From Candidatus Electrothrix communis (GTDB taxonomy: Bacteria > Desulfobacterota > Desulfobulbia > Desulfobulbales > Desulfobulbaceae): a stretch of DNA of 64,000 nt. This document shows positions 1 to 64,000 of the stretch, piece by piece. The stretch covers positions 4,665,501 through 4,729,500 of the forward strand of contig CP130629.1 in assembly GCA_030644725.1 (NCBI GenBank), given 5' to 3'. A program made the translations under genes and the position numbers. The notes beneath the pieces were generated by a model, which worked only from the letters and a program-made list of their open reading frames with translations, was not told the origin of the DNA and did not search any database. How positions within the stretch are numbered: position 1 is the first letter of the stretch; each line of letters starts with the position of its first letter.

Positions 1-162
1 GTCGATGAGTTCTCGTCCGTCCTGTAATGTGATTCGAACACCGTCTGCCGATTTGACCGGGTATACCGGGAGCGGGTTATGCATGGAGGTGTAGGGGTGC
101 CAGATATGTTGTCGGTCAAAGGTAAGTTGCTGGCTTGCGTTGATTTTCTCTTCGGGAGACAT
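1..162 (-). CDS. bioA: Adenosylmethionine-8-amino-7-oxononanoate aminotransferase, N-terminal part (cut by window edge)
   Basis: Only the first 54 codons are in the window; the gene runs off the left edge. The translation has the BioA opening with [13 protein letters not shown], then NPLPVYPV and a segment ending DGRELID, which match the start of the PLP-dependent enzyme that makes 7,8-diaminopelargonic acid in biotin synthesis. The PLP lysine lies outside. The ATG at 162 follows a weak ribosome site. A run of nine G at 191-199 lies just upstream, so an N-terminal extension through a miscounted homopolymer cannot be excluded. The family call is strong despite the short fragment because the HIWHPYTSM block is highly conserved. 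Confidence 0.85.
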
Positions 163-222
163 TTTTTCAAGAAGCTCTTGGTGGGGATGCGGGGGGGGGC
201 ATCTGTGGGGAATGCATAAAAA

Positions 223-261
223 AAGACGAAGATAGACCTTAACCAGGTTTACCTTCGTCTT
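223..261 (-). terminator. Rho-independent terminator after the bactofilin gene
   Basis: A perfect 9-bp inverted repeat (AAGACGAAG at 223-231, CTTCGTCTT at 253-261) has further pairing inside. On the minus strand it is followed by a run of T, so it terminates the bactofilin/peptidase transcription unit before bioA. Confidence 0.8.
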
Positions 262-301
262 GATTGGAGGGGCTCTCTACGGGAGCCGCGCAAGACCTCT
301 G

Positions 302-775
302 CTATTTTTTATCAGCAGAGTCCTTGGCTTCGTTAGTTGTTTTTTGGGATTGTGAATTGCCTGCATCCTGTTTACGAGAGCTGGAATGGATCTCACCTTC
401 GAGGGAGGCACCTGACTCAACAGTAAGGTTCTGTGACTTCAGAATGCCGTGTATCTCTGAAGTTGCGTGAGCTGTGACTACCTCTGCCATAACATTTCCT
501 TCAACTTTTCCGTGGCAGACTAAGGTGGTTACTGTGACATTACCCGTTACTTGAGCTGTATCACTGAGGATGAGATATTCTCCGCTAATGTCTCCCTGTA
601 CCGTTCCGTCAAAGCGAGCTTTTCCTTTAAAGCTGATCTCGCCTGTAATAACCATTTCTTTGGCAAGAACGCTTGCTATGGGGTCTTTCTCGTTTTTCAC
701 TGATCGTCTCTCCTGAGGTGCGCTTATTTCACTTCTAGTCGGCTCAATTTTTTCTTCTTTCTTAAATAAGGCCAT
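302..775 (-). CDS. Bactofilin family polymer-forming cytoskeletal protein
   Basis: 157 residues. After a charged N-terminal tail of about 35 residues, the centre is a right-handed beta-helix of short repeats (ITGEISFKGKARFDGTVQGDI, then VTGNVTV and VEGNVMAEVV). This is the bactofilin (DUF583) pattern of regularly spaced G and V/I. Bactofilins self-assemble into membrane-associated filaments without nucleotides and often position cell-wall enzymes. The gene lies 25 bp downstream of an M23 peptidase on the same strand, the usual bactofilin-LytM pairing. A GAGGAG ribosome site precedes the ATG at 775. The C-terminal tail is polar and rich in S, K and Q. Confidence 0.88.
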   Translation of the reverse strand: MALFKKEEKIEPTRSEISAPQERRSVKNEKDPIASVLAKEMVITGEISFKGKARFDGTVQGDISGEYLILSDTAQVTGNVTVTTLVCHGKVEGNVMAEVVTAHATSEIHGILKSQNLTVESGASLEGEIHSSSRKQDAGNSQSQKTTNEAKDSADKK

Positions 776-800
776 CGGTGCAACGTCTCCTCATCGCCTG

Positions 801-1874
801 TTATTCAGGTACGGTAAATGATAGTTTGGCTACTGATAGGTATTTTTTCGGATTGATCGGTTTTCCTTTATAACGAACCTCATAATGTAGATGAGTGCCT
901 GTGGATCGTCCGGTATTGCCTGTCAAACCTATAAGTTGTCCACGTTGGATTCTCTCGCCTTGTTTAACTAGTCTTTTGCTCATATGTCCAAATACGGTTT
1001 CATAACCGTTGCCATGACGCAGGATTACAAAATTGCCAAAGCCATTTTTCTCATAGGAAGAGATCTTCACTATCCCATCTGCGGTTGCCTTAATTTTTTG
1101 TCCTGTTCTTCCCTTAATATCAATACCTGCATGAAATGCGGGACGATTATTGAACGGGTCGGAGCGACGACCGAATCCACTGGTTAATCTCCCCTGCATA
1201 GGGTATCCAAGAGGCATCCTTCTGATAGTTTTTATATATTTATCGCTTCGTGTCAATAAGCTCTCGCTATATTTTTCATCAATAGCTATGAAGGGGCCAC
1301 CACTGTTCGCTGTATTTTTCTTGCCGACTTTCACATCCACCCCGATTCGGCTCATAACCGACTCAATCATCCGGCTACGTTCATCAAGGCGTACGGCTGT
1401 TTTTTCAAGAAGCTCTTGTTTTTCGTGTTTTTCCTGTTCAAGTTCTGCCAGTAATCCCGAGATTTTTAAAACGGTCGATATGTCGGCTGAGGCAATTTCC
1501 TCTTCATAGCGACAGATAATCTCCTCTTTTTCTTCCTTGAGGTTTCGAATCTGCGCGTGATACCTATCTTCCTTGGCCTGCCAGGCATTTTTTTGCGCTG
1601 TAAGTTGTTTTTTTAGGTTCTGTTCAAAATTTCCTGATAATTCTCTGAGTGCATCAGCCTGAAGGGTGGTTTTGAGGGAGAGGGAATTTTTTTCTTGAAA
1701 GAACCCGATCCCCAGCCAGGTACCGACAGCTAAGGCTGTCAGGGTGGAGAGAGCAACAGCGAGAATTATAGCGACATGATCCCGGCGAACAACAAAGGAC
1801 AGGCCACCACCCACTTCACCGGTGATGACAAGATGAAGCTGCTTGGGAATCATTGAATATGCGATCTTTTTCAT
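801..1874 (-). CDS. Membrane-anchored coiled-coil M23 (LytM) peptidase
   Basis: 357 residues. One membrane segment near residues 30-55 is followed by a long charged coiled coil (about 65-175) and a C-terminal M23 domain. The zinc ligands are visible as HAGID (HxxxD) and THLHYE (HxH). The domain should cleave peptidoglycan cross-bridges in the periplasm. The architecture (short cytoplasmic tail, one helix, coiled coil, LytM) matches MepM/Csd1-like enzymes that work with bactofilins in shaping the wall. The downstream bactofilin gene supports that partnership, which remains inference. Confidence 0.88.
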   Translation of the reverse strand: MKKIAYSMIPKQLHLVITGEVGGGLSFVVRRDHVAIILAVALSTLTALAVGTWLGIGFFQEKNSLSLKTTLQADALRELSGNFEQNLKKQLTAQKNAWQAKEDRYHAQIRNLKEEKEEIICRYEEEIASADISTVLKISGLLAELEQEKHEKQELLEKTAVRLDERSRMIESVMSRIGVDVKVGKKNTANSGGPFIAIDEKYSESLLTRSDKYIKTIRRMPLGYPMQGRLTSGFGRRSDPFNNRPAFHAGIDIKGRTGQKIKATADGIVKISSYEKNGFGNFVILRHGNGYETVFGHMSKRLVKQGERIQRGQLIGLTGNTGRSTGTHLHYEVRYKGKPINPKKYLSVAKLSFTVPE

Positions 1875-2060
1875 GGGGTGAATGCTATTTTATTTTGATG
1901 AAAAGCTTTGTTTGTAAAAGGCGACCTGCTCCTACTATGTAGTCTATACGAAGAGCGTGTCTTGAGGCAACCCAAAAAGGTAAAAACTTATGGGCGACAA
2001 CGAAATTACTTCGTGACCAGCTGGAATCGTAAAAAGTTCCAAATGTTTTTTATAGAACGA

Positions 2061-2315
2061 TTACAGTTCAAGGACCCAGTCCGGTATACGGTGTAAAAGA
2101 TAATCCGTTATCTGCTCTTTGCCCTTATCGCCCTTTGTAGGTTTCACGCCTTCTATAACTTCATCGAAATCAAACCAGCACAGTTCCTTGTCTTCCTTCG
2201 AGTACACCGTAAAAATTTGATGATTCGGGTCGTCAATATCCTCTTCCTCTTGAATAGCTCCCACGATGCTTACAGCCACTTCAAAGGGAAGGAAGTGAAC
2301 TTCGTCACTGCTCAC
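2061..2315 (-). CDS. Small acidic hypothetical protein
   Basis: 84 residues from a GTG at 2315, chosen because AGGAG sits 7 bases before it. A longer reading to 2345 would swallow this ribosome site. The protein is acidic, with a run EEEDIDD and several aromatic residues, and has no signal peptide or membrane helix. I do not recognise the family. It stands alone between the M23 peptidase and rpmB on the same strand. Confidence 0.5.
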   Translation of the reverse strand: MSSDEVHFLPFEVAVSIVGAIQEEEDIDDPNHQIFTVYSKEDKELCWFDFDEVIEGVKPTKGDKGKEQITDYLLHRIPDWVLEL

Positions 2316-2437
2316 AATATTTCTCCTGGTGGTATAATGCAACAATACCTGAGGTACTGCTAAAAAATAAAGCTATTCCAGCCTGATCCGTTAGGTAAAG
2401 GGAGGGGAAGGAATAGTTATGTATTGGTGCCAATAAA

Positions 2438-2471
2438 AAAGGGCGGAAGAAAGAAGTTCTCCTCGCCCTTT
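2438..2471 (-). terminator. Terminator downstream of rpmB
   Basis: An inverted repeat AAAGGGCG / CGCCCTTT is separated by a purine-rich loop. On the minus strand the stem is followed by T residues, placing it just after the rpmB stop codon. Confidence 0.7.
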
Positions 2472-2491
2472 GAAGCTGACTGAGAGGTAAG

Positions 2492-2686
2492 TCAAGCAGG
2501 TTTGACAACGGCCCCGGAGCGAATGCAGCGAGTGCATACGAGCAAGCGAGCTGTTTGGCCGCCATCAGTTACGGTTCTGACTTTTTGCAGATTCGGCAGC
2601 CAACGTCGTTTGGTTTTGTTGTGGGCATGACTTACATTGTTGCCAGTTACAGGTCCTTTGCCACAGATTTCACATTTACGCGCCAT
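2492..2686 (-). CDS. rpmB: 50S ribosomal protein L28
   Basis: 64 residues, the normal bacterial L28 length. It begins [20 protein letters not shown], the zinc-ribbon type start, and has [12 protein letters not shown] in the middle and a CTRCIRSG second Cys pair. The four cysteines (C5, C8 and the later CxxC) indicate a zinc-binding (C+) form. The gene is monocistronic with its own terminator. Confidence 0.97.
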
Positions 2687-3001
2687 GATATATATGCTCC
2701 TTACAACGGGTTATTTGTTAAAAGTAATATTATACATACAGCTTCAGAAAAGGCAACTTTTTTTCCAAGTTTCAAACTATTTTTCAGCTCGAACTAATAT
2801 ATTCTAGCTTATGAGAAAAATGCTGTGAAATGGGGAAGGAGGACCGAGTGTATCCCCAGTGAGATGGTCGGAGGAAATTTATCAGGGTATTATCTTCCCA
2901 ATAATAGGATGGTAACATATAATGTGAGAGATGTAAAAGTGATATTTTTTTCTTTTCTTGAATTTTTTTAATGAGTTAGGTGCGATTTGCAAGGAAGCTG
3001 T
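2687..3001. other. Intergenic region between rpmB and the signalling operon
   Basis: About 315 bases between divergent genes. It is AT-rich, especially at 2945-2972, and must hold promoters for rpmB (leftward) and the response-regulator operon (rightward). I see no clear sigma-70 pair or RNA structure to name. Confidence 0.4.
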
Positions 3002-4012
3002 ATGGCTGTTAAGGTAAATATTCTTATTGTAGATGACAAGGCTAATAATCTCATTGCGTTGGAGGAATCTTTCAGTGGTGTTAATGCAACCTTTATCAAG
3101 GCGACCAGCGGTAACGATGCCCTTCGAGAGGTTTTAAAACACGATTTCGCCTTGGCAATTCTCGATGTGCAGATGCCTGAAATGGACGGGTACGAACTGG
3201 CTCAGCTGATCAGAAACAGAAAACAGACCTCGAAGCTCCCTATCATTTTTCTCTCCGCCATTTATTCGGACGATTTTCATGTCTTTAAAGGGTACGATTC
3301 TGGAGCAGTAGATTTTATAACCAAGCCCTTTTTGCCGGAGATTCTCGCAGGAAAAATTCGTTTTTTTATAGAGATATATCTTCAGAAAATCAGGCTGAAA
3401 GAGACCATTTATGAGCTCCGGAAGACCAAGCAGCTGGTCCTGGAGCAGAACAGGCAGCTGAAAAGGCTTTCTACTCATGATGATCTTACAGGGCTTTATA
3501 ATCGGCGCCATCTTGTAGCCTCCCTGGAACAAGAGTTCAGCCGTTGTTGTCGTCATGGAACAGAACTTTCCCTTGTTATGCTTGATCTTGATCATTTTAA
3601 AAATATTAATGATAATTTTGGACATAATTTCGGTGATTATGTACTGAAATTTTTTTCTGCTCTTCTGCGCGAAAGCGTACGTGAGTCCGACCTTGTGTTC
3701 CGTTTCGGCGGGGAGGAATTTATTGTGCTTTTGCCTCAGACCAATGTGGATGGAGCAACGAAATCTGCCGAGAAAATACGTCAAAAATGTGCGGAACGAT
3801 TGATTGATGACGGAAAGTATGCTGTGAGGATTACAGTCAGCATCGGGGTGACATCCTATAAGGAGAAGCTGCACCAAACTCCAGGCTGTATGATTTCTTT
3901 TGCTGATGAGGCATTGTATCAGGCCAAGGAAGGTGGCAGGAATCGGGTTGTTATTTATCAAGGAAGAGGCAGCCAGCGGGAGAAAGAAATCATTTTTGGA
4001 GAAAAAAGATGA
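3002..4012 (+). CDS. Response regulator with GGDEF diguanylate cyclase domain
   Basis: 336 residues from the ATG at 3002, chosen because AAGGAAG lies 5-10 bases upstream; a TTG at 2987 lies before that site. Residues 5-120 form a receiver (phospho-acceptor D55 in ILDVQMPEMDG), then a short coiled linker, then a GGDEF domain with an intact GGEEF at 236-240. An RESD inhibitory site stands five residues before it, so it should make cyclic di-GMP from GTP and be product-inhibited. The stop codon overlaps the start of the hybrid kinase (ATGA), so the two are co-translated and the kinase may be its phosphodonor. Confidence 0.92.
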   Translation: MAVKVNILIVDDKANNLIALEESFSGVNATFIKATSGNDALREVLKHDFALAILDVQMPEMDGYELAQLIRNRKQTSKLPIIFLSAIYSDDFHVFKGYDSGAVDFITKPFLPEILAGKIRFFIEIYLQKIRLKETIYELRKTKQLVLEQNRQLKRLSTHDDLTGLYNRRHLVASLEQEFSRCCRHGTELSLVMLDLDHFKNINDNFGHNFGDYVLKFFSALLRESVRESDLVFRFGGEEFIVLLPQTNVDGATKSAEKIRQKCAERLIDDGKYAVRITVSIGVTSYKEKLHQTPGCMISFADEALYQAKEGGRNRVVIYQGRGSQREKEIIFGEKR

Positions 4013-7000
4013 GATTTAATCTGAGCGCAAAATTGATTATTTCTCATCTCGGCATGGGAATACTCCCCTTGTTATTTATCAGCGGGATGCTTTGGATTAT
4101 TGCTTCAGACAGTTTGGAGATGATCGGCGAAAAGGGGGCAGCTGCTGTGGAAGAAGCTGCACTGGATCAACTCGAAACAATGTGCCGCATCAAAAAAGAA
4201 CAGACCATGTCTTTCTTTGAGGTGCTGGAAGGGCAACTGTACATAGTGCGGAGTGCTCCTTGGGTAGAGCCGTTTTTTAATTCGTTGAATCAGGCGTTCG
4301 TTGAGGAGGACAATTCTATTAATTCAAGATCTTGGAACTGGCTTGTTAAAAAGCACGAAGCATTGATCATGGATCTCTGTGTCAGGCTTAATTGGCATGA
4401 TATGTTTCTGATAAATTCCAGCGGCTATATTATTTATTCTATGGCCAAGGGTTCCGATCTCGGCATGTCTCTCAGTAAAGAACCGCTCAAATACAGCTCG
4501 TTCGGACGGGCCTTTGCTGAGTTGAAAAATAATTCAAGCGGTAAAGCCGTGTTTGGGGATTTTGCTCCTTATCCCCCCTTGCATAACGCCCCGGCAGCCT
4601 TTTTGCTGATTCGTCTGAGTGAGCTGGAAGACGCATATATGGCCGTACAGGTAGACACAGAGGTAATAAAAAAAATAATGGTGTCAGCTTCGGACAAAAA
4701 TCATACCTTGGAGGCATATCTCGTCGGTCCTGATGGTTACATGCGTTCAGACTCCATTCTTAAACCGGAAAAGTACAGCGTCATGGCCTCGTTTGGACAG
4801 GGCAATACAGTGAATACCCGAGCTAGTCAAAATGCCTTTAAAGGTGAAGATGGTGTTGGTATTATTGATGATTATCTCGATAATAAAGTTCTTTCATCCT
4901 GGACGCCGGTTGATATTTTTGACACTCGGTGGGCATTGATCTGTGAGGTCGACGAAGTAATAGCGATGAAGGCAAAAAAAGAGATGACAGCGCTCCGTGT
5001 CGATGCTGAGAAGCAAGTGGAAAAATGGACTATCATTTTTATTTTGCTGACTTTACTGATTGTGGGAACGATTGCCTGGATCATTGTTCGCTCAATCAGC
5101 AGGCCTATCGTTCAGGCCGCCCGGATAGCGGACGGTATTGCCGGGGGAGATTTTCAACGGCGCCTTGATATGCAGCGTTCCGATGAAATTGGTCAGATGG
5201 CAAATGCCTTGGACCGCATGGTGGAAAAAGTAGCAGGAAATTTCCACGACAAGGCTGCAATGGCTGAGCTCTCTGATCAGATGCGCGGGGAGCAGGATAT
5301 GCAGACTTTGGCAAAGCATGTTATTGCCCATTTGGCCAAATTTCTTAATGCACAGATGGCTTCTTTGTATCTTGTTGACCGCGACGGCAATGCCATGACA
5401 TTAACGGGAAGCTACGCATTTCATAAACGCAAAGGGCTGAACAGCAGAATCAAGATTGGCGAAGGGATTGCCGGACAAGCTGCTCTTGAAAAAAGTATGA
5501 TTTCGGTCACTGGTCTCCCGGATGACTATGTTCGCATAAATTCTTCTATGGGAGAGTCGGTCCCTTGTAATATTCTTGTAGCTCCATTTCTTCATGAAGA
5601 GGAAGTGCTTGGTGTGCTTGAATTCGCTTCATTCTACGAGTTTTCAGACGCGCAGATGGAGTTTCTGAACAGTGTGACAGAAAATATCGCGGTTGCTTTT
5701 CATTCAGCACGGAACCGTCAGGGAGTACAGGAATTGCTTGAAGAGACTCAAGAACAAGCTGAGGAGTTGAAGCAGCAGAGTGAAGAGTTGATGGCAACCA
5801 ATGAAGAACTGGAGTCGCAGACTACAACGTTGAAGAAATTTCAGCAGGAACTGGAAAGCCAGCAAGAAGAATTAAGAGAGACTAATGCTGCCCTTGAAGA
5901 GAAATCAGAAGCCCTTATGGTGGAAAAGAAGAAGATAAAGGGTCGTAATGAAGATCTTATTGTGGCAAAGGAGAAGGTGGAGGAGCGCTCAAAGGATCTT
6001 GCTTTAGCCTCAAAATATAAATCCGAGTTTTTGGCCAATATGAGCCATGAACTGCGTACGCCCCTGAATAGTTTACTGTTACTTTCCCAATCGCTCAAAG
6101 AGAATAGGGAAGGAAATTTGACGGAAAAGCAAGAAAAGGCGGCAGGTATTATTTTTGAATCAGGAAATGATCTTTTAGATCTTATTAACGAAATTCTTGA
6201 CCTGTCTAAAATTGAGGCGGGACAGATCGTCAAAGATGTGGAGGAGGTGTTACTGACCGACCTTGCCGAGAATGCCGAAACGTTGTTCAGCCATATGGCG
6301 CAAAACAAGGGGGTGGCTTTCTCTATCACTCTTGCTGATGATGTTCCACCATCAATCTTTACTGATCGTAAACGTGTCGAACAGATCCTGAAGAATTTTC
6401 TCGGCAATAGCATGAAGTTCACCTCGGAAGGGAGAATTGATCTGGTTTTTTCACGAATGGAGGCAACAGCTCCGGTTCGATCGGAGAACTTGCAGCCTGA
6501 GCAGACTATTGCCATCTCTGTGGCGGATACAGGTATCGGTATCCCGGCTGAAAAACATCGGTCTATCTTTGAAGCCTTCCAGCAGGCCGACGGTTCAACT
6601 GCTCGGAAGTACGGCGGCACCGGCCTTGGTCTCTCAATTTCCAAAGAGTTGGCAGCACTCCTTGGTGGGGAAATAGGTTTGATCAGTGAGCCGGGTAAAG
6701 GCTCTACCTTTACCTTGTATCTGCCCGTCGGAGTAAAAGCACCTCCTGAAAGGCTAGAAAAACAAAAGGATGAACAGGTCGTGGCGCCGAAGGGTGAAGT
6801 CTCAACGCAGATTCATGAGAGAGGTGCGAAACAACAGGATTTTGCAGTGGCCGATGATCGTGACCGGCTTTCCGAGGAAGACAGAGTCATGCTGATTATC
6901 GAAGATGACCCCAAATTTGCTGAGATTCTTTTGGAACAATGCCATGAATCTGATTTTAAGGCCTTGGTGACAGATAACGGCGAAGAGGGCTTACGGCTGG

Positions 7001-8052
7001 CTGATCAATATCGTCCCTCTGGAATTATCCTTGATATTCGCTTGCCTGGGATTGACGGATGGACGGTGTTGAGCACTTTAAAATCCAATGCAGGAACTCG
7101 TCATATTCCTGTCCATATGATGTCCGCTGAGGAGGTCAGTCGTAAGGCGATGAATCAGGGTGCTATCGGTTTTCTTTCCAAGCCGGTGAATCGAGAGCAA
7201 CTGAACAAAGCCTTTGACCGGTTTGAGTCTGTCATTAATAAGAAGATTAAGATGCTGTTGGTTGTTGAAGATGACGATAACCTCCGTGGAGTTCTAGTGG
7301 ATTTAGTCGGTAATGGCGACACTGAAACCTTTGAGGCCGGAACAGGAAAAGAGGTGGAGGATTTGCTGGGTAAGCACCGCTTCGACTGTATGGTGCTGGA
7401 TCTCGGTCTGCCTGATTGCAACGGGATTGAACTGCTTCATCGATTGGCGGATGCTGCTGATCTTGTCGTTCCTCCGGTTATTATTTATACCGGTAGGGAC
7501 TTGAGCAGAGAAGAGGAGCGTGAGCTGAATAAGTATTCAGAATCCATTATTATTAAAGATGCTCGATCACAGGAGCGATTACTGGATGAGACCTCTCTCT
7601 TTCTCCATAGAATGGTGGAAAATATGCCTACCCAGAAACAGCAGATCATTGCGGATCTCTATGATAGGGACAAGATGTTTCAGGGGAAAAAGGTACTTCT
7701 TGTTGATGATGATATGCGTAATGTTTTTGCTCTTTCCGGAGTTCTTGAGCAGAAAGGCATGGAGGTCGTTATTGCTGAAGACGGAAAAAGAGCATTAGAG
7801 ATGCTTGATAAAGAAGAAGGTATTGATATCGTGTTGATGGATATCATGATGCCGGAGATGGACGGATACGAAGCGACGAGAAAGATACGGGAGCAAAAGC
7901 AGTTCTGGAAGCTGCCTGTCATTGCTCTGACTGCCAAGGCGATGAAAGATGATCGGGATAAATGTCTTGAAGCTGGTGCCAGTGATTACCTGGCAAAACC
8001 GGTTGATGTGGAAAGATTATTATCCATGATGCGTGTTTGGTTGTACAGGTAG
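4009..8052 (+). CDS. Hybrid sensor histidine kinase with HAMP, GAF and three receiver domains
   Basis: 1347 residues. Membrane helix near 10-32, periplasmic sensor region of about 300 residues resembling a Cache fold, second helix near 336-358, HAMP to about 412, GAF about 427-570, and a long coiled coil to about 670. The HisKA H-box is SHELRTPLN with H680, followed by an HATPase domain (DTGIGIP, GGTGLGLSI). Three receivers follow with D1009, D1131 and D1278. It should sense an envelope signal and feed a multi-step phosphorelay. It overlaps the upstream GGDEF gene by 4 bases and is 3 bases from cheR. Kinase-CheR-CheB sets of this sort are known in delta-proteobacteria; the ligand is unknown. 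Confidence 0.93.
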   Translation: MRFNLSAKLIISHLGMGILPLLFISGMLWIIASDSLEMIGEKGAAAVEEAALDQLETMCRIKKEQTMSFFEVLEGQLYIVRSAPWVEPFFNSLNQAFVEEDNSINSRSWNWLVKKHEALIMDLCVRLNWHDMFLINSSGYIIYSMAKGSDLGMSLSKEPLKYSSFGRAFAELKNNSSGKAVFGDFAPYPPLHNAPAAFLLIRLSELEDAYMAVQVDTEVIKKIMVSASDKNHTLEAYLVGPDGYMRSDSILKPEKYSVMASFGQGNTVNTRASQNAFKGEDGVGIIDDYLDNKVLSSWTPVDIFDTRWALICEVDEVIAMKAKKEMTALRVDAEKQVEKWTIIFILLTLLIVGTIAWIIVRSISRPIVQAARIADGIAGGDFQRRLDMQRSDEIGQMANALDRMVEKVAGNFHDKAAMAELSDQMRGEQDMQTLAKHVIAHLAKFLNAQMASLYLVDRDGNAMTLTGSYAFHKRKGLNSRIKIGEGIAGQAALEKSMISVTGLPDDYVRINSSMGESVPCNILVAPFLHEEEVLGVLEFASFYEFSDAQMEFLNSVTENIAVAFHSARNRQGVQELLEETQEQAEELKQQSEELMATNEELESQTTTLKKFQQELESQQEELRETNAALEEKSEALMVEKKKIKGRNEDLIVAKEKVEERSKDLALASKYKSEFLANMSHELRTPLNSLLLLSQSLKENREGNLTEKQEKAAGIIFESGNDLLDLINEILDLSKIEAGQIVKDVEEVLLTDLAENAETLFSHMAQNKGVAFSITLADDVPPSIFTDRKRVEQILKNFLGNSMKFTSEGRIDLVFSRMEATAPVRSENLQPEQTIAISVADTGIGIPAEKHRSIFEAFQQADGSTARKYGGTGLGLSISKELAALLGGEIGLISEPGKGSTFTLYLPVGVKAPPERLEKQKDEQVVAPKGEVSTQIHERGAKQQDFAVADDRDRLSEEDRVMLIIEDDPKFAEILLEQCHESDFKALVTDNGEEGLRLADQYRPSGIILDIRLPGIDGWTVLSTLKSNAGTRHIPVHMMSAEEVSRKAMNQGAIGFLSKPVNREQLNKAFDRFESVINKKIKMLLVVEDDDNLRGVLVDLVGNGDTETFEAGTGKEVEDLLGKHRFDCMVLDLGLPDCNGIELLHRLADAADLVVPPVIIYTGRDLSREEERELNKYSESIIIKDARSQERLLDETSLFLHRMVENMPTQKQQIIADLYDRDKMFQGKKVLLVDDDMRNVFALSGVLEQKGMEVVIAEDGKRALEMLDKEEGIDIVLMDIMMPEMDGYEATRKIREQKQFWKLPVIALTAKAMKDDRDKCLEAGASDYLAKPVDVERLLSMMRVWLYR

Positions 8053-8055
8053 CCT

Positions 8056-8910
8056 ATGCAGGAAAAAGAAATTGAAGAGATTGAGCGGACCCTGTTGCTG
8101 GAGGCGATTTTTCTCTGTTACGGCTATGATTTCCGCAATTATTCCCAGGCCACCATCAGCAGACGGATTAGGCAGTTTATTGCAAAAAACGGCATGGGCA
8201 CGATCGGCGAACTACTCCCTAGAATTATCAGAGAACCGTTGTTTTTCCAAAGTTTGCTGTTGGACTTCTCAGTCACGGTCACGGAGATGTTCCGCGACCC
8301 GTCTTTTTATCGGGCATTGCGGGAGGAAGTTATTCCGATGCTGAGAACCTATCCCTTTATCAAGGTTTGGTTGGCTGGCTGTGCAACAGGAGAAGAGGCA
8401 TATTCTGTCGCTGTTTTACTGAAAGAAGAGGGATTGCTGGAAAAGACCACCATGTTTGCCACGGACATTAATGATGAATCTCTGGCTAGGGCCAAAAAAG
8501 GGATCTATCCCTTGAAACAGGTGCGGGAGTATACGGAAAATTATCAGGATACCGGCTCTGTCTATTCCTTCAGCCGATATTATCATGCTGATCAAGGCCA
8601 TATCGTTATGGATAGGGAGTTAAAAAACAAGATCACCTTTGCTAATCATAACCTCGTTTCAGATCAGGTGTTTGGGGAGATGCATTTGATTTTATGTCGT
8701 AATGTTATGATTTATTTTGATAAAAAATTACAGGAAAGGGTGGTGGGGCTTTTTGATCAAAGCCTGATCAGGGGCGGTTTTCTCTGTCTCGGCGGGAGGG
8801 AATCGCTGCGATTTTCCAGTTTGAGTGAGCAATATGAACGACTGGACAGTAAAAATAGGATATATCGCAAACGTGTTGCACATAACCATCCACCGCAGGT
8901 GCGAGTATGA
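8056..8910 (+). CDS. cheR: CheR-type protein-glutamate O-methyltransferase
   Basis: 284 residues. The N-terminal helical CheR domain (YGYDFRNYSQATISRRI) is followed by the SAM-binding domain with VWLAGCATGEEAYS and later LILCRNVMIYFD, both CheR hallmarks. It would methylate glutamates on a receptor or on the neighbouring hybrid kinase. No methyl-accepting protein is encoded here, so the substrate is inferred to be the kinase or a receptor elsewhere. It shares an ATGA overlap with the following cheB. Confidence 0.93.
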   Translation: MQEKEIEEIERTLLLEAIFLCYGYDFRNYSQATISRRIRQFIAKNGMGTIGELLPRIIREPLFFQSLLLDFSVTVTEMFRDPSFYRALREEVIPMLRTYPFIKVWLAGCATGEEAYSVAVLLKEEGLLEKTTMFATDINDESLARAKKGIYPLKQVREYTENYQDTGSVYSFSRYYHADQGHIVMDRELKNKITFANHNLVSDQVFGEMHLILCRNVMIYFDKKLQERVVGLFDQSLIRGGFLCLGGRESLRFSSLSEQYERLDSKNRIYRKRVAHNHPPQVRV

Positions 8911-9494
8911 GATATCGAGCGATTGTTGTCGGAGCCTCGGCAGGGGGGATAGAGGCCTTTGGTCAGATTGTCGGCAAGCTGCCCGCCCTGTTTTCTCTGC
9001 CGATAATTTTTGTCCAGCATCTGCATAAGGATCAGGACAGTACCTTAGCCCGATTTTATAATGATCGTACTTTGCTCAAGGTTGAGGAGGCCGAAGAAAA
9101 GGAGGATATTTTGCCGGGACATATTTATATTGCCCCGCCTGATTACCATCTTCTTATTGAGCGGGATGAAACCTTTTCTCTTTCTGCGGATGAAAAGGTT
9201 AATTATTCTCGACCTTCCATAGATGTTCTGTTTGAGAGTGCGGCAGATGTTTACGGTGCTGGGTTGATCGGGGTTCTCCTGACCGGTGCCAACCATGACG
9301 GTGCTCGCGGCCTGCAACAGATCAAAGAACATGGCGGGCTGACCTTGGTTGAAGATCCGGCAACGGCTAAGTTTCCTGAGATGCCCAGGAGTGCCTTGGC
9401 CTGCACAGACGTTGATTATATATTGCCCTTGGGCGAGATGGGAGCATTTTTGTTCACCCTTGCTGACGATTTTACTACCGGGCAGAAAGAGTAG
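8907..9494 (+). CDS. cheB: CheB-type methylesterase lacking a receiver domain
   Basis: 195 residues, only the catalytic domain of CheB. The Ser nucleophile is in GASAGG (S11), the His in FVQHLHKD and the Asp in LTGANHDGARG. It would remove methyl groups or deamidate glutamines set by the adjacent CheR. The N-terminal receiver that normally controls CheB is absent, so control probably comes from the kinase receivers or from complex formation; this is inference. The start overlaps the cheR stop by 4 bases. Confidence 0.92.
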   Translation: MRYRAIVVGASAGGIEAFGQIVGKLPALFSLPIIFVQHLHKDQDSTLARFYNDRTLLKVEEAEEKEDILPGHIYIAPPDYHLLIERDETFSLSADEKVNYSRPSIDVLFESAADVYGAGLIGVLLTGANHDGARGLQQIKEHGGLTLVEDPATAKFPEMPRSALACTDVDYILPLGEMGAFLFTLADDFTTGQKE

Positions 9495-9627
9495 CGTTCC
9501 TCCTTTCTTTTCTACTCGACGCTGCAAACCGCCGAAATTCATTCTGCTGGCTTGTAGCTGTTTGATGGGCTGGTCTTATTGCCCTGATTTTGGGATCCAG
9601 AAAAATTAAAATGGCTGAGGTGCCGAT

Positions 9628-11763
9628 ATGAAGCAGGAAACAATAAATCGTTTGGCTCGGGAAAAGAGCCCATACCTGCTCCAGCATGCTGCCAACCCCG
9701 TGGACTGGTATCCTTGGGGAGAGGAGGCGTTTCAGCGGGCACAGGAGGAGGACAAGCCGATTTTTCTCTCCATCGGATATTCCACCTGTCATTGGTGTCA
9801 TGTCATGGCCCGCGAATCCTTTGCAGATCAGAAGATTGCCGAGCTCTTAAACGCAGGGTTTATCAATATCAAGGTCGATCGGGAAGAACGACCGGATATT
9901 GATCAGATGTACATGGCCGCTGCCATAACCCTGAACGGTTCCGGCGGCTGGCCCTTGTCGGTCTTTCTCACGCCGAAGGGTGCTCCCTTTTATGTTGCCA
10001 CCTATATTCCGCCAAAATCACGAGGCGGGCAAACAGGATTCCCGGATGTTTTGCACGCGATACAGGTTGCTTGGCTCGACCGTCGTGAGGAACTGGAGCA
10101 ATCCGCATCAGGGTTGATTCAGGCCTTGCAAAAGGGTGCTTCATCGGCAAGGGCAGGGCAGGGCAGGCAATCCGCTCGGAGCGATGTCCTTTCACGTGCA
10201 GTTGTTGCCTTGGCGCGTTCCTTTGATCATCGCTACGGAGGCTTTGGCAGGGCACCTAAATTTCCTCGACCGGCAGTTTTTTCTCTGCTTTTCCAATCTT
10301 GGTTTTTTGAGAAAAACGAGCAGGCTCTTGAGATGGGGCTTGCCACGCTCAGGGCTATGGCCCGAGGCGGCATTCATGATCATCTTGGCGGTGGTTTTCA
10401 TAGGTATGCGGTGGACGGGCAATGGCGAATTCCCCATTTTGAAAAGATGCTCTATGATCAGGCCCAGCTGGCTGATGCCTATCTCGCTGCCGGTCAGATC
10501 ACCGGGGAAAAGCAGTATGCCGAGGTTGCGCAACGAGTTTTTCAGTATGTGCTTACGAGGCTCCACGCTCCATCAGGAGGTTTTTATGCTGCTGAAGATG
10601 CAGATAGTGAGGATCCTTATCACCCAGGACAGCATGGTGAAGGTGCCTGTTATCTCTGGACCGAAGAGGATATTGTTCGAGCCGTGGGTGTTGCTGATGC
10701 TAATATTTTTATTTATTGCTATGGCGTGGAGTTTGACGGTAATGCTTTGGCCGATTCGCAGCAAGAGTTCACAGGGCGCAATATCCTTTATTTGAAGCAT
10801 CGTCCTGAAGAGGCTGCGAAGCAATTCAACAGAGATTTGCCTCAGATTGGGGCCGCGTTAGCAAGAGCCTCCCAAAAGCTTATTGAGAAACGACAGCAGC
10901 GCAAGGGGCCTCATCGTGATGAAAAAGTTCTGACGGCCTGGAACGGCTTGATGATCAAGGCCTTAGTCAAAGGCAGTGTCGTTTTGCAGGATTCGCAACT
11001 GCTTGATGCGGCTCGACATGCTGCTGTTTTTCTGCGTACCACCCTGTATAATCCGAGGAGTCAAACTCTCTACCGCCGCTTTTGCCAAGGCGAGAGCGGA
11101 ATCAACGGACAGCTGGACGATTATGCTTTTCTTGTTGCCGGACTTCTTGAGCTTTATCAGATGACCCAGGATCCGCAATGGCTGCAATGGGCTATGGAGC
11201 TGACAGAGACGCAGGTCGATTTATTTTGGGATGAACAGGGGGATGGATTCTTTGACAGCCTGCCTGATCCTCTGGTGGCCGTGCGCCTGAAAAACGATTA
11301 TGACGGGGCTGAACCGGCAGCGAATTCTCTTGCAGCGGCAAACCTTGTTCGGCTTGGTCGGCTGACCGATAACAGTCAATGGCTGGATTTGGCTGGTAGG
11401 ACGATCAGGAGCTTTGATGAACAATTGCACCAAAATCCCCAAGCCTTGCCTGTCCTGCTTGCTGCTCGGCAGGAGCTCTTGTCTGCTCCGTCACTGGTGG
11501 TGGTCGCAGGTAGACGGGATGCGGAGGATACAAAGAAAATACTGGGCATTGTCCAGCGTTCCTGGTGTCCCGGTCGTTTTCTTCTGCTGGCTGATGGCGG
11601 AGAAAATCAGGAGGTTTTGGGGAAGATGCTCCCCTTTGTCAGGACAGCGAGTATGGAGGATAATCAGGCGACAGCCTATTTTTGCCGGGATTATACCTGT
11701 CAGCTGCCTGTGGTAGATCCGGAAGAACTGGCAGAGATGTTGGTGAGAGAGATAGGGTCGTAG
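9628..11763 (+). CDS. Thioredoxin-domain protein of the YyaL/SSP411 (DUF255) family
   Basis: 711 residues, the usual length of the family. The N-terminal thioredoxin-like domain has [17 protein letters not shown] and the CHWCHVM motif (C54, C57). The rest is an (alpha/alpha)6 barrel related to N-acylglucosamine epimerases, with [17 protein letters not shown] and [10 protein letters not shown]. The family is widespread, including human SPATA20, but its reaction is not established. There is no signal peptide, so it is cytoplasmic. The preceding 130 bases after cheB show nothing notable. Confidence 0.9.
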
Positions 11764-11852
11764 CAAGGCCGCCTTCTTATCTGATAGCTATCAGAGGAGC
11801 GGACCGAAGAACTGCACTCAGTAGGAAGGGGAGGGAATGAATAAATTGTCAT

Positions 11853-11881
11853 TTTACAAGACGTTATTTGTTGGTTATACT
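11853..11881 (+). promoter_or_regulatory. Sigma-70-like promoter upstream of a small ORF
   Basis: TTTACA (11853-11858), a 17-base spacer and TATACT (11876-11881) form a near-consensus promoter. The inverted repeat at 11892-11906 lies about 10 bases downstream, where a repressor could block initiation. Confidence 0.55.
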
Positions 11882-11891
11882 GAGTCTGTAC

Positions 11892-11906
11892 AGTAACGAT
11901 ACGTTA
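11892..11906. promoter_or_regulatory. Palindromic operator-like site GTAACG-ATA-CGTTAC
   Basis: A perfect 6-bp inverted repeat with a 3-base centre lies just past the predicted -10 box and before the ribosome site of the small ORF. Its size suits a dimeric regulator. The binding protein is unknown. Confidence 0.45.
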
Positions 11907-11935
11907 CCATGTCAATCCATATTCAAGGAGGCATT

Positions 11936-12139
11936 ATGTGTAATGGCTTAAATTTCACCAAAATCAATCAGAAAAGGAAAGAACTAATAACCTCAATCTT
12001 TGCACGATTTGGCTCTGTAGATGCCGGGAAAAAACGAGTTGTCGCTGTCGCAGGAGGTGGGATCGAAGGAAACGACAGTTTGGATATCGGTCAGAGTGAA
12101 AATAATGATCGGATTGTGTCCTTTGCCCCTACTCGGTAA
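11936..12139 (+). CDS. Small hypothetical protein with strong ribosome site
   Basis: 67 residues from the ATG at 11936, preceded by AAGGAGG with 5-base spacing. It has a basic N-terminal third (KINQKRKELI), a short hydrophobic stretch, the glycine-rich segment VAVAGGGIEGND and no signal peptide. I do not recognise the family. The promoter, operator-like palindrome, consensus ribosome site and following hairpin argue that it is a real, regulated gene. Its short length leaves doubt. Confidence 0.5.
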   Translation: MCNGLNFTKINQKRKELITSIFARFGSVDAGKKRVVAVAGGGIEGNDSLDIGQSENNDRIVSFAPTR

Positions 12140-12147
12140 GAAAATCG

Positions 12148-12186
12148 ATTGAAAGAGGGAAGGGCCGCGTGGCAGCGGCTCCTCTT
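12148..12186. terminator. Possible terminator hairpin between convergent genes
   Basis: AAGAGG...GGCCGC, a short loop, GCGGCT...CCTCTT form an imperfect GC-rich hairpin between the small ORF and the convergent outer-membrane gene. There is no clear T run on the plus strand, so the call is tentative. Confidence 0.35.
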
Positions 12187-12217
12187 CAGAGTCAGGTAAA
12201 TCTCGATTCAACAAGAT

Positions 12218-12913
12218 TTAAAAAAAGTATTTCACACCTACGTTGACTTCGTAGCGGTCCAGAGTGCCTTCGTCCTCAATCTCTACTGTTGCTCCCTGCG
12301 GCGTTTGACCTGATCCTGTCATGTCGGCATCCGCGATGGTGTATTGTCCTGCCAAAAATATGGCATAACTGTCATTAACCGGGTACTCAATTCCGGCTGT
12401 CAGGTAATAAAACATACTGTCGTCCATCTCTATACTCATCCCCTGGGCACTGATAAAATCGCTTACCGTGGAATCGTTAAAGGAGTACCCGATCCCAGCC
12501 CCGATGTAAGGATTTACGATACTCGTATTAAAATGATAGTTTACGCCCAAGGAAATTGGAATATGGCTGTGCTCCGCAAGTAGATTGTCTTTTTCGTCAT
12601 GTACTTCGACTTCCTGCATGAACTCTATGCCGAGGTTGAAAGAAAAGTCGTTGTAGTATTTACTGAGGATGATGCCGAATTTGAGTGCGTCATCGGACTC
12701 CATTTCATGGGTGACTCCACGCTGGTATGGGTCTGGTTTTTCCTCGCTGTCAAAACTAGCCATGCCGATATATCCGCTGAGTGCCAAGTCGCGATGTGAC
12801 TTCTGTTGTATTTGCTGCACTTCCTCTTGTTCAATTTTTTGGTTTTTCGCAGAGGACAGCTGAGCGCTGCTTGCCAGCAGAAGTACGGCACCTGCTACTA
12901 TCATTTTTTTCAT
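12218..12913 (-). CDS. Outer membrane beta-barrel protein (OmpA/OmpW-like)
   Basis: 231 residues with a signal peptide (MKKMIVAGAVLLLASSAQLSSA) and alternating amphipathic strands that end in an aromatic residue (KYFF at the C-terminus), the signature recognised by the BAM complex. Segments such as ISLGVNYHFNTSIVNPYIGAG resemble small eight-stranded barrels of the OMP_b-brl class. The ligand or role is unknown. CAGGAG lies 6 bases before the ATG. Confidence 0.8.
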   Translation of the reverse strand: MKKMIVAGAVLLLASSAQLSSAKNQKIEQEEVQQIQQKSHRDLALSGYIGMASFDSEEKPDPYQRGVTHEMESDDALKFGIILSKYYNDFSFNLGIEFMQEVEVHDEKDNLLAEHSHIPISLGVNYHFNTSIVNPYIGAGIGYSFNDSTVSDFISAQGMSIEMDDSMFYYLTAGIEYPVNDSYAIFLAGQYTIADADMTGSGQTPQGATVEIEDEGTLDRYEVNVGVKYFF

Positions 12914-13193
12914 TTCTTTCTCCTGTGTTGAATTTTCGCATTGATCAAATTATTATATAATTAATGAAATATACAGAACTTAAGGAGGGGAGTAAATGAA
13001 AAAAAATTATTGGAGAAAAAGTTGAGTATGCAGAGCGGCTTGCTTGCGGGCTACCTCTCTGTAGGACACTTCACTTTAGAAAGATCAGGAGAGCCGGAAG
13101 CAGAGTCTGCTTTTCTATTTGGTATCCACGGCGGAATGGAGTATATATTGCATAGTCTGCGCACCTATTTGTAATGCATGAGAATTCAACAGA

Positions 13194-13802
13194 ATGACAG
13201 ATTATATGCCGACCCGGCTTTTTCTCCTCCGTCATGGTCCTACCTCCGCGCCGCCGGGCTGCTTTGCTGGCAGCAGCGACGTTCCCCTGTCCGCCCAAGG
13301 ACTTGTCCGTTTAGATAACATAAGAGCACAGCTGAAGGATGCTGATTGCTGGTATTGTAGCCCCATGCTGCGTACCAGGCAGACGCTGCAACATTTGCGA
13401 CACCTGAAATTTAAGGTGGGGGAGCCTGTCTATGACGAGCGATTGCGCGAGATCGACTTCGGACGTTGGGAGCTCCAAACCTTTGCTGATATTGCTGCCC
13501 AGGATGAGGAGCTGCTCCCGGCCTGGAATCAATACCTGGACTTTACCTTTCCTGAAGGAGAAGCAGTTGCTGCGTTTATTCAAAGGGTTGAGGCCATGCT
13601 TGCGGTCTTCAGTGGGATGGAAACCAGTGCCGGTACCAATACCGTGGCTGTTGTGACCCATGGGGGAGTGATCCGAACCATGATCTGCCTTGCTCTGGGG
13701 ATTTCCCCCCGCAATTATCTTCTGTTCGATGTTCAGCCCGCTTCGTTGACTGTCTTGGATTTGTTTTCCGAGGGAGGGGTCCTGCGTGGTTTGAATCTTT
13801 GA
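13194..13802 (+). CDS. Histidine phosphatase family protein, possibly alpha-ribazole phosphatase
   Basis: 202 residues. FLLRHGPT carries the catalytic RHG histidine, followed by CSPMLRTRQT and the second histidine in VVTHGGVIR, giving a phosphoglycerate-mutase-like fold. Length and the R-E-I-D-F-G-R-W-E block resemble CobC, which dephosphorylates alpha-ribazole phosphate in cobalamin assembly. A cobU/cobP gene sits at the far end of the window, which is weak support. Broad-specificity phosphatases look alike, so only the family is firm. The alternative start at 13206 is also possible; neither has a strong ribosome site. Confidence 0.8.
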   Translation: MTDYMPTRLFLLRHGPTSAPPGCFAGSSDVPLSAQGLVRLDNIRAQLKDADCWYCSPMLRTRQTLQHLRHLKFKVGEPVYDERLREIDFGRWELQTFADIAAQDEELLPAWNQYLDFTFPEGEAVAAFIQRVEAMLAVFSGMETSAGTNTVAVVTHGGVIRTMICLALGISPRNYLLFDVQPASLTVLDLFSEGGVLRGLNL

Positions 13803-13852
13803 GCTTTCCGCATATCCCGATAAAATTTTTCCACCGATCATGAGGTGAGATT

Positions 13853-16800
13853 ATGAGTAATCAGCAACCATCCGGTTTTACATCTAAGGCCTGGGAGGCG
13901 AATAAAGAGGAGACAGCCAGTATTGTAGAGATTCCTGAGCGCTTCAGGGTTCTCCAAGAGGTCGTGGCTCGATATCAGGGCGTGGCAACGAAGCTGGAGC
14001 ATCTGCTTTATGAGATTTGTCACCCATATCGTAACTGGCAGGTGATTGTTACGGAATTACGGCCCTTTGTTTTGAAGAATTTTAATCAATATCGAAGGCA
14101 TGAGCAGGGGCCTGTCTGTTTTTCCCTGTTTACAGAGATTTTTCTTGATGCCCTCAGTGAGTCAAAAAAAAATGGCAAGGTCGTCTCAATGGCTATGGAG
14201 GCTATGCTGGCCTATGCTGACAAGCTGATAGCCTCTTTGCAAACAGATTCCCTTGCGTTGTATCGGGAACAGCTGGATAGTTTCTTTGATAGACTGGTTT
14301 GCCTGGATGAGGTTGATGAAAGCGTGATGATGTTCATGGTCCAGGGGCATCATCCGATGAAAAAGATGGCTCAGCACCTGAGCAAAATCGGTCGCGACAA
14401 CGAGGATACCTCTTTTTCCTGCGCTCCTCTTGCTCGGCTGATGAAAAAGATTCTCCAGCTTAATTACAGCTATTGGCTCAGTGAAGAGAATCCGCAGCCC
14501 TGGTTTGAATCACAATGCGGTTCGTTTTGCAGCAGATGGCAGACCGGTCCATTGTTAGCAACCATCTCGCATGATCGTTTTCAGGAGCATCTGGCGGCCC
14601 TTGACCTGATTAATATTGAGGAGGATTCCTATCAGGCGCTCAGTGAACTCATGGAACTGCCTGCTCATATCGATATTGTTCGTCTGTATCGGGAAATTCC
14701 CAAACAGTTGACCCCTGACACTGATGATGAACAAGAGGCCTCTTTTTCGGAAAACCGGAAGCTCTTTTTTCTTTTTCGGATCATGGATACCTCCGGCCTC
14801 TATTTGATTCATGAAGAAAGTCTGCGTGAGATCAACCGATCTTTGATCCAGCTCATTCGTAAACAGAGTTTTGAGGAGATAGAGCAGTTTTTTGTCACGA
14901 CCTTCCACCTTCTCAAGGCCAATGTGCGCAAGTATCCGCATACCTCGCTGCAATGTATCCAGGTGATCGGCGGCGAAGTATTCAGGCGAAATAATTCCAA
15001 GTTGGTGGAGGCCTTTCTCTTTGAGACAGTCCGCTTTGGGTTCCAATATGCCAATGTCATGGGCGTGGACGAGGATTGGCAGCCTATTACTAATCCGGCC
15101 CATCTTGCCAATATTCGGGTTTGGCTGAGCCTGATTATGCAGGAACCCAAATGGTGTTCCACCCTGTTTTCCGCCCTGATTATCAATATCAAGCTTTCCG
15201 GGACCTGTGTCAAGGATACCGATCTTTTTCAGCGTGATATCACCGATCTGCTCAATCATCCCATTATGCCCATTTATAATCTGGCCAAGCAATTTTCTAA
15301 GCTGATGCCGGTCTTCTTTAACGAGATCGGGGCGGAAGGGGAGCTGCGGGATGTCTCGACAGAGCTTGATGAGATGCATAAGCGGCATGATGTCCTTATC
15401 CACTTCCTGCGCAAGCAATCTCATGTGGAATCCTCCAATCTGATTGTCGGTTTTATCAGGGGTATTTTTGTCTTCTGGATAACTCTGGACAAGGAACATC
15501 TCCGTCCTTTTCTCCCGGATGAGATTCTGAGTCAGGTGGTCACGGAGGGCCCATTTATTGATGAACTGCATGTTCTGACCCAACGGATTCAGCAGGAGTT
15601 GGAGATCCATTCCATGGACGAGGTGCTGGAGTGGAAAAAGGAAGAACGTAATGCCTGGCTTGCCGGACAGGAGGATATTTCAGCAGGGGAGCGAAAGCGC
15701 TTTAGTCTCTTGGTCAGGATGTTTAAACTCCTGCACCATAAATACAGTCTCGGCCTGCAGGAGCTGCATCAACAATTGCACCATGCAGCCCAGAGCGGCT
15801 TCCCGGAGATGGACAGCTTGTTGGAAGTCCTGGAGCAGGGAAATACCTACGCCTGTCTTGACGCCCTGCTCACCGAGTTGGAGCGATTAAAGAAGATTAT
15901 CCTCAGTGAGGAGAAGTTCGCGCCCAAGGAGGAGATCTATTATAAAAGACATATCGCTGTGGATATCCCCTCGGTCTATGGCCGTTATTCCGAGCGAAAA
16001 TTCGATGCCCTCGGACTGAGCTTCCGCCTGGAGAACCTGGCCAATATCTATATTGAGCGCCTGACCCGCTCTATCAACCTGGGCTTTATCACCCAAGCCA
16101 CCTTTATCCAGATATCCCGATGCCTGCTCCTCTTCTTACGTGCCCTGAAGGTGGACGGCATCACCAGTCGGCGTCTGGACACCTATACCAGCCTGCTCAG
16201 TTCCTCCATCACCATGAAGCGGTTCACCTACACCCAGCATTTGGACATTGTTCGTGGCTTGTCTGAAGGGGTCAAGGATGTAATCTATGCCTATTACACC
16301 AATGTTCATCAGAATAATCTCTCCATGATTATTCCTCAGATAGGGCAGGTGAACCTGTTGATCAAGTATCGTTCGCTCTGGGAAGATTCGGACATGACTT
16401 CCACGATCGATCGTTTGTCCGAGTCCTTTTTTCGGGATCTCATTGCCACCACCTTTGGTTTGCAGCATCTGGATAACTTCATTACCCGGATTATCCATAC
16501 CCTAGAGGCGCAAAAGGATATTCTGGATGCCGAGACTATTGACCTGCTTATGACCTATAATCCCGAGCAGACCATCTCCTCCTTATATAATGAAAACCTG
16601 CGGACGCATAATCTGATTCATCTCGGCAATAAGGGCTTCAATCTGATGGTCTTGGCCGGTGACGGTAAGCCGGTTCCGCCAGCCTTTATTATTACCACAG
16701 AGATTTTTCGCTGCTGGCGGGCGGTGCAGAGCTTTAAACGGGCTAGGGATGAATTTATGCAGCGGGTGCGGGCAGCGATCACCACCCTGGAAGAACAGAC

Positions 16801-18105
16801 CGGTCGTTTTTTTGGTTCGCCAAAAGATCCCCTTCTGCTTTCTGTGCGTTCCGGATCGGCTATGTCCATGCCCGGCATGATGACGACTATTCATAATGTA
16901 GGCCTGAATGAGGAGCTGGTGGAGGAGCTGGTGGCTCATCACCCTGAGAAAAAATATTTTCTTTGGGATAATTATCGTCGTTTCCTCCAATCCTGGGCTA
17001 TGGCCGGTGGTATGCAACGGGAGGAGTTTCAGGAGGTGATGAATGCCCATAAAAAACAGCATGGGGTGAGTCTGAAAAGGGAATTTTCCGCCCAGCAAAT
17101 GCGGGAACTGGCCTTGGATTACCAAGCAGCCTTGCGCAGGCACGGGCGCAGTGCCCCGGAAGATCCTTGGTTGCAATTAATTAGGGCAGTGGAAATGGTA
17201 CTCTCTTCCTGGAATACTGCTAAAGCTATGCAGTACCGTAATCTTATGGATGTGTCCGATGATTGGGGAACTGCCGTGATTGTGCAGTCCATGGTTTACG
17301 GCAATATGAGTGAGCAGGCGGGCAGCGGGGTTCTGTTTACAGCTCACCCTTACCGCAAGGTGCGGCGGGTTGCTTTATGGGGTGATTATGCTTCCGGCGA
17401 TCAGGGCGAGGATATCGTTTCTGGTCTGGTGAACAGCTATCCTGTTTCTGTTGAGCAGGCTGAACTTGACGGTAGACCTGTCGAATGTACTTTGGAGCTG
17501 AAATTCCCAGCTATCTATGCTCGTCTGCTGCGGATTTCTCGGGATCTAGTCTATACCAAGGAGTGGAATCCGCAGGAGATCGAATTTACCTTTGAAGGTC
17601 CTTGTGCGGAGGACCTTTATATCCTTCAGACCCGTGATATGATAACGGTAAAAAGAAGGAGCGTTTTAATGTCTTTATAGAATCAGAGGCCTTGCAAGAT
17701 AATATTCTCGGCAAGGGGATCGGAGTGAGCGGCTCTGCCTTGTCCGGTCTGGCTGTCTTTACCGAAGAAAATATTCATCAGCTCAGGAAGGAGCAGCCGG
17801 ATGTTTCGCTCATTCTGATTCGTCAGGATACTGTGCCCGAGGATATCCGGGAAATTTCTATGGCCGACGGTCTTCTTACAGCTCGGGGTGGTCAGACTTC
17901 TCATGCCTCGGTAGTGGCCACCCGGCTGGAGAAGACCTGCGTGGTGGGGTGTCGCGACCTTCAGGTTTTTGAAAGCGGTGAATATGCCATGAGTAATGGC
18001 GTGCGTATCAGTTTTAGTGAACCAGTTTCTATAGATGGACGTAATGGATTGTTTCTTAAAGGGATTCATAGGGCAAAGGAGGAAGTTCATATTTTGCCGC
18101 TTTGA
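13853..18105 (+). CDS. Large PEP/pyruvate-binding protein with PEP-utilising His domain (frame slip near 17650)
   Basis: About 1417 residues if one base is restored. Residues 1-910 are helical and unrecognised. From about 915 it resembles the nucleotide-binding part of pyruvate phosphate dikinase (NKGFNLMVLAG, then VRSGSAMSMPGMMTTIHNVG). A slip occurs in the A run at 17650-17654: the first frame ends at 17680, while the +2 frame continues ERFNVFIESEAL and then the phosphohistidine domain with TARGGQTSHASVVAT. The C-terminal PEP/pyruvate TIM barrel is absent, so it is not a complete dikinase. It may be a phosphotransferase acting on another acceptor. GAGGTG precedes the ATG at 13853. Confidence 0.8.
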
Positions 18106-18162
18106 GGGGTATGTGTTGTGAGTTGTTGTTATCTTTAAGGTGTTTTTTTTTAAAAAAAGTCT

Positions 18163-18192
18163 TTGTATCTTTTTGAGGGATTGACCTATAAT
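18163..18192 (+). promoter_or_regulatory. Possible promoter of the cytochrome-globin gene
   Basis: A perfect -10 TATAAT (18187-18192) has a weak TTGTAT 18 bases upstream. It lies 80 bases before a start with a very strong ribosome site (AGGAGGAG). Confidence 0.4.
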
Positions 18193-18271
18193 TGTTTTTA
18201 ACAACAAAGGATGTTTGTGAATAGCACAATGGGTACTTGTTTAACCTTAACGAACACAAAAAGGAGGAGTA

Positions 18272-20178
18272 ATGAAACGCAAATACATAGGCTTGGCAAT
18301 GGGGTTAGCAGCCGGGTTGGCTTTAGCTGCCACATCAGGTTTTGCTCAAGACGCCAAGAAGCCTGAATTGCTTTCTTTTAAACCGTCAAACCTGCAATGG
18401 GAAAAAACCAAGGCTGACTTCACTGCGCCGTCTATTTCAACCTGTGCCGGATGTCATCCAAAACAGTACGAAGAGTGGCAGGGCTCAATGCACGCTATGG
18501 CTTTCCAGGATCCGGTCTATCTTGGTGAGTTGAATTTGGCTATCAAAGCAGTGGGTAAGGAGATTAGCAAGCAGTGTGAAGGGTGTCATACACCTGCTGC
18601 CTTTGTAAAGGGTGAAACAGCAGAGCTGGATTTCAAGAATCTCAGCCCGTTGGCCAAGGCCGGTGTTTCCTGTGATGTCTGTCATTCCATCAAGAAATTT
18701 ACGCATTGGGAGACCCCTCCCATGAGCCGGAAAACGGTTCTTATGTCCTTTCTCCGGGCCGTGAGAATGCCGATGGATCGGTCACGCTGACGAAATACGG
18801 CCCGTTCCCCAACTACGAAGGCTGCGGCGGTGGTTTTCATGAATGTGTTGAATCTCCCAAGCATTTGACTTCGGAACTCTGTGCGGGTTGTCATCATGTT
18901 TACCATTACGACAAACACACTCCATATGAGTTTACTTATGGTGAGTGGAAGAAGAGTTTATACGCTCTGAACGGTATCCAGTGTCAGGACTGCCATATGG
19001 TGGATATCGAGACCTTCAAACGTTCCGCTGATGAGTTCATCAAGCCGAAACGCAGTGAGTATCACCATTACTTTAATGGAGCCAACTTCCTGATGTACTT
19101 CCTTGGCGAGCTGAAGGCCAAGAAAGAGGGCGATGAAAAATTGGCGGCCAATTTGCGGAATAAGTATCAGATGGCCGTGGAGAGACTTCAGGCTGCTGCT
19201 GAGATTGAAATCGACCCGATGTACAACAAGAAGGGTGACCTGTATAAGATCAGGGTTCGGGTTCACAACCGGCGAGCCGGACATAATCTGCCGACTTCAT
19301 TGACTGCTGTTCGCGAGATGTGGCTTGAAGTCCTGATTACTGATGAGAACGGCAACGAGCTGATCAAGAGCGGTTATCTGGATGAAAAAGGTGAGCTGGA
19401 CGGAAATACCCATGTCTTTAACTCCGAAGGTATGGATATGCATCAGACATTCCAGATTGATCCCTGGAAAGTCGTGTCCTTTGCCAAGAATGGCCTTATT
19501 CCGCCCAAGGGATATCGTGATATCGTTTACACGATCCTCTATCCGCCGGGAAAAGGACATAAACTTAATGTTCATGCGAAACTTCGTTTCCGTCAGGCCG
19601 GTCAGGCACTTGCCGAAAAGCTGCTGACCAATCTGCCGGATGGGGTTGATCTGACTGAGTGGTACGGTTTGACCGCAATTCCGGCGGTCCCGGTAGTTGA
19701 TATGACTGAGGAGAATGTAACTCTCGAAACGACCGGAAAACCGACGAAGATGCCGGTTCTTATGGATAAGCTGAAGGAGGGTCTCTCGCACGTACCTGCC
19801 ATGCAAACAGAGGGTCCTAGTCTTTATGATCAGCTTGGTGGAGAAAAAGCGGTCGATGCAGCGGTTGATCTCTTTTACAAGAAAGTCTTGGCTGACCCAC
19901 GAGTTAACGGCTTTTTTAAAGGAATTGATATGGAGCGCCAAAGAAGGATGCAGAAAGGATTTCTCACCTTTGCCTTTGGCGGGCCGAATAGTTACACAGG
20001 CAGGAATTTGAGAGCTGCTCATGCGCATCTTGTGGCAAAAGGACTGAATGGTAGCCATTTTACTATTATTGTTGAACATCTCGGAGCCACCCTGAAGGAA
20101 CTTGGCGTGAAGGACGAGCTTATTCAGCAGGCTGCCAAGGTGGCCAACAGTGTCAGAAATGATATACTTGGTCACTAA
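18272..20178 (+). CDS. Secreted pentahaem cytochrome c fused to a truncated haemoglobin (frame slip near 18715)
   Basis: About 635 residues when one base is restored in the C run at 18714-18717. A signal peptide (ending near SGFAQ) is followed by a cytochrome c554-like part with five CxxCH sites: CAGCH, CEGCH, CDVCH before the slip and CAGCH, CQDCH after it. From about residue 510 a group I truncated globin follows (YDQLGGEKAVDAAVDLFY, FGGPNSYTGRNLRAAHAH), keeping B10 Tyr and the proximal F8 His. The fusion would place an O2- or NO-binding haem beside an electron-supplying haem chain in the periplasm. Similar fusions have, to my memory, been discussed for cable bacteria as candidate oxygen-reducing proteins. 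The gene is monocistronic with its own terminator. Confidence 0.85.
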
Positions 20179-20216
20179 AGGCTACTGAGTAATCAGTTGA
20201 CGTTGTTGTATCTAAT

Positions 20217-20249
20217 CCGGCATCCCCTCTCGGGATGCCGGATTTTTTT
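20217..20249 (+). terminator. Rho-independent terminator after the cytochrome-globin gene
   Basis: A perfect 10-bp GC-rich stem (CCGGCATCCC / GGGATGCCGG) with a 5-base loop is followed by A and seven T. Confidence 0.93.
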
Positions 20250-20348
20250 ATGCCTTAATTCAGAAGTCTGCTAAAATACTTTTATTGGCGGATAGAGCAG
20301 GAGATGGCGCTATCCATTTTGATTATATTGAAAATTTGGAGTGAAATT

Positions 20349-20696
20349 ATGCAGAAAACTATTATCTTCTCCTTTCAGGGGAATCCCATGTGTTTTATTC
20401 ATGTACTGCTCAACGGTTTGAATATGGCTGAACAGGGGATGGAAGGGAAAATTGTTTTGGAAGGAGAAGCCGTTAAATTGGTGCCGGAAATGGCGAAATC
20501 AGATCATTTTCTCCATAAGCTGTATACAAAGGCCAAGGAAGAAGGGCTTATTCTTGGCGCCTGTCGGGCCTGTTCCAATAAGATGGGTGTTGCAGAGGCG
20601 GTGACAGCAGAGGGTCTTCCGTTGATAGGGGCGATGGCGGGGCATCCGGCAATGGCGGAATATATAAAGGAAGGGTATACGATTATCACCTTGTAG
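20349..20696 (+). CDS. DsrE/DsrF-like cytoplasmic protein
   Basis: 115 residues from the ATG at 20349, chosen for the GGAGTG ribosome site; a longer reading starts before it. It begins with a beta strand (KTIIFSFQGN), has ACRACSNKMG near the centre and ends with a beta strand (GYTIITL). The pattern fits the DsrE-like fold of small sulfur-related proteins in sulfur-metabolising bacteria. The Cys pair in CRAC is a possible persulfide or redox site. The gene stands alone between a terminator and a convergent membrane protein gene. Confidence 0.7.
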   Translation: MQKTIIFSFQGNPMCFIHVLLNGLNMAEQGMEGKIVLEGEAVKLVPEMAKSDHFLHKLYTKAKEEGLILGACRACSNKMGVAEAVTAEGLPLIGAMAGHPAMAEYIKEGYTIITL

Positions 20697-20834
20697 ATAG
20701 AATTTGCTATAATTTGTAAATGGAGAACGCGGAGTACATGACGATGCTCCCGCTTCCTTTGCGAGTATCTCTGGATAGCCTTGAGGATCTGGTTGGGTGG
20801 TGGTCCCGGTAGTTTTGTTTGATAAGTAAAGAGA

Positions 20835-21491
20835 TTACTCGCTCCCACCAGTTTGTTGTCGAACCGCCTGAAAGATAGCCCTCTCTTTGCCCGAGACAAT
20901 AACGGTCTCACCTGCGTTGAAGTTTTCTTTTGGCAGCTCCGGCTCCACCAGAATATAATGGGCATGTTGGTGCTCGTCCCGGACCTTGGCCTGAACCGGT
21001 TTTCCTTGAGTTGCAGTGCCTGCAAGAATAATTGCTGATCTCCCGATGAGGCTGTCTTCCGACACAGCCGTGGTTTCGTCTTTGGGCATATACCTATTGA
21101 GGAGCTCACTAATGACCCGGATAAAAGGGATTGCGCAGAAACAGGCCGGGACGATTGCTATAAGTGGTGGCAGCAAGGTTCCGGTGACCATCTGGACCAG
21201 GGATTGCAAAAGTAGTCCTGAAATGCCGAAGGTTGTCAGGGCGACCAGAAACAGCATGAGCAGCGGAACTTCACCAACCCGGAACCAGCTGAGAATTTGG
21301 GTGAAGGTCGAGAGAGAGCTGTCCGGTAGATCTACATCCAGGTCCAGGTCCGGGAGCAGAGCGTCAATAATATCTGAGAGTCCTGCCCCGAAGCTGAGAG
21401 AGATGGCCTCCAACAGGACAAACGCGATCATCACGGCAAGTGAGACCGAGAAGGGCAAGTTGGCTGCTTCTATGAGGAAGGTGAGTATCAT
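20835..21491 (-). CDS. YqiJ-like inner membrane protein with C-terminal OB-fold
   Basis: 218 residues. Three or four membrane helices (about 10-35, 72-97, 105-135) are separated by an acidic loop (LLPDLDLDVDLPD) and followed by a soluble C-terminal domain of about 70 residues with OB-fold-like strands. YqiJ/DUF1449 proteins have this plan and are often next to a flotillin; no flotillin is seen here. Function is unknown, probably linked to membrane organisation. GGAG sits unusually close (2 bases) to the ATG. Confidence 0.7.
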   Translation of the reverse strand: MILTFLIEAANLPFSVSLAVMIAFVLLEAISLSFGAGLSDIIDALLPDLDLDVDLPDSSLSTFTQILSWFRVGEVPLLMLFLVALTTFGISGLLLQSLVQMVTGTLLPPLIAIVPACFCAIPFIRVISELLNRYMPKDETTAVSEDSLIGRSAIILAGTATQGKPVQAKVRDEHQHAHYILVEPELPKENFNAGETVIVSGKERAIFQAVRQQTGGSE

Positions 21492-21781
21492 ATCTCCGTA
21501 CGGTATTTTTTATAGGATATGATGAATATCTTACGGAGGTCGATATAATTTGTCAAGAATAACCCTCGCTTGTAATTCGCCTTGAGCGCAGTTAATTGAT
21601 TGTATTGCGTGTGCTTGCATAAAATGAGGCGGCAATATTTTAAGAGAAAAATAGTTTTCTTTCTCATTAAGGTTGTTTTTTTGCCAAGGGTACAGTATAA
21701 AAAATTATACCAATCACGGCTTTGTTTAATTTTTTATATCCTGTTTTTTGGGATTCCTCGTTTTTTTTAAGAGGTCTTACG

Positions 21782-22063
21782 ATGGAAGAAAAAACGGTCA
21801 ACTGTTGGGAATTTAAGAAATGTGGTAGAGAGGTGAACGGGGAGAATGTGTTGTTATACGGTACCTGTCCTGCCGCAATTGATTCCAGTCTCGACGGTAT
21901 ACATGGCGGCAAGAATGGTGGGCGTTGCTGTTGGGTGGTCAAGTCTGTGTATAGTAAGGATAAAAAGTTTGGCTGCCGCTGCACCGTTGATTACACAGAA
22001 TGCAGTAAATGCAATTTTTACGAGTTGGTAAAGGAGGTAACCAAGCTGATCGTTACGGTCTAG
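21782..22063 (+). CDS. Small two-CW-type cysteine-rich protein
   Basis: 93 residues from the ATG at 21782 with AAGAGG upstream. It starts with NCWEFKKCGRE and has GTCPAA and GGRCCWVVK, the paired Cys-Trp signature of the two-CW domain found alone or in chemoreceptors. The C-terminal CRCTVDYTECSKCNFY adds four more cysteines, suggesting metal or Fe-S binding. It is cytoplasmic with no signal peptide. The preceding CDS-free 290 bases are AT-rich with no structure I can name. Confidence 0.7.
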   Translation: MEEKTVNCWEFKKCGREVNGENVLLYGTCPAAIDSSLDGIHGGKNGGRCCWVVKSVYSKDKKFGCRCTVDYTECSKCNFYELVKEVTKLIVTV

Positions 22064-22331
22064 CTCTTGCAACTGTCTTTCATTAGGTCCCTGTGTTTTG
22101 CTCGAAATGAGGAGGAAAATGATATTATTACTTTAATTCAGGTTGTGTTGGATTGCTACGTAACTGTTTTGTTTAGTTATATTTGTTGTGGAATTATGGT
22201 GCCACTTTGTATTCTTTCCTAGGAGTGCAGTGCGATGCTAACCATTTAAAAAGGTTGACAATTAGTTGCGTTGGGGATACTCTTCCGTCGTGGAAATTTT
22301 ATCAAGCAAGCAAGGTATGAGAGGTGATGCG

Positions 22332-22697
22332 ATGGATGTAGCACATATACAGGTGGCTATCATAGGCCATTTGCAATGGAAATCAAAACTGTCTGATTTT
22401 TTTTACGGAGTAGACACGCTCAGTGTTTCGCAGGTTCCTGACCATGCAGGATGCGATTTCGGCAAGTGGCTGTATAGCTCGGGGTTGGAGGAGTTTTCCG
22501 GTTATTCGGAAATGAAGCGTGTGGAATCACTTCATAAGTCCTTTCATGAAAAGATTAAACATCTGGTGCAGATGCCGGAAGAAAAAAGAAAGAGTGCTGA
22601 GGGCAAGCAGGAGCTGCAAGCTTTTAAAGCGGATTGTGATACCTTTGTTAATTTGCTGGAAACTGTTCAGGCTAAGGCTGAGAAGGAAAGTATTTAA
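22332..22697 (+). CDS. CZB (chemoreceptor zinc-binding) domain protein
   Basis: 121 residues from the ATG at 22332, chosen for GAGGTG 6 bases upstream; an earlier ATG at 22317 lies before that site. The whole protein is one CZB four-helix domain with zinc ligands in the order H (GHLQWKSKL), C (CDFGKWL), H and H (LHKSFHEKI). Free-standing CZB proteins bind zinc and can modulate receptors or diguanylate cyclases. Its neighbour, the two-CW protein, belongs to another receptor-associated domain class. Confidence 0.8.
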   Translation: MDVAHIQVAIIGHLQWKSKLSDFFYGVDTLSVSQVPDHAGCDFGKWLYSSGLEEFSGYSEMKRVESLHKSFHEKIKHLVQMPEEKRKSAEGKQELQAFKADCDTFVNLLETVQAKAEKESI

Positions 22698-22727
22698 GAA
22701 TCCAGGAATGTTAGTTGCGTTGGTTCA

Positions 22728-22768
22728 ACCGGGATCATGCATCATGCGTGACCCGGTTTTTTTGTTTT
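22728..22768 (+). terminator. Terminator after the CZB gene
   Basis: AACCGGG (22728-22734) pairs with CCCGGTT (22753-22759), followed by a run of T. Confidence 0.75.
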
Positions 22769-22784
22769 TCATATCTCCTCCTGT

Positions 22785-23453
22785 TCAACAGGGAACATGC
22801 TCCTCCACGCCTCCGACCCCGGCAAGCGGACATCCCCCGCATTGCGGCTTAGACTTTTTGCAGAACTGTTTGCCGACCTCGACCAGCAAGGCATGGTATT
22901 CATTAAACAGGGCTGCGTCCTCATTTAAGTTATCCATGAACATCTCCTGAATCTGAAAATAATCATAGTCTTCAGAAATAACCTCATGGCGGAGCAAGAT
23001 ACGGTGGGTGTAGGCATCCACCACAAAAATCGGCTGTCCAGCAGCGTAGAGCACCATAGAGTCGGCCGTTTCCGGCCCGATCCCCTTAACTGAAAGCAGT
23101 TGTTCGCGCAGGATCACAGCGGGCTGTTGCAGCAGATAATCCAAATCATTATCCCAGTGCTCCGCAATCATGGTGAATAAGTTCTGTAGCCGCCCAGCCT
23201 TGATGTTATAATAGCCAGCAGGGCGGATATACTCAGCCAATTTTTCCACGCTGAGGGCAGCCAGAGCAGGCAGGGAGAGCACTCCAGCTCCTTTTAGATT
23301 GGCAATGGCCTTTTCCACATTCTGCCAATTGGTATTCTGAGTCAGGATCGCACCCACCATCACCTCAAAAGGTGTTTCGCCGGGCCACCAGTGCTGAGGC
23401 CCGAAATGCGTCAGCATGCGGCGGTAGATTTCTTCCAGTTCGTCCGATACCAT
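22785..23453 (-). CDS. Endonuclease III-family DNA glycosylase with [4Fe-4S] cluster
   Basis: 222 residues. The helix-hairpin-helix is in SVKGIGPETADSM, with Glu where Nth has the catalytic Lys, and the conserved Asp is in VVDAYTHR. This suggests a monofunctional glycosylase of the HP0602/MagIII-like branch rather than a lyase. The cluster cysteines are C-x6-C-x2-C (CKKSKPQCGGC), but the fourth candidate is the last residue, 13 residues on instead of the usual 5. It follows the phosphofructokinase gene by 13 bases, so they share a transcript. Confidence 0.85.
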   Translation of the reverse strand: MVSDELEEIYRRMLTHFGPQHWWPGETPFEVMVGAILTQNTNWQNVEKAIANLKGAGVLSLPALAALSVEKLAEYIRPAGYYNIKAGRLQNLFTMIAEHWDNDLDYLLQQPAVILREQLLSVKGIGPETADSMVLYAAGQPIFVVDAYTHRILLRHEVISEDYDYFQIQEMFMDNLNEDAALFNEYHALLVEVGKQFCKKSKPQCGGCPLAGVGGVEEHVPC

Positions 23454-23466
23454 GAGTTACTCCTTG

Positions 23467-24558
23467 CTACTCCTTATCCCCAAGGCAGATGCCAATAGAG
23501 CGGGCTGTCAGGACCTTGTCACTCTTCAGATCCACCTGTTTCCGACAGCGAATAGCATCTGCCAGCAAGACGGCTGACATGGAGGGAGGAGTCCAGGCCA
23601 CCATCCGATCAAACAGGCCTTCCGCAGCCATACGCACAGCAGCAGCCCCAAAACGAAGGGCCAATAGGCGGTCAAAGGTGGTTGGTGAACCGCCCCGTTG
23701 GAGATGACCGAGCACCAGCGATCGGGTATCCTTGCCGATTCTTTTTCTGATTTCCTCTGCCACCCATTCTCCGACACCACCGAGTACAACTTCCGCCCGC
23801 CCGGTTTCTCCTGTGCCGCGATTTCTCACCTCGCCGCCTTCTTCCTTTGCCCCTTCCGCAACCACAACGATGGAATAATGCTTACCATGCAGCTCGTTTT
23901 CGCTGATCTTGGCACAGACCGCATCCATGTCAAAGGGGATCTCCGGGAGCAGGATAACATCAGCACCCCCTGAGATCCCCGAATAGAGGGCGATCCAGCC
24001 GGAATCCCTTCCCATAACTTCGACAACCATGACTCGATCATGAGATTTGGCTGTGGAATGGAGTTTGTCTAGGGCCTCGGTCGCAGTGGAAACCGCTGTG
24101 TCAAAACCAAAGGTCCGGTCTGTGGCCTCCAAATCATTATCAATGGTTTTGGGTACTCCAACAACCGGCATCCCCATTTCTGCGAAACGATGTGCTATCT
24201 CCAAACTTCCATCACCGCCAACAGCGATATGGCAACCAAAGCCCATACGTTTAAATCCGTCCATGACTTTCCCTGAGACGTCAACCAGCATTTCTTCATC
24301 GGCAAAATTTTTCACCGGCATGGAAAAGGGATTTCCCTTATTTGTCGTACCGAGGATCGTTCCGCCGGTCGATGTTATTCCCTCAACATCCGAGGGCATC
24401 AGGCGAATCATCTCTTCTCTATCCAGAAACCCCATATAGCCGTGTCGACTTCCGTAGACTTCCCAGCCGAGTTTGGTTGCGGATTTCACTACCGCAAAAA
24501 TCACCGCGTTCAGGCCGGGTGCATCTCCTCCACCTGTGGAAATCACTATTTTGTTCAT
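23467..24558 (-). CDS. pfkA: 6-phosphofructokinase (PfkA family)
   Basis: 363 residues from the ATG at 24558 (AAGGTG 6 bases upstream); a GTG nine bases earlier is less likely. GGDAPGLNAVI opens the fold, GGDGS is the phosphate-donor site and PKTIDND the catalytic loop. Residue equivalents of E. coli 104/124 are Gly and Lys: Gly favours ATP, whereas Lys is the PPi-enzyme and group III signature. Donor preference is therefore uncertain. It should phosphorylate fructose 6-phosphate in glycolysis. It is followed by a DNA glycosylase in the same transcript. Confidence 0.92.
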   Translation of the reverse strand: MNKIVISTGGGDAPGLNAVIFAVVKSATKLGWEVYGSRHGYMGFLDREEMIRLMPSDVEGITSTGGTILGTTNKGNPFSMPVKNFADEEMLVDVSGKVMDGFKRMGFGCHIAVGGDGSLEIAHRFAEMGMPVVGVPKTIDNDLEATDRTFGFDTAVSTATEALDKLHSTAKSHDRVMVVEVMGRDSGWIALYSGISGGADVILLPEIPFDMDAVCAKISENELHGKHYSIVVVAEGAKEEGGEVRNRGTGETGRAEVVLGGVGEWVAEEIRKRIGKDTRSLVLGHLQRGGSPTTFDRLLALRFGAAAVRMAAEGLFDRMVAWTPPSMSAVLLADAIRCRKQVDLKSDKVLTARSIGICLGDKE

Positions 24559-24728
24559 TATATTCACCTTGTTACACGGAAATTATTATTTTGATTAATC
24601 GACATTGCTTAAAAGTCAACAATTTAATAATACTAAGAAAGGACGGAAGGTTTTGCAACTTTTTTCCCTTTTTTTCTCATAATCGGCCACCAGGTGATAT
24701 TTAATCCCATTAAATATTTTTTCAGGCG

Positions 24729-24757
24729 TTGACTTATCAAATAAACTGCCGTACCAT
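24729..24757 (+). promoter_or_regulatory. Possible promoter of the HesB-like selenoprotein gene
   Basis: TTGACT (24729-24734), a 17-base spacer and TACCAT (24752-24757) resemble a sigma-70 promoter about 180 bases before the start codon. This leaves a long leader that contains the inverted repeat at 24884-24909. Confidence 0.4.
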
Positions 24758-24883
24758 AGAAATAATTTAAACAATTTTATTTTTCTGTTTTTTCTCTCCT
24801 GTTTGCCTACTTTGCGAGGCTACTGAGATCGGAGAGAAACGAAGAATATAAGAAGTAAGATGAACAAAAAAATAAGAGTTTAA

Positions 24884-24909
24884 TTTGATATTCAGGACGG
24901 AATATCAAA
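24884..24909. promoter_or_regulatory. Inverted repeat in the leader of the HesB-like gene
   Basis: TTTGATATTC and GAATATCAAA form a perfect 10-bp repeat around AGGACG, 30 bases before the start codon. It is followed by a short T run (24914-24918), so it could act as an attenuator or bind a regulator. Confidence 0.45.
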
Positions 24910-24938
24910 CTCAGTTTTTAAACAACCTGGAGGTTATT

Positions 24939-25280
24939 ATGCTGGAAGTAACGAGTTCAGCGGTCGAGAATCTCAAAACATATCTCGCCGACAATAATAT
25001 TGAATCCGCGATCCGCATCTCGCTGATGCAGGGCGGCTGAGCAGGCCCATCACTGGGATTGGCTCTGGATGAGCCAAAAGAAAATGATGAGAGCTTTGAA
25101 GAAGGCGGTGTTCAGTTCTTAGTTGAACAGGGACTGCTTAAAACCTGCGGTGCCATTAAAGTGGACTTTCTGGAAGCAGGATACCGTTCAGGTTTTTCCA
25201 TAACCTCTGATAATCCTATCGGTGGTGGTGGCGGCGGTTGCAGTTCCGGCTCCTGTAGCACCGGCAGCTGCGGCAGTTGA
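24939..25280 (+). CDS. HesB/IscA-like selenoprotein (in-frame UGA at codon 34)
   Basis: 113 residues reading TGA at 25038-25040 as selenocysteine. The start ATG at 24939 has GGAGG upstream. The frame runs MLEVTSSAVENLKTYL..., then GG-U-AGPSLGLALDEP, which is the HesB-like motif where relatives carry Cys. After the UGA the reading stays in family (GGVQFLVEQG, IKVDFLEAGYRSGF) and ends in a Gly/Cys-rich tail (CSSGSCSTGSCGS). HesB/IscA proteins carry or assemble Fe-S clusters; here Sec would replace a ligand Cys. A hairpin 18 bases after the UGA fits a bacterial SECIS. No selA/B/C/D genes are in the window, so decoding is inferred. Confidence 0.85.
25059..25077 (+). promoter_or_regulatory. Bacterial SECIS-like hairpin
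   Basis: A perfect 7-bp stem TTGGCTC / GAGCCAA encloses the 5-base loop TGGAT. The loop begins 25 bases after the UGA and has G at its second position, matching the published bacterial SECIS rule (loop about 16-37 bases downstream with an early G). Confidence 0.7.
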
Positions 25281-25307
25281 TATCGCTGTAAGGTATCTCT
25301 CCGTACG

Positions 25308-25360
25308 ATCTCTGTCCTGACGCGCTCTTCTGTTGTGCTTGTTCGGGACAGAGATTTTTT
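25308..25360 (+). terminator. Terminator after the HesB-like gene
   Basis: ATCTCTGTCC (25308-25317) pairs with GGGACAGAGAT (25345-25355), followed by T residues. It lies between convergent genes. Confidence 0.85.
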
Positions 25361-26612
25361 ATTTCCTTCCTTTTGCGTTGTTTCCCTTCTTTTTTTTATA
25401 TTTTCCGCTACCGGGATACTGTCCTTTTTTCAAAAGTCCCAAAACTCCCCTGCGTTGATTACGCTGCTGATTAAGCAAAATGACGTAAGCTTTCCCGTCA
25501 TTAAGATAACCAGCATAGTTGTAAATTCCCTTCATGCTCCCGGATTTTGTCGGCACACCCATATACTTACGGAGGAGAGAGGCATGGGGTCTGAAAGCCT
25601 TGAGCAGCTCCAGTATTGCCCTGACAGTCACTCGATTTCCGCGAAACAGGCCAGCCCCTTCTTTCTGGACAATGGTGGCAGCAGTTTTTTTGCCGAGTCG
25701 CTTGACCAATACTTCGTTGACGGCCCGTTCCGCCTTGGCCCAGGTTGCCGGATAGCCGTACTTCTTTGCACCACAGGTCAGGTAGACTAAGTTAGATATA
25801 TAATTGGATGAATATTTCAGAAAAGAAGTTACCAGCTCCTTCAGGTCTTTACTGCTTTGGTGCGTATAAATGAGTTCAGCATCCTGAGGGACAGGCCCGT
25901 CCCCCATCTTCCCCTGCCCAGCTATGCCTGCCTCTTCTTGCAGGGCGCGAAACAGCTCGGTTGTATAACAGGCTATCTGTCCCTTTGATGGCTTTCCATA
26001 ACGGCAAATATTGATTCTATGCCTGCCCGCAGGGTAGCCCTTGGCCAGTCCTTGCATAATGGGCAACAGCGGGGTTTCTTTTTCTCCGGAAAGAATTTTG
26101 CCCTTCTTGGTCACCCGAATATCAACGCTGTTGAAATTAACTGAAACCGCACCTACCGGCGCATCATAGGGATTATCGCTGTCTTCTCGCCCAGGCACAG
26201 GGTATTCCAGGGCAAAGGCCGAAGGGTCAATATAGATTGCATTGATTTCCTTCACGCCTTTTTCCTGCAAGACCTTGAAGATCTCACGAATTTCTTCAGA
26301 GACCAACATGGGGTCGCCGGTCCCCTTTATATAGAGATTTTTTTTCTTATCCGTGTAGAACTCTGTGGTAAAACGGTACTCCGGGCCGAGAATATCAAAG
26401 GCGGCAAGAGCGGTGGAAAGTTTGATAACACTGGCCGGGACATAGGCCTTGTCAGGATTACAGGAGGAGATAATCTTTCCCTTGGTATCAGCAACACCGT
26501 AACCGCCTTTTCGAATCAGCTTGTTAAAAGGGGGAGAACAGGCTGCACCAGCTGATCCAACAGTAAAAAACAGCATAACCAGCCCTGCCAACAGCAGATG
26601 AAACAACCTCAT
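25359..26612 (-). CDS. dacB: D-alanyl-D-alanine carboxypeptidase/endopeptidase (PBP4, S13 family)
   Basis: 417 residues from the ATG at 26612, chosen because AGGAGG lies 4 bases upstream; a longer reading to 26642 lacks this. A signal peptide (LLLAGLVMLFFTVGSAGAA) directs it to the periplasm. The active-site SxxK is in PASVIKLSTALAA, the SxN in KYSSNYISN and the KSG triad in VPTKSGSMKG. It trims or cleaves peptidoglycan cross-links. It is monocistronic and convergent with the selenoprotein gene. The C-terminus is strongly basic (KYKKKKGNN). Confidence 0.87.
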   Translation of the reverse strand: MRLFHLLLAGLVMLFFTVGSAGAACSPPFNKLIRKGGYGVADTKGKIISSCNPDKAYVPASVIKLSTALAAFDILGPEYRFTTEFYTDKKKNLYIKGTGDPMLVSEEIREIFKVLQEKGVKEINAIYIDPSAFALEYPVPGREDSDNPYDAPVGAVSVNFNSVDIRVTKKGKILSGEKETPLLPIMQGLAKGYPAGRHRINICRYGKPSKGQIACYTTELFRALQEEAGIAGQGKMGDGPVPQDAELIYTHQSSKDLKELVTSFLKYSSNYISNLVYLTCGAKKYGYPATWAKAERAVNEVLVKRLGKKTAATIVQKEGAGLFRGNRVTVRAILELLKAFRPHASLLRKYMGVPTKSGSMKGIYNYAGYLNDGKAYVILLNQQRNQRRGVLGLLKKGQYPGSGKYKKKKGNNAKGRK

Positions 26613-27091
26613 ACTTCCTCCTGATATTTTCATTCTCATCATTTCCTTGAGCGTTCAATTAAGGCTTCTTGAAAAAACAATTGCACACTCTACACTCTAT
26701 AAGATAAATTATCGAAGTTTATAGGAAATTCCAAGGGGATTCGTAAAAAAAAAACAAAAAAAGAAAGAGTCGCTCTGTTTTTTCCTTGGCTATCAGTCGA
26801 ATTTACCGTTACAAGAGAGTTACCGGACCGGTGGGTCCATTTTCCGGCAAGCTACACGGAGGGGTTGATCAGATGGAAGAAGGGAGGGAGGTGAGGTATT
26901 TCCTCTGCTGTTTTCTATTTACTTTTTAATTCTAAATCGTTAAGGTTTGTTGTCGTCGGAGCAACTCTTCAACTTTCTATGTTTAGTGCTTGGATATCAG
27001 CATAGGTGAAAAATGCGGAAATATATTACCGTCAATATCATGGAAAGTTTCTCTCTATTAACAATGTTGTGCGTGTAACTAATCAAAAGCT
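26613..27091. other. Intergenic region before the Abi-C gene
   Basis: About 480 bases between divergent genes. A short GGACC-GGT-GGGTCC type repeat lies near 26824. No gene or clear promoter pair is seen. This is the left edge of the accessory section. Confidence 0.4.
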
Positions 27092-27910
27092 ATGTCTGAT
27101 CTTACCAGTGCAGAAAAACGGAAACTTGAGCGTGCTTTTGGAATGGCGAGTGGCTATGTGCTGAATTTCTCTAATCGCACCTTTGAAGAATTCATTCTAG
27201 ACAGCGTAGGGATCGAGATATACGACGAACAGTATAGCTATGGCAGTGGCTCAAAATCTCACCGTATGAGAGCACTTTGGGATATAGAACCAAATCATGT
27301 AGTAGGCAAGGTTCTGGGAGATATCCTAGATGAGTGGAAAGAATGGAATCAAAAAACATACAACCCGTCAACGGGTGAATATGAGGAGCCTAGCTTCCCT
27401 GATGATTGTGTGAAAATCGTTGAGCGCCTTAAGTCTCACTCTCTGGTTCCTGAAATTGAGTCACTGAGACCAAATGCCGATGATAAAGATTTTGAAGCAC
27501 TTGCTAGGTCGATAAAGGGATATATTAAGCGCAATGAACCGGAAACAGGACTAGACCGTCTTCATACTTTTGCTGTCAGATATATTCGCAACTTATGCGA
27601 CAAGCACGGGATATCCACTGAAAGATCAAAACCACTGCACAGTGCATTCGGGGAGTACGTAAAGCATTTGCGGGCCGATGGTGTAATTGAAACCGAAATG
27701 GCGGAACGTATTCTGAAATCAAACATTTCGGTTTTGGACGCATTCAATAAAGTCCGCAACGAACATAGTCAGGCGCATGACAATCCGATTGTCAGTTATC
27801 ATGAGGCATTACTAATCTTCAATAATGTCGTCAGCCTGATTAGATACTTAGATACGGTTGAGAAAAAAACAAAAAAACTAAATGAACCGGAGCTTGATAT
27901 TCTATTTTGA
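27092..27910 (+). CDS. Abortive-infection-type protein with C-terminal Abi-C/HEPN-like domain
   Basis: 272 residues. The N-terminal domain (FGMASGYVLNFSNRTFEEF, then LWDIEPNHVVGKVLG) is one I recall mainly from abortive infection family proteins. The C-terminal third resembles Abi-C (HTFAVRYIRNLC, then KPLHSAFGEYVKHL) and contains RNEHSQAH. This fits the Rx4-6H motif with a polar residue after Arg seen in HEPN ribonucleases, so RNA cleavage during phage attack is a reasonable guess. No partner antitoxin is adjacent. The ribosome site is weak. The gene borders a region of duplicated cytochrome debris, consistent with an inserted defence gene. Confidence 0.75.
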   Translation: MSDLTSAEKRKLERAFGMASGYVLNFSNRTFEEFILDSVGIEIYDEQYSYGSGSKSHRMRALWDIEPNHVVGKVLGDILDEWKEWNQKTYNPSTGEYEEPSFPDDCVKIVERLKSHSLVPEIESLRPNADDKDFEALARSIKGYIKRNEPETGLDRLHTFAVRYIRNLCDKHGISTERSKPLHSAFGEYVKHLRADGVIETEMAERILKSNISVLDAFNKVRNEHSQAHDNPIVSYHEALLIFNNVVSLIRYLDTVEKKTKKLNEPELDILF

Positions 27911-27996
27911 CAGGACGCACAACCAGATATTTTAGCGCATTGGAAGAAGAACGGCGGCCTTACGCAAGTTTGAGGGCCAGCTTGCTGAGTGAAAAA

Positions 27997-28205
27997 GGTC
28001 GGAGACTCCTGTCTCCGACCTTGAAAATCGCTATTCAGAAATGCTGCGGATCACTGGTACCTTTGTAGTCTTGCTTGCTCATACCACGGGCAGGGCCGGT
28101 GGCAGTTCAGGTTTAATCGGATTAAATCGATGCTCTTGAACAGTGTGAGGATATTGTGGCACTCTGTACAAGTCCACCATCGCTTTTTCCTCCTACTTTC
28201 TTCCC
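27997..28205 (-). pseudogene. Decayed copy of the 3' end of a multihaem cytochrome gene with its terminator
   Basis: On the minus strand this stretch reads WWTCTECHN, then after frame slips HTVQEHRFNPIKPE...PALP and GMSKQDYK. This is nearly the C-terminus of the tetrahaem cytochrome at 30300-31151 (WWTCTECHNPHTVQEH, then GMTKEDYK). It starts with a terminator hairpin (GGTCGGAGAC / GTCTCCGACC, 27997-28020), also shared with the intact gene. Similarity fades near 28205. It is a remnant of a duplicated or once-present paralogue, not a working gene. Confidence 0.8.
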
Positions 28206-28262
28206 CTTTGAGGGGATAACACCTGTTGAATATTAATCCTTTAAAATTAAAGAGGTACTTCC

Positions 28263-28730
28263 ATGAAAGATTATAATGTCGTCATCATATCCGGCTCAGA
28301 CAGCGATCTGCCGCACATCAAAAAGATTCAAGGTGAATTAGCAAAATTCACAATTGAGTCAAACATCAGGATCTGTTCCGCCCATAAACAACCTGTTGCC
28401 TGTGAAAATATCGTTAAAGAACTCAACGAATCTTCCGTACCGAGTATAATAGTTTCTATAGCCGGTGCCACCGACGCATTATCCGGTGTGTTATCCTTCC
28501 ATAGTGTCCACCCGGTCATCAGTTGCCCGCCTGATAAAACCAATCATTTTTCATGCGTGGACAATCCTCCGGGCAGTTCAAACTCTTTGATTCTCAGACC
28601 GGCAAATGTAGCGAAACATATCGTCCAGATCTTATGTCTGATTAATGCGGATTACAAAAAAATACTGATGGAAAAAAATAACGAAAAAATTTCCACGTTA
28701 AGAGAGGCTGATAACGCCAACAAAGCATGA
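28263..28730 (+). CDS. PurE-like protein of the class II (AIR carboxylase) type
   Basis: 155 residues. The start VVIISGSDSDLPHI and SAHKQP match the PurE substrate-binding motifs, and PVISCPP is the signature of class II AIR carboxylases (the animal PAICS type) rather than the bacterial N5-CAIR mutase. The expected glycine-rich AGA.GRS.. loop is changed to AGATDALSG. It is short and stands outside any purine operon, between copies of the cytochrome terminator repeat, so it may have acquired another role. AGAGGT precedes the ATG. Confidence 0.7.
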   Translation: MKDYNVVIISGSDSDLPHIKKIQGELAKFTIESNIRICSAHKQPVACENIVKELNESSVPSIIVSIAGATDALSGVLSFHSVHPVISCPPDKTNHFSCVDNPPGSSNSLILRPANVAKHIVQILCLINADYKKILMEKNNEKISTLREADNANKA

Positions 28731-28734
28731 GTAA

Positions 28735-28762
28735 AAGGCCGGAGCCTGCTGTCTCTGGCCTT
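28735..28762 (+). terminator. Terminator hairpin, second copy of the cytochrome-tail repeat
   Basis: AAGGCCGGAG and CTCTGGCCTT form a 10-bp stem after the PurE-like gene. The following 60 bases (AAAAGCGTCACTCCGAG...) resemble those after the hairpins at 27997 and 30244, so this is a third, shortest copy of the repeat. Confidence 0.65.
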
Positions 28763-28840
28763 AAAAGCGTCACTCCGAGTGGTTCGCGGATAAGCGACCA
28801 TCATCAGTCTCGATAATTGGGATAATAAGGAGGTAAGAGC

Positions 28841-30067
28841 ATGAAACATCATGAACAATACGGAAAACGCACTGGTATTATTTGTTTTGTTAAATTTGTA
28901 ACGATATTAATCTCTTTACAACTCTTGGGTGCCTGTGCCGTACATAAGAAAAACGATTCGACCAAAAACGATTTGACCCAGAGTCGGTTTACTCTTGTTG
29001 CTATTCCAGATACGCAACAATATTATAGAGCTGAAAAAGGAAAAGTATATTTTGCCAAGCAGGTCGATTGGATTGTAAATAATGCTTACACAAAAGATAA
29101 TCCTGAAGATAGTGTACCTTTTAAAAATATTGTCTTTGTAACGCACTTGGGTGATGTTATTGAAGATGGTATGGGAAATGAAAACCACCCCGAGTGGTTA
29201 GACTCATTAAAGCACATGGAAAAGTTGGATCATGTGCTACCGTATTCCGTTGCATTGGGAGATCATGATTATAACGGTAATGAACGCCCGGTTGATGGTC
29301 ATACTGCCTTTGTAAAATATTATGGCCCGGAACGTTATAAGAAGTACAGCTGGTACGGAGGAAGCTCAAAGAAAGGAACCAGTCATTATCAGTATTTTTC
29401 AGGTGCTGGCATTACTTTTCTCCATATAAATATTGAAGTAGACGCACCTGATAGCAGTAAATTTGCACATGAAGATGACCAGCTCAAATGGGCACAGACG
29501 ATACTTGATGCCAATAAAAACACTCCAACAATTTTAACCACGCATGCGTATCTAACTGATGAAATGCATAAAGGTACCAATGGAAAGCAGGTGCCTTATG
29601 ATGATGATGGTCGTTTTGTCGGACATGAGCCAAGCCAGGAAGTTAGCAAGGGGCCAAGACATAATGAAAAACGCCGAGGAGGACTTGCTATTTGGCGAGA
29701 CCTGGTTAAAAAAAACAACCAAATTTTTATGGTACTGGGCGGAAACTATCATGAATACCTGAGGGATCAGGGAGGGCGTGAAGCTGCTCTCAATGGGGAA
29801 TACCATCAAGTGAGCATCAACGATTTTAATCAGCCTGTCATTGAGGTACTCGTCAACTATCAGGACTATAAAAACGGGGGTGATGGGTTAATCAGGTTGA
29901 TCAATTTTGATTTTGAGAACAACACCGTACTGTTTGAAACGTATAACACCTTTGAAGATAGCTTTCGCCGTATGAATCTTCAGCCTGCACGAGCTGGCGA
30001 TAAGACAAACCCCCTTGCCAGTGAGTTTACAATTCCGCTTAATTTTCAAGAACGTTTTGTATACTGA
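28841..30067 (+). CDS. Lipoprotein metallophosphoesterase (calcineurin-like)
   Basis: 408 residues. The N-terminus has a hydrophobic stretch and lipobox LLGAC, so it is likely a lipoprotein in the periplasm or outer membrane. Metal-site motifs appear in order: PDTQ, GDVIED, GDHD (for GNHD), TTHAY and GGNYHEY (where GHxH is usual, first His replaced). The family hydrolyses phosphomono- or diesters; the substrate is unknown. The altered motifs suggest changed metal binding. AAGGAGG lies 7 bases before the ATG. It lies between copies of the cytochrome-tail repeat. Confidence 0.8.
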   Translation: MKHHEQYGKRTGIICFVKFVTILISLQLLGACAVHKKNDSTKNDLTQSRFTLVAIPDTQQYYRAEKGKVYFAKQVDWIVNNAYTKDNPEDSVPFKNIVFVTHLGDVIEDGMGNENHPEWLDSLKHMEKLDHVLPYSVALGDHDYNGNERPVDGHTAFVKYYGPERYKKYSWYGGSSKKGTSHYQYFSGAGITFLHINIEVDAPDSSKFAHEDDQLKWAQTILDANKNTPTILTTHAYLTDEMHKGTNGKQVPYDDDGRFVGHEPSQEVSKGPRHNEKRRGGLAIWRDLVKKNNQIFMVLGGNYHEYLRDQGGREAALNGEYHQVSINDFNQPVIEVLVNYQDYKNGGDGLIRLINFDFENNTVLFETYNTFEDSFRRMNLQPARAGDKTNPLASEFTIPLNFQERFVY

Positions 30068-30130
30068 GCCGTTTTTTGTTTAGAAGCGATTAATTTAAAA
30101 GGAAATATCTTGCCGATTATACCGGGAGCC

Positions 30131-30154
30131 GTAGGGGCAAACCTGTTTGCCCCT
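30131..30154. repeat. Perfect 10-bp hairpin AGGGGCAAAC-CT-GTTTGCCCCT
   Basis: This palindrome has a 2-base loop and no T run. It resembles small interspersed palindromes common in many genomes (GGGGCAAACCTGTTTGCCCC type). It lies between the metallophosphoesterase and the next terminator. Confidence 0.6.
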
Positions 30155-30237
30155 GCAATTCTTTATCTGAAAACGGGACGTTATTTTATATGAGCGTTGG
30201 CTGGGCGACTCCAAAGAGTCACCCGGTACTTTCAAAT

Positions 30238-30271
30238 AAAAAAGGCCGGAGACTGTTGTCTCCGACCTTTT
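30238..30271. terminator. Bidirectional terminator between convergent genes
   Basis: GGCCGGAGAC and GTCTCCGACC pair with one mismatch around TGTT, flanked by A on the left and T on the right. It serves both the metallophosphoesterase (plus) and the tetrahaem cytochrome operon (minus). Confidence 0.8.
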
Positions 30272-30299
30272 AAAAAACGTCGCTCCGATGTGCTCCGGA

Positions 30300-31151
30300 T
30301 CAATGACCGCCGTGTTCGTCAGCAGTCTTGTAGTCTTCCTTCGTCATACCACGGGGCAATGCCGGGGCTGGTTCAGGTTTAATCGGCTGAAATCGATGTT
30401 CTTGAACAGTGTGGGGATTATGACATTCTGTACAGGTCCACCACCTCTTTTGCCCTCCGACTTTCCATTCACCGGTACGCTTACCGTGGAGTCCCATCCG
30501 CCATTCGCCGTAGGTGTCACCGTGACAGCTACCACAAAGCTTATAGGATTCATTAAAGCTGACTTCTTGCCCTCGTTGGTCAACAAGGGTGTCACGATTA
30601 GCCGCATTATGACAATCAAAACACCATATTGCTCCCCGGCCATGCTGCAACTGCGTCGCGTCGCTGACGATATCCTGGTGCATCATGATCTGGCGGGCAT
30701 CGTTCTGCTGGGTTGCCGGATCTGCACCGGGATGACAGCCGCTGCACTGCATGCTTGTCTGCACCAGTGTTTTCAGGCTCTTGGCACGGGGCCTGATAAC
30801 AGCCTGGGCAAAATCCCCATCTGTATGATCGCCATAGCTTGGCATTTCACCCATAGGTTCGGTACCACCGTAGGGATCACCGTACCAGAGGACTGCTCCC
30901 GTGGTAGGTGAACACTTCACATTGGGGTAGCCGTACTTAGGGACGACATTATCCATCTTTGAGAGCTCGGTAGTACCTTTGATACTTTCGAAACACTCAT
31001 TTTGTGCAGCATCAGACGTACCTGGTGCTGCACCGGACGTACCTTTTGCTACAGCCTCGCCAGGCATATTTTGGAGGAGCAAGCCGCCAGTTACTAAGGC
31101 AAAAAGGCCATAGAAAACAGCTGCTCTCACATATTTTCTTCCTGAAATCAT
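30300..31151 (-). CDS. Tetrahaem c-type cytochrome of an NrfD-type quinone module
   Basis: 283 residues. An N-terminal membrane or signal segment (about 9-28) is followed by four CxxCH sites: CSGCH, CFDCH, CGSCH and CTECH. It lies in the periplasm and would pass electrons between the NrfD/ferredoxin subunits and a partner. Its start overlaps the nrfD-like stop (ATGA), so it is the last gene of the operon small subunit - ferredoxin - NrfD - cytochrome. Its tail and terminator are partly duplicated upstream at 27997 and 28735. Confidence 0.87.
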   Translation of the reverse strand: MISGRKYVRAAVFYGLFALVTGGLLLQNMPGEAVAKGTSGAAPGTSDAAQNECFESIKGTTELSKMDNVVPKYGYPNVKCSPTTGAVLWYGDPYGGTEPMGEMPSYGDHTDGDFAQAVIRPRAKSLKTLVQTSMQCSGCHPGADPATQQNDARQIMMHQDIVSDATQLQHGRGAIWCFDCHNAANRDTLVDQRGQEVSFNESYKLCGSCHGDTYGEWRMGLHGKRTGEWKVGGQKRWWTCTECHNPHTVQEHRFQPIKPEPAPALPRGMTKEDYKTADEHGGH

Positions 31152-32416
31152 TTTGCACCTCCACTTGCTTCCACAGTATTGGAATCTCGTACTTCACCGG
31201 TCAATACGCCAATAGCGCCCTTGGTGAGCAAGGTCAGCGTAATAAAGCCAACTGCCCAGATAAACAGGACGTTGAAGATTTCAATAAAGCTTGGATGATA
31301 CACTGCATACTCACCCAAGGGGGTTGGACTGAAAGCCGGAAAGACCAGAACTGCTGGCTTTTCGATCAGGATGATCATGAAGACCACAAAAGAAACCAAT
31401 GGTAACAGGCTATTGTAACTCTTGCGTATTTTGCTACTGAGCAGCAGGAAAAACGGAATCACAATCAGAGCCATGGTCGCCCAAAACCAGGGAACATAAG
31501 CGTCCAGGCCCTGGTGACCATGCATCATAAACTCTAAGGAAGCAGCATGATGGGTAGCTGGATACAGCTCATTAAAAAACTCAGCGGCAAAGACTAATAT
31601 AATGATCCCCAAGCTCCAAGCCATGACCTGTGAAAAGAAGTCAATAACCGAGTCAGCAATATCCATTTTGCTGAATTTACGGATCAAAAGGAAAAATATG
31701 ATAATCAGGGCGGATCCCGATGCACCGGCCATGGATAAAAAGGCAAAGGGAAGAACAGCAGTATGCCACATGGAGATTGCCGCATTGCTGCTGAGAATAA
31801 AGGCTGTTACAATATGAATTAACGGTCCCCAAGCCACAGCAACGTAAATCAATGGGGTATACAACTTAGTATTGATCGGTTTACCAAGATAACGCATGTA
31901 CAGCAGATAGGAGACTGCCAACGCGTTGATTCCCAGATAAACGTTCAGGACAATTACATCATAGGTAAGCATGGAATAGGGAAAGTTGAAAACCCCCAAA
32001 CCAGGAAACATGTGCCACGAGCGCTCCGGTCGTCCCATATGGAACATGATGAAGTTGAGTCCGATAATCACGAAGGTCAGGGCGATAATTTCACCAAGTA
32101 CGGCCAAATCCTTCATGTCTTTGCGCTTATAAATATAAGCAGGTATGACGACCAGCACTGCCGCAGCAGCAATATGGGCGGTAAAAATAAAGTTGGAGAT
32201 AAACAGTTCCCAAACGATTTGGTCCGTGGCCCCAGTGACGATAAGTCCATTGGTCATCTGCACGAAGGCGGTGTACAGGCCCACAAGGACAAAAAAGGAA
32301 AGAAAGAGCAGCCAGCCATAGTAGAGGTTTCCCCCTTTAATAGCATAGCTGAAAAAGTCACGGGCGAAAGCTATCGGCTTTTCGGAAGCCGAAGCTATTT
32401 GCTTTTTCATTGTCAT
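31148..32416 (-). CDS. nrfD: NrfD/PsrC-type integral membrane quinone oxidoreductase subunit
   Basis: 422 residues from the ATG at 32416, chosen for GAGAGGT 7 bases upstream. About ten membrane helices, with LNFIMFHMGRPERSWHMF matching the NrfD-family region near the quinone site. It would exchange electrons and protons between menaquinone and the ferredoxin subunit on the outer face. No molybdopterin or nrfA catalytic gene lies in the operon, so the module probably links the quinone pool to soluble cytochromes, as in Qrc- or Act-like complexes. The direction of flow is unknown. Confidence 0.87.
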   Translation of the reverse strand: MTMKKQIASASEKPIAFARDFFSYAIKGGNLYYGWLLFLSFFVLVGLYTAFVQMTNGLIVTGATDQIVWELFISNFIFTAHIAAAAVLVVIPAYIYKRKDMKDLAVLGEIIALTFVIIGLNFIMFHMGRPERSWHMFPGLGVFNFPYSMLTYDVIVLNVYLGINALAVSYLLYMRYLGKPINTKLYTPLIYVAVAWGPLIHIVTAFILSSNAAISMWHTAVLPFAFLSMAGASGSALIIIFFLLIRKFSKMDIADSVIDFFSQVMAWSLGIIILVFAAEFFNELYPATHHAASLEFMMHGHQGLDAYVPWFWATMALIVIPFFLLLSSKIRKSYNSLLPLVSFVVFMIILIEKPAVLVFPAFSPTPLGEYAVYHPSFIEIFNVLFIWAVGFITLTLLTKGAIGVLTGEVRDSNTVEASGGAK

Positions 32417-32429
32417 TATCAATACCTCT

Positions 32430-33495
32430 CTAATCCATGTAATAGAAAAATTTGGGGTCGGTGTTATAAGCTTCCTTAAATCGGAACACCTTCTTGGTCG
32501 CCAAAACCTTCCTCACTTCGCTTTCAGGATCAAGCAGGTTGCCAAATTTTCTTGCACCCACTGGACAGGCTTCCACACAGGCTGGATAGCGTCCCTCTCT
32601 TACCCTCTGTAAACAAAAGGTACATTTTTCCATAACCCCACGCATGCGAGGACGGTTCCCCAAATAATGGGTTTTGGGATTCATGTCCTCACTGGGTAAT
32701 ACCGGTTCACCCCAGTTGAAGCGGCGTGCCCAATACGGACAGGCCAATTGGCACATCCGGCAGCCAATGCACCAGTTGTAATCAATAACTACGATTCCAT
32801 TGGGATCCCTAAAGGTTGCCCGAACCGGACATGCCTTGACACAGGCCGGGTCTTCGCATTGCTGGCACTGCACCGGAAAATAAATGGCATTGTCTTCTGG
32901 AACCTGCTCCGGTTCATAGTAATGCTCGGTACTGCCAGAAAGACCAACATGTTTGTCAGCATTGCCACCGGATTGGATTCCGTAGTCTCCCAAGGCATTT
33001 TTGCTGGGAGAACCCTTATCACAAATCTTCCGCGTCGAATGCGAGGTTGCCTTTCTCCATCCGCAACACTCGAATCCACTGGATCGCGGGGTCACGGGAT
33101 TGATTGTTTTCCCTAACGCAGGCCTCAACGCAGCGACGGCAGCCAATACATTTCGAAATATTGAGTGCATAGCCAAAAAGAACCCCATCCGGGGCAGGCG
33201 TGTTGGCTACTGTGGTTTGCTTACCAAACTGCTCTGTATAACGTTTTTCCAAGCGGGCAATGGCCTTTTCCTTCTGGGCATCACTCATCAACTCAAAGTG
33301 ACTCTGGAATGTTTCGCCGAGACTCACTGCCTCAGCAGTAGCTGCCGTGACTGCTGGAGCAGCCACGGTTGCAGCGGCAGCAACACCCATCTTCTTGAGG
33401 AAATCACGGCGGGATTCTTTCACCTTGCCGTTGTCTTGTTCTTTCCCGTCGTCCTGTTCTTCAACCATCTTGCTTTTTCTTTTGTCCTCCGACAT
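32430..33495 (-). CDS. Tat-exported [4Fe-4S] ferredoxin subunit (frame slip near 33024)
   Basis: About 354 residues if one base is removed near the AAA at 33023-33025. The first frame gives a Tat signal (SRRDFLKKMG) and the first cluster motif CIGCRRCVEAC, then stops at 33019. The second frame continues DKGSPSKNALGDYG with CQQCEDPACVKACP, CIGCRMCQLACP and a fourth set (CTFCLQRVREGRYPACVEACP). Four cubane clusters are typical of NrfC/PsrB/DmsB subunits. It sits between the small Tat-like subunit and NrfD and would pass electrons outside the membrane. Confidence 0.87.
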
Positions 33496-33533
33496 CGTGT
33501 ATTGCCTCCGTTAATATGGGATCTTGAATACTC

Positions 33534-33842
33534 TCAAGATACCGTCCGGTAATGGTTACGTAGGATACGGTCAAGCATCTGTTGCTTCTCTTCCTCGGGC
33601 ATGATGACCAACTTTTTGCCAGCCATGATCTGCTGCTGTCGCGAGTTCTCCTCGGTGGAGTGGGCACGGGCGTTCACACCGCCGACTTTTTTGGCAGGTT
33701 TTGTGATCGCTGCCCCGGTCAAACCAGCAGCCACTACGACCCCCAGTGCAGCCGCTGCCCGCTGGAGAAAGACCCGCTTGTCGGCGATCACCTCATCCTG
33801 TCCTTTGTGCGTACTCACATTTACCATGTGCTCTTCAGCCAT
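33534..33842 (-). CDS. Small subunit of the NrfD-type module, single membrane segment
   Basis: 102 residues with AAGGAGG 5 bases before the ATG at 33842. A basic segment DKRVFLQRAAAALG leads into a hydrophobic helix (about 30-48), resembling a degenerate Tat signal, followed by a charged C-terminal half (MPEEEKQQMLDRILRNHY). It is the first gene of the operon and lies 38 bases before the ferredoxin. I do not know the family by name. It may anchor or chaperone the ferredoxin. Confidence 0.65.
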   Translation of the reverse strand: MAEEHMVNVSTHKGQDEVIADKRVFLQRAAAALGVVVAAGLTGAAITKPAKKVGGVNARAHSTEENSRQQQIMAGKKLVIMPEEEKQQMLDRILRNHYRTVS

Positions 33843-34471
33843 AACGGCCTCCTTGTTGTGTACTTTAAACTGTTCTTATACCTTAAAAATTAATATTTTC
33901 AGTTCCATCAGCCAAATGCACTCATACATAGAATACATAGGTTGGTCAGTGTTCACAGACCCAGAGGCACCCGAATACATACGGGGGAACATAAGTTATT
34001 CTTACCAAAATTATTTTTACGAAGATCCTTCCGCCGTCAAAAGACGGCAGCTACTCATTAACTGCAAACCACGCTGGCAGTCAAGGAAAAAAGCGAAAAA
34101 ATTGTCACCGCAGGAAAAAGAACAGCCGGGCGGCAGAGTCCGGCCAGCACCATGAACATGACCAAGGGGTTATAGAGCGGTTTCATTCACCAGCTATTTA
34201 AGCCGAGTTGGGCTGCTTGGCCCATGTGACCATCAGTATTGGACCGAAACAGTCCTGGAATTGGGTCATGTCACATTGTTTGTTTTTTCTGTAACGAAAA
34301 AAATCATACAAGGTTATAGTCATGATGATGAATACATTTATCACTCCACCCAAGGAGTGACTTGATACCCAAATATTTTTTCTGAAGCTCTCTTGCTCCC
34401 CCCTCATTTGCCATAATCAGAAGGTTTCAGAGTTTTTCCTCTTTATAGGCGGTAAATTATGGTCGCAAAAT
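33843..34471. other. Intergenic region between the respiratory module and the AAA+ gene
   Basis: About 630 bases. A hairpin GCCGTC-AAAA-GACGGC lies at 34033-34048. No coding frame is convincing. It should hold the divergent promoters of the cytochrome module (minus) and the AAA+ gene (plus). Confidence 0.45.
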
Positions 34472-36826
34472 ATGGTTGCTAATAGCTCAAAAATTCTCAT
34501 CCTTGGTTCCAACGTCAAAATAACCAACCTTCCGGTTAAAGAGGTGAGTCTGCTGCAAGAAGGCAGTCTTCCTGCTTATGGTTATAATCCCGGCGATAAT
34601 ATTGATCTGCTTGCTGGGCCGGTAAGTGTTGAGAAGGGGAGATTAGAACAATGCCTGACATGGCTGAATTCTTATCTTGCTGAATCCGGTCTCACTCCCC
34701 AGGTTGACTGTCTCACCTATGGACCTGAGAAGCAAGTATATCAAATTTTCAAAAGGCAGAAAATCGGTGGTGAGGATGATCATGACGGCTGGTTTATGGT
34801 GAATCAGTTATTGCCGTCCGAGGAGCGGATGAAAAATTCACCCGCCTTTGTGATCAACGAGCATGAGTGTTCCATTGTCGGCAATAATACCGGGATGGTT
34901 CTGATAGACGACTCCGGTGTGCCTCCGCAGGTCTGCGACGATATGATGGGCCTGAATCCTGATATGTGGTGCATTGCTATGGGGATCTCTGTTGCCCATT
35001 GGCAGCAGTGGGCCCAGCGTCTTGGAAAGCGTTTTACCCTTTTTTGTCGCCTTTCCGATTTGGAAACCACCCGTATGGAAATGGACTCCGCTGTCACTTG
35101 GGAAAGTATTGTTGCCATGTGCCTTCGGGCCCTCAAAACAAGCGAGGTAGGTCTCTGGGATCCGACAACTAAACGTTTTCTCTGTCATATCGTGGTGGAA
35201 ATGTTTCCCCATGCCATTCTTTATGTCGGTCCGGGCGGCACTTTTTTCCGCTACCGTAAAGGTATGTTGCCGAAAAAAAGCTCGTTTAAGAAACGCGGCT
35301 CTGTGCCCTGTTATGACACGATGGTCACTGCAATGTTGACCATAAATATCTTTCGCTTCAATTGCCTTGATTTCTGCCGTAATTGTTTTTTTGCCTTTTC
35401 CAAGCAGGTGCTGGTCAATTGGAAAGTACTTAATGACCACGGATATCATTTTGATGGCCAGCTCAAACTGCCGGAACTGGATTTCGGCTCGGTTTGCCCG
35501 GCTGACTGGCCATGCTCTGTTATCGAATGTGGTGAGGCACGCGGCGGCGGTCGTCTGAAGTCTGCTTGGCAGGACCAGGCTTCCAGCTGCCAGAGTGATT
35601 GCCCCTGCGCCTCTTCCGAGATGATCAGAAAAGATCCAAGTTTTGTCGAATTGCCCCACTCTTCCACAGGATTTGAGAAAAATTTAGCTCTGGTGGCCAG
35701 TCAGTCCTGGGGGGAGGAAAAGAAAAAGGCTTTGCGTTCCTTTTTCCATCGTAAATATGAATCACATTGTAACCTGCAAAACGACGGGGTTCGCTATGCC
35801 GGACATATAGATACCATCATTTCCGTGTTGCATAACCTGAAGGAAGAAGTCAATCGCGGTACCGGGTTTGATCATCTTCCTATGTGTCAAATCGGCCATC
35901 TGCGGACCACAGACCCGGCAGAAATCGATCCGGTCATCACCCTGCATCAGGTCATGGATTCCTATGTCTCCAAGGAAGCGGTCCTGCGTCCTCTCTGTAT
36001 CGGGGTATTTGGTCCGCCGGGTTCAGGGAAATCCTTTGCCGTAAAACAGGTCGCTGATGAGATTGCTCGCCATCATGACGGAAATCCCTTTGATTTTTTT
36101 GAATTTAATCTTACCCAATTTGCCAGTCCTGAAGAAATCAATGCAGCAATCGATCCGATCAGGGCTTCGGTGGCCCAGGGCCGGGTGCCTATTGCTTTCT
36201 GGGATGAATTCGACTGTCGATATAACGGTGATGAATTCGGTTATCTTCGCTTTTTTCTGCCCTCAATGCAGGACGGGGTAACCTATGTTCACGGTATTCC
36301 TTACCATATTGGGCGAGCTATCTTTGTCTTTGCAGGTGGTGTCAAGGCGAGCTGGGAAGGAATGGAGGATTTGCTTTCTTCTGAAAATGGAGAACAGTTA
36401 AAGAAATCCAAAACGCTGAAGATACCTGACTTTATGAGTCGTCTCCGGGTTGTTCTGGATATTGACGGCATTCAGATACCGGGGCACCTTCTCCAGGATT
36501 CCGCCAGCGAGGAGGAACTGGAAGAATTACGCCGGATTCTCCATAAACGCGCCCTGATCATTGCCCATCAGATGCAGACCCATTGGAAAAAAGCAGCTCG
36601 AAAAAGTTCAGGCCTGCTGCTTCGCTTACTCATCGGTGAATATAAATTCGGGGCACGCTCCATTGAGGCGGTCATTGAGGCCAGTCGGGCTGCCGACCGC
36701 CTGGTCTATGGCCTGCCCGAGCTGATCGCGCCTTCTGCGGCCCGTATCCATGCCAATTGGCGGGTGGAGTTGGAACGCAGGATTGATCATGTGCGCAAGT
36801 CAGCAGGGTTGCGAGCTATCTGGTAG
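34472..36826 (+). CDS. Orphan AAA+ ATPase with a large unrecognised N-terminal region
   Basis: 784 residues. The first 480 residues are not recognised; parts (YVGPGGTFFRYRKG, then a conserved-looking CYDTMVTAM) loosely recall a sugar-kinase-like fold, but this is weak. The C-terminal half is an AAA+ domain with Walker A GPPGSGKS (514-521), Walker B IAFWDEFD (D578, E579) and a helical lid. No membrane segments are seen. The ribosome site before the ATG at 34472 is weak. It stands alone between two cytochrome loci. A role in stress or defence signalling is possible but not shown. Confidence 0.65.
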   Translation: MVANSSKILILGSNVKITNLPVKEVSLLQEGSLPAYGYNPGDNIDLLAGPVSVEKGRLEQCLTWLNSYLAESGLTPQVDCLTYGPEKQVYQIFKRQKIGGEDDHDGWFMVNQLLPSEERMKNSPAFVINEHECSIVGNNTGMVLIDDSGVPPQVCDDMMGLNPDMWCIAMGISVAHWQQWAQRLGKRFTLFCRLSDLETTRMEMDSAVTWESIVAMCLRALKTSEVGLWDPTTKRFLCHIVVEMFPHAILYVGPGGTFFRYRKGMLPKKSSFKKRGSVPCYDTMVTAMLTINIFRFNCLDFCRNCFFAFSKQVLVNWKVLNDHGYHFDGQLKLPELDFGSVCPADWPCSVIECGEARGGGRLKSAWQDQASSCQSDCPCASSEMIRKDPSFVELPHSSTGFEKNLALVASQSWGEEKKKALRSFFHRKYESHCNLQNDGVRYAGHIDTIISVLHNLKEEVNRGTGFDHLPMCQIGHLRTTDPAEIDPVITLHQVMDSYVSKEAVLRPLCIGVFGPPGSGKSFAVKQVADEIARHHDGNPFDFFEFNLTQFASPEEINAAIDPIRASVAQGRVPIAFWDEFDCRYNGDEFGYLRFFLPSMQDGVTYVHGIPYHIGRAIFVFAGGVKASWEGMEDLLSSENGEQLKKSKTLKIPDFMSRLRVVLDIDGIQIPGHLLQDSASEEELEELRRILHKRALIIAHQMQTHWKKAARKSSGLLLRLLIGEYKFGARSIEAVIEASRAADRLVYGLPELIAPSAARIHANWRVELERRIDHVRKSAGLRAIW

Positions 36827-36966
36827 GGTCTATGTAGCAACCGCTACAGCAATCTTGCTAGCACAGTCAGAAATATTTTATTCCGTACTTGGAGCGCGTG
36901 ATTAATCAGGCGTGAATCCTAACCGGAAAAACAACATGAACGACTAACAGGTTGGAGGAGATAATA

Positions 36967-37752
36967 ATGAAATTAAAAAAAGTAACTATGGTTGTCGGCC
37001 TACTGGGCTATGTTTTTGTTCTTTTTGCCGTTGCCGGGCTGGAAAAGGGCATACAGGAGGCGGTAGCTGATGAGAACTCAACAGAGCAGGCTGCTGTACA
37101 GGAAGAAGTGACTCAGGGAGAAGTACCGGTACAGGAAACCGCAGCCCAACAAACGCCTGCTCAAGATGCTCTGGCAGCGGGTAGCGGCGAGGTCGCCTAT
37201 TCTCCCGATTATGAGATTGGGTTATTCAGCCATAAAGCCCATGTGAATGGAGCAGGCCTGCAATGTACAGCCTGTCATACCGGGATTTTTCAACAGGCAG
37301 CCGGTTCCGCCAAGTCCACAGGCAGCTTCAATATGGCCGCATTCGGCGAAGGAAAATACTGCGGTACCTGTCATAACGGGTCCACTGCTTTCACTGTTCA
37401 GGACGAAGCCAACTGTCGACGCTGTCACGGCAGCGATGTCAACCCTCCTGATACCATCCTCCTTGAGAAACCGGTCAAGGCAGTTATTTTTGACCATGCC
37501 TTACATAATAAGGAACTTGGTCTTGCCTGTAATGAGTGTCACATGAGTCTTTTTGAGATGAAGACAGGCAGCACGGGCGAGAAGTCGGATTTTAATATGG
37601 AAGCCATGTATAACGGTAAGTACTGCGGGGCCTGCCATAACGGTTCTCTGGCCTTTGATGTCAAGACTCAATGCGCCAAATGTCATATCGGTGTGTTGGG
37701 GAACAACCGTGCAACCTCTGGTTCTGGCGAGAAAAAAGCAGCAGTGCCTTGA
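36967..37752 (+). CDS. Periplasmic hexahaem c-type cytochrome made of two trihaem repeats
   Basis: 261 residues from the ATG at 36967 with GGAGGAG upstream. An N-terminal membrane or signal segment is followed by an acidic linker rich in Q, E and A. Two repeats of about 80 residues follow, each with FxHxxH, a CxxCH, an FNM...GKYCGxCHNGS block and a last CxxCH: CTACH, CGTCH, CRRCH then CNECH, CGACH, CAKCH. The pattern resembles duplicated cytochrome c7/c3 units. It would move electrons in the periplasm. It is monocistronic and ends at a terminator. Confidence 0.87.
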   Translation: MKLKKVTMVVGLLGYVFVLFAVAGLEKGIQEAVADENSTEQAAVQEEVTQGEVPVQETAAQQTPAQDALAAGSGEVAYSPDYEIGLFSHKAHVNGAGLQCTACHTGIFQQAAGSAKSTGSFNMAAFGEGKYCGTCHNGSTAFTVQDEANCRRCHGSDVNPPDTILLEKPVKAVIFDHALHNKELGLACNECHMSLFEMKTGSTGEKSDFNMEAMYNGKYCGACHNGSLAFDVKTQCAKCHIGVLGNNRATSGSGEKKAAVP

Positions 37753-37813
37753 TCGTGTGATGAGAGCGTTTTCTGAGCTACATCCTCAGTGCTTGACCGG
37801 TTTCATATGAAGA

Positions 37814-37848
37814 GGGTGGAGATATTTTTAACATCTTCGCCCTTTTTT
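37814..37848 (+). terminator. Terminator after the hexahaem cytochrome
   Basis: GGGTGGAGAT and ATCTTCGCCC pair completely when G-T pairs are allowed, followed by six T. Confidence 0.85.
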
Positions 37849-37861
37849 AGGAGGCTCTGGT

Positions 37862-39847
37862 TTACATCACCGCTGTCAGGTCGGCCTTGGTGGCCAATGG
37901 TCCTTGCAGTCGGATAAGGGGGACAGCTCCTCCAACGAGCATATCGCCATTGCCCATCAAGTTCTCAGCCCCCTTGGTATCAAGAATAACATTACTATTG
38001 GTACTCGTGGTTACTTTGAGGGCGATCTTGAGCTGTAAATTGGCCTTGATTAAGGGAGTCACCACCTTGGCATCTGGGCGCTGGGTGGAGAGAATCACAT
38101 GAAAACCAGCAGCCCGACCCTTCTGGCAAAGGCGCTGGATACACACCTCTGCCTCCTGTTTGTACTCCTTGTCTACCATCAAATCTGCGTACTCATCTAT
38201 CACCACCACTTGATGAGGGATTTCCTTTCCTAGCTGGCAGTACTCCTCAATATCAAATACCTTGGCATCGGCAAAAAGCTGATAACGGCGTTCCATTTCG
38301 GTTACTAACTCTTCCAAGGCCTCCACAGCTGGTTCGATATCATAAATAATCTGTCCATCCAGGTGGGGCAAGTCGTTGAGATCGGTAAAGCTGACCAGTT
38401 TGGGGTCAATCAGGGTAAAGCGAAGCTGCTCAGGACTTGCGTTGCGGGCCATGCCCAAAATAGCGGAGCGCAGAAAGATAGATTTGCCGCTGCCCGCTGT
38501 GCCAGCAACTAATATAGAGGTCATGGTGGCCTTACTCAGGTTGGCCCAGAAGATGGTACCGTCCACGGCCATGCCCACAGGAAAGGTGGCGCTCTCGTTG
38601 GGCTTATTGGCTAGCCCCAGCTCCCATACCTCGCCTAAGGTTAAGGGGGTGGTGTTTTTGCGCGGGATATCAATGGTCATGTGTCCAGCAGCGGTTTGGA
38701 TCAGGGGGGGTACCTTGGTGGACAGCGCTATTTGTAAATCACCTGCCAGTCGTTCGATTTTGGCAACCGTGGTTCCTTTAGCCAGAAGGGGCTTGATTTT
38801 TAAACGAATTAAGCGGGGCCCCAGTACGTATCCCTCCGGTTTCACCGGCAGGCGTATTGCCTTGAAGGTATCTGTGAGGAGCTGGAGCAATTCTTCGGCT
38901 TCCTCAACACCTTCCTTCTCCTTGATAATGGGTATCCCGACAAGCTTGAGATCTGGAGTGGATGTGCGGTCCCCCCAGTCCTGATCACATTGACTGGCAA
39001 AAGAGCAGAGTGAGCAGAGTTGCGGGTTATTGGGCGGGCGCAGGATGCAGTCATTGCTTTGCGTTGCCAGTTGCTTAGTTTCAGCGGCGATCTGGAGAAG
39101 GTGCATGAGGTTGTCGTTCATCCCGGCCAAGGTCTCTGCCGAGTAGGTGGCAACCTTGTCTTCCTCTTCCAGATAAAGGACCATGCCGCTGGCCATGATG
39201 CCGGTGGTTTTTTTGAGCAATAAGGCGTACAATGCCACCTGAATGAGATCTTCGTCAGTATGAGCTGGTTTGAGGCCCTTGAACTCAATGATCACAGCCT
39301 CCTTATGTTGTTGATCAATCAGGAGGCTATCAAATTGTCCGGTCAGCTGGAGGGTATCTGTCGTGGGGAGTGATATGGTGGCCAAGAGTTTTTGCTCTGG
39401 ACGGCAGAAGAGGTCAGCAAGGACAGGGCTGTCTGTATGATCGCGGCATTTACAGAGGAATGCTGACAGATTGGCGTTCCAATAATGCATACCCTCCACC
39501 AGGGCAATAATTTGATCAGCCTTGAGGGTGGCCGCCTTTTTTGCCAGGACAGGATCGAGGATATATTGGTTGATGATCGTAAACAGGCCGTCTGTGATCT
39601 CTTGATCCTGCTGTTGGAGCAGGGCGTGGACAGCTTGATGGACTACATTGCTCGGTCCTTGGCAGATGCTGTCATGGAAGGGTCTGGCAATGAGATTATG
39701 GAAGAGTTTTCCTGGAAAGTTACCACTGCCCTGGAGGCCCACTTTCCAGGCATGGCCCCGCCCCTGGAGTTGATAGGCCAGTAAGCGGGGGCAGCGGTGA
39801 CAGAGATGGACTTCAGTACAGTTCAGTTTGATCATCGGCTGGTTCAT
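37862..39847 (-). CDS. Cas4-like PD-(D/E)XK nuclease fused to an FtsK/SpoIIIE DNA translocase
   Basis: 661 residues. The N-terminal 300 form a RecB/Cas4-type nuclease: His in KLFHNLIA, Asp in TGQFDSLLI, EFK in AVIIEFKG, then QVALYALLL. Cysteines at both ends (CTEVHLCHRC and CSLCSFASQC) fit an iron-sulfur clasp as in Cas4/AddB. After a linker comes an FtsK alpha-like segment (GPRLIRLKIKP), then the motor with Walker A GTAGSGKS (about 450), VVVIDEYADLM, and STQRPDAKVVTPLIKANL and GAENLMGNGDML motifs. There are no membrane helices and no gamma domain. The start is one base after the stop of the upstream ATPase gene, so the two are coupled. It should bind, pump and cut DNA. Confidence 0.8.
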   Translation of the reverse strand: MNQPMIKLNCTEVHLCHRCPRLLAYQLQGRGHAWKVGLQGSGNFPGKLFHNLIARPFHDSICQGPSNVVHQAVHALLQQQDQEITDGLFTIINQYILDPVLAKKAATLKADQIIALVEGMHYWNANLSAFLCKCRDHTDSPVLADLFCRPEQKLLATISLPTTDTLQLTGQFDSLLIDQQHKEAVIIEFKGLKPAHTDEDLIQVALYALLLKKTTGIMASGMVLYLEEEDKVATYSAETLAGMNDNLMHLLQIAAETKQLATQSNDCILRPPNNPQLCSLCSFASQCDQDWGDRTSTPDLKLVGIPIIKEKEGVEEAEELLQLLTDTFKAIRLPVKPEGYVLGPRLIRLKIKPLLAKGTTVAKIERLAGDLQIALSTKVPPLIQTAAGHMTIDIPRKNTTPLTLGEVWELGLANKPNESATFPVGMAVDGTIFWANLSKATMTSILVAGTAGSGKSIFLRSAILGMARNASPEQLRFTLIDPKLVSFTDLNDLPHLDGQIIYDIEPAVEALEELVTEMERRYQLFADAKVFDIEEYCQLGKEIPHQVVVIDEYADLMVDKEYKQEAEVCIQRLCQKGRAAGFHVILSTQRPDAKVVTPLIKANLQLKIALKVTTSTNSNVILDTKGAENLMGNGDMLVGGAVPLIRLQGPLATKADLTAVM

Positions 39848-39848
39848 T

Positions 39849-41975
39849 TCAATTCAATTTGATGATGGTATGGTCTATAGCTCGAATCAGGGTGAACTGT
39901 TCGTGGTAATCTTCCAACAAGAGGAGGAGGTTGGCGGTGCTGATGGGGTGTTTTTCAGAGAGTTTGTCAACCAGGAGATCGGCCTTGAGCATCCGTACTG
40001 GTACCTGCTTTAGAACTTCGCCTGCCACCTTGGCAATCTCTTCAGGGCGAGGAACCCTCACTGGAGGAATGACCGGAGGGGTTGGTTCGGGGAAGGGCGG
40101 ATCAGATCTTTTGAGTGGTACTGGTATTGTCCTGAGGTAGTCATCCAACTGGGCAAAGGCCGGGTAGTCTTTGCCGTTGAGCCAGTCCCGGATAAAGGAA
40201 TGAAACTGGTCTATTGTTATGCTGGTGCCGTCATTGAGGCACACATCGCCAGCCCTTACATCGAACTTGAGAAGGGCTAAGGCGTACCAATGGGCTACGG
40301 CTTCCTTATCAAGGGAAATTTTGGAACCTCCCACATTTTGTAATACTTGTAACTTTTGATTGGTTGAGGGCCATTTAGGTAGTTCTGGAAAGGGGCAACG
40401 CATATCCCGGATGAAGATCACTCGGCTTGTTTTATGTTTGTCCATGAATGCAATGCCATTGCGTAAACTGGCTCCTACGGCCTTATGATGTAGTGCTACA
40501 TCAATGAGAAAAGCTGCCTGGCAAGTGGAAGCTCCTGCGGTGCATAAACTACCTGTCAAGTCAATATATTTAACTTTTTCAGAAGATTCCTCAAGCTGTT
40601 CAATTGAGTAGCCTGCGTCATCAGGACGGTTACTCAGGTAGAGCTGCAAGGCTAAGGTCAGGCGTCCTTCATCTGGTTCGAATTGATCAAAATGAGCTAG
40701 AATTTTTGAGATTTTATTGCTAAATGTTGTGGCTAAAACCTGATGAGGCGGAATGTTTTCAATGTCTTCCACAATAATGGAAAAGAGAAGCTGGTTGGCG
40801 CGGTTAATAACCTGACGGGGCGACTTGACTCGATGGTCAATCACTCTGTTAAGTTCTTTTGCATCCAGAGAAAAGGGATAAAGCGGGTCAGGGCGCTGCA
40901 TGCCGGAGAGAGCCATGTCCAGCCGAGACTCAATAATAGCTCGGGCCTGGTCCTGTGTGCATCCCTTGAGCCAAAACATATTACCTTCAAGCCGGGTGAT
41001 AACAGGATTATCAAGGCTCACCTTGAAATTGTCTGCCCATTCATCTCCGCGAAAAAAGGCTATGGGCATCATGGTTCGGGTTCGATCGCTAAAAAACCAA
41101 AGTAACTGGTTGAATTTTTCCAGCTGCTCCTTAGTTGTCAGGTTTTCTAACTGATCAAAGAAGACAATCAGGGGACGGTCACCATAATGATCCAATATGA
41201 GATCCAGGGAAAGGAGGATCTGGTGCGCTTCATCTTCCAGAGCTTCCGGGGGCTGCTTGGAACGGTAATCCTGTACTTCAAGGACGTTGCAATCCTCCTG
41301 ATCAATAGCCTTACCCATGAGCCAACGGCGGGCAGCACTTCGTTTTTCCTCATAAAAAAAGTATTGCAGGAGTACATGGAGAAATGATGCGTCAAGTTCG
41401 TCATGACTCTCCTTGAGGAATTTTTTTGTGAAGCGAAATACTGCTTCACGGGTCTTGGGCTTCATTTGTAATTTGAGGGCCTGTACCGGATCTTTCTGAC
41501 AGGTTTTGGCGATACTGTCCACTTTCTTATCAGAAGAGCGGCGGGCTGCCTCAATCAGTACATGGGTCAATATTTTTCCGCAGACATACTCAATCTGACT
41601 GTATTCATCTCTTACAAAGGACTTACTGTTCAGGTTGCTGACGATCTCTTTGAGCAGGTAACGAAAACCACGATTGGGATCAATAAAAGGTCGGATATAG
41701 GCAAAGGAGAAAGCTGGCTTGCCTTTAGAACCAGTACGAATCAATCGCCCGATCATGTGGGTTTTGCCGCTGCCGGTTTCGCCGAGGACTGCTGCGGCAC
41801 GCGGGGTTCCTGGATTTTTTTGTTTTTGTTCTATCAGCTGCATAATGGAGCGGGTGACAGCCTGATCCACTCCTTCTACGTCTGGGTATTCATTCTCCCT
41901 TGGATCACCAGCAGCACTGAAGGAGAAGGGGTTGTTTTGCAGGAGTCGTTCCCTAGTAGTTGGATCAACTTGCAT
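39849..41975 (-). CDS. P-loop ATPase of the nuclease-translocase operon
   Basis: 708 residues from the ATG at 41975, chosen because GGAGG lies 5 bases upstream; a GTG six bases earlier overlaps it. Walker A is GETGSGKT (65-72) and Walker B is PLIVFFDQLENL (hhhhDQ). The ATPase core has an RxxD-type sensor region and is followed by about 300 residues, including a Pro-rich linker (PPFPEPTPPVIPPV) and a likely winged helix at the C-terminus. The fold resembles Orc/KAP/STAND-type ATPases, but I cannot name a family. It is the middle gene of three closely spaced minus-strand genes. Confidence 0.7.
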   Translation of the reverse strand: MQVDPTTRERLLQNNPFSFSAAGDPRENEYPDVEGVDQAVTRSIMQLIEQKQKNPGTPRAAAVLGETGSGKTHMIGRLIRTGSKGKPAFSFAYIRPFIDPNRGFRYLLKEIVSNLNSKSFVRDEYSQIEYVCGKILTHVLIEAARRSSDKKVDSIAKTCQKDPVQALKLQMKPKTREAVFRFTKKFLKESHDELDASFLHVLLQYFFYEEKRSAARRWLMGKAIDQEDCNVLEVQDYRSKQPPEALEDEAHQILLSLDLILDHYGDRPLIVFFDQLENLTTKEQLEKFNQLLWFFSDRTRTMMPIAFFRGDEWADNFKVSLDNPVITRLEGNMFWLKGCTQDQARAIIESRLDMALSGMQRPDPLYPFSLDAKELNRVIDHRVKSPRQVINRANQLLFSIIVEDIENIPPHQVLATTFSNKISKILAHFDQFEPDEGRLTLALQLYLSNRPDDAGYSIEQLEESSEKVKYIDLTGSLCTAGASTCQAAFLIDVALHHKAVGASLRNGIAFMDKHKTSRVIFIRDMRCPFPELPKWPSTNQKLQVLQNVGGSKISLDKEAVAHWYALALLKFDVRAGDVCLNDGTSITIDQFHSFIRDWLNGKDYPAFAQLDDYLRTIPVPLKRSDPPFPEPTPPVIPPVRVPRPEEIAKVAGEVLKQVPVRMLKADLLVDKLSEKHPISTANLLLLLEDYHEQFTLIRAIDHTIIKLN

Positions 41976-41977
41976 AA

Positions 41978-42724
41978 TCACCTCCAGGTTACTGTAATAT
42001 ACAGATCGCCGTATTCATCCTGAAAAGAATCCTGTACTTCTTCACGGGTTAATTTGCCAGGGTTTCCCATGTTCAGGGTGAGATACTCGTCGTTGGCCAA
42101 GGTTTTGAGCAGATTGTCAAATTCTTCTCTCGGCAAGCCGAGATGACGGCGGATTTTGAAGATTTTAACGAAATGACTTCCGGGGTCCGCATGATCATAG
42201 GCAGCTTTGAAAGTCTGTACCGGATCACTGCCAGTCTTGCTGGAACTTGTCGTGTCTTCCGTTGCAATTTGCTTGCTTTGTTGCTCATCAAGCTGGAAAT
42301 GCAGTTCAATGGAACGAAGTTCGATCTTTTGCTTCGGTTGTATCTGGAGTATAACCGTTCCCTGGTCAACCAACTTGCTGGCTTCCTTGATTAAATCCAC
42401 CTGTTTCAAAGGAAAAGCTTTCGCTATCTCACCAATGGTTTTCCCTGATTCCTGTGCAATGTACTCCAGCAGGGTGTCTTGCAGGGTTTTGTTTAAAATA
42501 AAACAGGAACGTCCTTTTGTTACTATTCGATATGGAGGTGTAAGAAGGGATTCCAATGCCTTAAGAACAGCTTTCTGTGGGGACTTGCTGTTTATCTTGA
42601 GTTGTTTTTTCTCTTCAGCAGTCAACAGGTCTCGCGCTTTGAGCACTCGAAGGAATCCCTTCTCTGATCGGTGAAAAAGAGATTTTAAGATATCACTGCT
42701 TGTATTGGTTTGTTTTTTTTGCAT
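41978..42724 (-). CDS. Winged-helix-like first gene of the nuclease-translocase operon
   Basis: 248 residues, no signal peptide. Two regions look like winged helix-turn-helix units: about 70-130 (LLEYIAQESGKTIGEIAKAF) and about 185-240 (KIRRHLGLPREEFDNLLKTL). A low-complexity acidic/Ser linker (EDTTSSSKTGSD) lies between. It may be a DNA-binding adaptor for the ATPase, comparable in role to a kleisin-type or MukE-like partner; this is inference. Two bases separate its stop from the next start. AGAGAG precedes the ATG. Confidence 0.65.
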   Translation of the reverse strand: MQKKQTNTSSDILKSLFHRSEKGFLRVLKARDLLTAEEKKQLKINSKSPQKAVLKALESLLTPPYRIVTKGRSCFILNKTLQDTLLEYIAQESGKTIGEIAKAFPLKQVDLIKEASKLVDQGTVILQIQPKQKIELRSIELHFQLDEQQSKQIATEDTTSSSKTGSDPVQTFKAAYDHADPGSHFVKIFKIRRHLGLPREEFDNLLKTLANDEYLTLNMGNPGKLTREEVQDSFQDEYGDLYITVTWR

Positions 42725-43367
42725 ATTGATAGCTCTCTTCTTTAAGGGTTCAAGTCTTGTTGATAAGGGCTCATTTGTTGAGGATGTCGCGAATAGGTAT
42801 TCTCAACGCACGAGACCATAGGCTGTTTTTTGATGGCAGTTTTTTAGAAAGGCATAGTTGAAGCGGATTTTTGTGCGGATCGTAAGCCTGCCTGATTCTG
42901 GAGTGATGGGTTATGTGCTTGTCATGTCAGGCAGGTAAACTTAGATTATACGGTGAAGATTATCAAGTTTTTAATGTATATCATGTCGTTGGTAACGATG
43001 AGAATATTCTTGTGATTAACGAATTTGCTTGCGGCACAAGGAAATATACAGCGCGTTGCTAGCGCAAAGACTTTATGACCCTTACTGACGACGGAATAAT
43101 CCTGCATCCTTGATGGAGCAAAGCTGGGCATACCCTTGCCCAGATCGACATTCAGGAAATCATTACCTTTGGATCGGATGTACTTGTTGTCGAAACTGGC
43201 AGCTCCGGTATGATGCAGCCGGAACAAACCCTATGCAACGAACTGGAAAGAGGGTGTTTTCAACTGACCTGTTGATGAGAGTTGAAAGCGGATGGATGAG
43301 GTGGTAAGTAAGGTGGTGTGTAGCTTACCCGATTTTTTACTGATAATTATTTATTCCAGCATGCAAA
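42725..43367. other. Intergenic region upstream of the nuclease-translocase operon
   Basis: About 640 bases. CCTGCCTGA (42887-42895) pairs with TCAGGCAGG (42927-42935) across a 31-base gap. A 93-codon minus-strand frame (42946-43227) lacks a ribosome site and recognisable motifs, so it may be decayed coding sequence. Promoters for both flanking genes must lie here. Confidence 0.4.
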
Positions 43368-44057
43368 ATGAGTGAAGCACTCCTTAAGGACATAGCGTCG
43401 AAGGTTGTTGAGCAAGACTTACTGGCGAATTGGCGTTTCTACGCAATCTTTCTCCCCTCAATTTTTTTAAGCAGCGCACTTGGTGCATATGTGGCCAATC
43501 GTTACAAGAAAAAAGCGGAGATTGACGCCGTTGATGCCGATTTAAAAAAAATCCTTCGACAACTGGAAAAGACAACTGAAGTTACAGAACAGGTGCGCTC
43601 GAAGGTGGATTATGCTGACTGGGTTGAGCGGGAATGGAAAACGATACGTCGGGTTAAACTGGAAGAGTTGGTTCAGAGTGCTATTTCTGTCAGGCCTTGG
43701 TTCGACCAACAATGTTCAGCTTGTCGGCAATGCTCTCTGAAGAGGGAATCCGAGAATTGCCCGGCAAACCACACCGCGATGATTGCCGCATTGTATTTTC
43801 CTGAGATTCAAAGGGAGAGTGAACAACTTGTTAAAACTGCATATACTGCAATATGTTGGATGCACAGCAAGTTAAATGAAATACTCAATGCAGTTCCATT
43901 ACAAGGTTCTGAAGCGGAGATACAAGTAAAGAGAGGCGAACTTTGGCAACAGCATGGAACGGTTGAGGAGTGGAGTAAGCACTGGCAAGCTCTCTTGGAT
44001 GCTCTGAAAGCACTCGAAGTTAAAGCTGCTCAAGTTATGTGCGATGTGCTTAAATGA
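43368..44057 (+). CDS. Hypothetical protein with one membrane helix and a Cys cluster
   Basis: 229 residues. A single membrane helix near 23-42 (FYAIFLPSIFLSSALGAYVA) is followed by a coiled-coil stretch (IDAVDADLKKILRQLEKTTEV) and a soluble domain with four cysteines in CSACRQCSLKRESENC, a possible metal site. I do not recognise the family. It is divergent from the nuclease-translocase operon and next to a tRNA gene, so it may be accessory. The start at 43368 has no clear ribosome site. Confidence 0.55.
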   Translation: MSEALLKDIASKVVEQDLLANWRFYAIFLPSIFLSSALGAYVANRYKKKAEIDAVDADLKKILRQLEKTTEVTEQVRSKVDYADWVEREWKTIRRVKLEELVQSAISVRPWFDQQCSACRQCSLKRESENCPANHTAMIAALYFPEIQRESEQLVKTAYTAICWMHSKLNEILNAVPLQGSEAEIQVKRGELWQQHGTVEEWSKHWQALLDALKALEVKAAQVMCDVLK

Positions 44058-44160
44058 AACAATGCCCTGCTGATGATCAGGTAGTTTTTTTGAGATAAAA
44101 AAAGCAGGCTACGAGCTGGTAATATGGTGGGAATGAAAAACAAAGTTTGTTGTTTTTCCG

Positions 44161-44237
44161 TGGTGGGCGAGGCGGGATTCGAACCCGCGACCTTCGGCTT
44201 CGGAGGCCGACACTCTATCCAGCTGAGCTACCCGCCC
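44161..44237 (-). tRNA. tRNA-Arg (anticodon CCG)
   Basis: 77 bases including an encoded 3' CCA. On the minus strand it begins GGGCGGGTAGCTCAG, with anticodon loop CTCCGAA (CCG, reading codon CGG) in the stem TCGGC/GCCGA and the T-loop GGTTCGAATCC. The acceptor stem closes with one G-U pair. tRNA genes are common island insertion sites, and the accessory section lies on its left. Confidence 0.97.
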
Positions 44238-44466
44238 GTGTATTTCGGATAAAGAATGCTGTCAAGGTTAAGGATGCATAAGAATCAATGCGCAACCTCT
44301 AGCATTCAAGGATCCAATATAGTATTATTGTTTTGTGTCTGTAAATAAAAAAAGTTATATCGGTTCAGAAAACTGAGCTGCTTCATCTCGTGACTTCCTC
44401 AAGGAGGGCAGGCAGTTTTGTCGTGGTTAGAGGCATGGAACTGTTATTGCTCTTTCAAATCGTCTT

Positions 44467-45189
44467 ATGCATAAAAAAAACTTTATTGAACCGGCAGTAG
44501 TCACTGCCGCACTTCTGCTGATCACCGGTATTTTCTGGCTCACCGATGCTGATCGTTTTATCACCTCTCTTGTACCGCGTGATCATATTATTGCCGCAGC
44601 TCTTCCTGAATGCAATAGAGCATGGCCTGTGGGCAATCTCGCCCCCTGGAATATCCTGTATAATTTTGCACCAATTCCGGCTGTGTTGCTTGCGGTTTCC
44701 GCTTTGCTTGTTTTGTTGATCGGTTTTTTTAAGTCTCACCTCTCCCCTTGGCGTAAGAAAGCGGTTTTTATCCTTCTCCTGCTTGTTCTCGGTCCGGGGC
44801 TGGTGATCAATGTTGCGCTCAAGGGACATCTTGGTCGGCCCCGGCCACGCCAGATTGTTGAATTCGGAGGTACGTATGAATTCACGCAATGCTGGCAGCC
44901 TGGCACCGGGGGCAGTAATAGCTCTTTCCCCTCCGGTCATGCCGCAATAGCTTTTTTTCTTATGGCTCCCTGGTTTGTCTTGCGAGGCAAGAAACAGCGC
45001 TATGCAGAGGCCTTCTTAATGAGCGGGTTGCTTTTCGGAACCTTGGTTGGAATAGCCAGAATTCTCCAAGGAGGTCATTTTCTCAGTGATATCGTATGGG
45101 CTGGTGGGCTGCTGTATCTCTTAGGAAATCTTCTGGGGCTTGCTTTAGGAGTGTATAAAGGCGGACCTGCTGATCATTGCAACGAATGA
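44467..45189 (+). CDS. PAP2-family membrane phosphatase
   Basis: 240 residues with about six membrane helices. The three acid-phosphatase motifs are present: KGHLGRPRP (KxxxxxxRP), FPSGHAA (PSGH) and ARILQGGHFLSD (variant of SRxxxxxHxxxD with Ala for Ser). It would remove phosphate from a lipid such as lipid A or undecaprenyl pyrophosphate (LpxE/LpxF/PgpB-like). The active site faces the periplasm. It is convergent with the flippase-like gene, with 9 bases between them. Confidence 0.85.
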   Translation: MHKKNFIEPAVVTAALLLITGIFWLTDADRFITSLVPRDHIIAAALPECNRAWPVGNLAPWNILYNFAPIPAVLLAVSALLVLLIGFFKSHLSPWRKKAVFILLLLVLGPGLVINVALKGHLGRPRPRQIVEFGGTYEFTQCWQPGTGGSNSSFPSGHAAIAFFLMAPWFVLRGKKQRYAEAFLMSGLLFGTLVGIARILQGGHFLSDIVWAGGLLYLLGNLLGLALGVYKGGPADHCNE

Positions 45190-45198
45190 GTTTTTTAT

Positions 45199-46119
45199 CT
45201 ACGAAGTTTTTTTTCGCCGGAGGAATATGATAAACCCTGGAAGCGAAGCAATAACTGATACAAAACCGTAGAGCAGGGAAAAGGTCAGTACTTGAGATTT
45301 TTCAGCACCGATCAGGAGGAAAAAAGCGACCATTGCGCCTTCGCGTACTCCCCAGCCAGCCAGTGATACCGGGAGCAGGGTCAGTAAAATGACCGGCGGT
45401 ACCATAACGAGATAAACCTGAACGGAAAAGTTGAGCCCCACACCTTGGCCAAGGAGAAAAAAGGTAGCCATCGAGAGCAGGTGGATCAGCACGGAAAGGC
45501 TAAGTTGGCTGGTGAGAGCGGGGAGAGAGGAGTAGACTTGAAAATAACGTTCAGAGAGCCGCCCGAGAAAACCGAGGTACCTACCAACAGTAAAAAAAGA
45601 AAATTTACGCAGGAAAAAAAGGAGAAGTAGGCCGGTTGCCAAGGCCATGAGGATGAGCAACAGGGGATAATAGACCTGTTTTGGTAAGAGGGTAGGGTTC
45701 ATAAGCAGGGCAGCGATGTTAAGCAGCAGGAGCCCAGCTAACCCTATGATGCGATCAATAAATACCCCGAAAAAGGCATCTTCGGCAGAGCCTGTTATTT
45801 TTGCGCAATCATAGATACGCACTCCGTCCCCACCGATACTGGTGGGAAGCCCCTGGTTAAAAAAGGCTCCCTTAAAATAACTGCCGAGGTAAAAGGCAAA
45901 AGGGGCTTTGAAGCCGAGTCGATTGACAATCAACAGCCATCGATATGCGGCAAGAGTGAGACAGGCAAGTTGAGCAAACAGGGCAGACCAGAGATACCCT
46001 GGAGAAATTGCTGTTACGGCCTTAAGTATCTCTTCAGGATGGATACTACGAAAGATGAGAAAGAGCAGTAGGCCAGTGACCGAGAGTCTCAGAGCGTATT
46101 GGAGGGTTGTTTTGGCCAT
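45199..46119 (-). CDS. Flippase-like integral membrane protein (AglD/MprF membrane-domain family)
   Basis: 306 residues with about eight membrane helices. It has the conserved pattern of the lysylphosphatidylglycerol synthase membrane domain family: YFKGAFFNQGLPTSIGGDGVR and, near the end, SLAGWGVREGAMVAFF. Members act on lipid-linked substrates or lipid flipping. It lies 3 bases after lptF on the same strand and probably serves envelope lipid assembly. No soluble synthase domain is attached. Confidence 0.82.
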   Translation of the reverse strand: MAKTTLQYALRLSVTGLLLFLIFRSIHPEEILKAVTAISPGYLWSALFAQLACLTLAAYRWLLIVNRLGFKAPFAFYLGSYFKGAFFNQGLPTSIGGDGVRIYDCAKITGSAEDAFFGVFIDRIIGLAGLLLLNIAALLMNPTLLPKQVYYPLLLILMALATGLLLLFFLRKFSFFTVGRYLGFLGRLSERYFQVYSSLPALTSQLSLSVLIHLLSMATFFLLGQGVGLNFSVQVYLVMVPPVILLTLLPVSLAGWGVREGAMVAFFLLIGAEKSQVLTFSLLYGFVSVIASLPGFIIFLRRKKTS

Positions 46120-46122
46120 CTA

Positions 46123-47574
46123 TCAGGTCTTGTATTTTTCAAGCTGTGTTTCGCAGTACGGGCAGGGTTTAAACCCGGCTTCGTAGGCAACAAAGGTACT
46201 GTTGAATTGAAGCGTACAGTTCTCGCAATGATACTGTTCGCAGCCCGGCAGATGAAAGAGCCGTTCTTGTGCGTCTGCGTGAACAAGCATCCCTTCCCAA
46301 GCTGGTTCTTCTTTTTTCTTCTTGCTGCTGTCGCTTTGCCTTCTGCTTAATAATTTGCTGAATAGATTGAAAAATCGTTTAAGTGGGGTGAGGACGAGAG
46401 CGTCAAGAATGGACTCAAGCCAAATGGTCAGGCGTTCAGAGAAGATCGGTCGCTCCTGTTCAACTCGCCAGAAAATAATCCCGGTCATAATCGCAAAGAT
46501 AATATTGGGTAACCACATGCCTGCAAGGAGAGGCAGGACCATATCTTCCGCCATTACTCTGAATAAAGTAAAAACAACATAATAGAGGACGAAAAATCCC
46601 AGTCCCAGGGGGATGCCGATCGCTTTTCTCCCCGGTCCGGCCTGCAGGCCCAGGGGCAGACCCAGCAGGCTGAGGATCAAACAACCCACTGGTAGGGCTA
46701 AGCGATGATGGTATTCTGTCAGATAAATGGTACCTGCGTGGGTATCAACACCGTGCTTCTGGCCAGCAGCTAGGAGCTGTTCTTGTGACATGCTGCCTCG
46801 ACTCAGCTTGGTGACATCTTCTCCGTCAATGTGGGTGGGTGGTTTTAAGGGGATATTGAGCTGATACCGTTTGAAGCGCACAATCTGGCTATCCTGTCCA
46901 TCAGTATTATGCAGGGTGCCGTTGTTCAACACAATTGAGACGGACATGGTGTTGATATTTGCCTTCATCCGGCCTTTTTTGGCCATTATGATGATCGGCT
47001 GCTCCCGACCGCGCATATCCGAGACATAGACTCCGTTCCAGTGTTCGTTTTCATCAATATCATCGACATAAACGACCAGATCTCCAAGGGCCTCTGTAAA
47101 TTTTTTCTCTTTAATCCCGCTGTCTATTTTCTCCTTAGCCAACTGGAACATAAGTTGGTGCATAGCAATCTCACCGGCCGGAATCAGGCGGACCGAGAAA
47201 TAGCCTGTCAGGGCGGCGATGAATGCCGAGACAATGATAACCGGGGGCAGCATTTGGCGCAGACTGATACCGCAGGCCTTGAGGGCGAGAATTTCCCGTT
47301 CGTTGGTTAAGCGGGTAAAACCGATAATAACCCCGGCCATGCTGGCCATAGGAATAACATAGAGCAGCATGTGGGGGAAAATGTAGGAGAAAAGGCGGAT
47401 GAAGTCGGGGAGATTAATCCCGAGTTCAAGGACGATTTCCAGCAGCGGAATAAGTCGGATCAGAAAAAAGACCCCGTATAGAATAAGAAAGCTGGCAAAG
47501 AACGGAGCAAGCAGTTCAGTAGCCAGATAGCTGTACAGGAGGAATGGAATGCCTTTGCGCTGCATATTTTTCAA
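46123..47574 (-). CDS. lptF: LptF/LptG-family LPS permease with a C-terminal Ada-like metal-binding tail
   Basis: 483 residues, about 110 longer than usual. The N-terminal part is a YjgP/YjgQ permease with six helices and the conserved GVIIGFTRLTNEREILALKA. A periplasmic jellyroll follows, then helices with KAIGIPLGLGFFVLYY. It would take LPS from the membrane in the LptB2FG transporter. The C-terminal tail has RLFHLPGCEQYHCENC and AGFKPCPYC, resembling the zinc-binding part of Ada and related domains, which is unusual on LptF. It lies downstream of an M23 peptidase and upstream of a flippase-like gene. Confidence 0.87.
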   Translation of the reverse strand: MKNMQRKGIPFLLYSYLATELLAPFFASFLILYGVFFLIRLIPLLEIVLELGINLPDFIRLFSYIFPHMLLYVIPMASMAGVIIGFTRLTNEREILALKACGISLRQMLPPVIIVSAFIAALTGYFSVRLIPAGEIAMHQLMFQLAKEKIDSGIKEKKFTEALGDLVVYVDDIDENEHWNGVYVSDMRGREQPIIIMAKKGRMKANINTMSVSIVLNNGTLHNTDGQDSQIVRFKRYQLNIPLKPPTHIDGEDVTKLSRGSMSQEQLLAAGQKHGVDTHAGTIYLTEYHHRLALPVGCLILSLLGLPLGLQAGPGRKAIGIPLGLGFFVLYYVVFTLFRVMAEDMVLPLLAGMWLPNIIFAIMTGIIFWRVEQERPIFSERLTIWLESILDALVLTPLKRFFNLFSKLLSRRQSDSSKKKKEEPAWEGMLVHADAQERLFHLPGCEQYHCENCTLQFNSTFVAYEAGFKPCPYCETQLEKYKT

Positions 47575-47607
47575 TTAAGTGCCTGCTGAAGAGTACAGGT
47601 TAAAGGA

Positions 47608-48996
47608 TTATTGAATAATATTATGAATATTGACGTCAAGCCAATGTTGATCCCACCATTCAATCGGGGTAACAAAGATGCCATGCACCAGCATGGAGAA
47701 ATGGAGATGGTCGCCTCCAGCCATTCCGGTGGTTCCAGAATTACCAATGATCTCTCCCTTTTCAACCAATTGCCCAGACTCAACAGCAATGCGGCTGAGG
47801 TGAGAGTACAGGCTGGTCAGGCCTTGGCCGTGATCAAGCATGACCATATTCCCGTAGATTCCAAGATAGTCGGCAAAAATAACTTTGCCCTTGTTCGCGG
47901 CCTCGACAGTAACACGGGCTGTTGAGGCAATATCCATGCCGAGATGGGTCTGATGATCAATGGGCTCTCCCTGATAATAATAGGTCCGCTGATCGGCAAA
48001 ACCGGCTCTACCGGCTCCCGGCATCCGAAGAAACCGATCCCGCCATAACTGTTCACTTACCGTGTTGCTGCTGAGAGCGGCAATTTTTTCTGCATTGCGA
48101 ATGCGGACAGTATTATTGACAAAGAGGTATTTCTTCAGGTTCGTTCCGGTGAGTTCTGGATAGATTTCTTGAAATTCCGGGATTTTTTTATTGAGAAAGC
48201 CGTCTGAGATGTTAATTCGATCTTTCTTTTCCTTTGCCGGTTTGAATCGGATGGAAAAGGTGCTGCTGCCCTCATTGCCAGACTGATCTACAGCAATAGC
48301 CCTCATTTTTTCCGGCTTATCGCTGTTCCAAGGGAGAGCGATGTAGCTGATAAATCTTTTTTTGCCGCTCGCTAGAGGATATCCTTGAAAAAAGGCATCA
48401 TCAAGTATAATCCCGTGTCGCTCTGAGGGTTCGGAGATACTGTAGACAACAATACCGCTTCCGCCCGGCGTAATATATTGTTGCGCATGTTCAATATGAA
48501 CTCGTGGCGGTCTGGTGTCAATAGTTACGGGAAAGACATGGGTTGTTACATTTCCTTGCAACCCGTTGTTGAGGGAAAAATCATGGACAGAAACCGTAAG
48601 CTTTGCCTCGCCTTCTTTTGCTCCTGCCTGCTGAACATCCAGAGTAAGGGTTTCCTGTATTTCTCCGGCCCCGGCCTTTGAAAGCCAAGCCTGGCGGAGA
48701 AAGCTTTTTTTGAACAGCGAAAATTCTTTTTCATTTTGTTGGAGGACAATAGATACCTGCTGAATACCGCTTTTGCGGTCCGTTGCTTGAAGTTGTACTT
48801 TTAGCGGGCTTCCGAGAAAAAGGAGGTCTTTATCCAGCGTGACTTGTGGCTTTTCTGTCTCAAAAAGGATAAACCCGGCCGCAGCGCCAGCAAGAACGAA
48901 GAGGAGGAAGATGATTATGAGGAAATTGCGTCCCAGCCATTTTTTGTTTGTTGAACGGGAGGAGGTACCTATTCTGCGTCTATTCTTCGAGATCAT
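47608..48996 (-). CDS. Membrane-anchored M23 peptidase with N-terminal beta domains
   Basis: 462 residues. A basic N-terminus is followed by one membrane helix (about 26-46), roughly 250 residues of beta-rich periplasmic domain (Ig-like, e.g. VTIDTRPPRVHIEH), and a C-terminal M23 domain with HLGMD (HxxxD) and GGDHLHF (HxH). It should cleave peptidoglycan or act as a regulator in the periplasm. The lptF gene follows after 33 bases and rng precedes by 45, suggesting one operon. Confidence 0.87.
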   Translation of the reverse strand: MISKNRRRIGTSSRSTNKKWLGRNFLIIIFLLFVLAGAAAGFILFETEKPQVTLDKDLLFLGSPLKVQLQATDRKSGIQQVSIVLQQNEKEFSLFKKSFLRQAWLSKAGAGEIQETLTLDVQQAGAKEGEAKLTVSVHDFSLNNGLQGNVTTHVFPVTIDTRPPRVHIEHAQQYITPGGSGIVVYSISEPSERHGIILDDAFFQGYPLASGKKRFISYIALPWNSDKPEKMRAIAVDQSGNEGSSTFSIRFKPAKEKKDRINISDGFLNKKIPEFQEIYPELTGTNLKKYLFVNNTVRIRNAEKIAALSSNTVSEQLWRDRFLRMPGAGRAGFADQRTYYYQGEPIDHQTHLGMDIASTARVTVEAANKGKVIFADYLGIYGNMVMLDHGQGLTSLYSHLSRIAVESGQLVEKGEIIGNSGTTGMAGGDHLHFSMLVHGIFVTPIEWWDQHWLDVNIHNIIQ

Positions 48997-49041
48997 GGTA
49001 ACCTTTAATATTGTTTGTTTTTATTTTTTTACTTGAGAAGG

Positions 49042-50550
49042 TTATTCGTCCCAGACAACCTCGTACCGTTGAACATGAAGATTGTATGCTGGAGACACGG
49101 TAATCTCTTTTCCTGTGGTTTTTTCGAGATGTCGGAGATGTTGCGCTTCGTCTTGAGAGAGTGTATTGGCAATATGTGGATGCACCTTGATGGTTATACT
49201 TTTTCCGTCAGCCTTGCGGTTGTCCCGGTAGATTTTGCGGAAGATTTCATAACAGATGGTTTGTCGTGATTTGACAATGCCTTCTCCACCGCAATAAAAG
49301 CAGGGTTCACACATGAGTTGAGACAGGCTCTCACTGGAACGTTTTCGGGTCATCTGGACCAGACCGAACTCTGAGACTTTGAGGATGTTGACGCGGTTTT
49401 TATCCTTGCGCATGGCTTTCAGAAAGGCATTATACAATTCTTCCCGATGCTGCTCTATTTCCATATCGATGAAATCAATAATAATGATTCCCCCGATATT
49501 GCGAAGCCGTAGCTGGTAGGATATTTCTTGCACCGCCTCCATATTGGTTTTGTAAATAGTCTCATTCAGGTTGTTTTTCCCAACATAACGCCCGGTATTC
49601 ACATCCACCACGGTTAAGGCTTCCGTGGTTTCGATAACAAGGTATCCCCCTGAACGCAACCAGACTTTTTTATCTATGGCCCGGGCAACATCGACTTCAA
49701 TCCCGTAGGCATCGAAAATCGGCACTTCACTGTCATAATAGACAATTCTGCTTTTCAATTTCGGGGCAAAGGTAACCACAAAGTTGAGAAGCCGTTCATG
49801 CATACTCCTGGAATCGACAACAAGTTCATTGACGCTGTCCGTGAAGAGATCCCGCACGGCTCTCAGGACAAGATCCAGATCTTGATAAATTAGGCAGGGA
49901 GCTGTTGCCCGCTGAGCATTGGATCGGATATCATCCCAAAGCAGCATAAGAAACTCCATGTCTGCTTCAATCTCTGCTGCTGTGACGTTTTCGGCAACAG
50001 TGCGGACAATGAAACCGGTACCCTCCGGGCGCAGCTGCTCAATTTTTTGCCGCAACTCTTCCCGAATATCTTCGTCCTCTATCTTGCGGGAAATACCGAT
50101 ATGATCGGTTAAGGGCATAAACACCAAGTTGCGGCAGGGCAGGGTGATATGGCAATTTAAACGGGCACCCTTGGAACCGATGGGCTCCTTGGTAATCTGT
50201 ACCAAAATGGTCTGCCCTTCCTTGAGTAAATCCTCGATAGCCAGATGAGTTGCTGTGTTTTTTTTAACAGCGTCAATAATAGAAGGACTCACTTCCGGCT
50301 GCGAGAGTTGTGTCATTGACATCGAGATGTCAATATCGTCAACATAGAGGAACCCCGTGCGGTCAAGACCGATATCGACAAATGCCGCCTGCATACCCGG
50401 CAGTACCCGAACAACTTTGCCTTGGTAGATATTGCCCACCAATCCATTTTCCGTCGGGCGTTCGAGATGAAACTCAAGCAGGCTGCCGCGTTCCACCACT
50501 GCGATACGGTTTTCATAAGGCGTGGCGTTTATTACAATGTCTGTGTACAT
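49042..50550 (-). CDS. rng: Ribonuclease G (Rne/Rng family)
   Basis: 502 residues, typical RNase G length without the long RNase E tail. The S1 domain is near the start (GLVGNIYQGKVVRVLPG, then AAFVDIG). The catalytic metal-site region has LTVVDVNTGRYVGKNN and GGIIIIDFIDM, and the zinc-link cysteines are in MCEPCFYCGGEG. It would process 16S rRNA and mRNA. It begins the minus-strand operon rng - M23 - lptF - flippase. No autoregulatory structure was recognised upstream. Confidence 0.95.
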   Translation of the reverse strand: MYTDIVINATPYENRIAVVERGSLLEFHLERPTENGLVGNIYQGKVVRVLPGMQAAFVDIGLDRTGFLYVDDIDISMSMTQLSQPEVSPSIIDAVKKNTATHLAIEDLLKEGQTILVQITKEPIGSKGARLNCHITLPCRNLVFMPLTDHIGISRKIEDEDIREELRQKIEQLRPEGTGFIVRTVAENVTAAEIEADMEFLMLLWDDIRSNAQRATAPCLIYQDLDLVLRAVRDLFTDSVNELVVDSRSMHERLLNFVVTFAPKLKSRIVYYDSEVPIFDAYGIEVDVARAIDKKVWLRSGGYLVIETTEALTVVDVNTGRYVGKNNLNETIYKTNMEAVQEISYQLRLRNIGGIIIIDFIDMEIEQHREELYNAFLKAMRKDKNRVNILKVSEFGLVQMTRKRSSESLSQLMCEPCFYCGGEGIVKSRQTICYEIFRKIYRDNRKADGKSITIKVHPHIANTLSQDEAQHLRHLEKTTGKEITVSPAYNLHVQRYEVVWDE

Positions 50551-50957
50551 ATTACATAGCTATCAGCGAGCCGTTATTTTCCGGACGGCAGTTGTTCGTT
50601 CAGCAGTCGTGCTGGCATATTGACGGTATGCACGGAAATTATTTTATTATGAAGCTTCAGGGAGCTTATTTAAAGACAAAAAAAATATTTTTCAAACGTG
50701 AAAAATGATTTATGATACTCGACAACAAAGGAATTTCCCAGAAGAAATTTTTTGTTCTATCAGGCAGAGCAGGATATAAGCAAGGATTGTTCTACAGTTA
50801 TGTCCAGCTCGAATTTTTCGAGATGTATCCTACCCTGTGTTGTTGTCAGGAGGGAGAGGCTGAAGCTCTTATCTTGAGGCGTTTTTTCTGCCGGGTATAA
50901 CTCCCTGCCTTTTAATTGATTTTTAATATATAATATACCTTTATTTATTGTTACGCC
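50551..50957. other. Intergenic region between rng and holA
   Basis: About 400 bases between divergent genes. It is AT-rich near 50660-50700 and 50910-50945. Promoters for both sides are expected, but I cannot single them out. No convincing gene is present. Confidence 0.4.
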
Positions 50958-52355
50958 ATGCCTGTTTACGAAAGAAATAAGCTCGACACTCTGTTTCAGG
51001 AGATCAAAAAAGGGAGCCTTTTTTCTGCTTATCTGTTTATCGGAGAACGCTATCTTTGTCAACAGGCAGCAGATCAGATAGCGAAGCTCCTTTGCGCTGA
51101 TGGCGGGACAGTACACAGCATTGACGGCGATACAGAGGAGAGTCATCTTACTCTTTCCAAGCTTCGCAGTTTCAGTCTACTGGGGGGCAAGCAGGTGTTC
51201 AGGGTCAACAATACCAGATTGTTTCATTCCAAGAATGTGGCAAGGGCTATCTGGAGTCGGGCGGCACAGGCCAATAAGGCCAATAAACCGGACAAGGCCT
51301 TTAAATATCTTCAGGCAATGATGGAGGCCGGAGGCTTGGACAGCAGAGAGCTGGAAAACGATCCTGGTGGCCTGAGTGCCGCCCAATGGAAAAAATGTTT
51401 CGGTTTTGCCAAGCCTGATGGGAAATTGGACTGGACTGGAGCATTACTTGCAAGGTATTCCGAGCAATCGGGGCCCGGAGCCGGTTCCGCTCAATCTTCC
51501 GGGAATGCCGGAGAAATGGTCTTGGCGACCCTTGATAATGGGGTGCCGCAGAATAACATCCTGATGCTGCTGGCTGAAGAGGTGGATAAGCGCAAAAAAC
51601 TGTATAAATCCTTTAAGGAAAAATATGCGGTTATTGATCTCCATGTGGATACCGGGGCAAGTGCGCAGGCCAAGAAAGAACAGCAGGCGGTTCTCCAAAA
51701 ACAGGTGAGTGTCGTGCTGCGGAAGATGAACAAGACCATGGTGCCAGGCGTCATGGAGCAATTGCTCGAACGGGTAGGGTTTCACCCGGTTGCCGCAATG
51801 ATGGAAACAGAAAAATTAGCCTTGTCTGTGGGAGAGGTGGGGCAGATCACCGGGAAGGATCTTGACCGCATGGTCGGTCGTACGCGACAGGAAGCGGTCT
51901 TTGAATTGACCCAGGCGATCAGTGATAAAAAGATAGACCAGGCCCTACTTATCGCCTCACGCCTTCAGGAAAACGGTCTTCATGCCTTGGCCATCCTGGC
52001 AACGTTACGAAATTTCACCCGTACTCTCCTGCTCTTTCGTGCTCTGCTGGAACAGGAAAGATATAATTTTCGTCCCGGTATTTCAGCAAAGGTTTTTCAG
52101 GAGCAATGTCTGCCCGCTTTAAAGCAAAATGAGCGCTGGAAGACCGAGCTTTCTGGGCATCCCTTTGCCGTGTATATGCGATTTAAGACGGCTGCCGGTT
52201 TTTCTGCAGTTCTTCTTCGTACTTGGTTGTGCGATATCCTTACGGCGGATATGCGCTTAAAAGGGTCTTCAATAGATACTGATATTGTCATTCAACATCT
52301 GATTCTCTCTATGATGACCGCTGTGGGCAAAGTAAGCTTGCAAAATCATCCCTGA
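50958..52355 (+). CDS. holA: DNA polymerase III subunit delta
   Basis: 465 residues, longer than the usual 340. The N-terminal clamp-loader domain opens with FSAYLFIGERYLC, the C-terminal collar region has FELTQAISDKKIDQALLIAS and LAILATLRNFTRTLLLF, typical of HolA. An insertion of about 100 residues (roughly 90-190, rich in Ala, Lys, Gly and Ser) accounts for the extra length. It binds and opens the sliding clamp within the clamp loader. It is cytoplasmic and stands before clpS without sharing an operon. Confidence 0.85.
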   Translation: MPVYERNKLDTLFQEIKKGSLFSAYLFIGERYLCQQAADQIAKLLCADGGTVHSIDGDTEESHLTLSKLRSFSLLGGKQVFRVNNTRLFHSKNVARAIWSRAAQANKANKPDKAFKYLQAMMEAGGLDSRELENDPGGLSAAQWKKCFGFAKPDGKLDWTGALLARYSEQSGPGAGSAQSSGNAGEMVLATLDNGVPQNNILMLLAEEVDKRKKLYKSFKEKYAVIDLHVDTGASAQAKKEQQAVLQKQVSVVLRKMNKTMVPGVMEQLLERVGFHPVAAMMETEKLALSVGEVGQITGKDLDRMVGRTRQEAVFELTQAISDKKIDQALLIASRLQENGLHALAILATLRNFTRTLLLFRALLEQERYNFRPGISAKVFQEQCLPALKQNERWKTELSGHPFAVYMRFKTAAGFSAVLLRTWLCDILTADMRLKGSSIDTDIVIQHLILSMMTAVGKVSLQNHP

Positions 52356-52499
52356 GCATTACAATATAGAAAGAAGAATCTTTGTGAGTAACGCCGGACA
52401 TATCGGGCAATTTTACAGTGTTCCGATAAGCATGAGTATGCTGATGAATGAATGGCGAAAGATTGACATTTTAGATTTTAACAGCATATAATCAAGAAG

Positions 52500-52814
52500 A
52501 TGGGAAAAACAGATTCAGGACATAGGGAAGAAATACTGACCAAGGATAAAAAAGATGTACAGGAACCTCCCCTGTACAAGGTGCTTCTCCATAATGACGA
52601 TTACACAACCATGGAATTCGTGGTTATGGTGCTGGAAACTATCTTCAGTAAGGACACCTCGGAGGCGACGACGATCATGCTGAATATCCACCATCAAGGG
52701 ATGGGGGTAGCGGGTGTTTTTTCCCGTGAAATCGGAGAGAGCAAGGTGTCGGAAGTGCATCAGACAGCTCGAAAAAATCAATTTCCGTTGAAATGCTCGT
52801 TGGAAAAGGCATAA
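52500..52814 (+). CDS. clpS: ATP-dependent Clp protease adaptor ClpS
   Basis: 104 residues. After a charged tail, YKVLLHNDDYTTMEFVV is the ClpS core that binds N-degrons, followed by MLNIHHQGMGVAGVFSRE. It delivers N-end-rule substrates to ClpA. The clpA gene follows 46 bases downstream, the standard pairing. AAGAAG precedes the ATG. Confidence 0.96.
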   Translation: MGKTDSGHREEILTKDKKDVQEPPLYKVLLHNDDYTTMEFVVMVLETIFSKDTSEATTIMLNIHHQGMGVAGVFSREIGESKVSEVHQTARKNQFPLKCSLEKA

Positions 52815-52860
52815 CTGACCTTCCGGCATTTACACGTCACCTTTTAGCCATAATACTGAT

Positions 52861-55131
52861 ATGTTGAGTCGAGAATTAGAGTTGGCCTTGATAAAGGCTA
52901 TAAAAGAGGCTAAGGCAAAAAAACACGAGTATGTGACTGTTGAGCACATGCTGTGGGGCCTTTTGCATGATGATCTTGCTGCCCATATTATCAATAAATG
53001 CGGCGGTGATAATAATTCAATCAGGGAGCGTTTGCAGGATTTTCTTGCCGGTGGTGTACCGTTATTAGGTGCCGGTAAGGATGAACCCTCGCAGACGGTC
53101 GCCTTTAATCGGGTGTTGCAGCGGGCTGTCAATCATGTACAGAGCTGCGGCAAAAAAGAAGTGGATACCGGTGATGTGCTGGTTTCTATCTTTGCCGAAC
53201 CGGATTCGCACGCTGTGTATTTTCTCGGGAGTGAAGGAGTCGGCAGATTGGAGGTTGTGGAGTATATTTCTCATAATATTCCGGAAAATATCCAAAAAGA
53301 GCCCGCACCTAAACCGGGAGCTCCTGCTGCGGATACGAAGCAGCAAAAGGGGAAAGAGGACGTTCTGGAACAGTTTACGGTGAATTTTGCTGAATTGGCG
53401 GAACAGGATAATATTGATCCTTTGATCGGTCGCGCCCGTGAACTTGAACGGATGATGCAGGTGCTCTGCCGTCGTCGAAAAAATAATCCCTTGCTGGTCG
53501 GGGAACCAGGGGTGGGGAAGACCGCCATTGCGGAAGGGCTGGCCCTTCGTATTTATGAGGACGGCATTGCCCGGAAAGAGGAAAAACCTGATCCTGGAAA
53601 ATTGGTACCAGATCTGCTCCGTGATACAACGATCTATATGTTGGATATGGGCGCTCTTGTTGCAGGTACCAAGTATCGTGGAGATTTTGAAAAAAGGCTG
53701 AAGGCGGTGGTAGCGGCTGTAGAGAAGAAAGACAATGCCATTCTCTTTATCGACGAGATGCACACCATTGTCGGGGCCGGGGCTACCAGCGGAGGATCCA
53801 TGGACGCCTCAAACCTGCTGAAGCCGTCCTTACAAGCCGGAACAATTCGCTGTATAGGTTCAACGACCTATGAAGAGCATAAGAATTATATTGAAAAGGA
53901 CAGAGCTCTGTCCCGTCGGTTCCAGAAGATTGATATTGAGGAACCCTCTGTTGAGGATACCTGCGAGATTCTGAAAGGATTACAGTCTCGTTACGAGGAA
54001 CATCATCAGCTGTCCTATTCGCCCGAGGCTATTGCGACAACAGCAGAGCTGGCTGAACGATACATCAATGACCGTTTTCTTCCAGATAAGGCCATTGATG
54101 TTATGGATGAGGTGGGAGCCTCCCTGCGGCTGGCCGGAAAAACCGGAGAGACGGTGACGGTTGAGGACGTGGAACGCATAGTCTCCAAAATGGCAAGGGT
54201 TCCTGTGGTTTCAGTGAATAACGATGAAACCGAAGGGTTACGTCATCTGGAAAACGATCTCAAAACGGTCATCTTCGGGCAGGATGAAGCTGTGCTTGAG
54301 GTGATACGGGCGGTGAAGCGTTCCAAGGCAGGCCTGGGGAACCCCCTCTCGCCCACAGGTTGCTTTCTTTTTGCCGGACCTACCGGCGTAGGCAAAACTG
54401 AGGTGGCCAGACAGCTGGCACAGGCAATGTCTGTTCATTTTGAGCGCTTTGATATGAGCGAGTATATGGAGAAACATGCTGTTGCCCGTCTTATCGGTGC
54501 TCCTCCCGGCTATATTGGCTTTGAACAGGGAGGTCTGTTGACCGATGCTATTCGTAAGCATCCGCATACCGTGCTGTTATTAGATGAGATCGAAAAGGCC
54601 CATCCTGATGTCTTTTCCATTCTCCTTCAGGTGATGGATCATTCGACTTTGACGGATAACAGTGGTCGGCGGGCTGATTTCCGTAATGTCATTCTCATCA
54701 TGACCACCAATGCCGGTGCTCGGGAGATGACGGAGCGGACCATTGGTTTTATCGGCGATTCAAAAGGGAAGGAGCAGAAGGCTCTGAAGACCCTCTTTAC
54801 CCCGGAATTCAGAAACAGGCTTGACAGTGCGATTACCTTTCAGGCCTTGGAAATGGATGCGGTTGAACGGATTGTCGACAAGATGGTGATTGAACTCCAG
54901 AAGCAGCTGGCAGATAAAAATGTAGTTATTTCGCTGACTGTTGCTGCGAGGCGCGGTTTGGCAGAGAAAGGATATGATCCAGCTTACGGTGCCCGCCCTC
55001 TCCGCCGTTTGATTATGAAGGAAATCGGAGATGTATTGACAGAAGAAATTCTCTTTGGCAAACTCAGCAGGGGTGGAAAAGTACGTATCGGTCGCCGTAA
55101 GGGCAATATGACGTTTTCATATCCTGAATAA
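52861..55131 (+). CDS. clpA: ATP-dependent Clp protease ATP-binding subunit ClpA
   Basis: 756 residues, full length. Two N-terminal Clp repeats (binding ClpS) are followed by AAA module 1 with GEPGVGKT and AAA module 2 with GPTGVGKT, and a ClpP-docking loop RTIGFIGD (IGF in place of IGL). It unfolds substrates for ClpP in the cytoplasm. No clpP is in the window, as is normal for clpSA loci. Confidence 0.97.
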
Positions 55132-55286
55132 TTATGCTCCCTCGCCGTGTGGGATGGGGGAGGTTTGATAATGCAATGTATCCAGCTGCTGGCCGCTGTT
55201 AGCATCTGAGGCAGTAAGAACTAGGTGTTTACGGAGAAAGATGCGCAGCTGATAAGACAAAAGATGTCCTTGTGAGGGAGAATGAA

Positions 55287-55631
55287 ATGGTTAAAAATAT
55301 TATTTATATTGTTATTTTGGCAGTCATCGGTGTGCCTTCTTGGCAGATCGGCAGTATTATGTTGGAAAAAAAGAAGACAGGTTATATGTTGCAGGAACAG
55401 GCCAATTCGATAAAAAGACACCAACGCACTGATCTTGTTGAAAAACAGCTGGAGAAGAACTTGAAGCTTATGGGGTTGCCAACAGAGTTCTCCTTTGAAT
55501 CCCTTGAACGAACAAAAATCAAAATAGGCTATAAGTATTATGGGGCTGCCATAATATTTGGTTATACGTATTATGATACAACGGTTGATATGGAGGTTGT
55601 AACAGCGGATGGCACTTGGGATAACGAGTGA
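55287..55631 (+). CDS. Small membrane-anchored hypothetical protein
   Basis: 114 residues from the ATG at 55287 with GGGAG 7 bases upstream; a GTG at 55272 lies before that site. A membrane helix near 4-22 is followed by a coiled stretch (ANSIKRHQRTDLVEKQLEKN) and a small beta-rich domain with several tyrosines (KYYGAAIIFGYTYYDT). The topology is probably periplasmic. I do not recognise the family. It stands between clpA and the transglutaminase-like gene. Confidence 0.6.
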   Translation: MVKNIIYIVILAVIGVPSWQIGSIMLEKKKTGYMLQEQANSIKRHQRTDLVEKQLEKNLKLMGLPTEFSFESLERTKIKIGYKYYGAAIIFGYTYYDTTVDMEVVTADGTWDNE

Positions 55632-55826
55632 TACTTCTCAAGTTCAGCTATGAACCGGGGCAGGCTCAAATTATTAGACTGTCCTGGCCATTAGTGAATC
55701 TTTCTGTAATTTTTCTCTTTCATCCTTTCGTCATCTTCCCCGTTTTTCTCATCTTCCCTGATCTTGCTGTACAGAGTGGCATATGAACCTCATTTGCCTG
55801 TATGAACCTTATTATTATTCATTGCC

Positions 55827-57290
55827 ATGATTGTCCGTATTTTAAAATTTTTTGTTCTCTGCTGTTGGCTCGCTCTGCTCGTCTTCTTGGTACAGCGGGA
55901 TTTTTTTGTCAGTACCTTGGAGAGTGATGAACAGGCGGTCTTGATTCAGGCCAAGTATCAGCAGTATTATGGGGTGTATCTTCAGGATAAGCGGATTGGT
56001 TATATTATGGAGGATGTGCGTCCTGAAGGGGAGAACAGCTTGCGCATTCTACAGGAGGCATCCCTTCGACTCAAGGTTCTTAATTCGGTGCAACCGATCA
56101 AGATGAATCTCACCGCAATGGTAGGAAACGGCCTTCAACTGCGCACCTTTGAGTTCCTTTTTTCCTCTCCGTTCTACAGCACCACCGCAAAAGGGCGGGT
56201 AGAAGGTAATACGGTCCATTTTACTCTGGATACCGGAGGGGCAACAATACAAGACTCGATCACATTGCAAGGTCCACCAGTATTGCCGCTTAATCAGCGT
56301 GGTTACCTCCTGAGTAAACTGCATAAACAGGGTGACAAGCTGAAGGTTCCGTTTTTCGATCCTTTTTCCCTTGCCGCAAGAACCTCTGTGATCACCTATA
56401 AGGGCCAGGAAAAAAAGCTTTTAAATAATCGGATATATCATTTGCACCATTTTACGGAGTCATATTCTGGGATGCAGATCAATTTTTGGTTGGATGATCA
56501 GGGAAAGGCTATCCGAGAACGATCGCCTGCCGGTTTTGTTTTTCAGGCAGAGCCAAAATTCAAGGCCATGGACATTCAGGACAGTGGCGATGAACTGCTT
56601 TCCGCAGTTGCTGTTAAGTATACCGGTAAATTTTTAGAAGAAAACAGCCGGGCAGCAGCATTTCGCTTACAGTTTCCAAAAGATGCAGAGGTTGCGTTGA
56701 ATGGTGGTCGGCAACGCTTTGCCCAAGGTAAATTGATCTTAACAAAGGAACAATTTCCTCCGTTACGGCAAGATAACGAGTTAATATCAGGAAATAGTTG
56801 TGTTAGCGATGACTCCACTGTGTCGGCCAGTCGCTATGTCCAGTCTGGCAACTCAGATATTAAGGCCAAGGCCAAGGAAATCGTCGGAGAGATTGCTGGT
56901 CCTGTTCGTCAGGTAGCTCTGCTGGCGGAGTGGGTGTACAAGACTATTGAGAAACGCCCGGTTATCGGTCTGCCTGATGCCTTAACCACTCTGAAGAGCG
57001 GCAGAGGAGATTGTAATGAGCATGCGGCCCTCTTTGCAGCCCTTTCCCGTAGTCTCAATATACCTACGGCAATCGCCGCCGGGGTAACCCTGCATAATGA
57101 TGCCTTTTACTATCACGCATGGAATGAGGTCTGTCTGGAAGGGCAGTGGATCAGTCTCGATACCACGGTCAACCAATTACCCGCAGATTTGTATCATATC
57201 CGTTTTACCCGTGGTGATTTGGAAGGGCAGCTTGCAATCGGGGCCTTAATCGGTAAGTTGCAGATTGAGATTTTGCCACCTCAGGAATAA
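55827..57290 (+). CDS. Transglutaminase-like domain protein, membrane-anchored
   Basis: 487 residues. One helix near 5-25 suggests inner-membrane anchoring with a periplasmic body. The first 350 residues are beta-rich and unrecognised. The C-terminal part is a transglutaminase/protease-like domain with Cys in SGRGDCNEHAAL, His in YYHAWNEV and Asp in ISLDTTVNQ, all in order. Such domains act as peptidases or cross-linking enzymes; the substrate is unknown. It is monocistronic. No good ribosome site precedes the ATG. Confidence 0.83.
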   Translation: MIVRILKFFVLCCWLALLVFLVQRDFFVSTLESDEQAVLIQAKYQQYYGVYLQDKRIGYIMEDVRPEGENSLRILQEASLRLKVLNSVQPIKMNLTAMVGNGLQLRTFEFLFSSPFYSTTAKGRVEGNTVHFTLDTGGATIQDSITLQGPPVLPLNQRGYLLSKLHKQGDKLKVPFFDPFSLAARTSVITYKGQEKKLLNNRIYHLHHFTESYSGMQINFWLDDQGKAIRERSPAGFVFQAEPKFKAMDIQDSGDELLSAVAVKYTGKFLEENSRAAAFRLQFPKDAEVALNGGRQRFAQGKLILTKEQFPPLRQDNELISGNSCVSDDSTVSASRYVQSGNSDIKAKAKEIVGEIAGPVRQVALLAEWVYKTIEKRPVIGLPDALTTLKSGRGDCNEHAALFAALSRSLNIPTAIAAGVTLHNDAFYYHAWNEVCLEGQWISLDTTVNQLPADLYHIRFTRGDLEGQLAIGALIGKLQIEILPPQE

Positions 57291-57901
57291 GGGCGGGCAA
57301 TGTGGCTGCTCAGAAGAAACCACCCCTTATTTTTTGGGAGGGATGTCTTGTCGTAACGGCGTTCTGTTCCTGTTCATCCATCTTTTCTGCATAGTAGGAT
57401 AGTGGGTACAGCTATCAGCAGGACACCAATGAGACTAATAAATACTATCATCGGATCAGCAGTTCGGTTGTATACCGTTTCCGGCAGGGCAGGTTACCTT
57501 GTCCAATTTTTTCTTCGCATCCGTATCATTTTTTCCGACAACGTTTATTTTAGTATCCATTGTCTGCGCCATAAGGTCTTGGGGCTTCTGGCTGAACGTC
57601 GTGGTTGTTGCTGACCCGGTGGAAAAAGTAATTCTTGCAGCTGTCATCACGAGAAGATTTCTTTCTTTTTCCATTTTACGGGCACCTTCTGTTGTTCTCT
57701 ATGGGGACGTTAAAATAGTCTTTCTTGTTATTGGTTTTACTGTAACAGAGGATGGATGAATGTAAGATGAACGGAAAATTATCTAAAGGTTAAACAGAAG
57801 TTTTCTTGGGGGAGGAGTGAAGAACGCCGGGCCGCGCTACGTACACATCTTTATGTAAATGCTAAAACTTTATTAATAGGAGGAAAAGATTACATTTAAT
57901 G
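57291..57901. other. Intergenic region with a doubtful small minus-strand frame
   Basis: About 610 bases. A 72-codon minus-strand frame (57456-57674) has AAGGTG 7 bases before its ATG, but no recognisable motif and a low-complexity Thr/Ser stretch. I would not call it a gene without homologues. Confidence 0.4.
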
Positions 57902-58246
57902 CTAGAATTGTTGCGGTGGTAATTGTGACGACAGAGCAGATTTCACTATATTCATTTCATCTGACCGTATTGTTTCCTTCTCTAGCGGTACCATTTCCTC
58001 CTGAGTTGTTGGATCATTTAACAAGGGTTTAGCATTTATTCTTTCCGCAGTGATTTCAACTTCTGTAGAGTTTATAATAGCCTCTAAAGCCGGAGATGAT
58101 AAAGCATTACTCATGATATCGGCTATCTGGGAGCTGCCTGTGGCTACAGGAATATCTACCGCAGAAGCAGTATTGATTAAAAAAGCAAAGGTAATTAATA
58201 AAAGCAGCAGAACAAGGTTGGTAGACAGTGATTTCAATTCTGACAT
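57902..58246 (-). CDS. Small secreted protein, paralogue 1
   Basis: 114 residues from the ATG at 58246, chosen by alignment with the neighbour that starts MSGTKSL. A signal peptide (LLLLLITFAFLINTASA) is followed by a short helical mature part of about 90 residues. It aligns with the gene at 58393: KSL...T near the start, then VDIPV..GSSQI, and ERINAKPLLND. The family is unknown. It ends PPQQF. It is probably periplasmic or released. Confidence 0.6.
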   Translation of the reverse strand: MSELKSLSTNLVLLLLLITFAFLINTASAVDIPVATGSSQIADIMSNALSSPALEAIINSTEVEITAERINAKPLLNDPTTQEEMVPLEKETIRSDEMNIVKSALSSQLPPQQF

Positions 58247-58392
58247 TTTTTTTCTTGTTTTAATCATCACGGTTGTAGCATATTAATTGAAAATTTATCA
58301 TTTTTGAAATACAAGGAAAAACCGGGAGCTTATGGGTACGCGCCCGATTGATCAGAGGTTACGAACAGGGAAATGAAGAATGCAGCTATCTA

Positions 58393-58740
58393 TTAAAATT
58401 GAGGTGCAATTTTCTGAACCATTTCATTTTGTAGCCCAGCCATTTTTTCAGGTAATATTTTTTCTTTTATGGCAGGCATCATTACAGCCTCAATTTTGGG
58501 CATCACGTCATTAATTAACGGCTTGGCTTGTATCTTTTCCGCAATGACTGTATCTCTTTTGGCTATCATTACGTTTTTAACAGCCGCTGATGACATGACT
58601 TGACCCATTGCATTGTTTACTTCTGAGCTTTCAAGTTGCACCGGAACATCCATCGCCGAAACGGCATGAGCGGAGAAAGTAAAGGTGGCTAACGTAAGCA
58701 ACAGAGTAGCCTTAGTACACAGTGATTTTGTTCCAGACAT
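58393..58740 (-). CDS. Small secreted protein, paralogue 2
   Basis: 115 residues with AGAGGAAG just before the ATG at 58740. A signal peptide (LLLTLATFTFSAHAVSAMD) is followed by a helical mature part containing MDVPVQLESSEV and EKIQAKPLINDV, matching the adjacent paralogue, and many Met and Lys residues. It ends in QF, as does the other copy. The two are a tandem duplication separated by about 145 bases. The function is unknown. Confidence 0.65.
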   Translation of the reverse strand: MSGTKSLCTKATLLLTLATFTFSAHAVSAMDVPVQLESSEVNNAMGQVMSSAAVKNVMIAKRDTVIAEKIQAKPLINDVMPKIEAVMMPAIKEKILPEKMAGLQNEMVQKIAPQF

Positions 58741-59097
58741 TTCTTCCTCTTTTTAATGATAATTTAAAAATCTATACCGCATAGGTGGGTAATGCAAATT
58801 TCTTTACATTGATCTCTCTCGAAAAGCAATATTTTTTTGTTACAGAAAGAAAAAATATTCTTCATTAGAAGAGGTTTGATTTTATGAGTTGATCAACCTG
58901 CTGTTCCATCAGGAAAATGCGTCGATCGCTCATTTTGGGTTTTTTCACGGCTTTTGCCAATTTTGTCAACTCCTTACTCCGGAAAACAAAAAGGGCGAGA
59001 CGTTAAGAAATCTCTCCATCCTTCTCTTGTGCAGCCGGTCAAATTTTGAGAAATTGTTTTTAACAAGCTGCTCCAAAGATTCGCTTATTGCTCAACC
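58741..59097. other. Intergenic region upstream of the small secreted proteins
   Basis: About 360 bases that should hold the promoter of the two secreted proteins (minus strand) and the end of recD2. It is AT-rich at 58750-58880. No gene or RNA is supported. Confidence 0.4.
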
Positions 59098-61577
59098 TCA
59101 ATCTCTTACCAACTTTTTCAAAGCCGTCTGCCGCAAACCAGTATCCTGATTATGCACCGCCATAGCCAAGGCCTTTCTCGTGCCGACAAACACGGCCAGT
59201 TTTCGTGCCCTGGTTAACCCTGTATAGACCAAATTACGGAAAAGCATCCGAAAATGCTGAGTCAGCACCGGCAGGATGACGACCTCAAATTCCGAGCCCT
59301 GGGATTTATGGATGGTGACAGCATAGGCCAGTTCCAGCTCGGTGATCTGCTCGCGCTGGTATTCCACCTCACGTTGATCCGGGAGAAAGCAGACGTGCAG
59401 GGTCATGGCCTCGTTATTCACTCCGGTGATTCTGCCGATATCGCCGTTGAACACGCCAAGATCATAGTTATTTCGTCGATGAATCACCCGGTCGCCGACC
59501 CGAAAGATCTTTTCTCCGACCATGATTTCAGCCCGACCCGCTTGTCCCGGATTGACCGCCTGCTGGAGGGTTTTATTGAGAGAGGCCGTGCCCAGGCTGC
59601 CGCGAATCATGGGGGATAAGACCTGAATTTCGCAGTTCGGGCCGCAGTATTTGGGAATCCACTCCGTGTAGAGCCGTTGCACCACATCCACGGCGGTCAT
59701 GCCGTAATAAAGCGAGGACCAAGGATGTACCTTTTTCGCCACCACAGCCAGTTCACCGGCAGGGCCTTCTGCCGTGGCCAGGGCCTGGAGATTTACATGG
59801 CTGAACTGTTCAGGCAATTCGAAGCGCTGGTACGAGGTCTCCAAGGAGTCCGTATCAAAGGCAAAGGGATCTGCGCTTGTGTCTTCTCGTTCTTCAATGG
59901 TTTGCACATGCTGCTTGGTTCGGGCAATGAAGCTCAGCTGGGCCTTGGTTGCCTCGTCGGAATCAATGAAAAAGCAATCTGCTTCCTGCCAGATCCCTGG
60001 TTGCTTAAAAGGCGAGTCAATCCTCGGTGAGTCGCCCTGATTGATCTGATGGGCATAGGTGATGATTTTGGATTCTTTGGCCTGGCGAAAGATGGTCTTC
60101 AAGGTGTGAGTGGGGATAATCGTGGAGGCGATCATGTCCCGCAGCACATTACCCGCTCCGACAGAGGGTAGCTGGTCGGCATCACCGATGAAGAGCACTG
60201 CGGTGTCATCACTAACCGCTTTGAGGAGGGAGGCGCTTAGGCTGATGTCCAGCATGGAGCATTCATCCAGGATGAGCACATCGGTCTGTAAGGGATTTTC
60301 TTCGTTGCGCTTAAAGCCGGTGCCCTGAAATTCCAGCAAGCGGTGGATGGTCTTGGCCTCCATACCGATGACCTCGCCCATGCGTTGGGCTGCCCGCCCG
60401 GTGGGTGCCGCCAGTAACACAGAGCGGCCCATAGCCCGAAGCAGGGCCACTAAGACCTTGGTGGTTGTGGTTTTGCCGCAGCCCGGTCCACCGGTAAGGA
60501 TGGCGCATTGGAAGCCAGCAATAGAGCGAACTGCAGCAGCCTGTTCCGCAGAGAGCAGAACCCCGGTTTGTTCAGCGTAACGTTCCAGCCAGGAGGCAAT
60601 CCGGGCCGGATCATGTTCCAGCGGGCGGGTTAGTTTACGCAGACGGGCAGCCACATAGTCTTCATCGTAATACAGGCTCTTGGAGTAATAGCAGCGTTCC
60701 GGCTCCTGGGTCGTGTCAGGGTTGGTACGGGTAACCAGCAGGCGTACCCGCAAGGCATCTTCCTGCTCCATCTCATGGAGGAAAAGGGCGATCCGGTCCG
60801 AGAGCTTCATCTCCAGCAGCTTGTCGACTTGTTGAGCAATCTGCTCCTGAGTCAGGTAGCAATGCCCCTGCTCTCGGCTGGCAGACAGGACATGGCGGAT
60901 GGCCGCTGTGATGCGCAGGGGGGAATCCGTGCCAAAGCCGATGGACAGGGCCACCTTGTCGGCGGAAAAAAAACCAATCCCGTAAAAATCAGCTGCTAAG
61001 CGGTAGGGATTCTCCGAGACCAGAGCGATGGAATTATCGCCGTACTGCTTGTAGATGCGCACGGCAAAGAGGGTGGAGATGCCGTGGGACTGGAGAAAGA
61101 GCATAACATCCCGGATAGCCCGGTGCTCCTGCCAGGCCGCGCTGATAGAGGTCAGTTTTTTGTTGGCAATGCCGGGAACCTCGGTGAGGCGTTCGATCCG
61201 CTCCTCAAAGACCTCCAGGGTCTCCTTGCCGAAATGACGAACGATTTTTGGGCGGTCTTGGGGCCGACGCCCTTGATCAGGCCGGACCCTAGATATTTTT
61301 CCAAGGCTCCGGCTGAGGCCGGTTTCAGCTCAGTTGCCTCGTCCGCCTTGAACTGCCGCCCGAATTTGGGGTGGACGGTCCAAGAGCCGGAGAATTCCAT
61401 CGTGGCCCCGGCAAAGACCTGCATTTGGTGGACTGTGACCGTGACCGTCTCGCCCTGAGCATCAAAGGGATTGACCCGCAACACGGACCAGCCGTTATCC
61501 TGGTTATGGTAGGTGATGCGCTGGACAATACCTCGGACTTTTTCGGCAATATGGGTGGGATTTGAGGGCGAATACAT
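59098..61577 (-). CDS. recD2: RecD2-type SF1 DNA helicase (frame slip near 61247)
   Basis: About 826 residues if one base is restored in the T run at 61245-61249. The first frame (from 61577) gives the N-terminal OB-like part (YHNQDNGWSVLRV) and ends after GSGLIKGVGPKTAQK; the other frame continues IVRHFGKETLEVFEERIERL and the helicase. Walker A is TGGPGCGKTTTTK, followed by DECSMLD and AVTIHKSQGSEF. It unwinds DNA 5' to 3' independently of RecBC in such organisms. A small conserved-looking ORF precedes it by 9 bases. Confidence 0.9.
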
Positions 61578-61586
61578 TGGACCGGT

Positions 61587-61796
61587 TCACCCGTTGCCTT
61601 TTTCGTTGCTGACAGCCAGCTTTTTAAAATTATGATTCAAGAACTCACTTTCCGCCGGAGTCAGATCAAAACGGAGCTGGGCATCATTGACAACTTGATT
61701 GCGTTGCTTTTCTGGATGCTCCTGCATGATTCCACCGACCCATTGTACTGCTTTTTGCAGATTGGTCGACAGGGCTGCTGAATGGCGTTCTCCCAT
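61587..61796 (-). CDS. Small hypothetical protein upstream of recD2
   Basis: 69 residues, charged and helical (QKAVQWVGGIMQEHPEKQRNQ, then LTPAESEFLNHNF). There is no signal peptide. CGGAG lies 8 bases before the ATG at 61796. It runs into recD2 with a 9-base gap, so it is co-transcribed. I do not recognise the family. Confidence 0.6.
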   Translation of the reverse strand: MGERHSAALSTNLQKAVQWVGGIMQEHPEKQRNQVVNDAQLRFDLTPAESEFLNHNFKKLAVSNEKGNG

Positions 61797-61952
61797 AGGT
61801 CTTCTCCGTTTTTCATCGTATATTGTTTAACATCCATTGTTTTACTTTCGCTCTCTTTTTTGTTCTTTCTATCTTACAAGTTCCCTCTTGACTGTCAATC
61901 ATAAGCAATGCTAACATGAAGATATATCAAGAACCTTGAAGGAGGTTACAGA

Positions 61953-62504
61953 ATGGAAGATTTGAGCGGACATTTCCTTATTTCAACACCGCAGATGCCT
62001 GATCCGAGATTTCAGGAACAGGTGATTTTTCTTTGCGCACATAATAAAGAAGGTGCCATGGGGGTGGTCATTAACAAGCCGAATGAGGAGATATCCATGA
62101 TGGAGGTGCTGCTCGGCACCAATATTCCTCTACCGGAAGGACCGTTGCCGCCAGTGTATAATGGCGGTCCCGTGGAAATGGAAGCTGGATTTATTTTGTA
62201 CAGCTCGGATTTTGAGGCGGGTAAATCTCTCAAGGTCACGCCGAATATTTATCTTTCTCGTGAAGCAAAGCTGCTGGAAAAAATATCCAAAGGCGAGGGG
62301 CCCAAGGATTATATATTCCTGCTGGGATATGCAGGGTGGGGGCCGGGGCAGTTGGAGGCCGAGTTGATGGAGAATTCTTGGCTGACCGTGCCTGGTGATA
62401 TAAATGTCCTTTTTAATACCCCGGATGATCTGAAGTGGAAACAGGCCGCCCGTCGCTTCGGTATTAATATTTCTATCTTCAGCGATATTGTCGGCAATGC
62501 CTGA
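61953..62504 (+). CDS. YqgE/AlgH family protein
   Basis: 183 residues, the full UPF0301 length. Hallmarks are GHFLISTPQMPDPRF, GAMGVVINKP, NGGPVE and GYAGWGPGQLEAE. The family is widespread and of unclear function, often near Holliday-junction resolvase genes, which are not seen here. AAGGAGG precedes the ATG at 61953. Confidence 0.93.
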   Translation: MEDLSGHFLISTPQMPDPRFQEQVIFLCAHNKEGAMGVVINKPNEEISMMEVLLGTNIPLPEGPLPPVYNGGPVEMEAGFILYSSDFEAGKSLKVTPNIYLSREAKLLEKISKGEGPKDYIFLLGYAGWGPGQLEAELMENSWLTVPGDINVLFNTPDDLKWKQAARRFGINISIFSDIVGNA

Positions 62505-62633
62505 CCTCAGCTGACGCATCCGTGTTCTTCTGTTGTCCAACCATTTTCTTATTTTTTCCCATCTCGTTATGGCCGAATGCGTAACGCATAAAGGTCCTGT
62601 TAGAATTCTTTCGAAAAACAAGGAGGTATTGCC

Positions 62634-63392
62634 ATGAACAAGGTGTTTTTCTTGCTGGCCGGTTTGGTGCTGCTGCTCGGGAGTACGGCCGTTGCCGGAG
62701 ATATCAGCGTGGAGGTGGTTGCCGATCAGGGGTATGTCTTTCCGGCATACCCTGTCAGCGCATCTCCAGGTAATTATCGGGCCTATGTTCAGGCGAAACA
62801 CAATGCCCGCTACGGTCTTCGCATCAGGAACCATACTGATAGGCGGGTCGGTTTGGTGGTGGCTGTGGATGGGCGCAATATCATTTCCGGGAAAAAGTCT
62901 TACCTGCGTAACACGGAAAGGATGTATGTCCTGGAACCCTACGGTGTTGCCGTCTATCGCGGCTGGAGGACCGGGCGGGATGAAGTTCACCGTTTCTATT
63001 TCACGGAATCGAGTGATTCCTATGCCGAAGCCTGGGGGGATCAGAGTGCGATGGGGGTGATCGCAGTCGTCGCTTTTGCTGAAAAAAGACAGCAGATTCG
63101 TCGCCCGTCGCCTCAACCGCGCGTCTATTCAGCACCCTCCCGCGCCCGGGAATCCAGTGCAGCTGATTCAGCACCCGGAACCGGATACGGTGAGGGGGAG
63201 CATTCTTCTTCCGTTCGGGTGGAATTCCGTCCGGAACCCTATGCCCTGGAAAAACATTTTTATAAATATGAGTGGCGTGAGACCTTATGTCGCAAGCGGA
63301 TTATTTCCTGTTCGCGGCCAATGCCTCCGCAACCGCCGCGCAATCGTTTCTGGCATGATGATGGCTATGCACCGCCTCCGCCGAGGTATTAA
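62634..63392 (+). CDS. Secreted protein of unknown function
   Basis: 252 residues with a clear signal peptide (VFFLLAGLVLLLGSTAVAG) and AAGGAGG before the ATG. Residues 30-150 form a compact beta-rich domain (AKHNARYGLRIRNHTDRRVG, then VLEPYGVAVYRGWRTG). A low-complexity Ser/Pro/Arg region follows and the C-terminus is proline-rich (APPPPRY). The domain resembles conserved periplasmic proteins of unknown role; I cannot name it. Two Cys (in CRKRIISCS) may form a disulfide. Confidence 0.7.
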   Translation: MNKVFFLLAGLVLLLGSTAVAGDISVEVVADQGYVFPAYPVSASPGNYRAYVQAKHNARYGLRIRNHTDRRVGLVVAVDGRNIISGKKSYLRNTERMYVLEPYGVAVYRGWRTGRDEVHRFYFTESSDSYAEAWGDQSAMGVIAVVAFAEKRQQIRRPSPQPRVYSAPSRARESSAADSAPGTGYGEGEHSSSVRVEFRPEPYALEKHFYKYEWRETLCRKRIISCSRPMPPQPPRNRFWHDDGYAPPPPRY

Positions 63393-63664
63393 ATCTCGTT
63401 TTCCTCATCTTCTGTCCCTTCGGGTGCTCGTCTTTCCCTGGAGGGACATCAATTTTCCCTTCTCAGGCTTCCTTAAAAATCTCCGTCAGCGCTATCTCCA
63501 AGCCCACAAACAGCCCTGAGCCGGAAGGCAACTTGTTGACTTGTGGTTTCTTGCCAACTTGGCGAGAGGAGATATTGTGCTCTCACAGCATATTTGCTTG
63601 AAGAGCGGGAAAAGGACAAGTAGAATCCCCGGTTAACTTATTTGTGCTGTCTTAAAAGTAAAAG

Positions 63665-63880
63665 ATGGCCGTACTGAGAACACACAACGAGATGTTGATG
63701 AAAACAAAACAGCAAAAAAATGAACAAGAAAGATCTGTTTGGGATAGTTGGGGACACCGTCTATTCACAGGGGGAGTAACAGAGTTTCTGGCACGCAACC
63801 AACCTCGACCACAACAACGGCGTGAGAATCTGGACAAGCTGTTTTCAGATTGCATAACCGGACGGGTCGAAAACATATAA
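63665..63880 (+). CDS. Small hypothetical protein coupled to cobU/cobP
   Basis: Up to 71 residues from 63665; an internal ATG at 63701 (MKTKQQKNEQ) is equally possible because no start has a clear ribosome site. It is basic and polar, with WDSWGHRLF and NQPRPQQRRENLDKLF. The stop codon TAA shares its last base with the ATG of the next gene (TAATG), which suggests translational coupling. The 270 bases before it hold no obvious cobalamin riboswitch. The family is unknown. Confidence 0.5.
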   Translation: MAVLRTHNEMLMKTKQQKNEQERSVWDSWGHRLFTGGVTEFLARNQPRPQQRRENLDKLFSDCITGRVENI

Positions 63881-64000
63881 TGACTGATCTTACCCTCATA
63901 ACCGGCGGCAGCCGCTCCGGCAAATCCGCCTTTGCCCAGCAGCAGGCCGAGCAAATCAACGCCCCTCGCCTCTTCATCGCCACCTGTCCCCGCATCGACC
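63880..64000 (+). CDS. cobU: Adenosylcobinamide kinase/guanylyltransferase, N-terminal part (cut by window edge)
   Basis: The first 40 codons are present. It starts with a beta strand and the P-loop TGGSRSGKSAFA, then APRLFIATCPRID, the characteristic CobU/CobP opening. The enzyme phosphorylates adenosylcobinamide and adds GMP in cobalamin nucleotide-loop assembly. The gene continues past the right edge. Confidence 0.92.
   Translation, partial: MTDLTLITGGSRSGKSAFAQQQAEQINAPRLFIATCPRID

Follow-up and report, generated by a model that had tools for sequence, protein, structure and literature searches.

The three adjacent genes A, B, and C of Candidatus Electrothrix communis appear to encode an Orc/Cdc6-FtsK "capture"-type machine that targets DNA, a pump-nuclease most likely directed against invaders, a reading to which we assign a probability of about 0.6. 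The genes were found in a window of 64,000 nt, i.e., the whole stretch of DNA that was analysed (CP130629.1, assembly GCA_030644725.1, positions 4,665,501-4,729,500). This reading is based on the domains of the three proteins, conservation of catalytic residues, recurrence of the trio, the joint loss of the B tail and gene C, accessory position, and purifying selection.

Gene organization and protein domains

All three genes lie on the minus strand (Table 1), as originally predicted, but the spacing of 1-2 bases given in that prediction was not borne out: genes A and B share 4 bases and B, which starts with GTG, is separated from C by 1 base, forming one tight operon. Similarity to congeners ends at the 3' side of the tRNA-Arg gene in six of seven, which puts the trio on the accessory side and agrees with the position beside a tRNA gene noted earlier. 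Direct repeats that could serve as attachment sites fell into six families between positions 20000 and 44400, none of them touching the tRNA gene.

Table 1. Coordinates of the A-B-C genes, their domains, and the neighboring tRNA gene within the window
Feature	Position	Strand	Remarks
Gene A	41978..42724	(-)	ORF, 248 aa; three winged-helix domains
A, first winged helix	42494..42700	(-)	Part evolving fastest
A, third winged helix	41984..42223	(-)	Part conserved most
Gene B	39849..41981	(-)	ORF, 710 aa; Orc/Cdc6-like AAA+ ATPase
B, AAA+ core (residues 36-403)	40773..41876	(-)	Walker A and D276 conserved
B, alpha/beta domain (residues 412-577)	40251..40748	(-)	REase-like order of elements (model)
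B, C-terminal winged helix (residues 646-709)	39855..40046	(-)	Model; co-occurs with gene C
Gene C	37862..39847	(-)	ORF, 661 aa; Cas4-type PD-(D/E)XK nuclease and soluble FtsK motor
C, nuclease part	38972..39835	(-)	H50, D173, E188-x-K190, Q203, Y207; Cys 19, 278, 281, 287
C, FtsK-alpha domain	38663..38920	(-)	PF17854
C, FtsK RecA-like motor	37874..38599	(-)	End of protein
tRNA-Arg (CCG)	44161..44237	(-)	

The nuclease part of C matched PDDEXK_1 (4e-12, residues 71-288) and Cas_Cas4 (2e-6, residues 176-287), and the motor part matched FtsK_alpha (1e-5, residues 310-395) and FtsK_SpoIIIE (1e-40, residues 417-591). Every nuclease residue and cysteine listed for C in Table 1 was present in 46 of 46 sequences of the main family, and this conservation of the catalytic residues predicts an active REase. 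Thus, the profile matches and conserved residues support the earlier description of a Cas4-type nuclease (H, D, EFK, Q, and Cys ligands) joined to an FtsK motor. Cas4/AddB-type nucleases share the H, D, E-x-K, Q, Y, and four Cys with C; however, C is fused to a DNA motor and no CRISPR-like direct-repeat array was found between 20000 and 44400. The nuclease of C is probably of the iron-sulphur type. PF17854 and PF01580 were matched on C and also on its relatives, and all of 10 further C proteins matched FtsK, nine of them with FtsK_alpha as well (two of the nine weakly). A crude pattern search found no long hydrophobic stretch after residue 270, in line with a motor free of membrane helices, and since C ends with the motor, the C-terminal gamma domain is absent. 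A housekeeping FtsK was rejected as an identity for C, which begins with a nuclease and finishes with the motor; the genome of the window has a separate FtsK whose N-terminal stretches are hydrophobic.

Gene B encodes a P-loop ATPase, the second large ATPase of the original prediction. The best PDB match to its model (pLDDT 82, pTM 0.75) was Cdc6p (1fnn_A; VIA, Z 16.6, 3.6 A over 245 residues), which also ranked first in Foldseek, where most of the top rows were Cdc6 and ORC chains and a BrxC chain was present. The loader-like AAA+ protein TnsC (Z 14.1) and the defence ATPase RdrA (Z 13.8) were among the structural matches as well. The parallels first drawn with HerA-NurA, Wadjet, and BREX-like systems are therefore loose, as B is structurally Orc/Cdc6-like and not of the HerA or SMC type. 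In the model, the helix and strand order of the alpha/beta domain would fit an REase core; its candidate acidic and Lys positions were not conserved among 73 B sequences, and no conserved catalytic residues were found there.

The AlphaFold2 model of A (mean pLDDT 78) contains three winged helices (residues 9-77, 81-138, and 168-247) instead of the two expected. Its listed structural matches were other winged-helix proteins, with none of DndG, SspB, or FokI among them. The first winged helix had a dN/dS of 0.46 vs. 0.05 for the third, and we propose that A is the DNA- or target-recognition subunit.

Comparison with known systems

Although the combination of genes was initially thought to be without precedent, the same layout had already been predicted as a class of anti-invader "HerA/FtsK capture" systems (Rakesh, Aravind, Krishnan, NAR 2024; PMC10853773). 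As laid out in the passages of that paper on the class, an Orc/CDC6 ATPase, whose C-terminal wHTH follows an inactive REase, is accompanied by an active REase and by FtsK with FtsK-alpha, and a subset includes a further protein of 2-4 wHTH domains that is related to DndG, SspB, or FokI. The trio fits as a member of this Orc/CDC6-coupled class: B is an AAA+ protein of the Orc/CDC6 family by its match to Cdc6p, its model has a domain (412-577) between the AAA+ core and the C-terminal wHTH (646-709), the motor of C carries FtsK-alpha (PF17854 with PF01580), and the model of A has three winged helices. The anti-invader role predicted for this layout (PMC10853773) agrees with restriction of foreign DNA, the function originally favored, as the most plausible role. 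The same passages name two REase families, one of them common to AbiJ, and a set lacking FtsK-alpha, which resembles our loci L019 and L023. The main text of PMC10853773 does not use the words Cas4 or caspase, whereas the nuclease of the trio is of the Cas4 type and some relatives have a caspase, and its sections 22 and 26 hold no motor-less version beside a cellular ftsK, unlike the Synergistota loci described below. No phage or plasmid test of such a system was found.

Other systems share parts of this architecture. BrxC and a BREX-related capture version resemble B in having an Orc/Cdc6 AAA+ domain followed by wHTH and alpha/beta domains, and the latter version also has HerA/FtsK, as in C; however, the BREX passages of the source give BrxC 1200-1300 aa as compared to 710 aa for B (PMC12839542). 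Neither PglZ nor BrxB was recognised by eye at the trio. DndFGH/DptFGH likewise combine a wHTH protein, a P-loop protein, and a nuclease with a HerA/FtsK motor in one operon, but in published descriptions DndF is a derived P-loop kinase and DndG a triple wHTH protein of 450-500 aa, whereas B is Orc/Cdc6-like and A has 248 aa. DndFGH was rejected, as DndF, DndG, and DndH gave no match in NCBIfam or PADLOC up to an E of 1. SspFGH, a phosphorothioate-linked restriction system of Vibrio, is outlined in PMC8092258 as three genes encoding a Walker-A protein, a middle protein, and a protein with an FtsK-like ending. Since C matches two SspH models only at their C-terminal end (1e-66 and 4e-44), with the better match, to a PADLOC model, placing the FtsK part on the last 290 of 1,766 model positions as compared to the 661 aa of C, SspFGH was also rejected; A and B had no match to the Ssp models and sspBCD were not recognised by eye in the window. 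Finally, HerA-NurA was rejected, with no NurA among the matches listed and HerA scoring 0.013 (NCBIfam) and 4e-6 (PADLOC) vs. 1e-40 for FtsK.

Distribution and selection

Close relatives of B occur in three of eight genomes of the window's genus, at three different places, and a complete trio is found in congeners G1139 and G1188. In G1188, the trio is surrounded by genes that we take to be ordinary housekeeping genes. For the trio in these congeners, dN/dS was 0.05-0.23 per gene or gene part, apart from the first winged helix of A, as given by simple Nei-Gojobori estimates near saturation; the trio is under purifying selection in this genus. The A-B-C arrangement was found again in Desulfobacterales, Synergistota, and one methanogen, at 53 of 96 B loci; in 51 of the 96 B rows, A lay at most two genes upstream and C at most two genes downstream of B on the same strand, and tblastn added L021 and L159. 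Since the trio is kept in two congeners at low dN/dS and recurs in distant genomes, it is more than a chance assembly, as the original prediction of a compact three-gene system had held.

Loci with B were found in at least 39 of 120 Synergistota, 42 of 340 genomes of one Desulfobacterales class, and 3 of 146 genomes of the window's order; in one of the latter three, B is distant and stands alone. We dropped duplicates (L095, same place as L016; L127, same place as L026), loci without a complete B ORF (L099 and L111), and fragments of <450 aa (L023 and part of L161), and some weak B places, e.g., in G312, G490, G457, and G617, lie outside these counts. No relative was found in phage records or in 600 candidate stretches of viral contigs, and among plasmid records only five gave matches, all partial and distant; a phage- or plasmid-borne system was therefore rejected.

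Among 115 neighbour proteins of non-Synergistota loci with gene A, PADLOC (E 1e-10; best 25 of 103 families by member count) gave no family above two beyond nine caspases. Therefore, of the recurrence in defence islands that had been anticipated, the trio's recurrence stands but the non-Synergistota neighbourhoods are not defence-island-like, and the defence-island argument is weak. That these neighbours are not clearly defence genes speaks against a defence role.

Joint gain and loss of the B tail and gene C

The C-terminal winged helix of B (the tail) and the nuclease gene have been gained and lost together. In 94 hand-checked rows, 57 had both, 34 had neither, two had the tail only, and one had C only; the uncorrected counts were 52, 33, 6, and 3, respectively. 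Six of the nine discordant rows had been re-scored while concordant rows were untouched: L012 and L161 (tail in another frame or split ORF), L021, L121, and L159 (C located at the end of a contig, beneath an antisense ORF, or next to masked bases), and L026_13010 (tail a low-complexity repeat). The rows still discordant are L107 and L026_2027, with a tail and without their own C, and L167, with C and without a tail. Since re-scoring had touched discordant rows only, one profile procedure, which misses L021 and L159, was added and applied to every row, giving 55 with both, 36 with neither, two with the tail only, and one with C only. Two of the 96 rows lie at contig edges (L104 and L113) and are outside the 94-row tallies; their inclusion gave 55, 38, 2, and 1.

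In tree-independent pairs differing in C, the tail agreed on average in 8.8 of 9 (hand-checked; median p = 0.004), 9.7 of 10 (profile procedure; 0.002), and 7.6 of 11 (uncorrected; 0.008), and never changed in the opposite direction. In the reverse test, with pairs differing in the tail, C agreed in 8.7 of 11 (hand-checked) and 9.8 of 12 (profile procedure), again never in the opposite direction. We propose that the tail is the docking domain for C.

Proposed mode of action

From these results we infer how C might be loaded and docked, how pumping might be coupled to cutting, which DNA would be the target, and that defence would be the purpose. The triple winged-helix protein A would recognise either some feature of the target DNA or a partner located there, with its fast-evolving first winged helix giving specificity. 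ATP-bound B, as an Orc/Cdc6-like AAA+ protein, may ring or mark the duplex. Together, A and ATP-bound B would load C at the target, where the C-terminal winged helix of B would dock it. The FtsK motor of C would then pump double-stranded DNA past the Cas4/AddB-type nuclease, followed by cutting or degradation. Invading DNAs such as plasmids, conjugating elements, and phages would be the likeliest targets. If this is true, a bacterial relative of origin-recognition ATPases loads a DNA pump-nuclease rather than a replicative helicase, and the predicted capture systems gain a compact three-gene model in which the loading contact is that of the B tail with C. The co-loss of B tail and nuclease is new here, as are the A-B-caspase operons, the motor-less nucleases of Synergistota, and the downstream ftsK at 15 loci.

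Variant loci and alternative explanations

Relatives of the trio differ in what accompanies A and B. Tentatively, A-B could be a general Orc/Cdc6-type switch with the B tail as an effector socket, serving a self-propelled nuclease, a caspase, or, in Synergistota, a motor-less nuclease that borrows FtsK at the septum; B would lose its C-terminal winged helix when the nuclease is lost. If so, the versions with a caspase or with FtsK as a neighbour would link ATPases of the origin-recognition type both to bacterial cell death and to DNA handling at division.

In many Synergistota, the module lies in a conserved chromosomal stretch with cell-division genes, which leaves room for a host role and speaks against defence. 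A nuclease gene in which no motor was found is present at 31 of 39 B loci in this phylum, although four of these genes (L131, L142, L145, and L161) run off the contig, a gene that we read as rsmH is divergent beside the module at 19 loci, and a membrane-anchored FtsK is encoded by the fifth or sixth gene after B, on the same strand, at 15. Conceivably, A, B, the nuclease, and FtsK at the septum form a host device for processing trapped, broken, or dimeric DNA, and the fused C of the window would be that activity equipped with a motor of its own. Nuclease and FtsK are fused in some lineages and encoded by neighbouring genes in others, a Rosetta-stone pattern, and the purifying selection on the trio would also agree with such a device. 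However, we consider it unlikely given the patchy distribution detailed above, the separate FtsK retained in the window's genome, and the different places of the trio in congeners. Moreover, pilus genes and a gene that we take to be mltG lie between the module and FtsK, so their proximity may merely reflect a shared neighbourhood.

Nine related A-B operons contain an intact-looking caspase gene with conserved His and Cys motifs where C would be, directly following on the strand of A-B at a distance of 3-248 bases; a single clade of 12 rows comprises eight of the nine caspase-linked B proteins. In addition, A is preceded by a patatin gene in L017, at a distance of 2 bases, and in L018, where the patatin gene is split into two ORFs, and a plant NLR resistosome chain was among the structural matches of B (Z 12.4). 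These findings would suit a cell-suicide switch, in which A-B, as the sensor of infection or DNA damage, would activate an exchangeable effector, nuclease or caspase, with the nuclease destroying DNA, the cell's own included. We regard this as rather improbable for the trio. Examination of 15 of 27 matches in 340 genomes yielded 13 full-length caspases of this type. Five of them lacked a B in the surrounding 1500 bases or so, meaning that the caspase also occurs on its own, and two of these five are in genomes with A-B elsewhere (G303 and G501). B proteins of the caspase clade are without the docking tail, so their mode of action may differ, and a motor on C is better suited to attacking DNA processively than to simple suicide.

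Mobile elements make use of FtsK/HerA motors and TnsC-like ATPases, and the accessory stretch ends at a tRNA gene while the trio changes place between congeners; nevertheless, it is very improbable that the trio is a mobile element's own transfer or replication apparatus and not defence, since inspection of the window's ORFs by eye revealed no integrase or relaxase, phage and viral-contig relatives were not found, plasmid relatives are partial and distant, and the trio of G1188 sits amid genes read as housekeeping.

Domain Architecture and Published Relatives

As read from open reading frames, A (triple winged-helix protein, 248 aa), B (Orc/Cdc6-like AAA+ ATPase, 710 aa) and C (nuclease-FtsK fusion, 661 aa) form one operon, with a 4-base overlap between A and B and a gap of 1 base between B and C. 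Searches of Pfam, NCBIfam and PADLOC profiles gave no noteworthy match for A and only weak KAP/AAA_16 matches for B. The structure model of A (pLDDT 78) consisted of three winged helices, and searches with it returned assorted winged-helix proteins. The model of B (pLDDT 82, pTM 0.75) contained an AAA+ core, an alpha/beta domain with the element order of the REase core and, beyond a low-confidence linker, a C-terminal winged helix (the tail). Its top structural matches were Cdc6 and ORC proteins (1fnn_A, Z 16.6, 3.6 A across 245 residues), with further matches to TnsC (Z 14.1) and RdrA (Z 13.8), and candidate nuclease residues of the alpha/beta domain were not conserved across 73 B sequences. 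For C, the top PADLOC match was to the last 290 positions of an SspH model (1e-66; passages of PMC8092258 served for comparison with SspFGH), and the closest solved-structure sequence was FtsK. Residues H50, D173, E188, K190, Q203 and Y207 and cysteines 19, 278, 281 and 287 were invariant in all 46 members of the main C family; a distant group of eight retained H, D, (D/E)xK, Q and Y and was missing the Cys set. Near the trio, a lone gene encodes a 784 aa AAA+ protein of no clear family.

Features of the operon and of related loci
Feature	Position	Strand	Basis
Gene trio A-B-C	window 42724 down to 37862	minus	ORF reading
B, AAA+ core	residues 36-403	minus-strand gene	model
B, alpha/beta domain	residues 412-577	minus-strand gene	model
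B, winged helix (tail)	residues 646-709	minus-strand gene	model
C, PDDEXK_1	residues 71-288	minus-strand gene	Pfam
C, Cas_Cas4	residues 176-287	minus-strand gene	Pfam
C, FtsK_alpha	residues 310-395	minus-strand gene	Pfam
C, FtsK	residues 417-591	minus-strand gene	Pfam
Lone AAA+ gene	window 34472-36826	plus	
tRNA-Arg	window 44161-44237 (region of the similarity break, 44147-44237)		
Lone distant B paralog, window's own genome	G000:C1:2028892-2031132 (L020 7892-10132)		
Three A-B modules, one Desulfobacterales contig	L026 2027-16465		
B-like ATPases, cyanobacterial plasmids	L024 7533-9932; L025 7515-9947		
Patatin-like phospholipase genes	L017 10246-12527; L018 1-1840		
Nuclease with putative fusion, Synergistota	L030 11997-13394		

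Neighborhoods with an Orc/CDC6 ATPase have been described by comparative genomics (Rakesh, Aravind, Krishnan, PMC10853773). According to the sections consulted, the inactive REase of these systems invariably follows the AAA+ core and precedes a C-terminal wHTH; they also carry an active REase and HerA/FtsK, with an FtsK-alpha derived from cellular FtsK in one set and a protein of 2-4 wHTH in a subset. An anti-invader role was proposed. The window trio fits this class, itself known as a prediction; the main text of that paper, as distinct from its figures and supplements, contains neither "Cas4" nor "caspase". Within the portions of the literature searched, among them passages of PMC12839542, which cites that paper, the coupling of the tail to C, the caspase operons and the motor-less form neighboring FtsK were not found. 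In the reading we favor, to which we assign a probability of about 0.6, A would recognize the target, B would load C, and C would pump and cut DNA, with invading DNA as the most likely target.

Distribution and Forms of the Module

Query genomes included, B relatives occurred in 8 of 297 genomes of a phylum draw (1e-5), in 3 of 146 from the window's order (1e-8; one with a distant lone B only) and, at 1e-15, in 42 of 340 from the class of a Desulfobacterales genome, 39 of 120 Synergistota and 2 of 294 from the phylum of a Methanospirillum genome. Neighborhoods scanned with A, B and C profiles yielded 96 B rows, and in 51 of these A lay at most two genes upstream and C at most two downstream of B on the same strand (34/39 Synergistota rows, 17/57 others); tblastn added loci L021 and L159. 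C took three forms, in which the nuclease was joined to FtsK_alpha and FtsK, joined to a HerA/TrwB-like motor (L019 and L023), or had no motor. In the motor tree, 15 cellular FtsKs fell on one side of a branch and 22 C motors, including that of L159, on the other, the pattern that one capture would give.

Of three consecutive A-B modules on one Desulfobacterales contig, one is accompanied by C, another by a caspase and one by neither; two of the modules are separated by a small gene together with one of AAA_15 type. The lone paralog in the window's own genome has neither A nor C, and lone B copies of other genomes cluster with it in the B tree. On two cyanobacterial plasmids, one distant B-like gene (L024) is annotated as an exonuclease of RNase T/DNA polymerase III type and is followed by a GmrSD-type gene, and the other (L025) by TIR and macro-domain genes.

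Coupling of the B Tail to C

Among 94 decidable rows with discordant cases checked by hand, tail and C were both present in 57 and both absent in 34, with the tail only in 2 and C only in 1. A uniform profile procedure applied to every row gave 55, 36, 2 and 1, respectively, and the uncorrected count 52, 33, 6 and 3. Independent pairs were drawn on a B tree made without the tail. Where pairs differed in C, the tail differed likewise in a mean of 8.8 of 9 (hand-checked; median p 0.004), 9.7 of 10 (profile; median p 0.002) and 7.6 of 11 (uncorrected; median p 0.008), and none of the three codings gave a pair in the opposite direction. Since tail and C are lost together, we infer that the tail may be a docking piece for C.

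Synergistota Loci and Cell Division

In 31 of the 39 Synergistota loci the nuclease had no detected motor, although four of these run off the contig. At 19 loci a divergent rsmH-like gene adjoins the module, followed in 18 by ftsL-like and ftsI-like genes; pilus-like genes lie on the opposite side, on B's strand, which in 15 loci also carries the cell's own FtsK as fifth or sixth gene after B. The remaining Synergistota loci have different settings or short contigs. RsmH, FtsL, FtsI and MltG were named by eye, and PilM, PilN and the prepilin motif by Pfam. B was present in every one of the 26 genomes that carry the close PilM-N relative (E below 1e-60). In one branch, then, the module resembles a fixed trait of the chromosome, so that a purely defensive reading loses strength there. 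Division-time DNA processing together with FtsK is the foremost alternative, albeit an unlikely one. In many Synergistota, L030 among them, the nuclease frame continues into a pilin-like or membrane protein, a putative fusion; in others each is encoded by its own gene, and a PilM-PilN-like gene comes next.

Caspase and Patatin Neighbors

In nine A-B operons, C is replaced by a caspase-PG_binding gene (assigned by Pfam on two of the nine) that directly follows on that strand and has conserved His and Cys motifs. Eight of the nine corresponding B proteins fell within one supported clade of 12. A suicide switch triggered by infection might be read from such operons, and we consider it rather less probable than the division role. 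Of 13 full-length caspases of this type in 340 genomes, eight follow B and five do not, which cautions against over-reading effector exchange. In two related genomes (L017 and L018), A-B is closely preceded by a patatin-like phospholipase gene, and B is without the tail.

Genomic Setting within the Genus

Similarity to window 43300-48500 begins at 44147-44161, on the 3' side of tRNA-Arg, in six of the seven other genus genomes; in the seventh, G1189, the contig begins within the compared stretch. The tRNA-Arg marks a break in similarity with congeners. Beyond its 3' side, genes were mostly different in the six congener genomes fetched, with common genes further out in G1187 and G1190. Close B relatives occurred in three of eight genus genomes, namely G1139, G1188 and that of the window. 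Of the remaining five, three had distant B only, and two, both less complete, had no B.

The trio sits at a different place in each of these three genomes. In G1139, 18 bases separate C from the end of a gene block; the window has this block in inverted orientation, at a distance of 11-15 kb. In G1188, the trio precedes a gene read as pyrG. Silent divergence, with values near saturation, was 0.52-0.97 for the trio and 1.2-1.5 for five other genes against G1139, and 1.0-1.7 and 2.2 (one other gene) against G1188. Because the trio's values are lower and its place changes, these near-saturated data hint at lateral movement. Self-service of a mobile element is very improbable, and no integrase was recognized in the window. 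Against G1139, dN/dS was 0.09 for C, 0.05 and 0.14 for two parts of B, and 0.23 for A, whose winged helices gave, in order, 0.46, 0.21 and 0.05; the values against G1188 were 0.08, 0.11 and 0.21.
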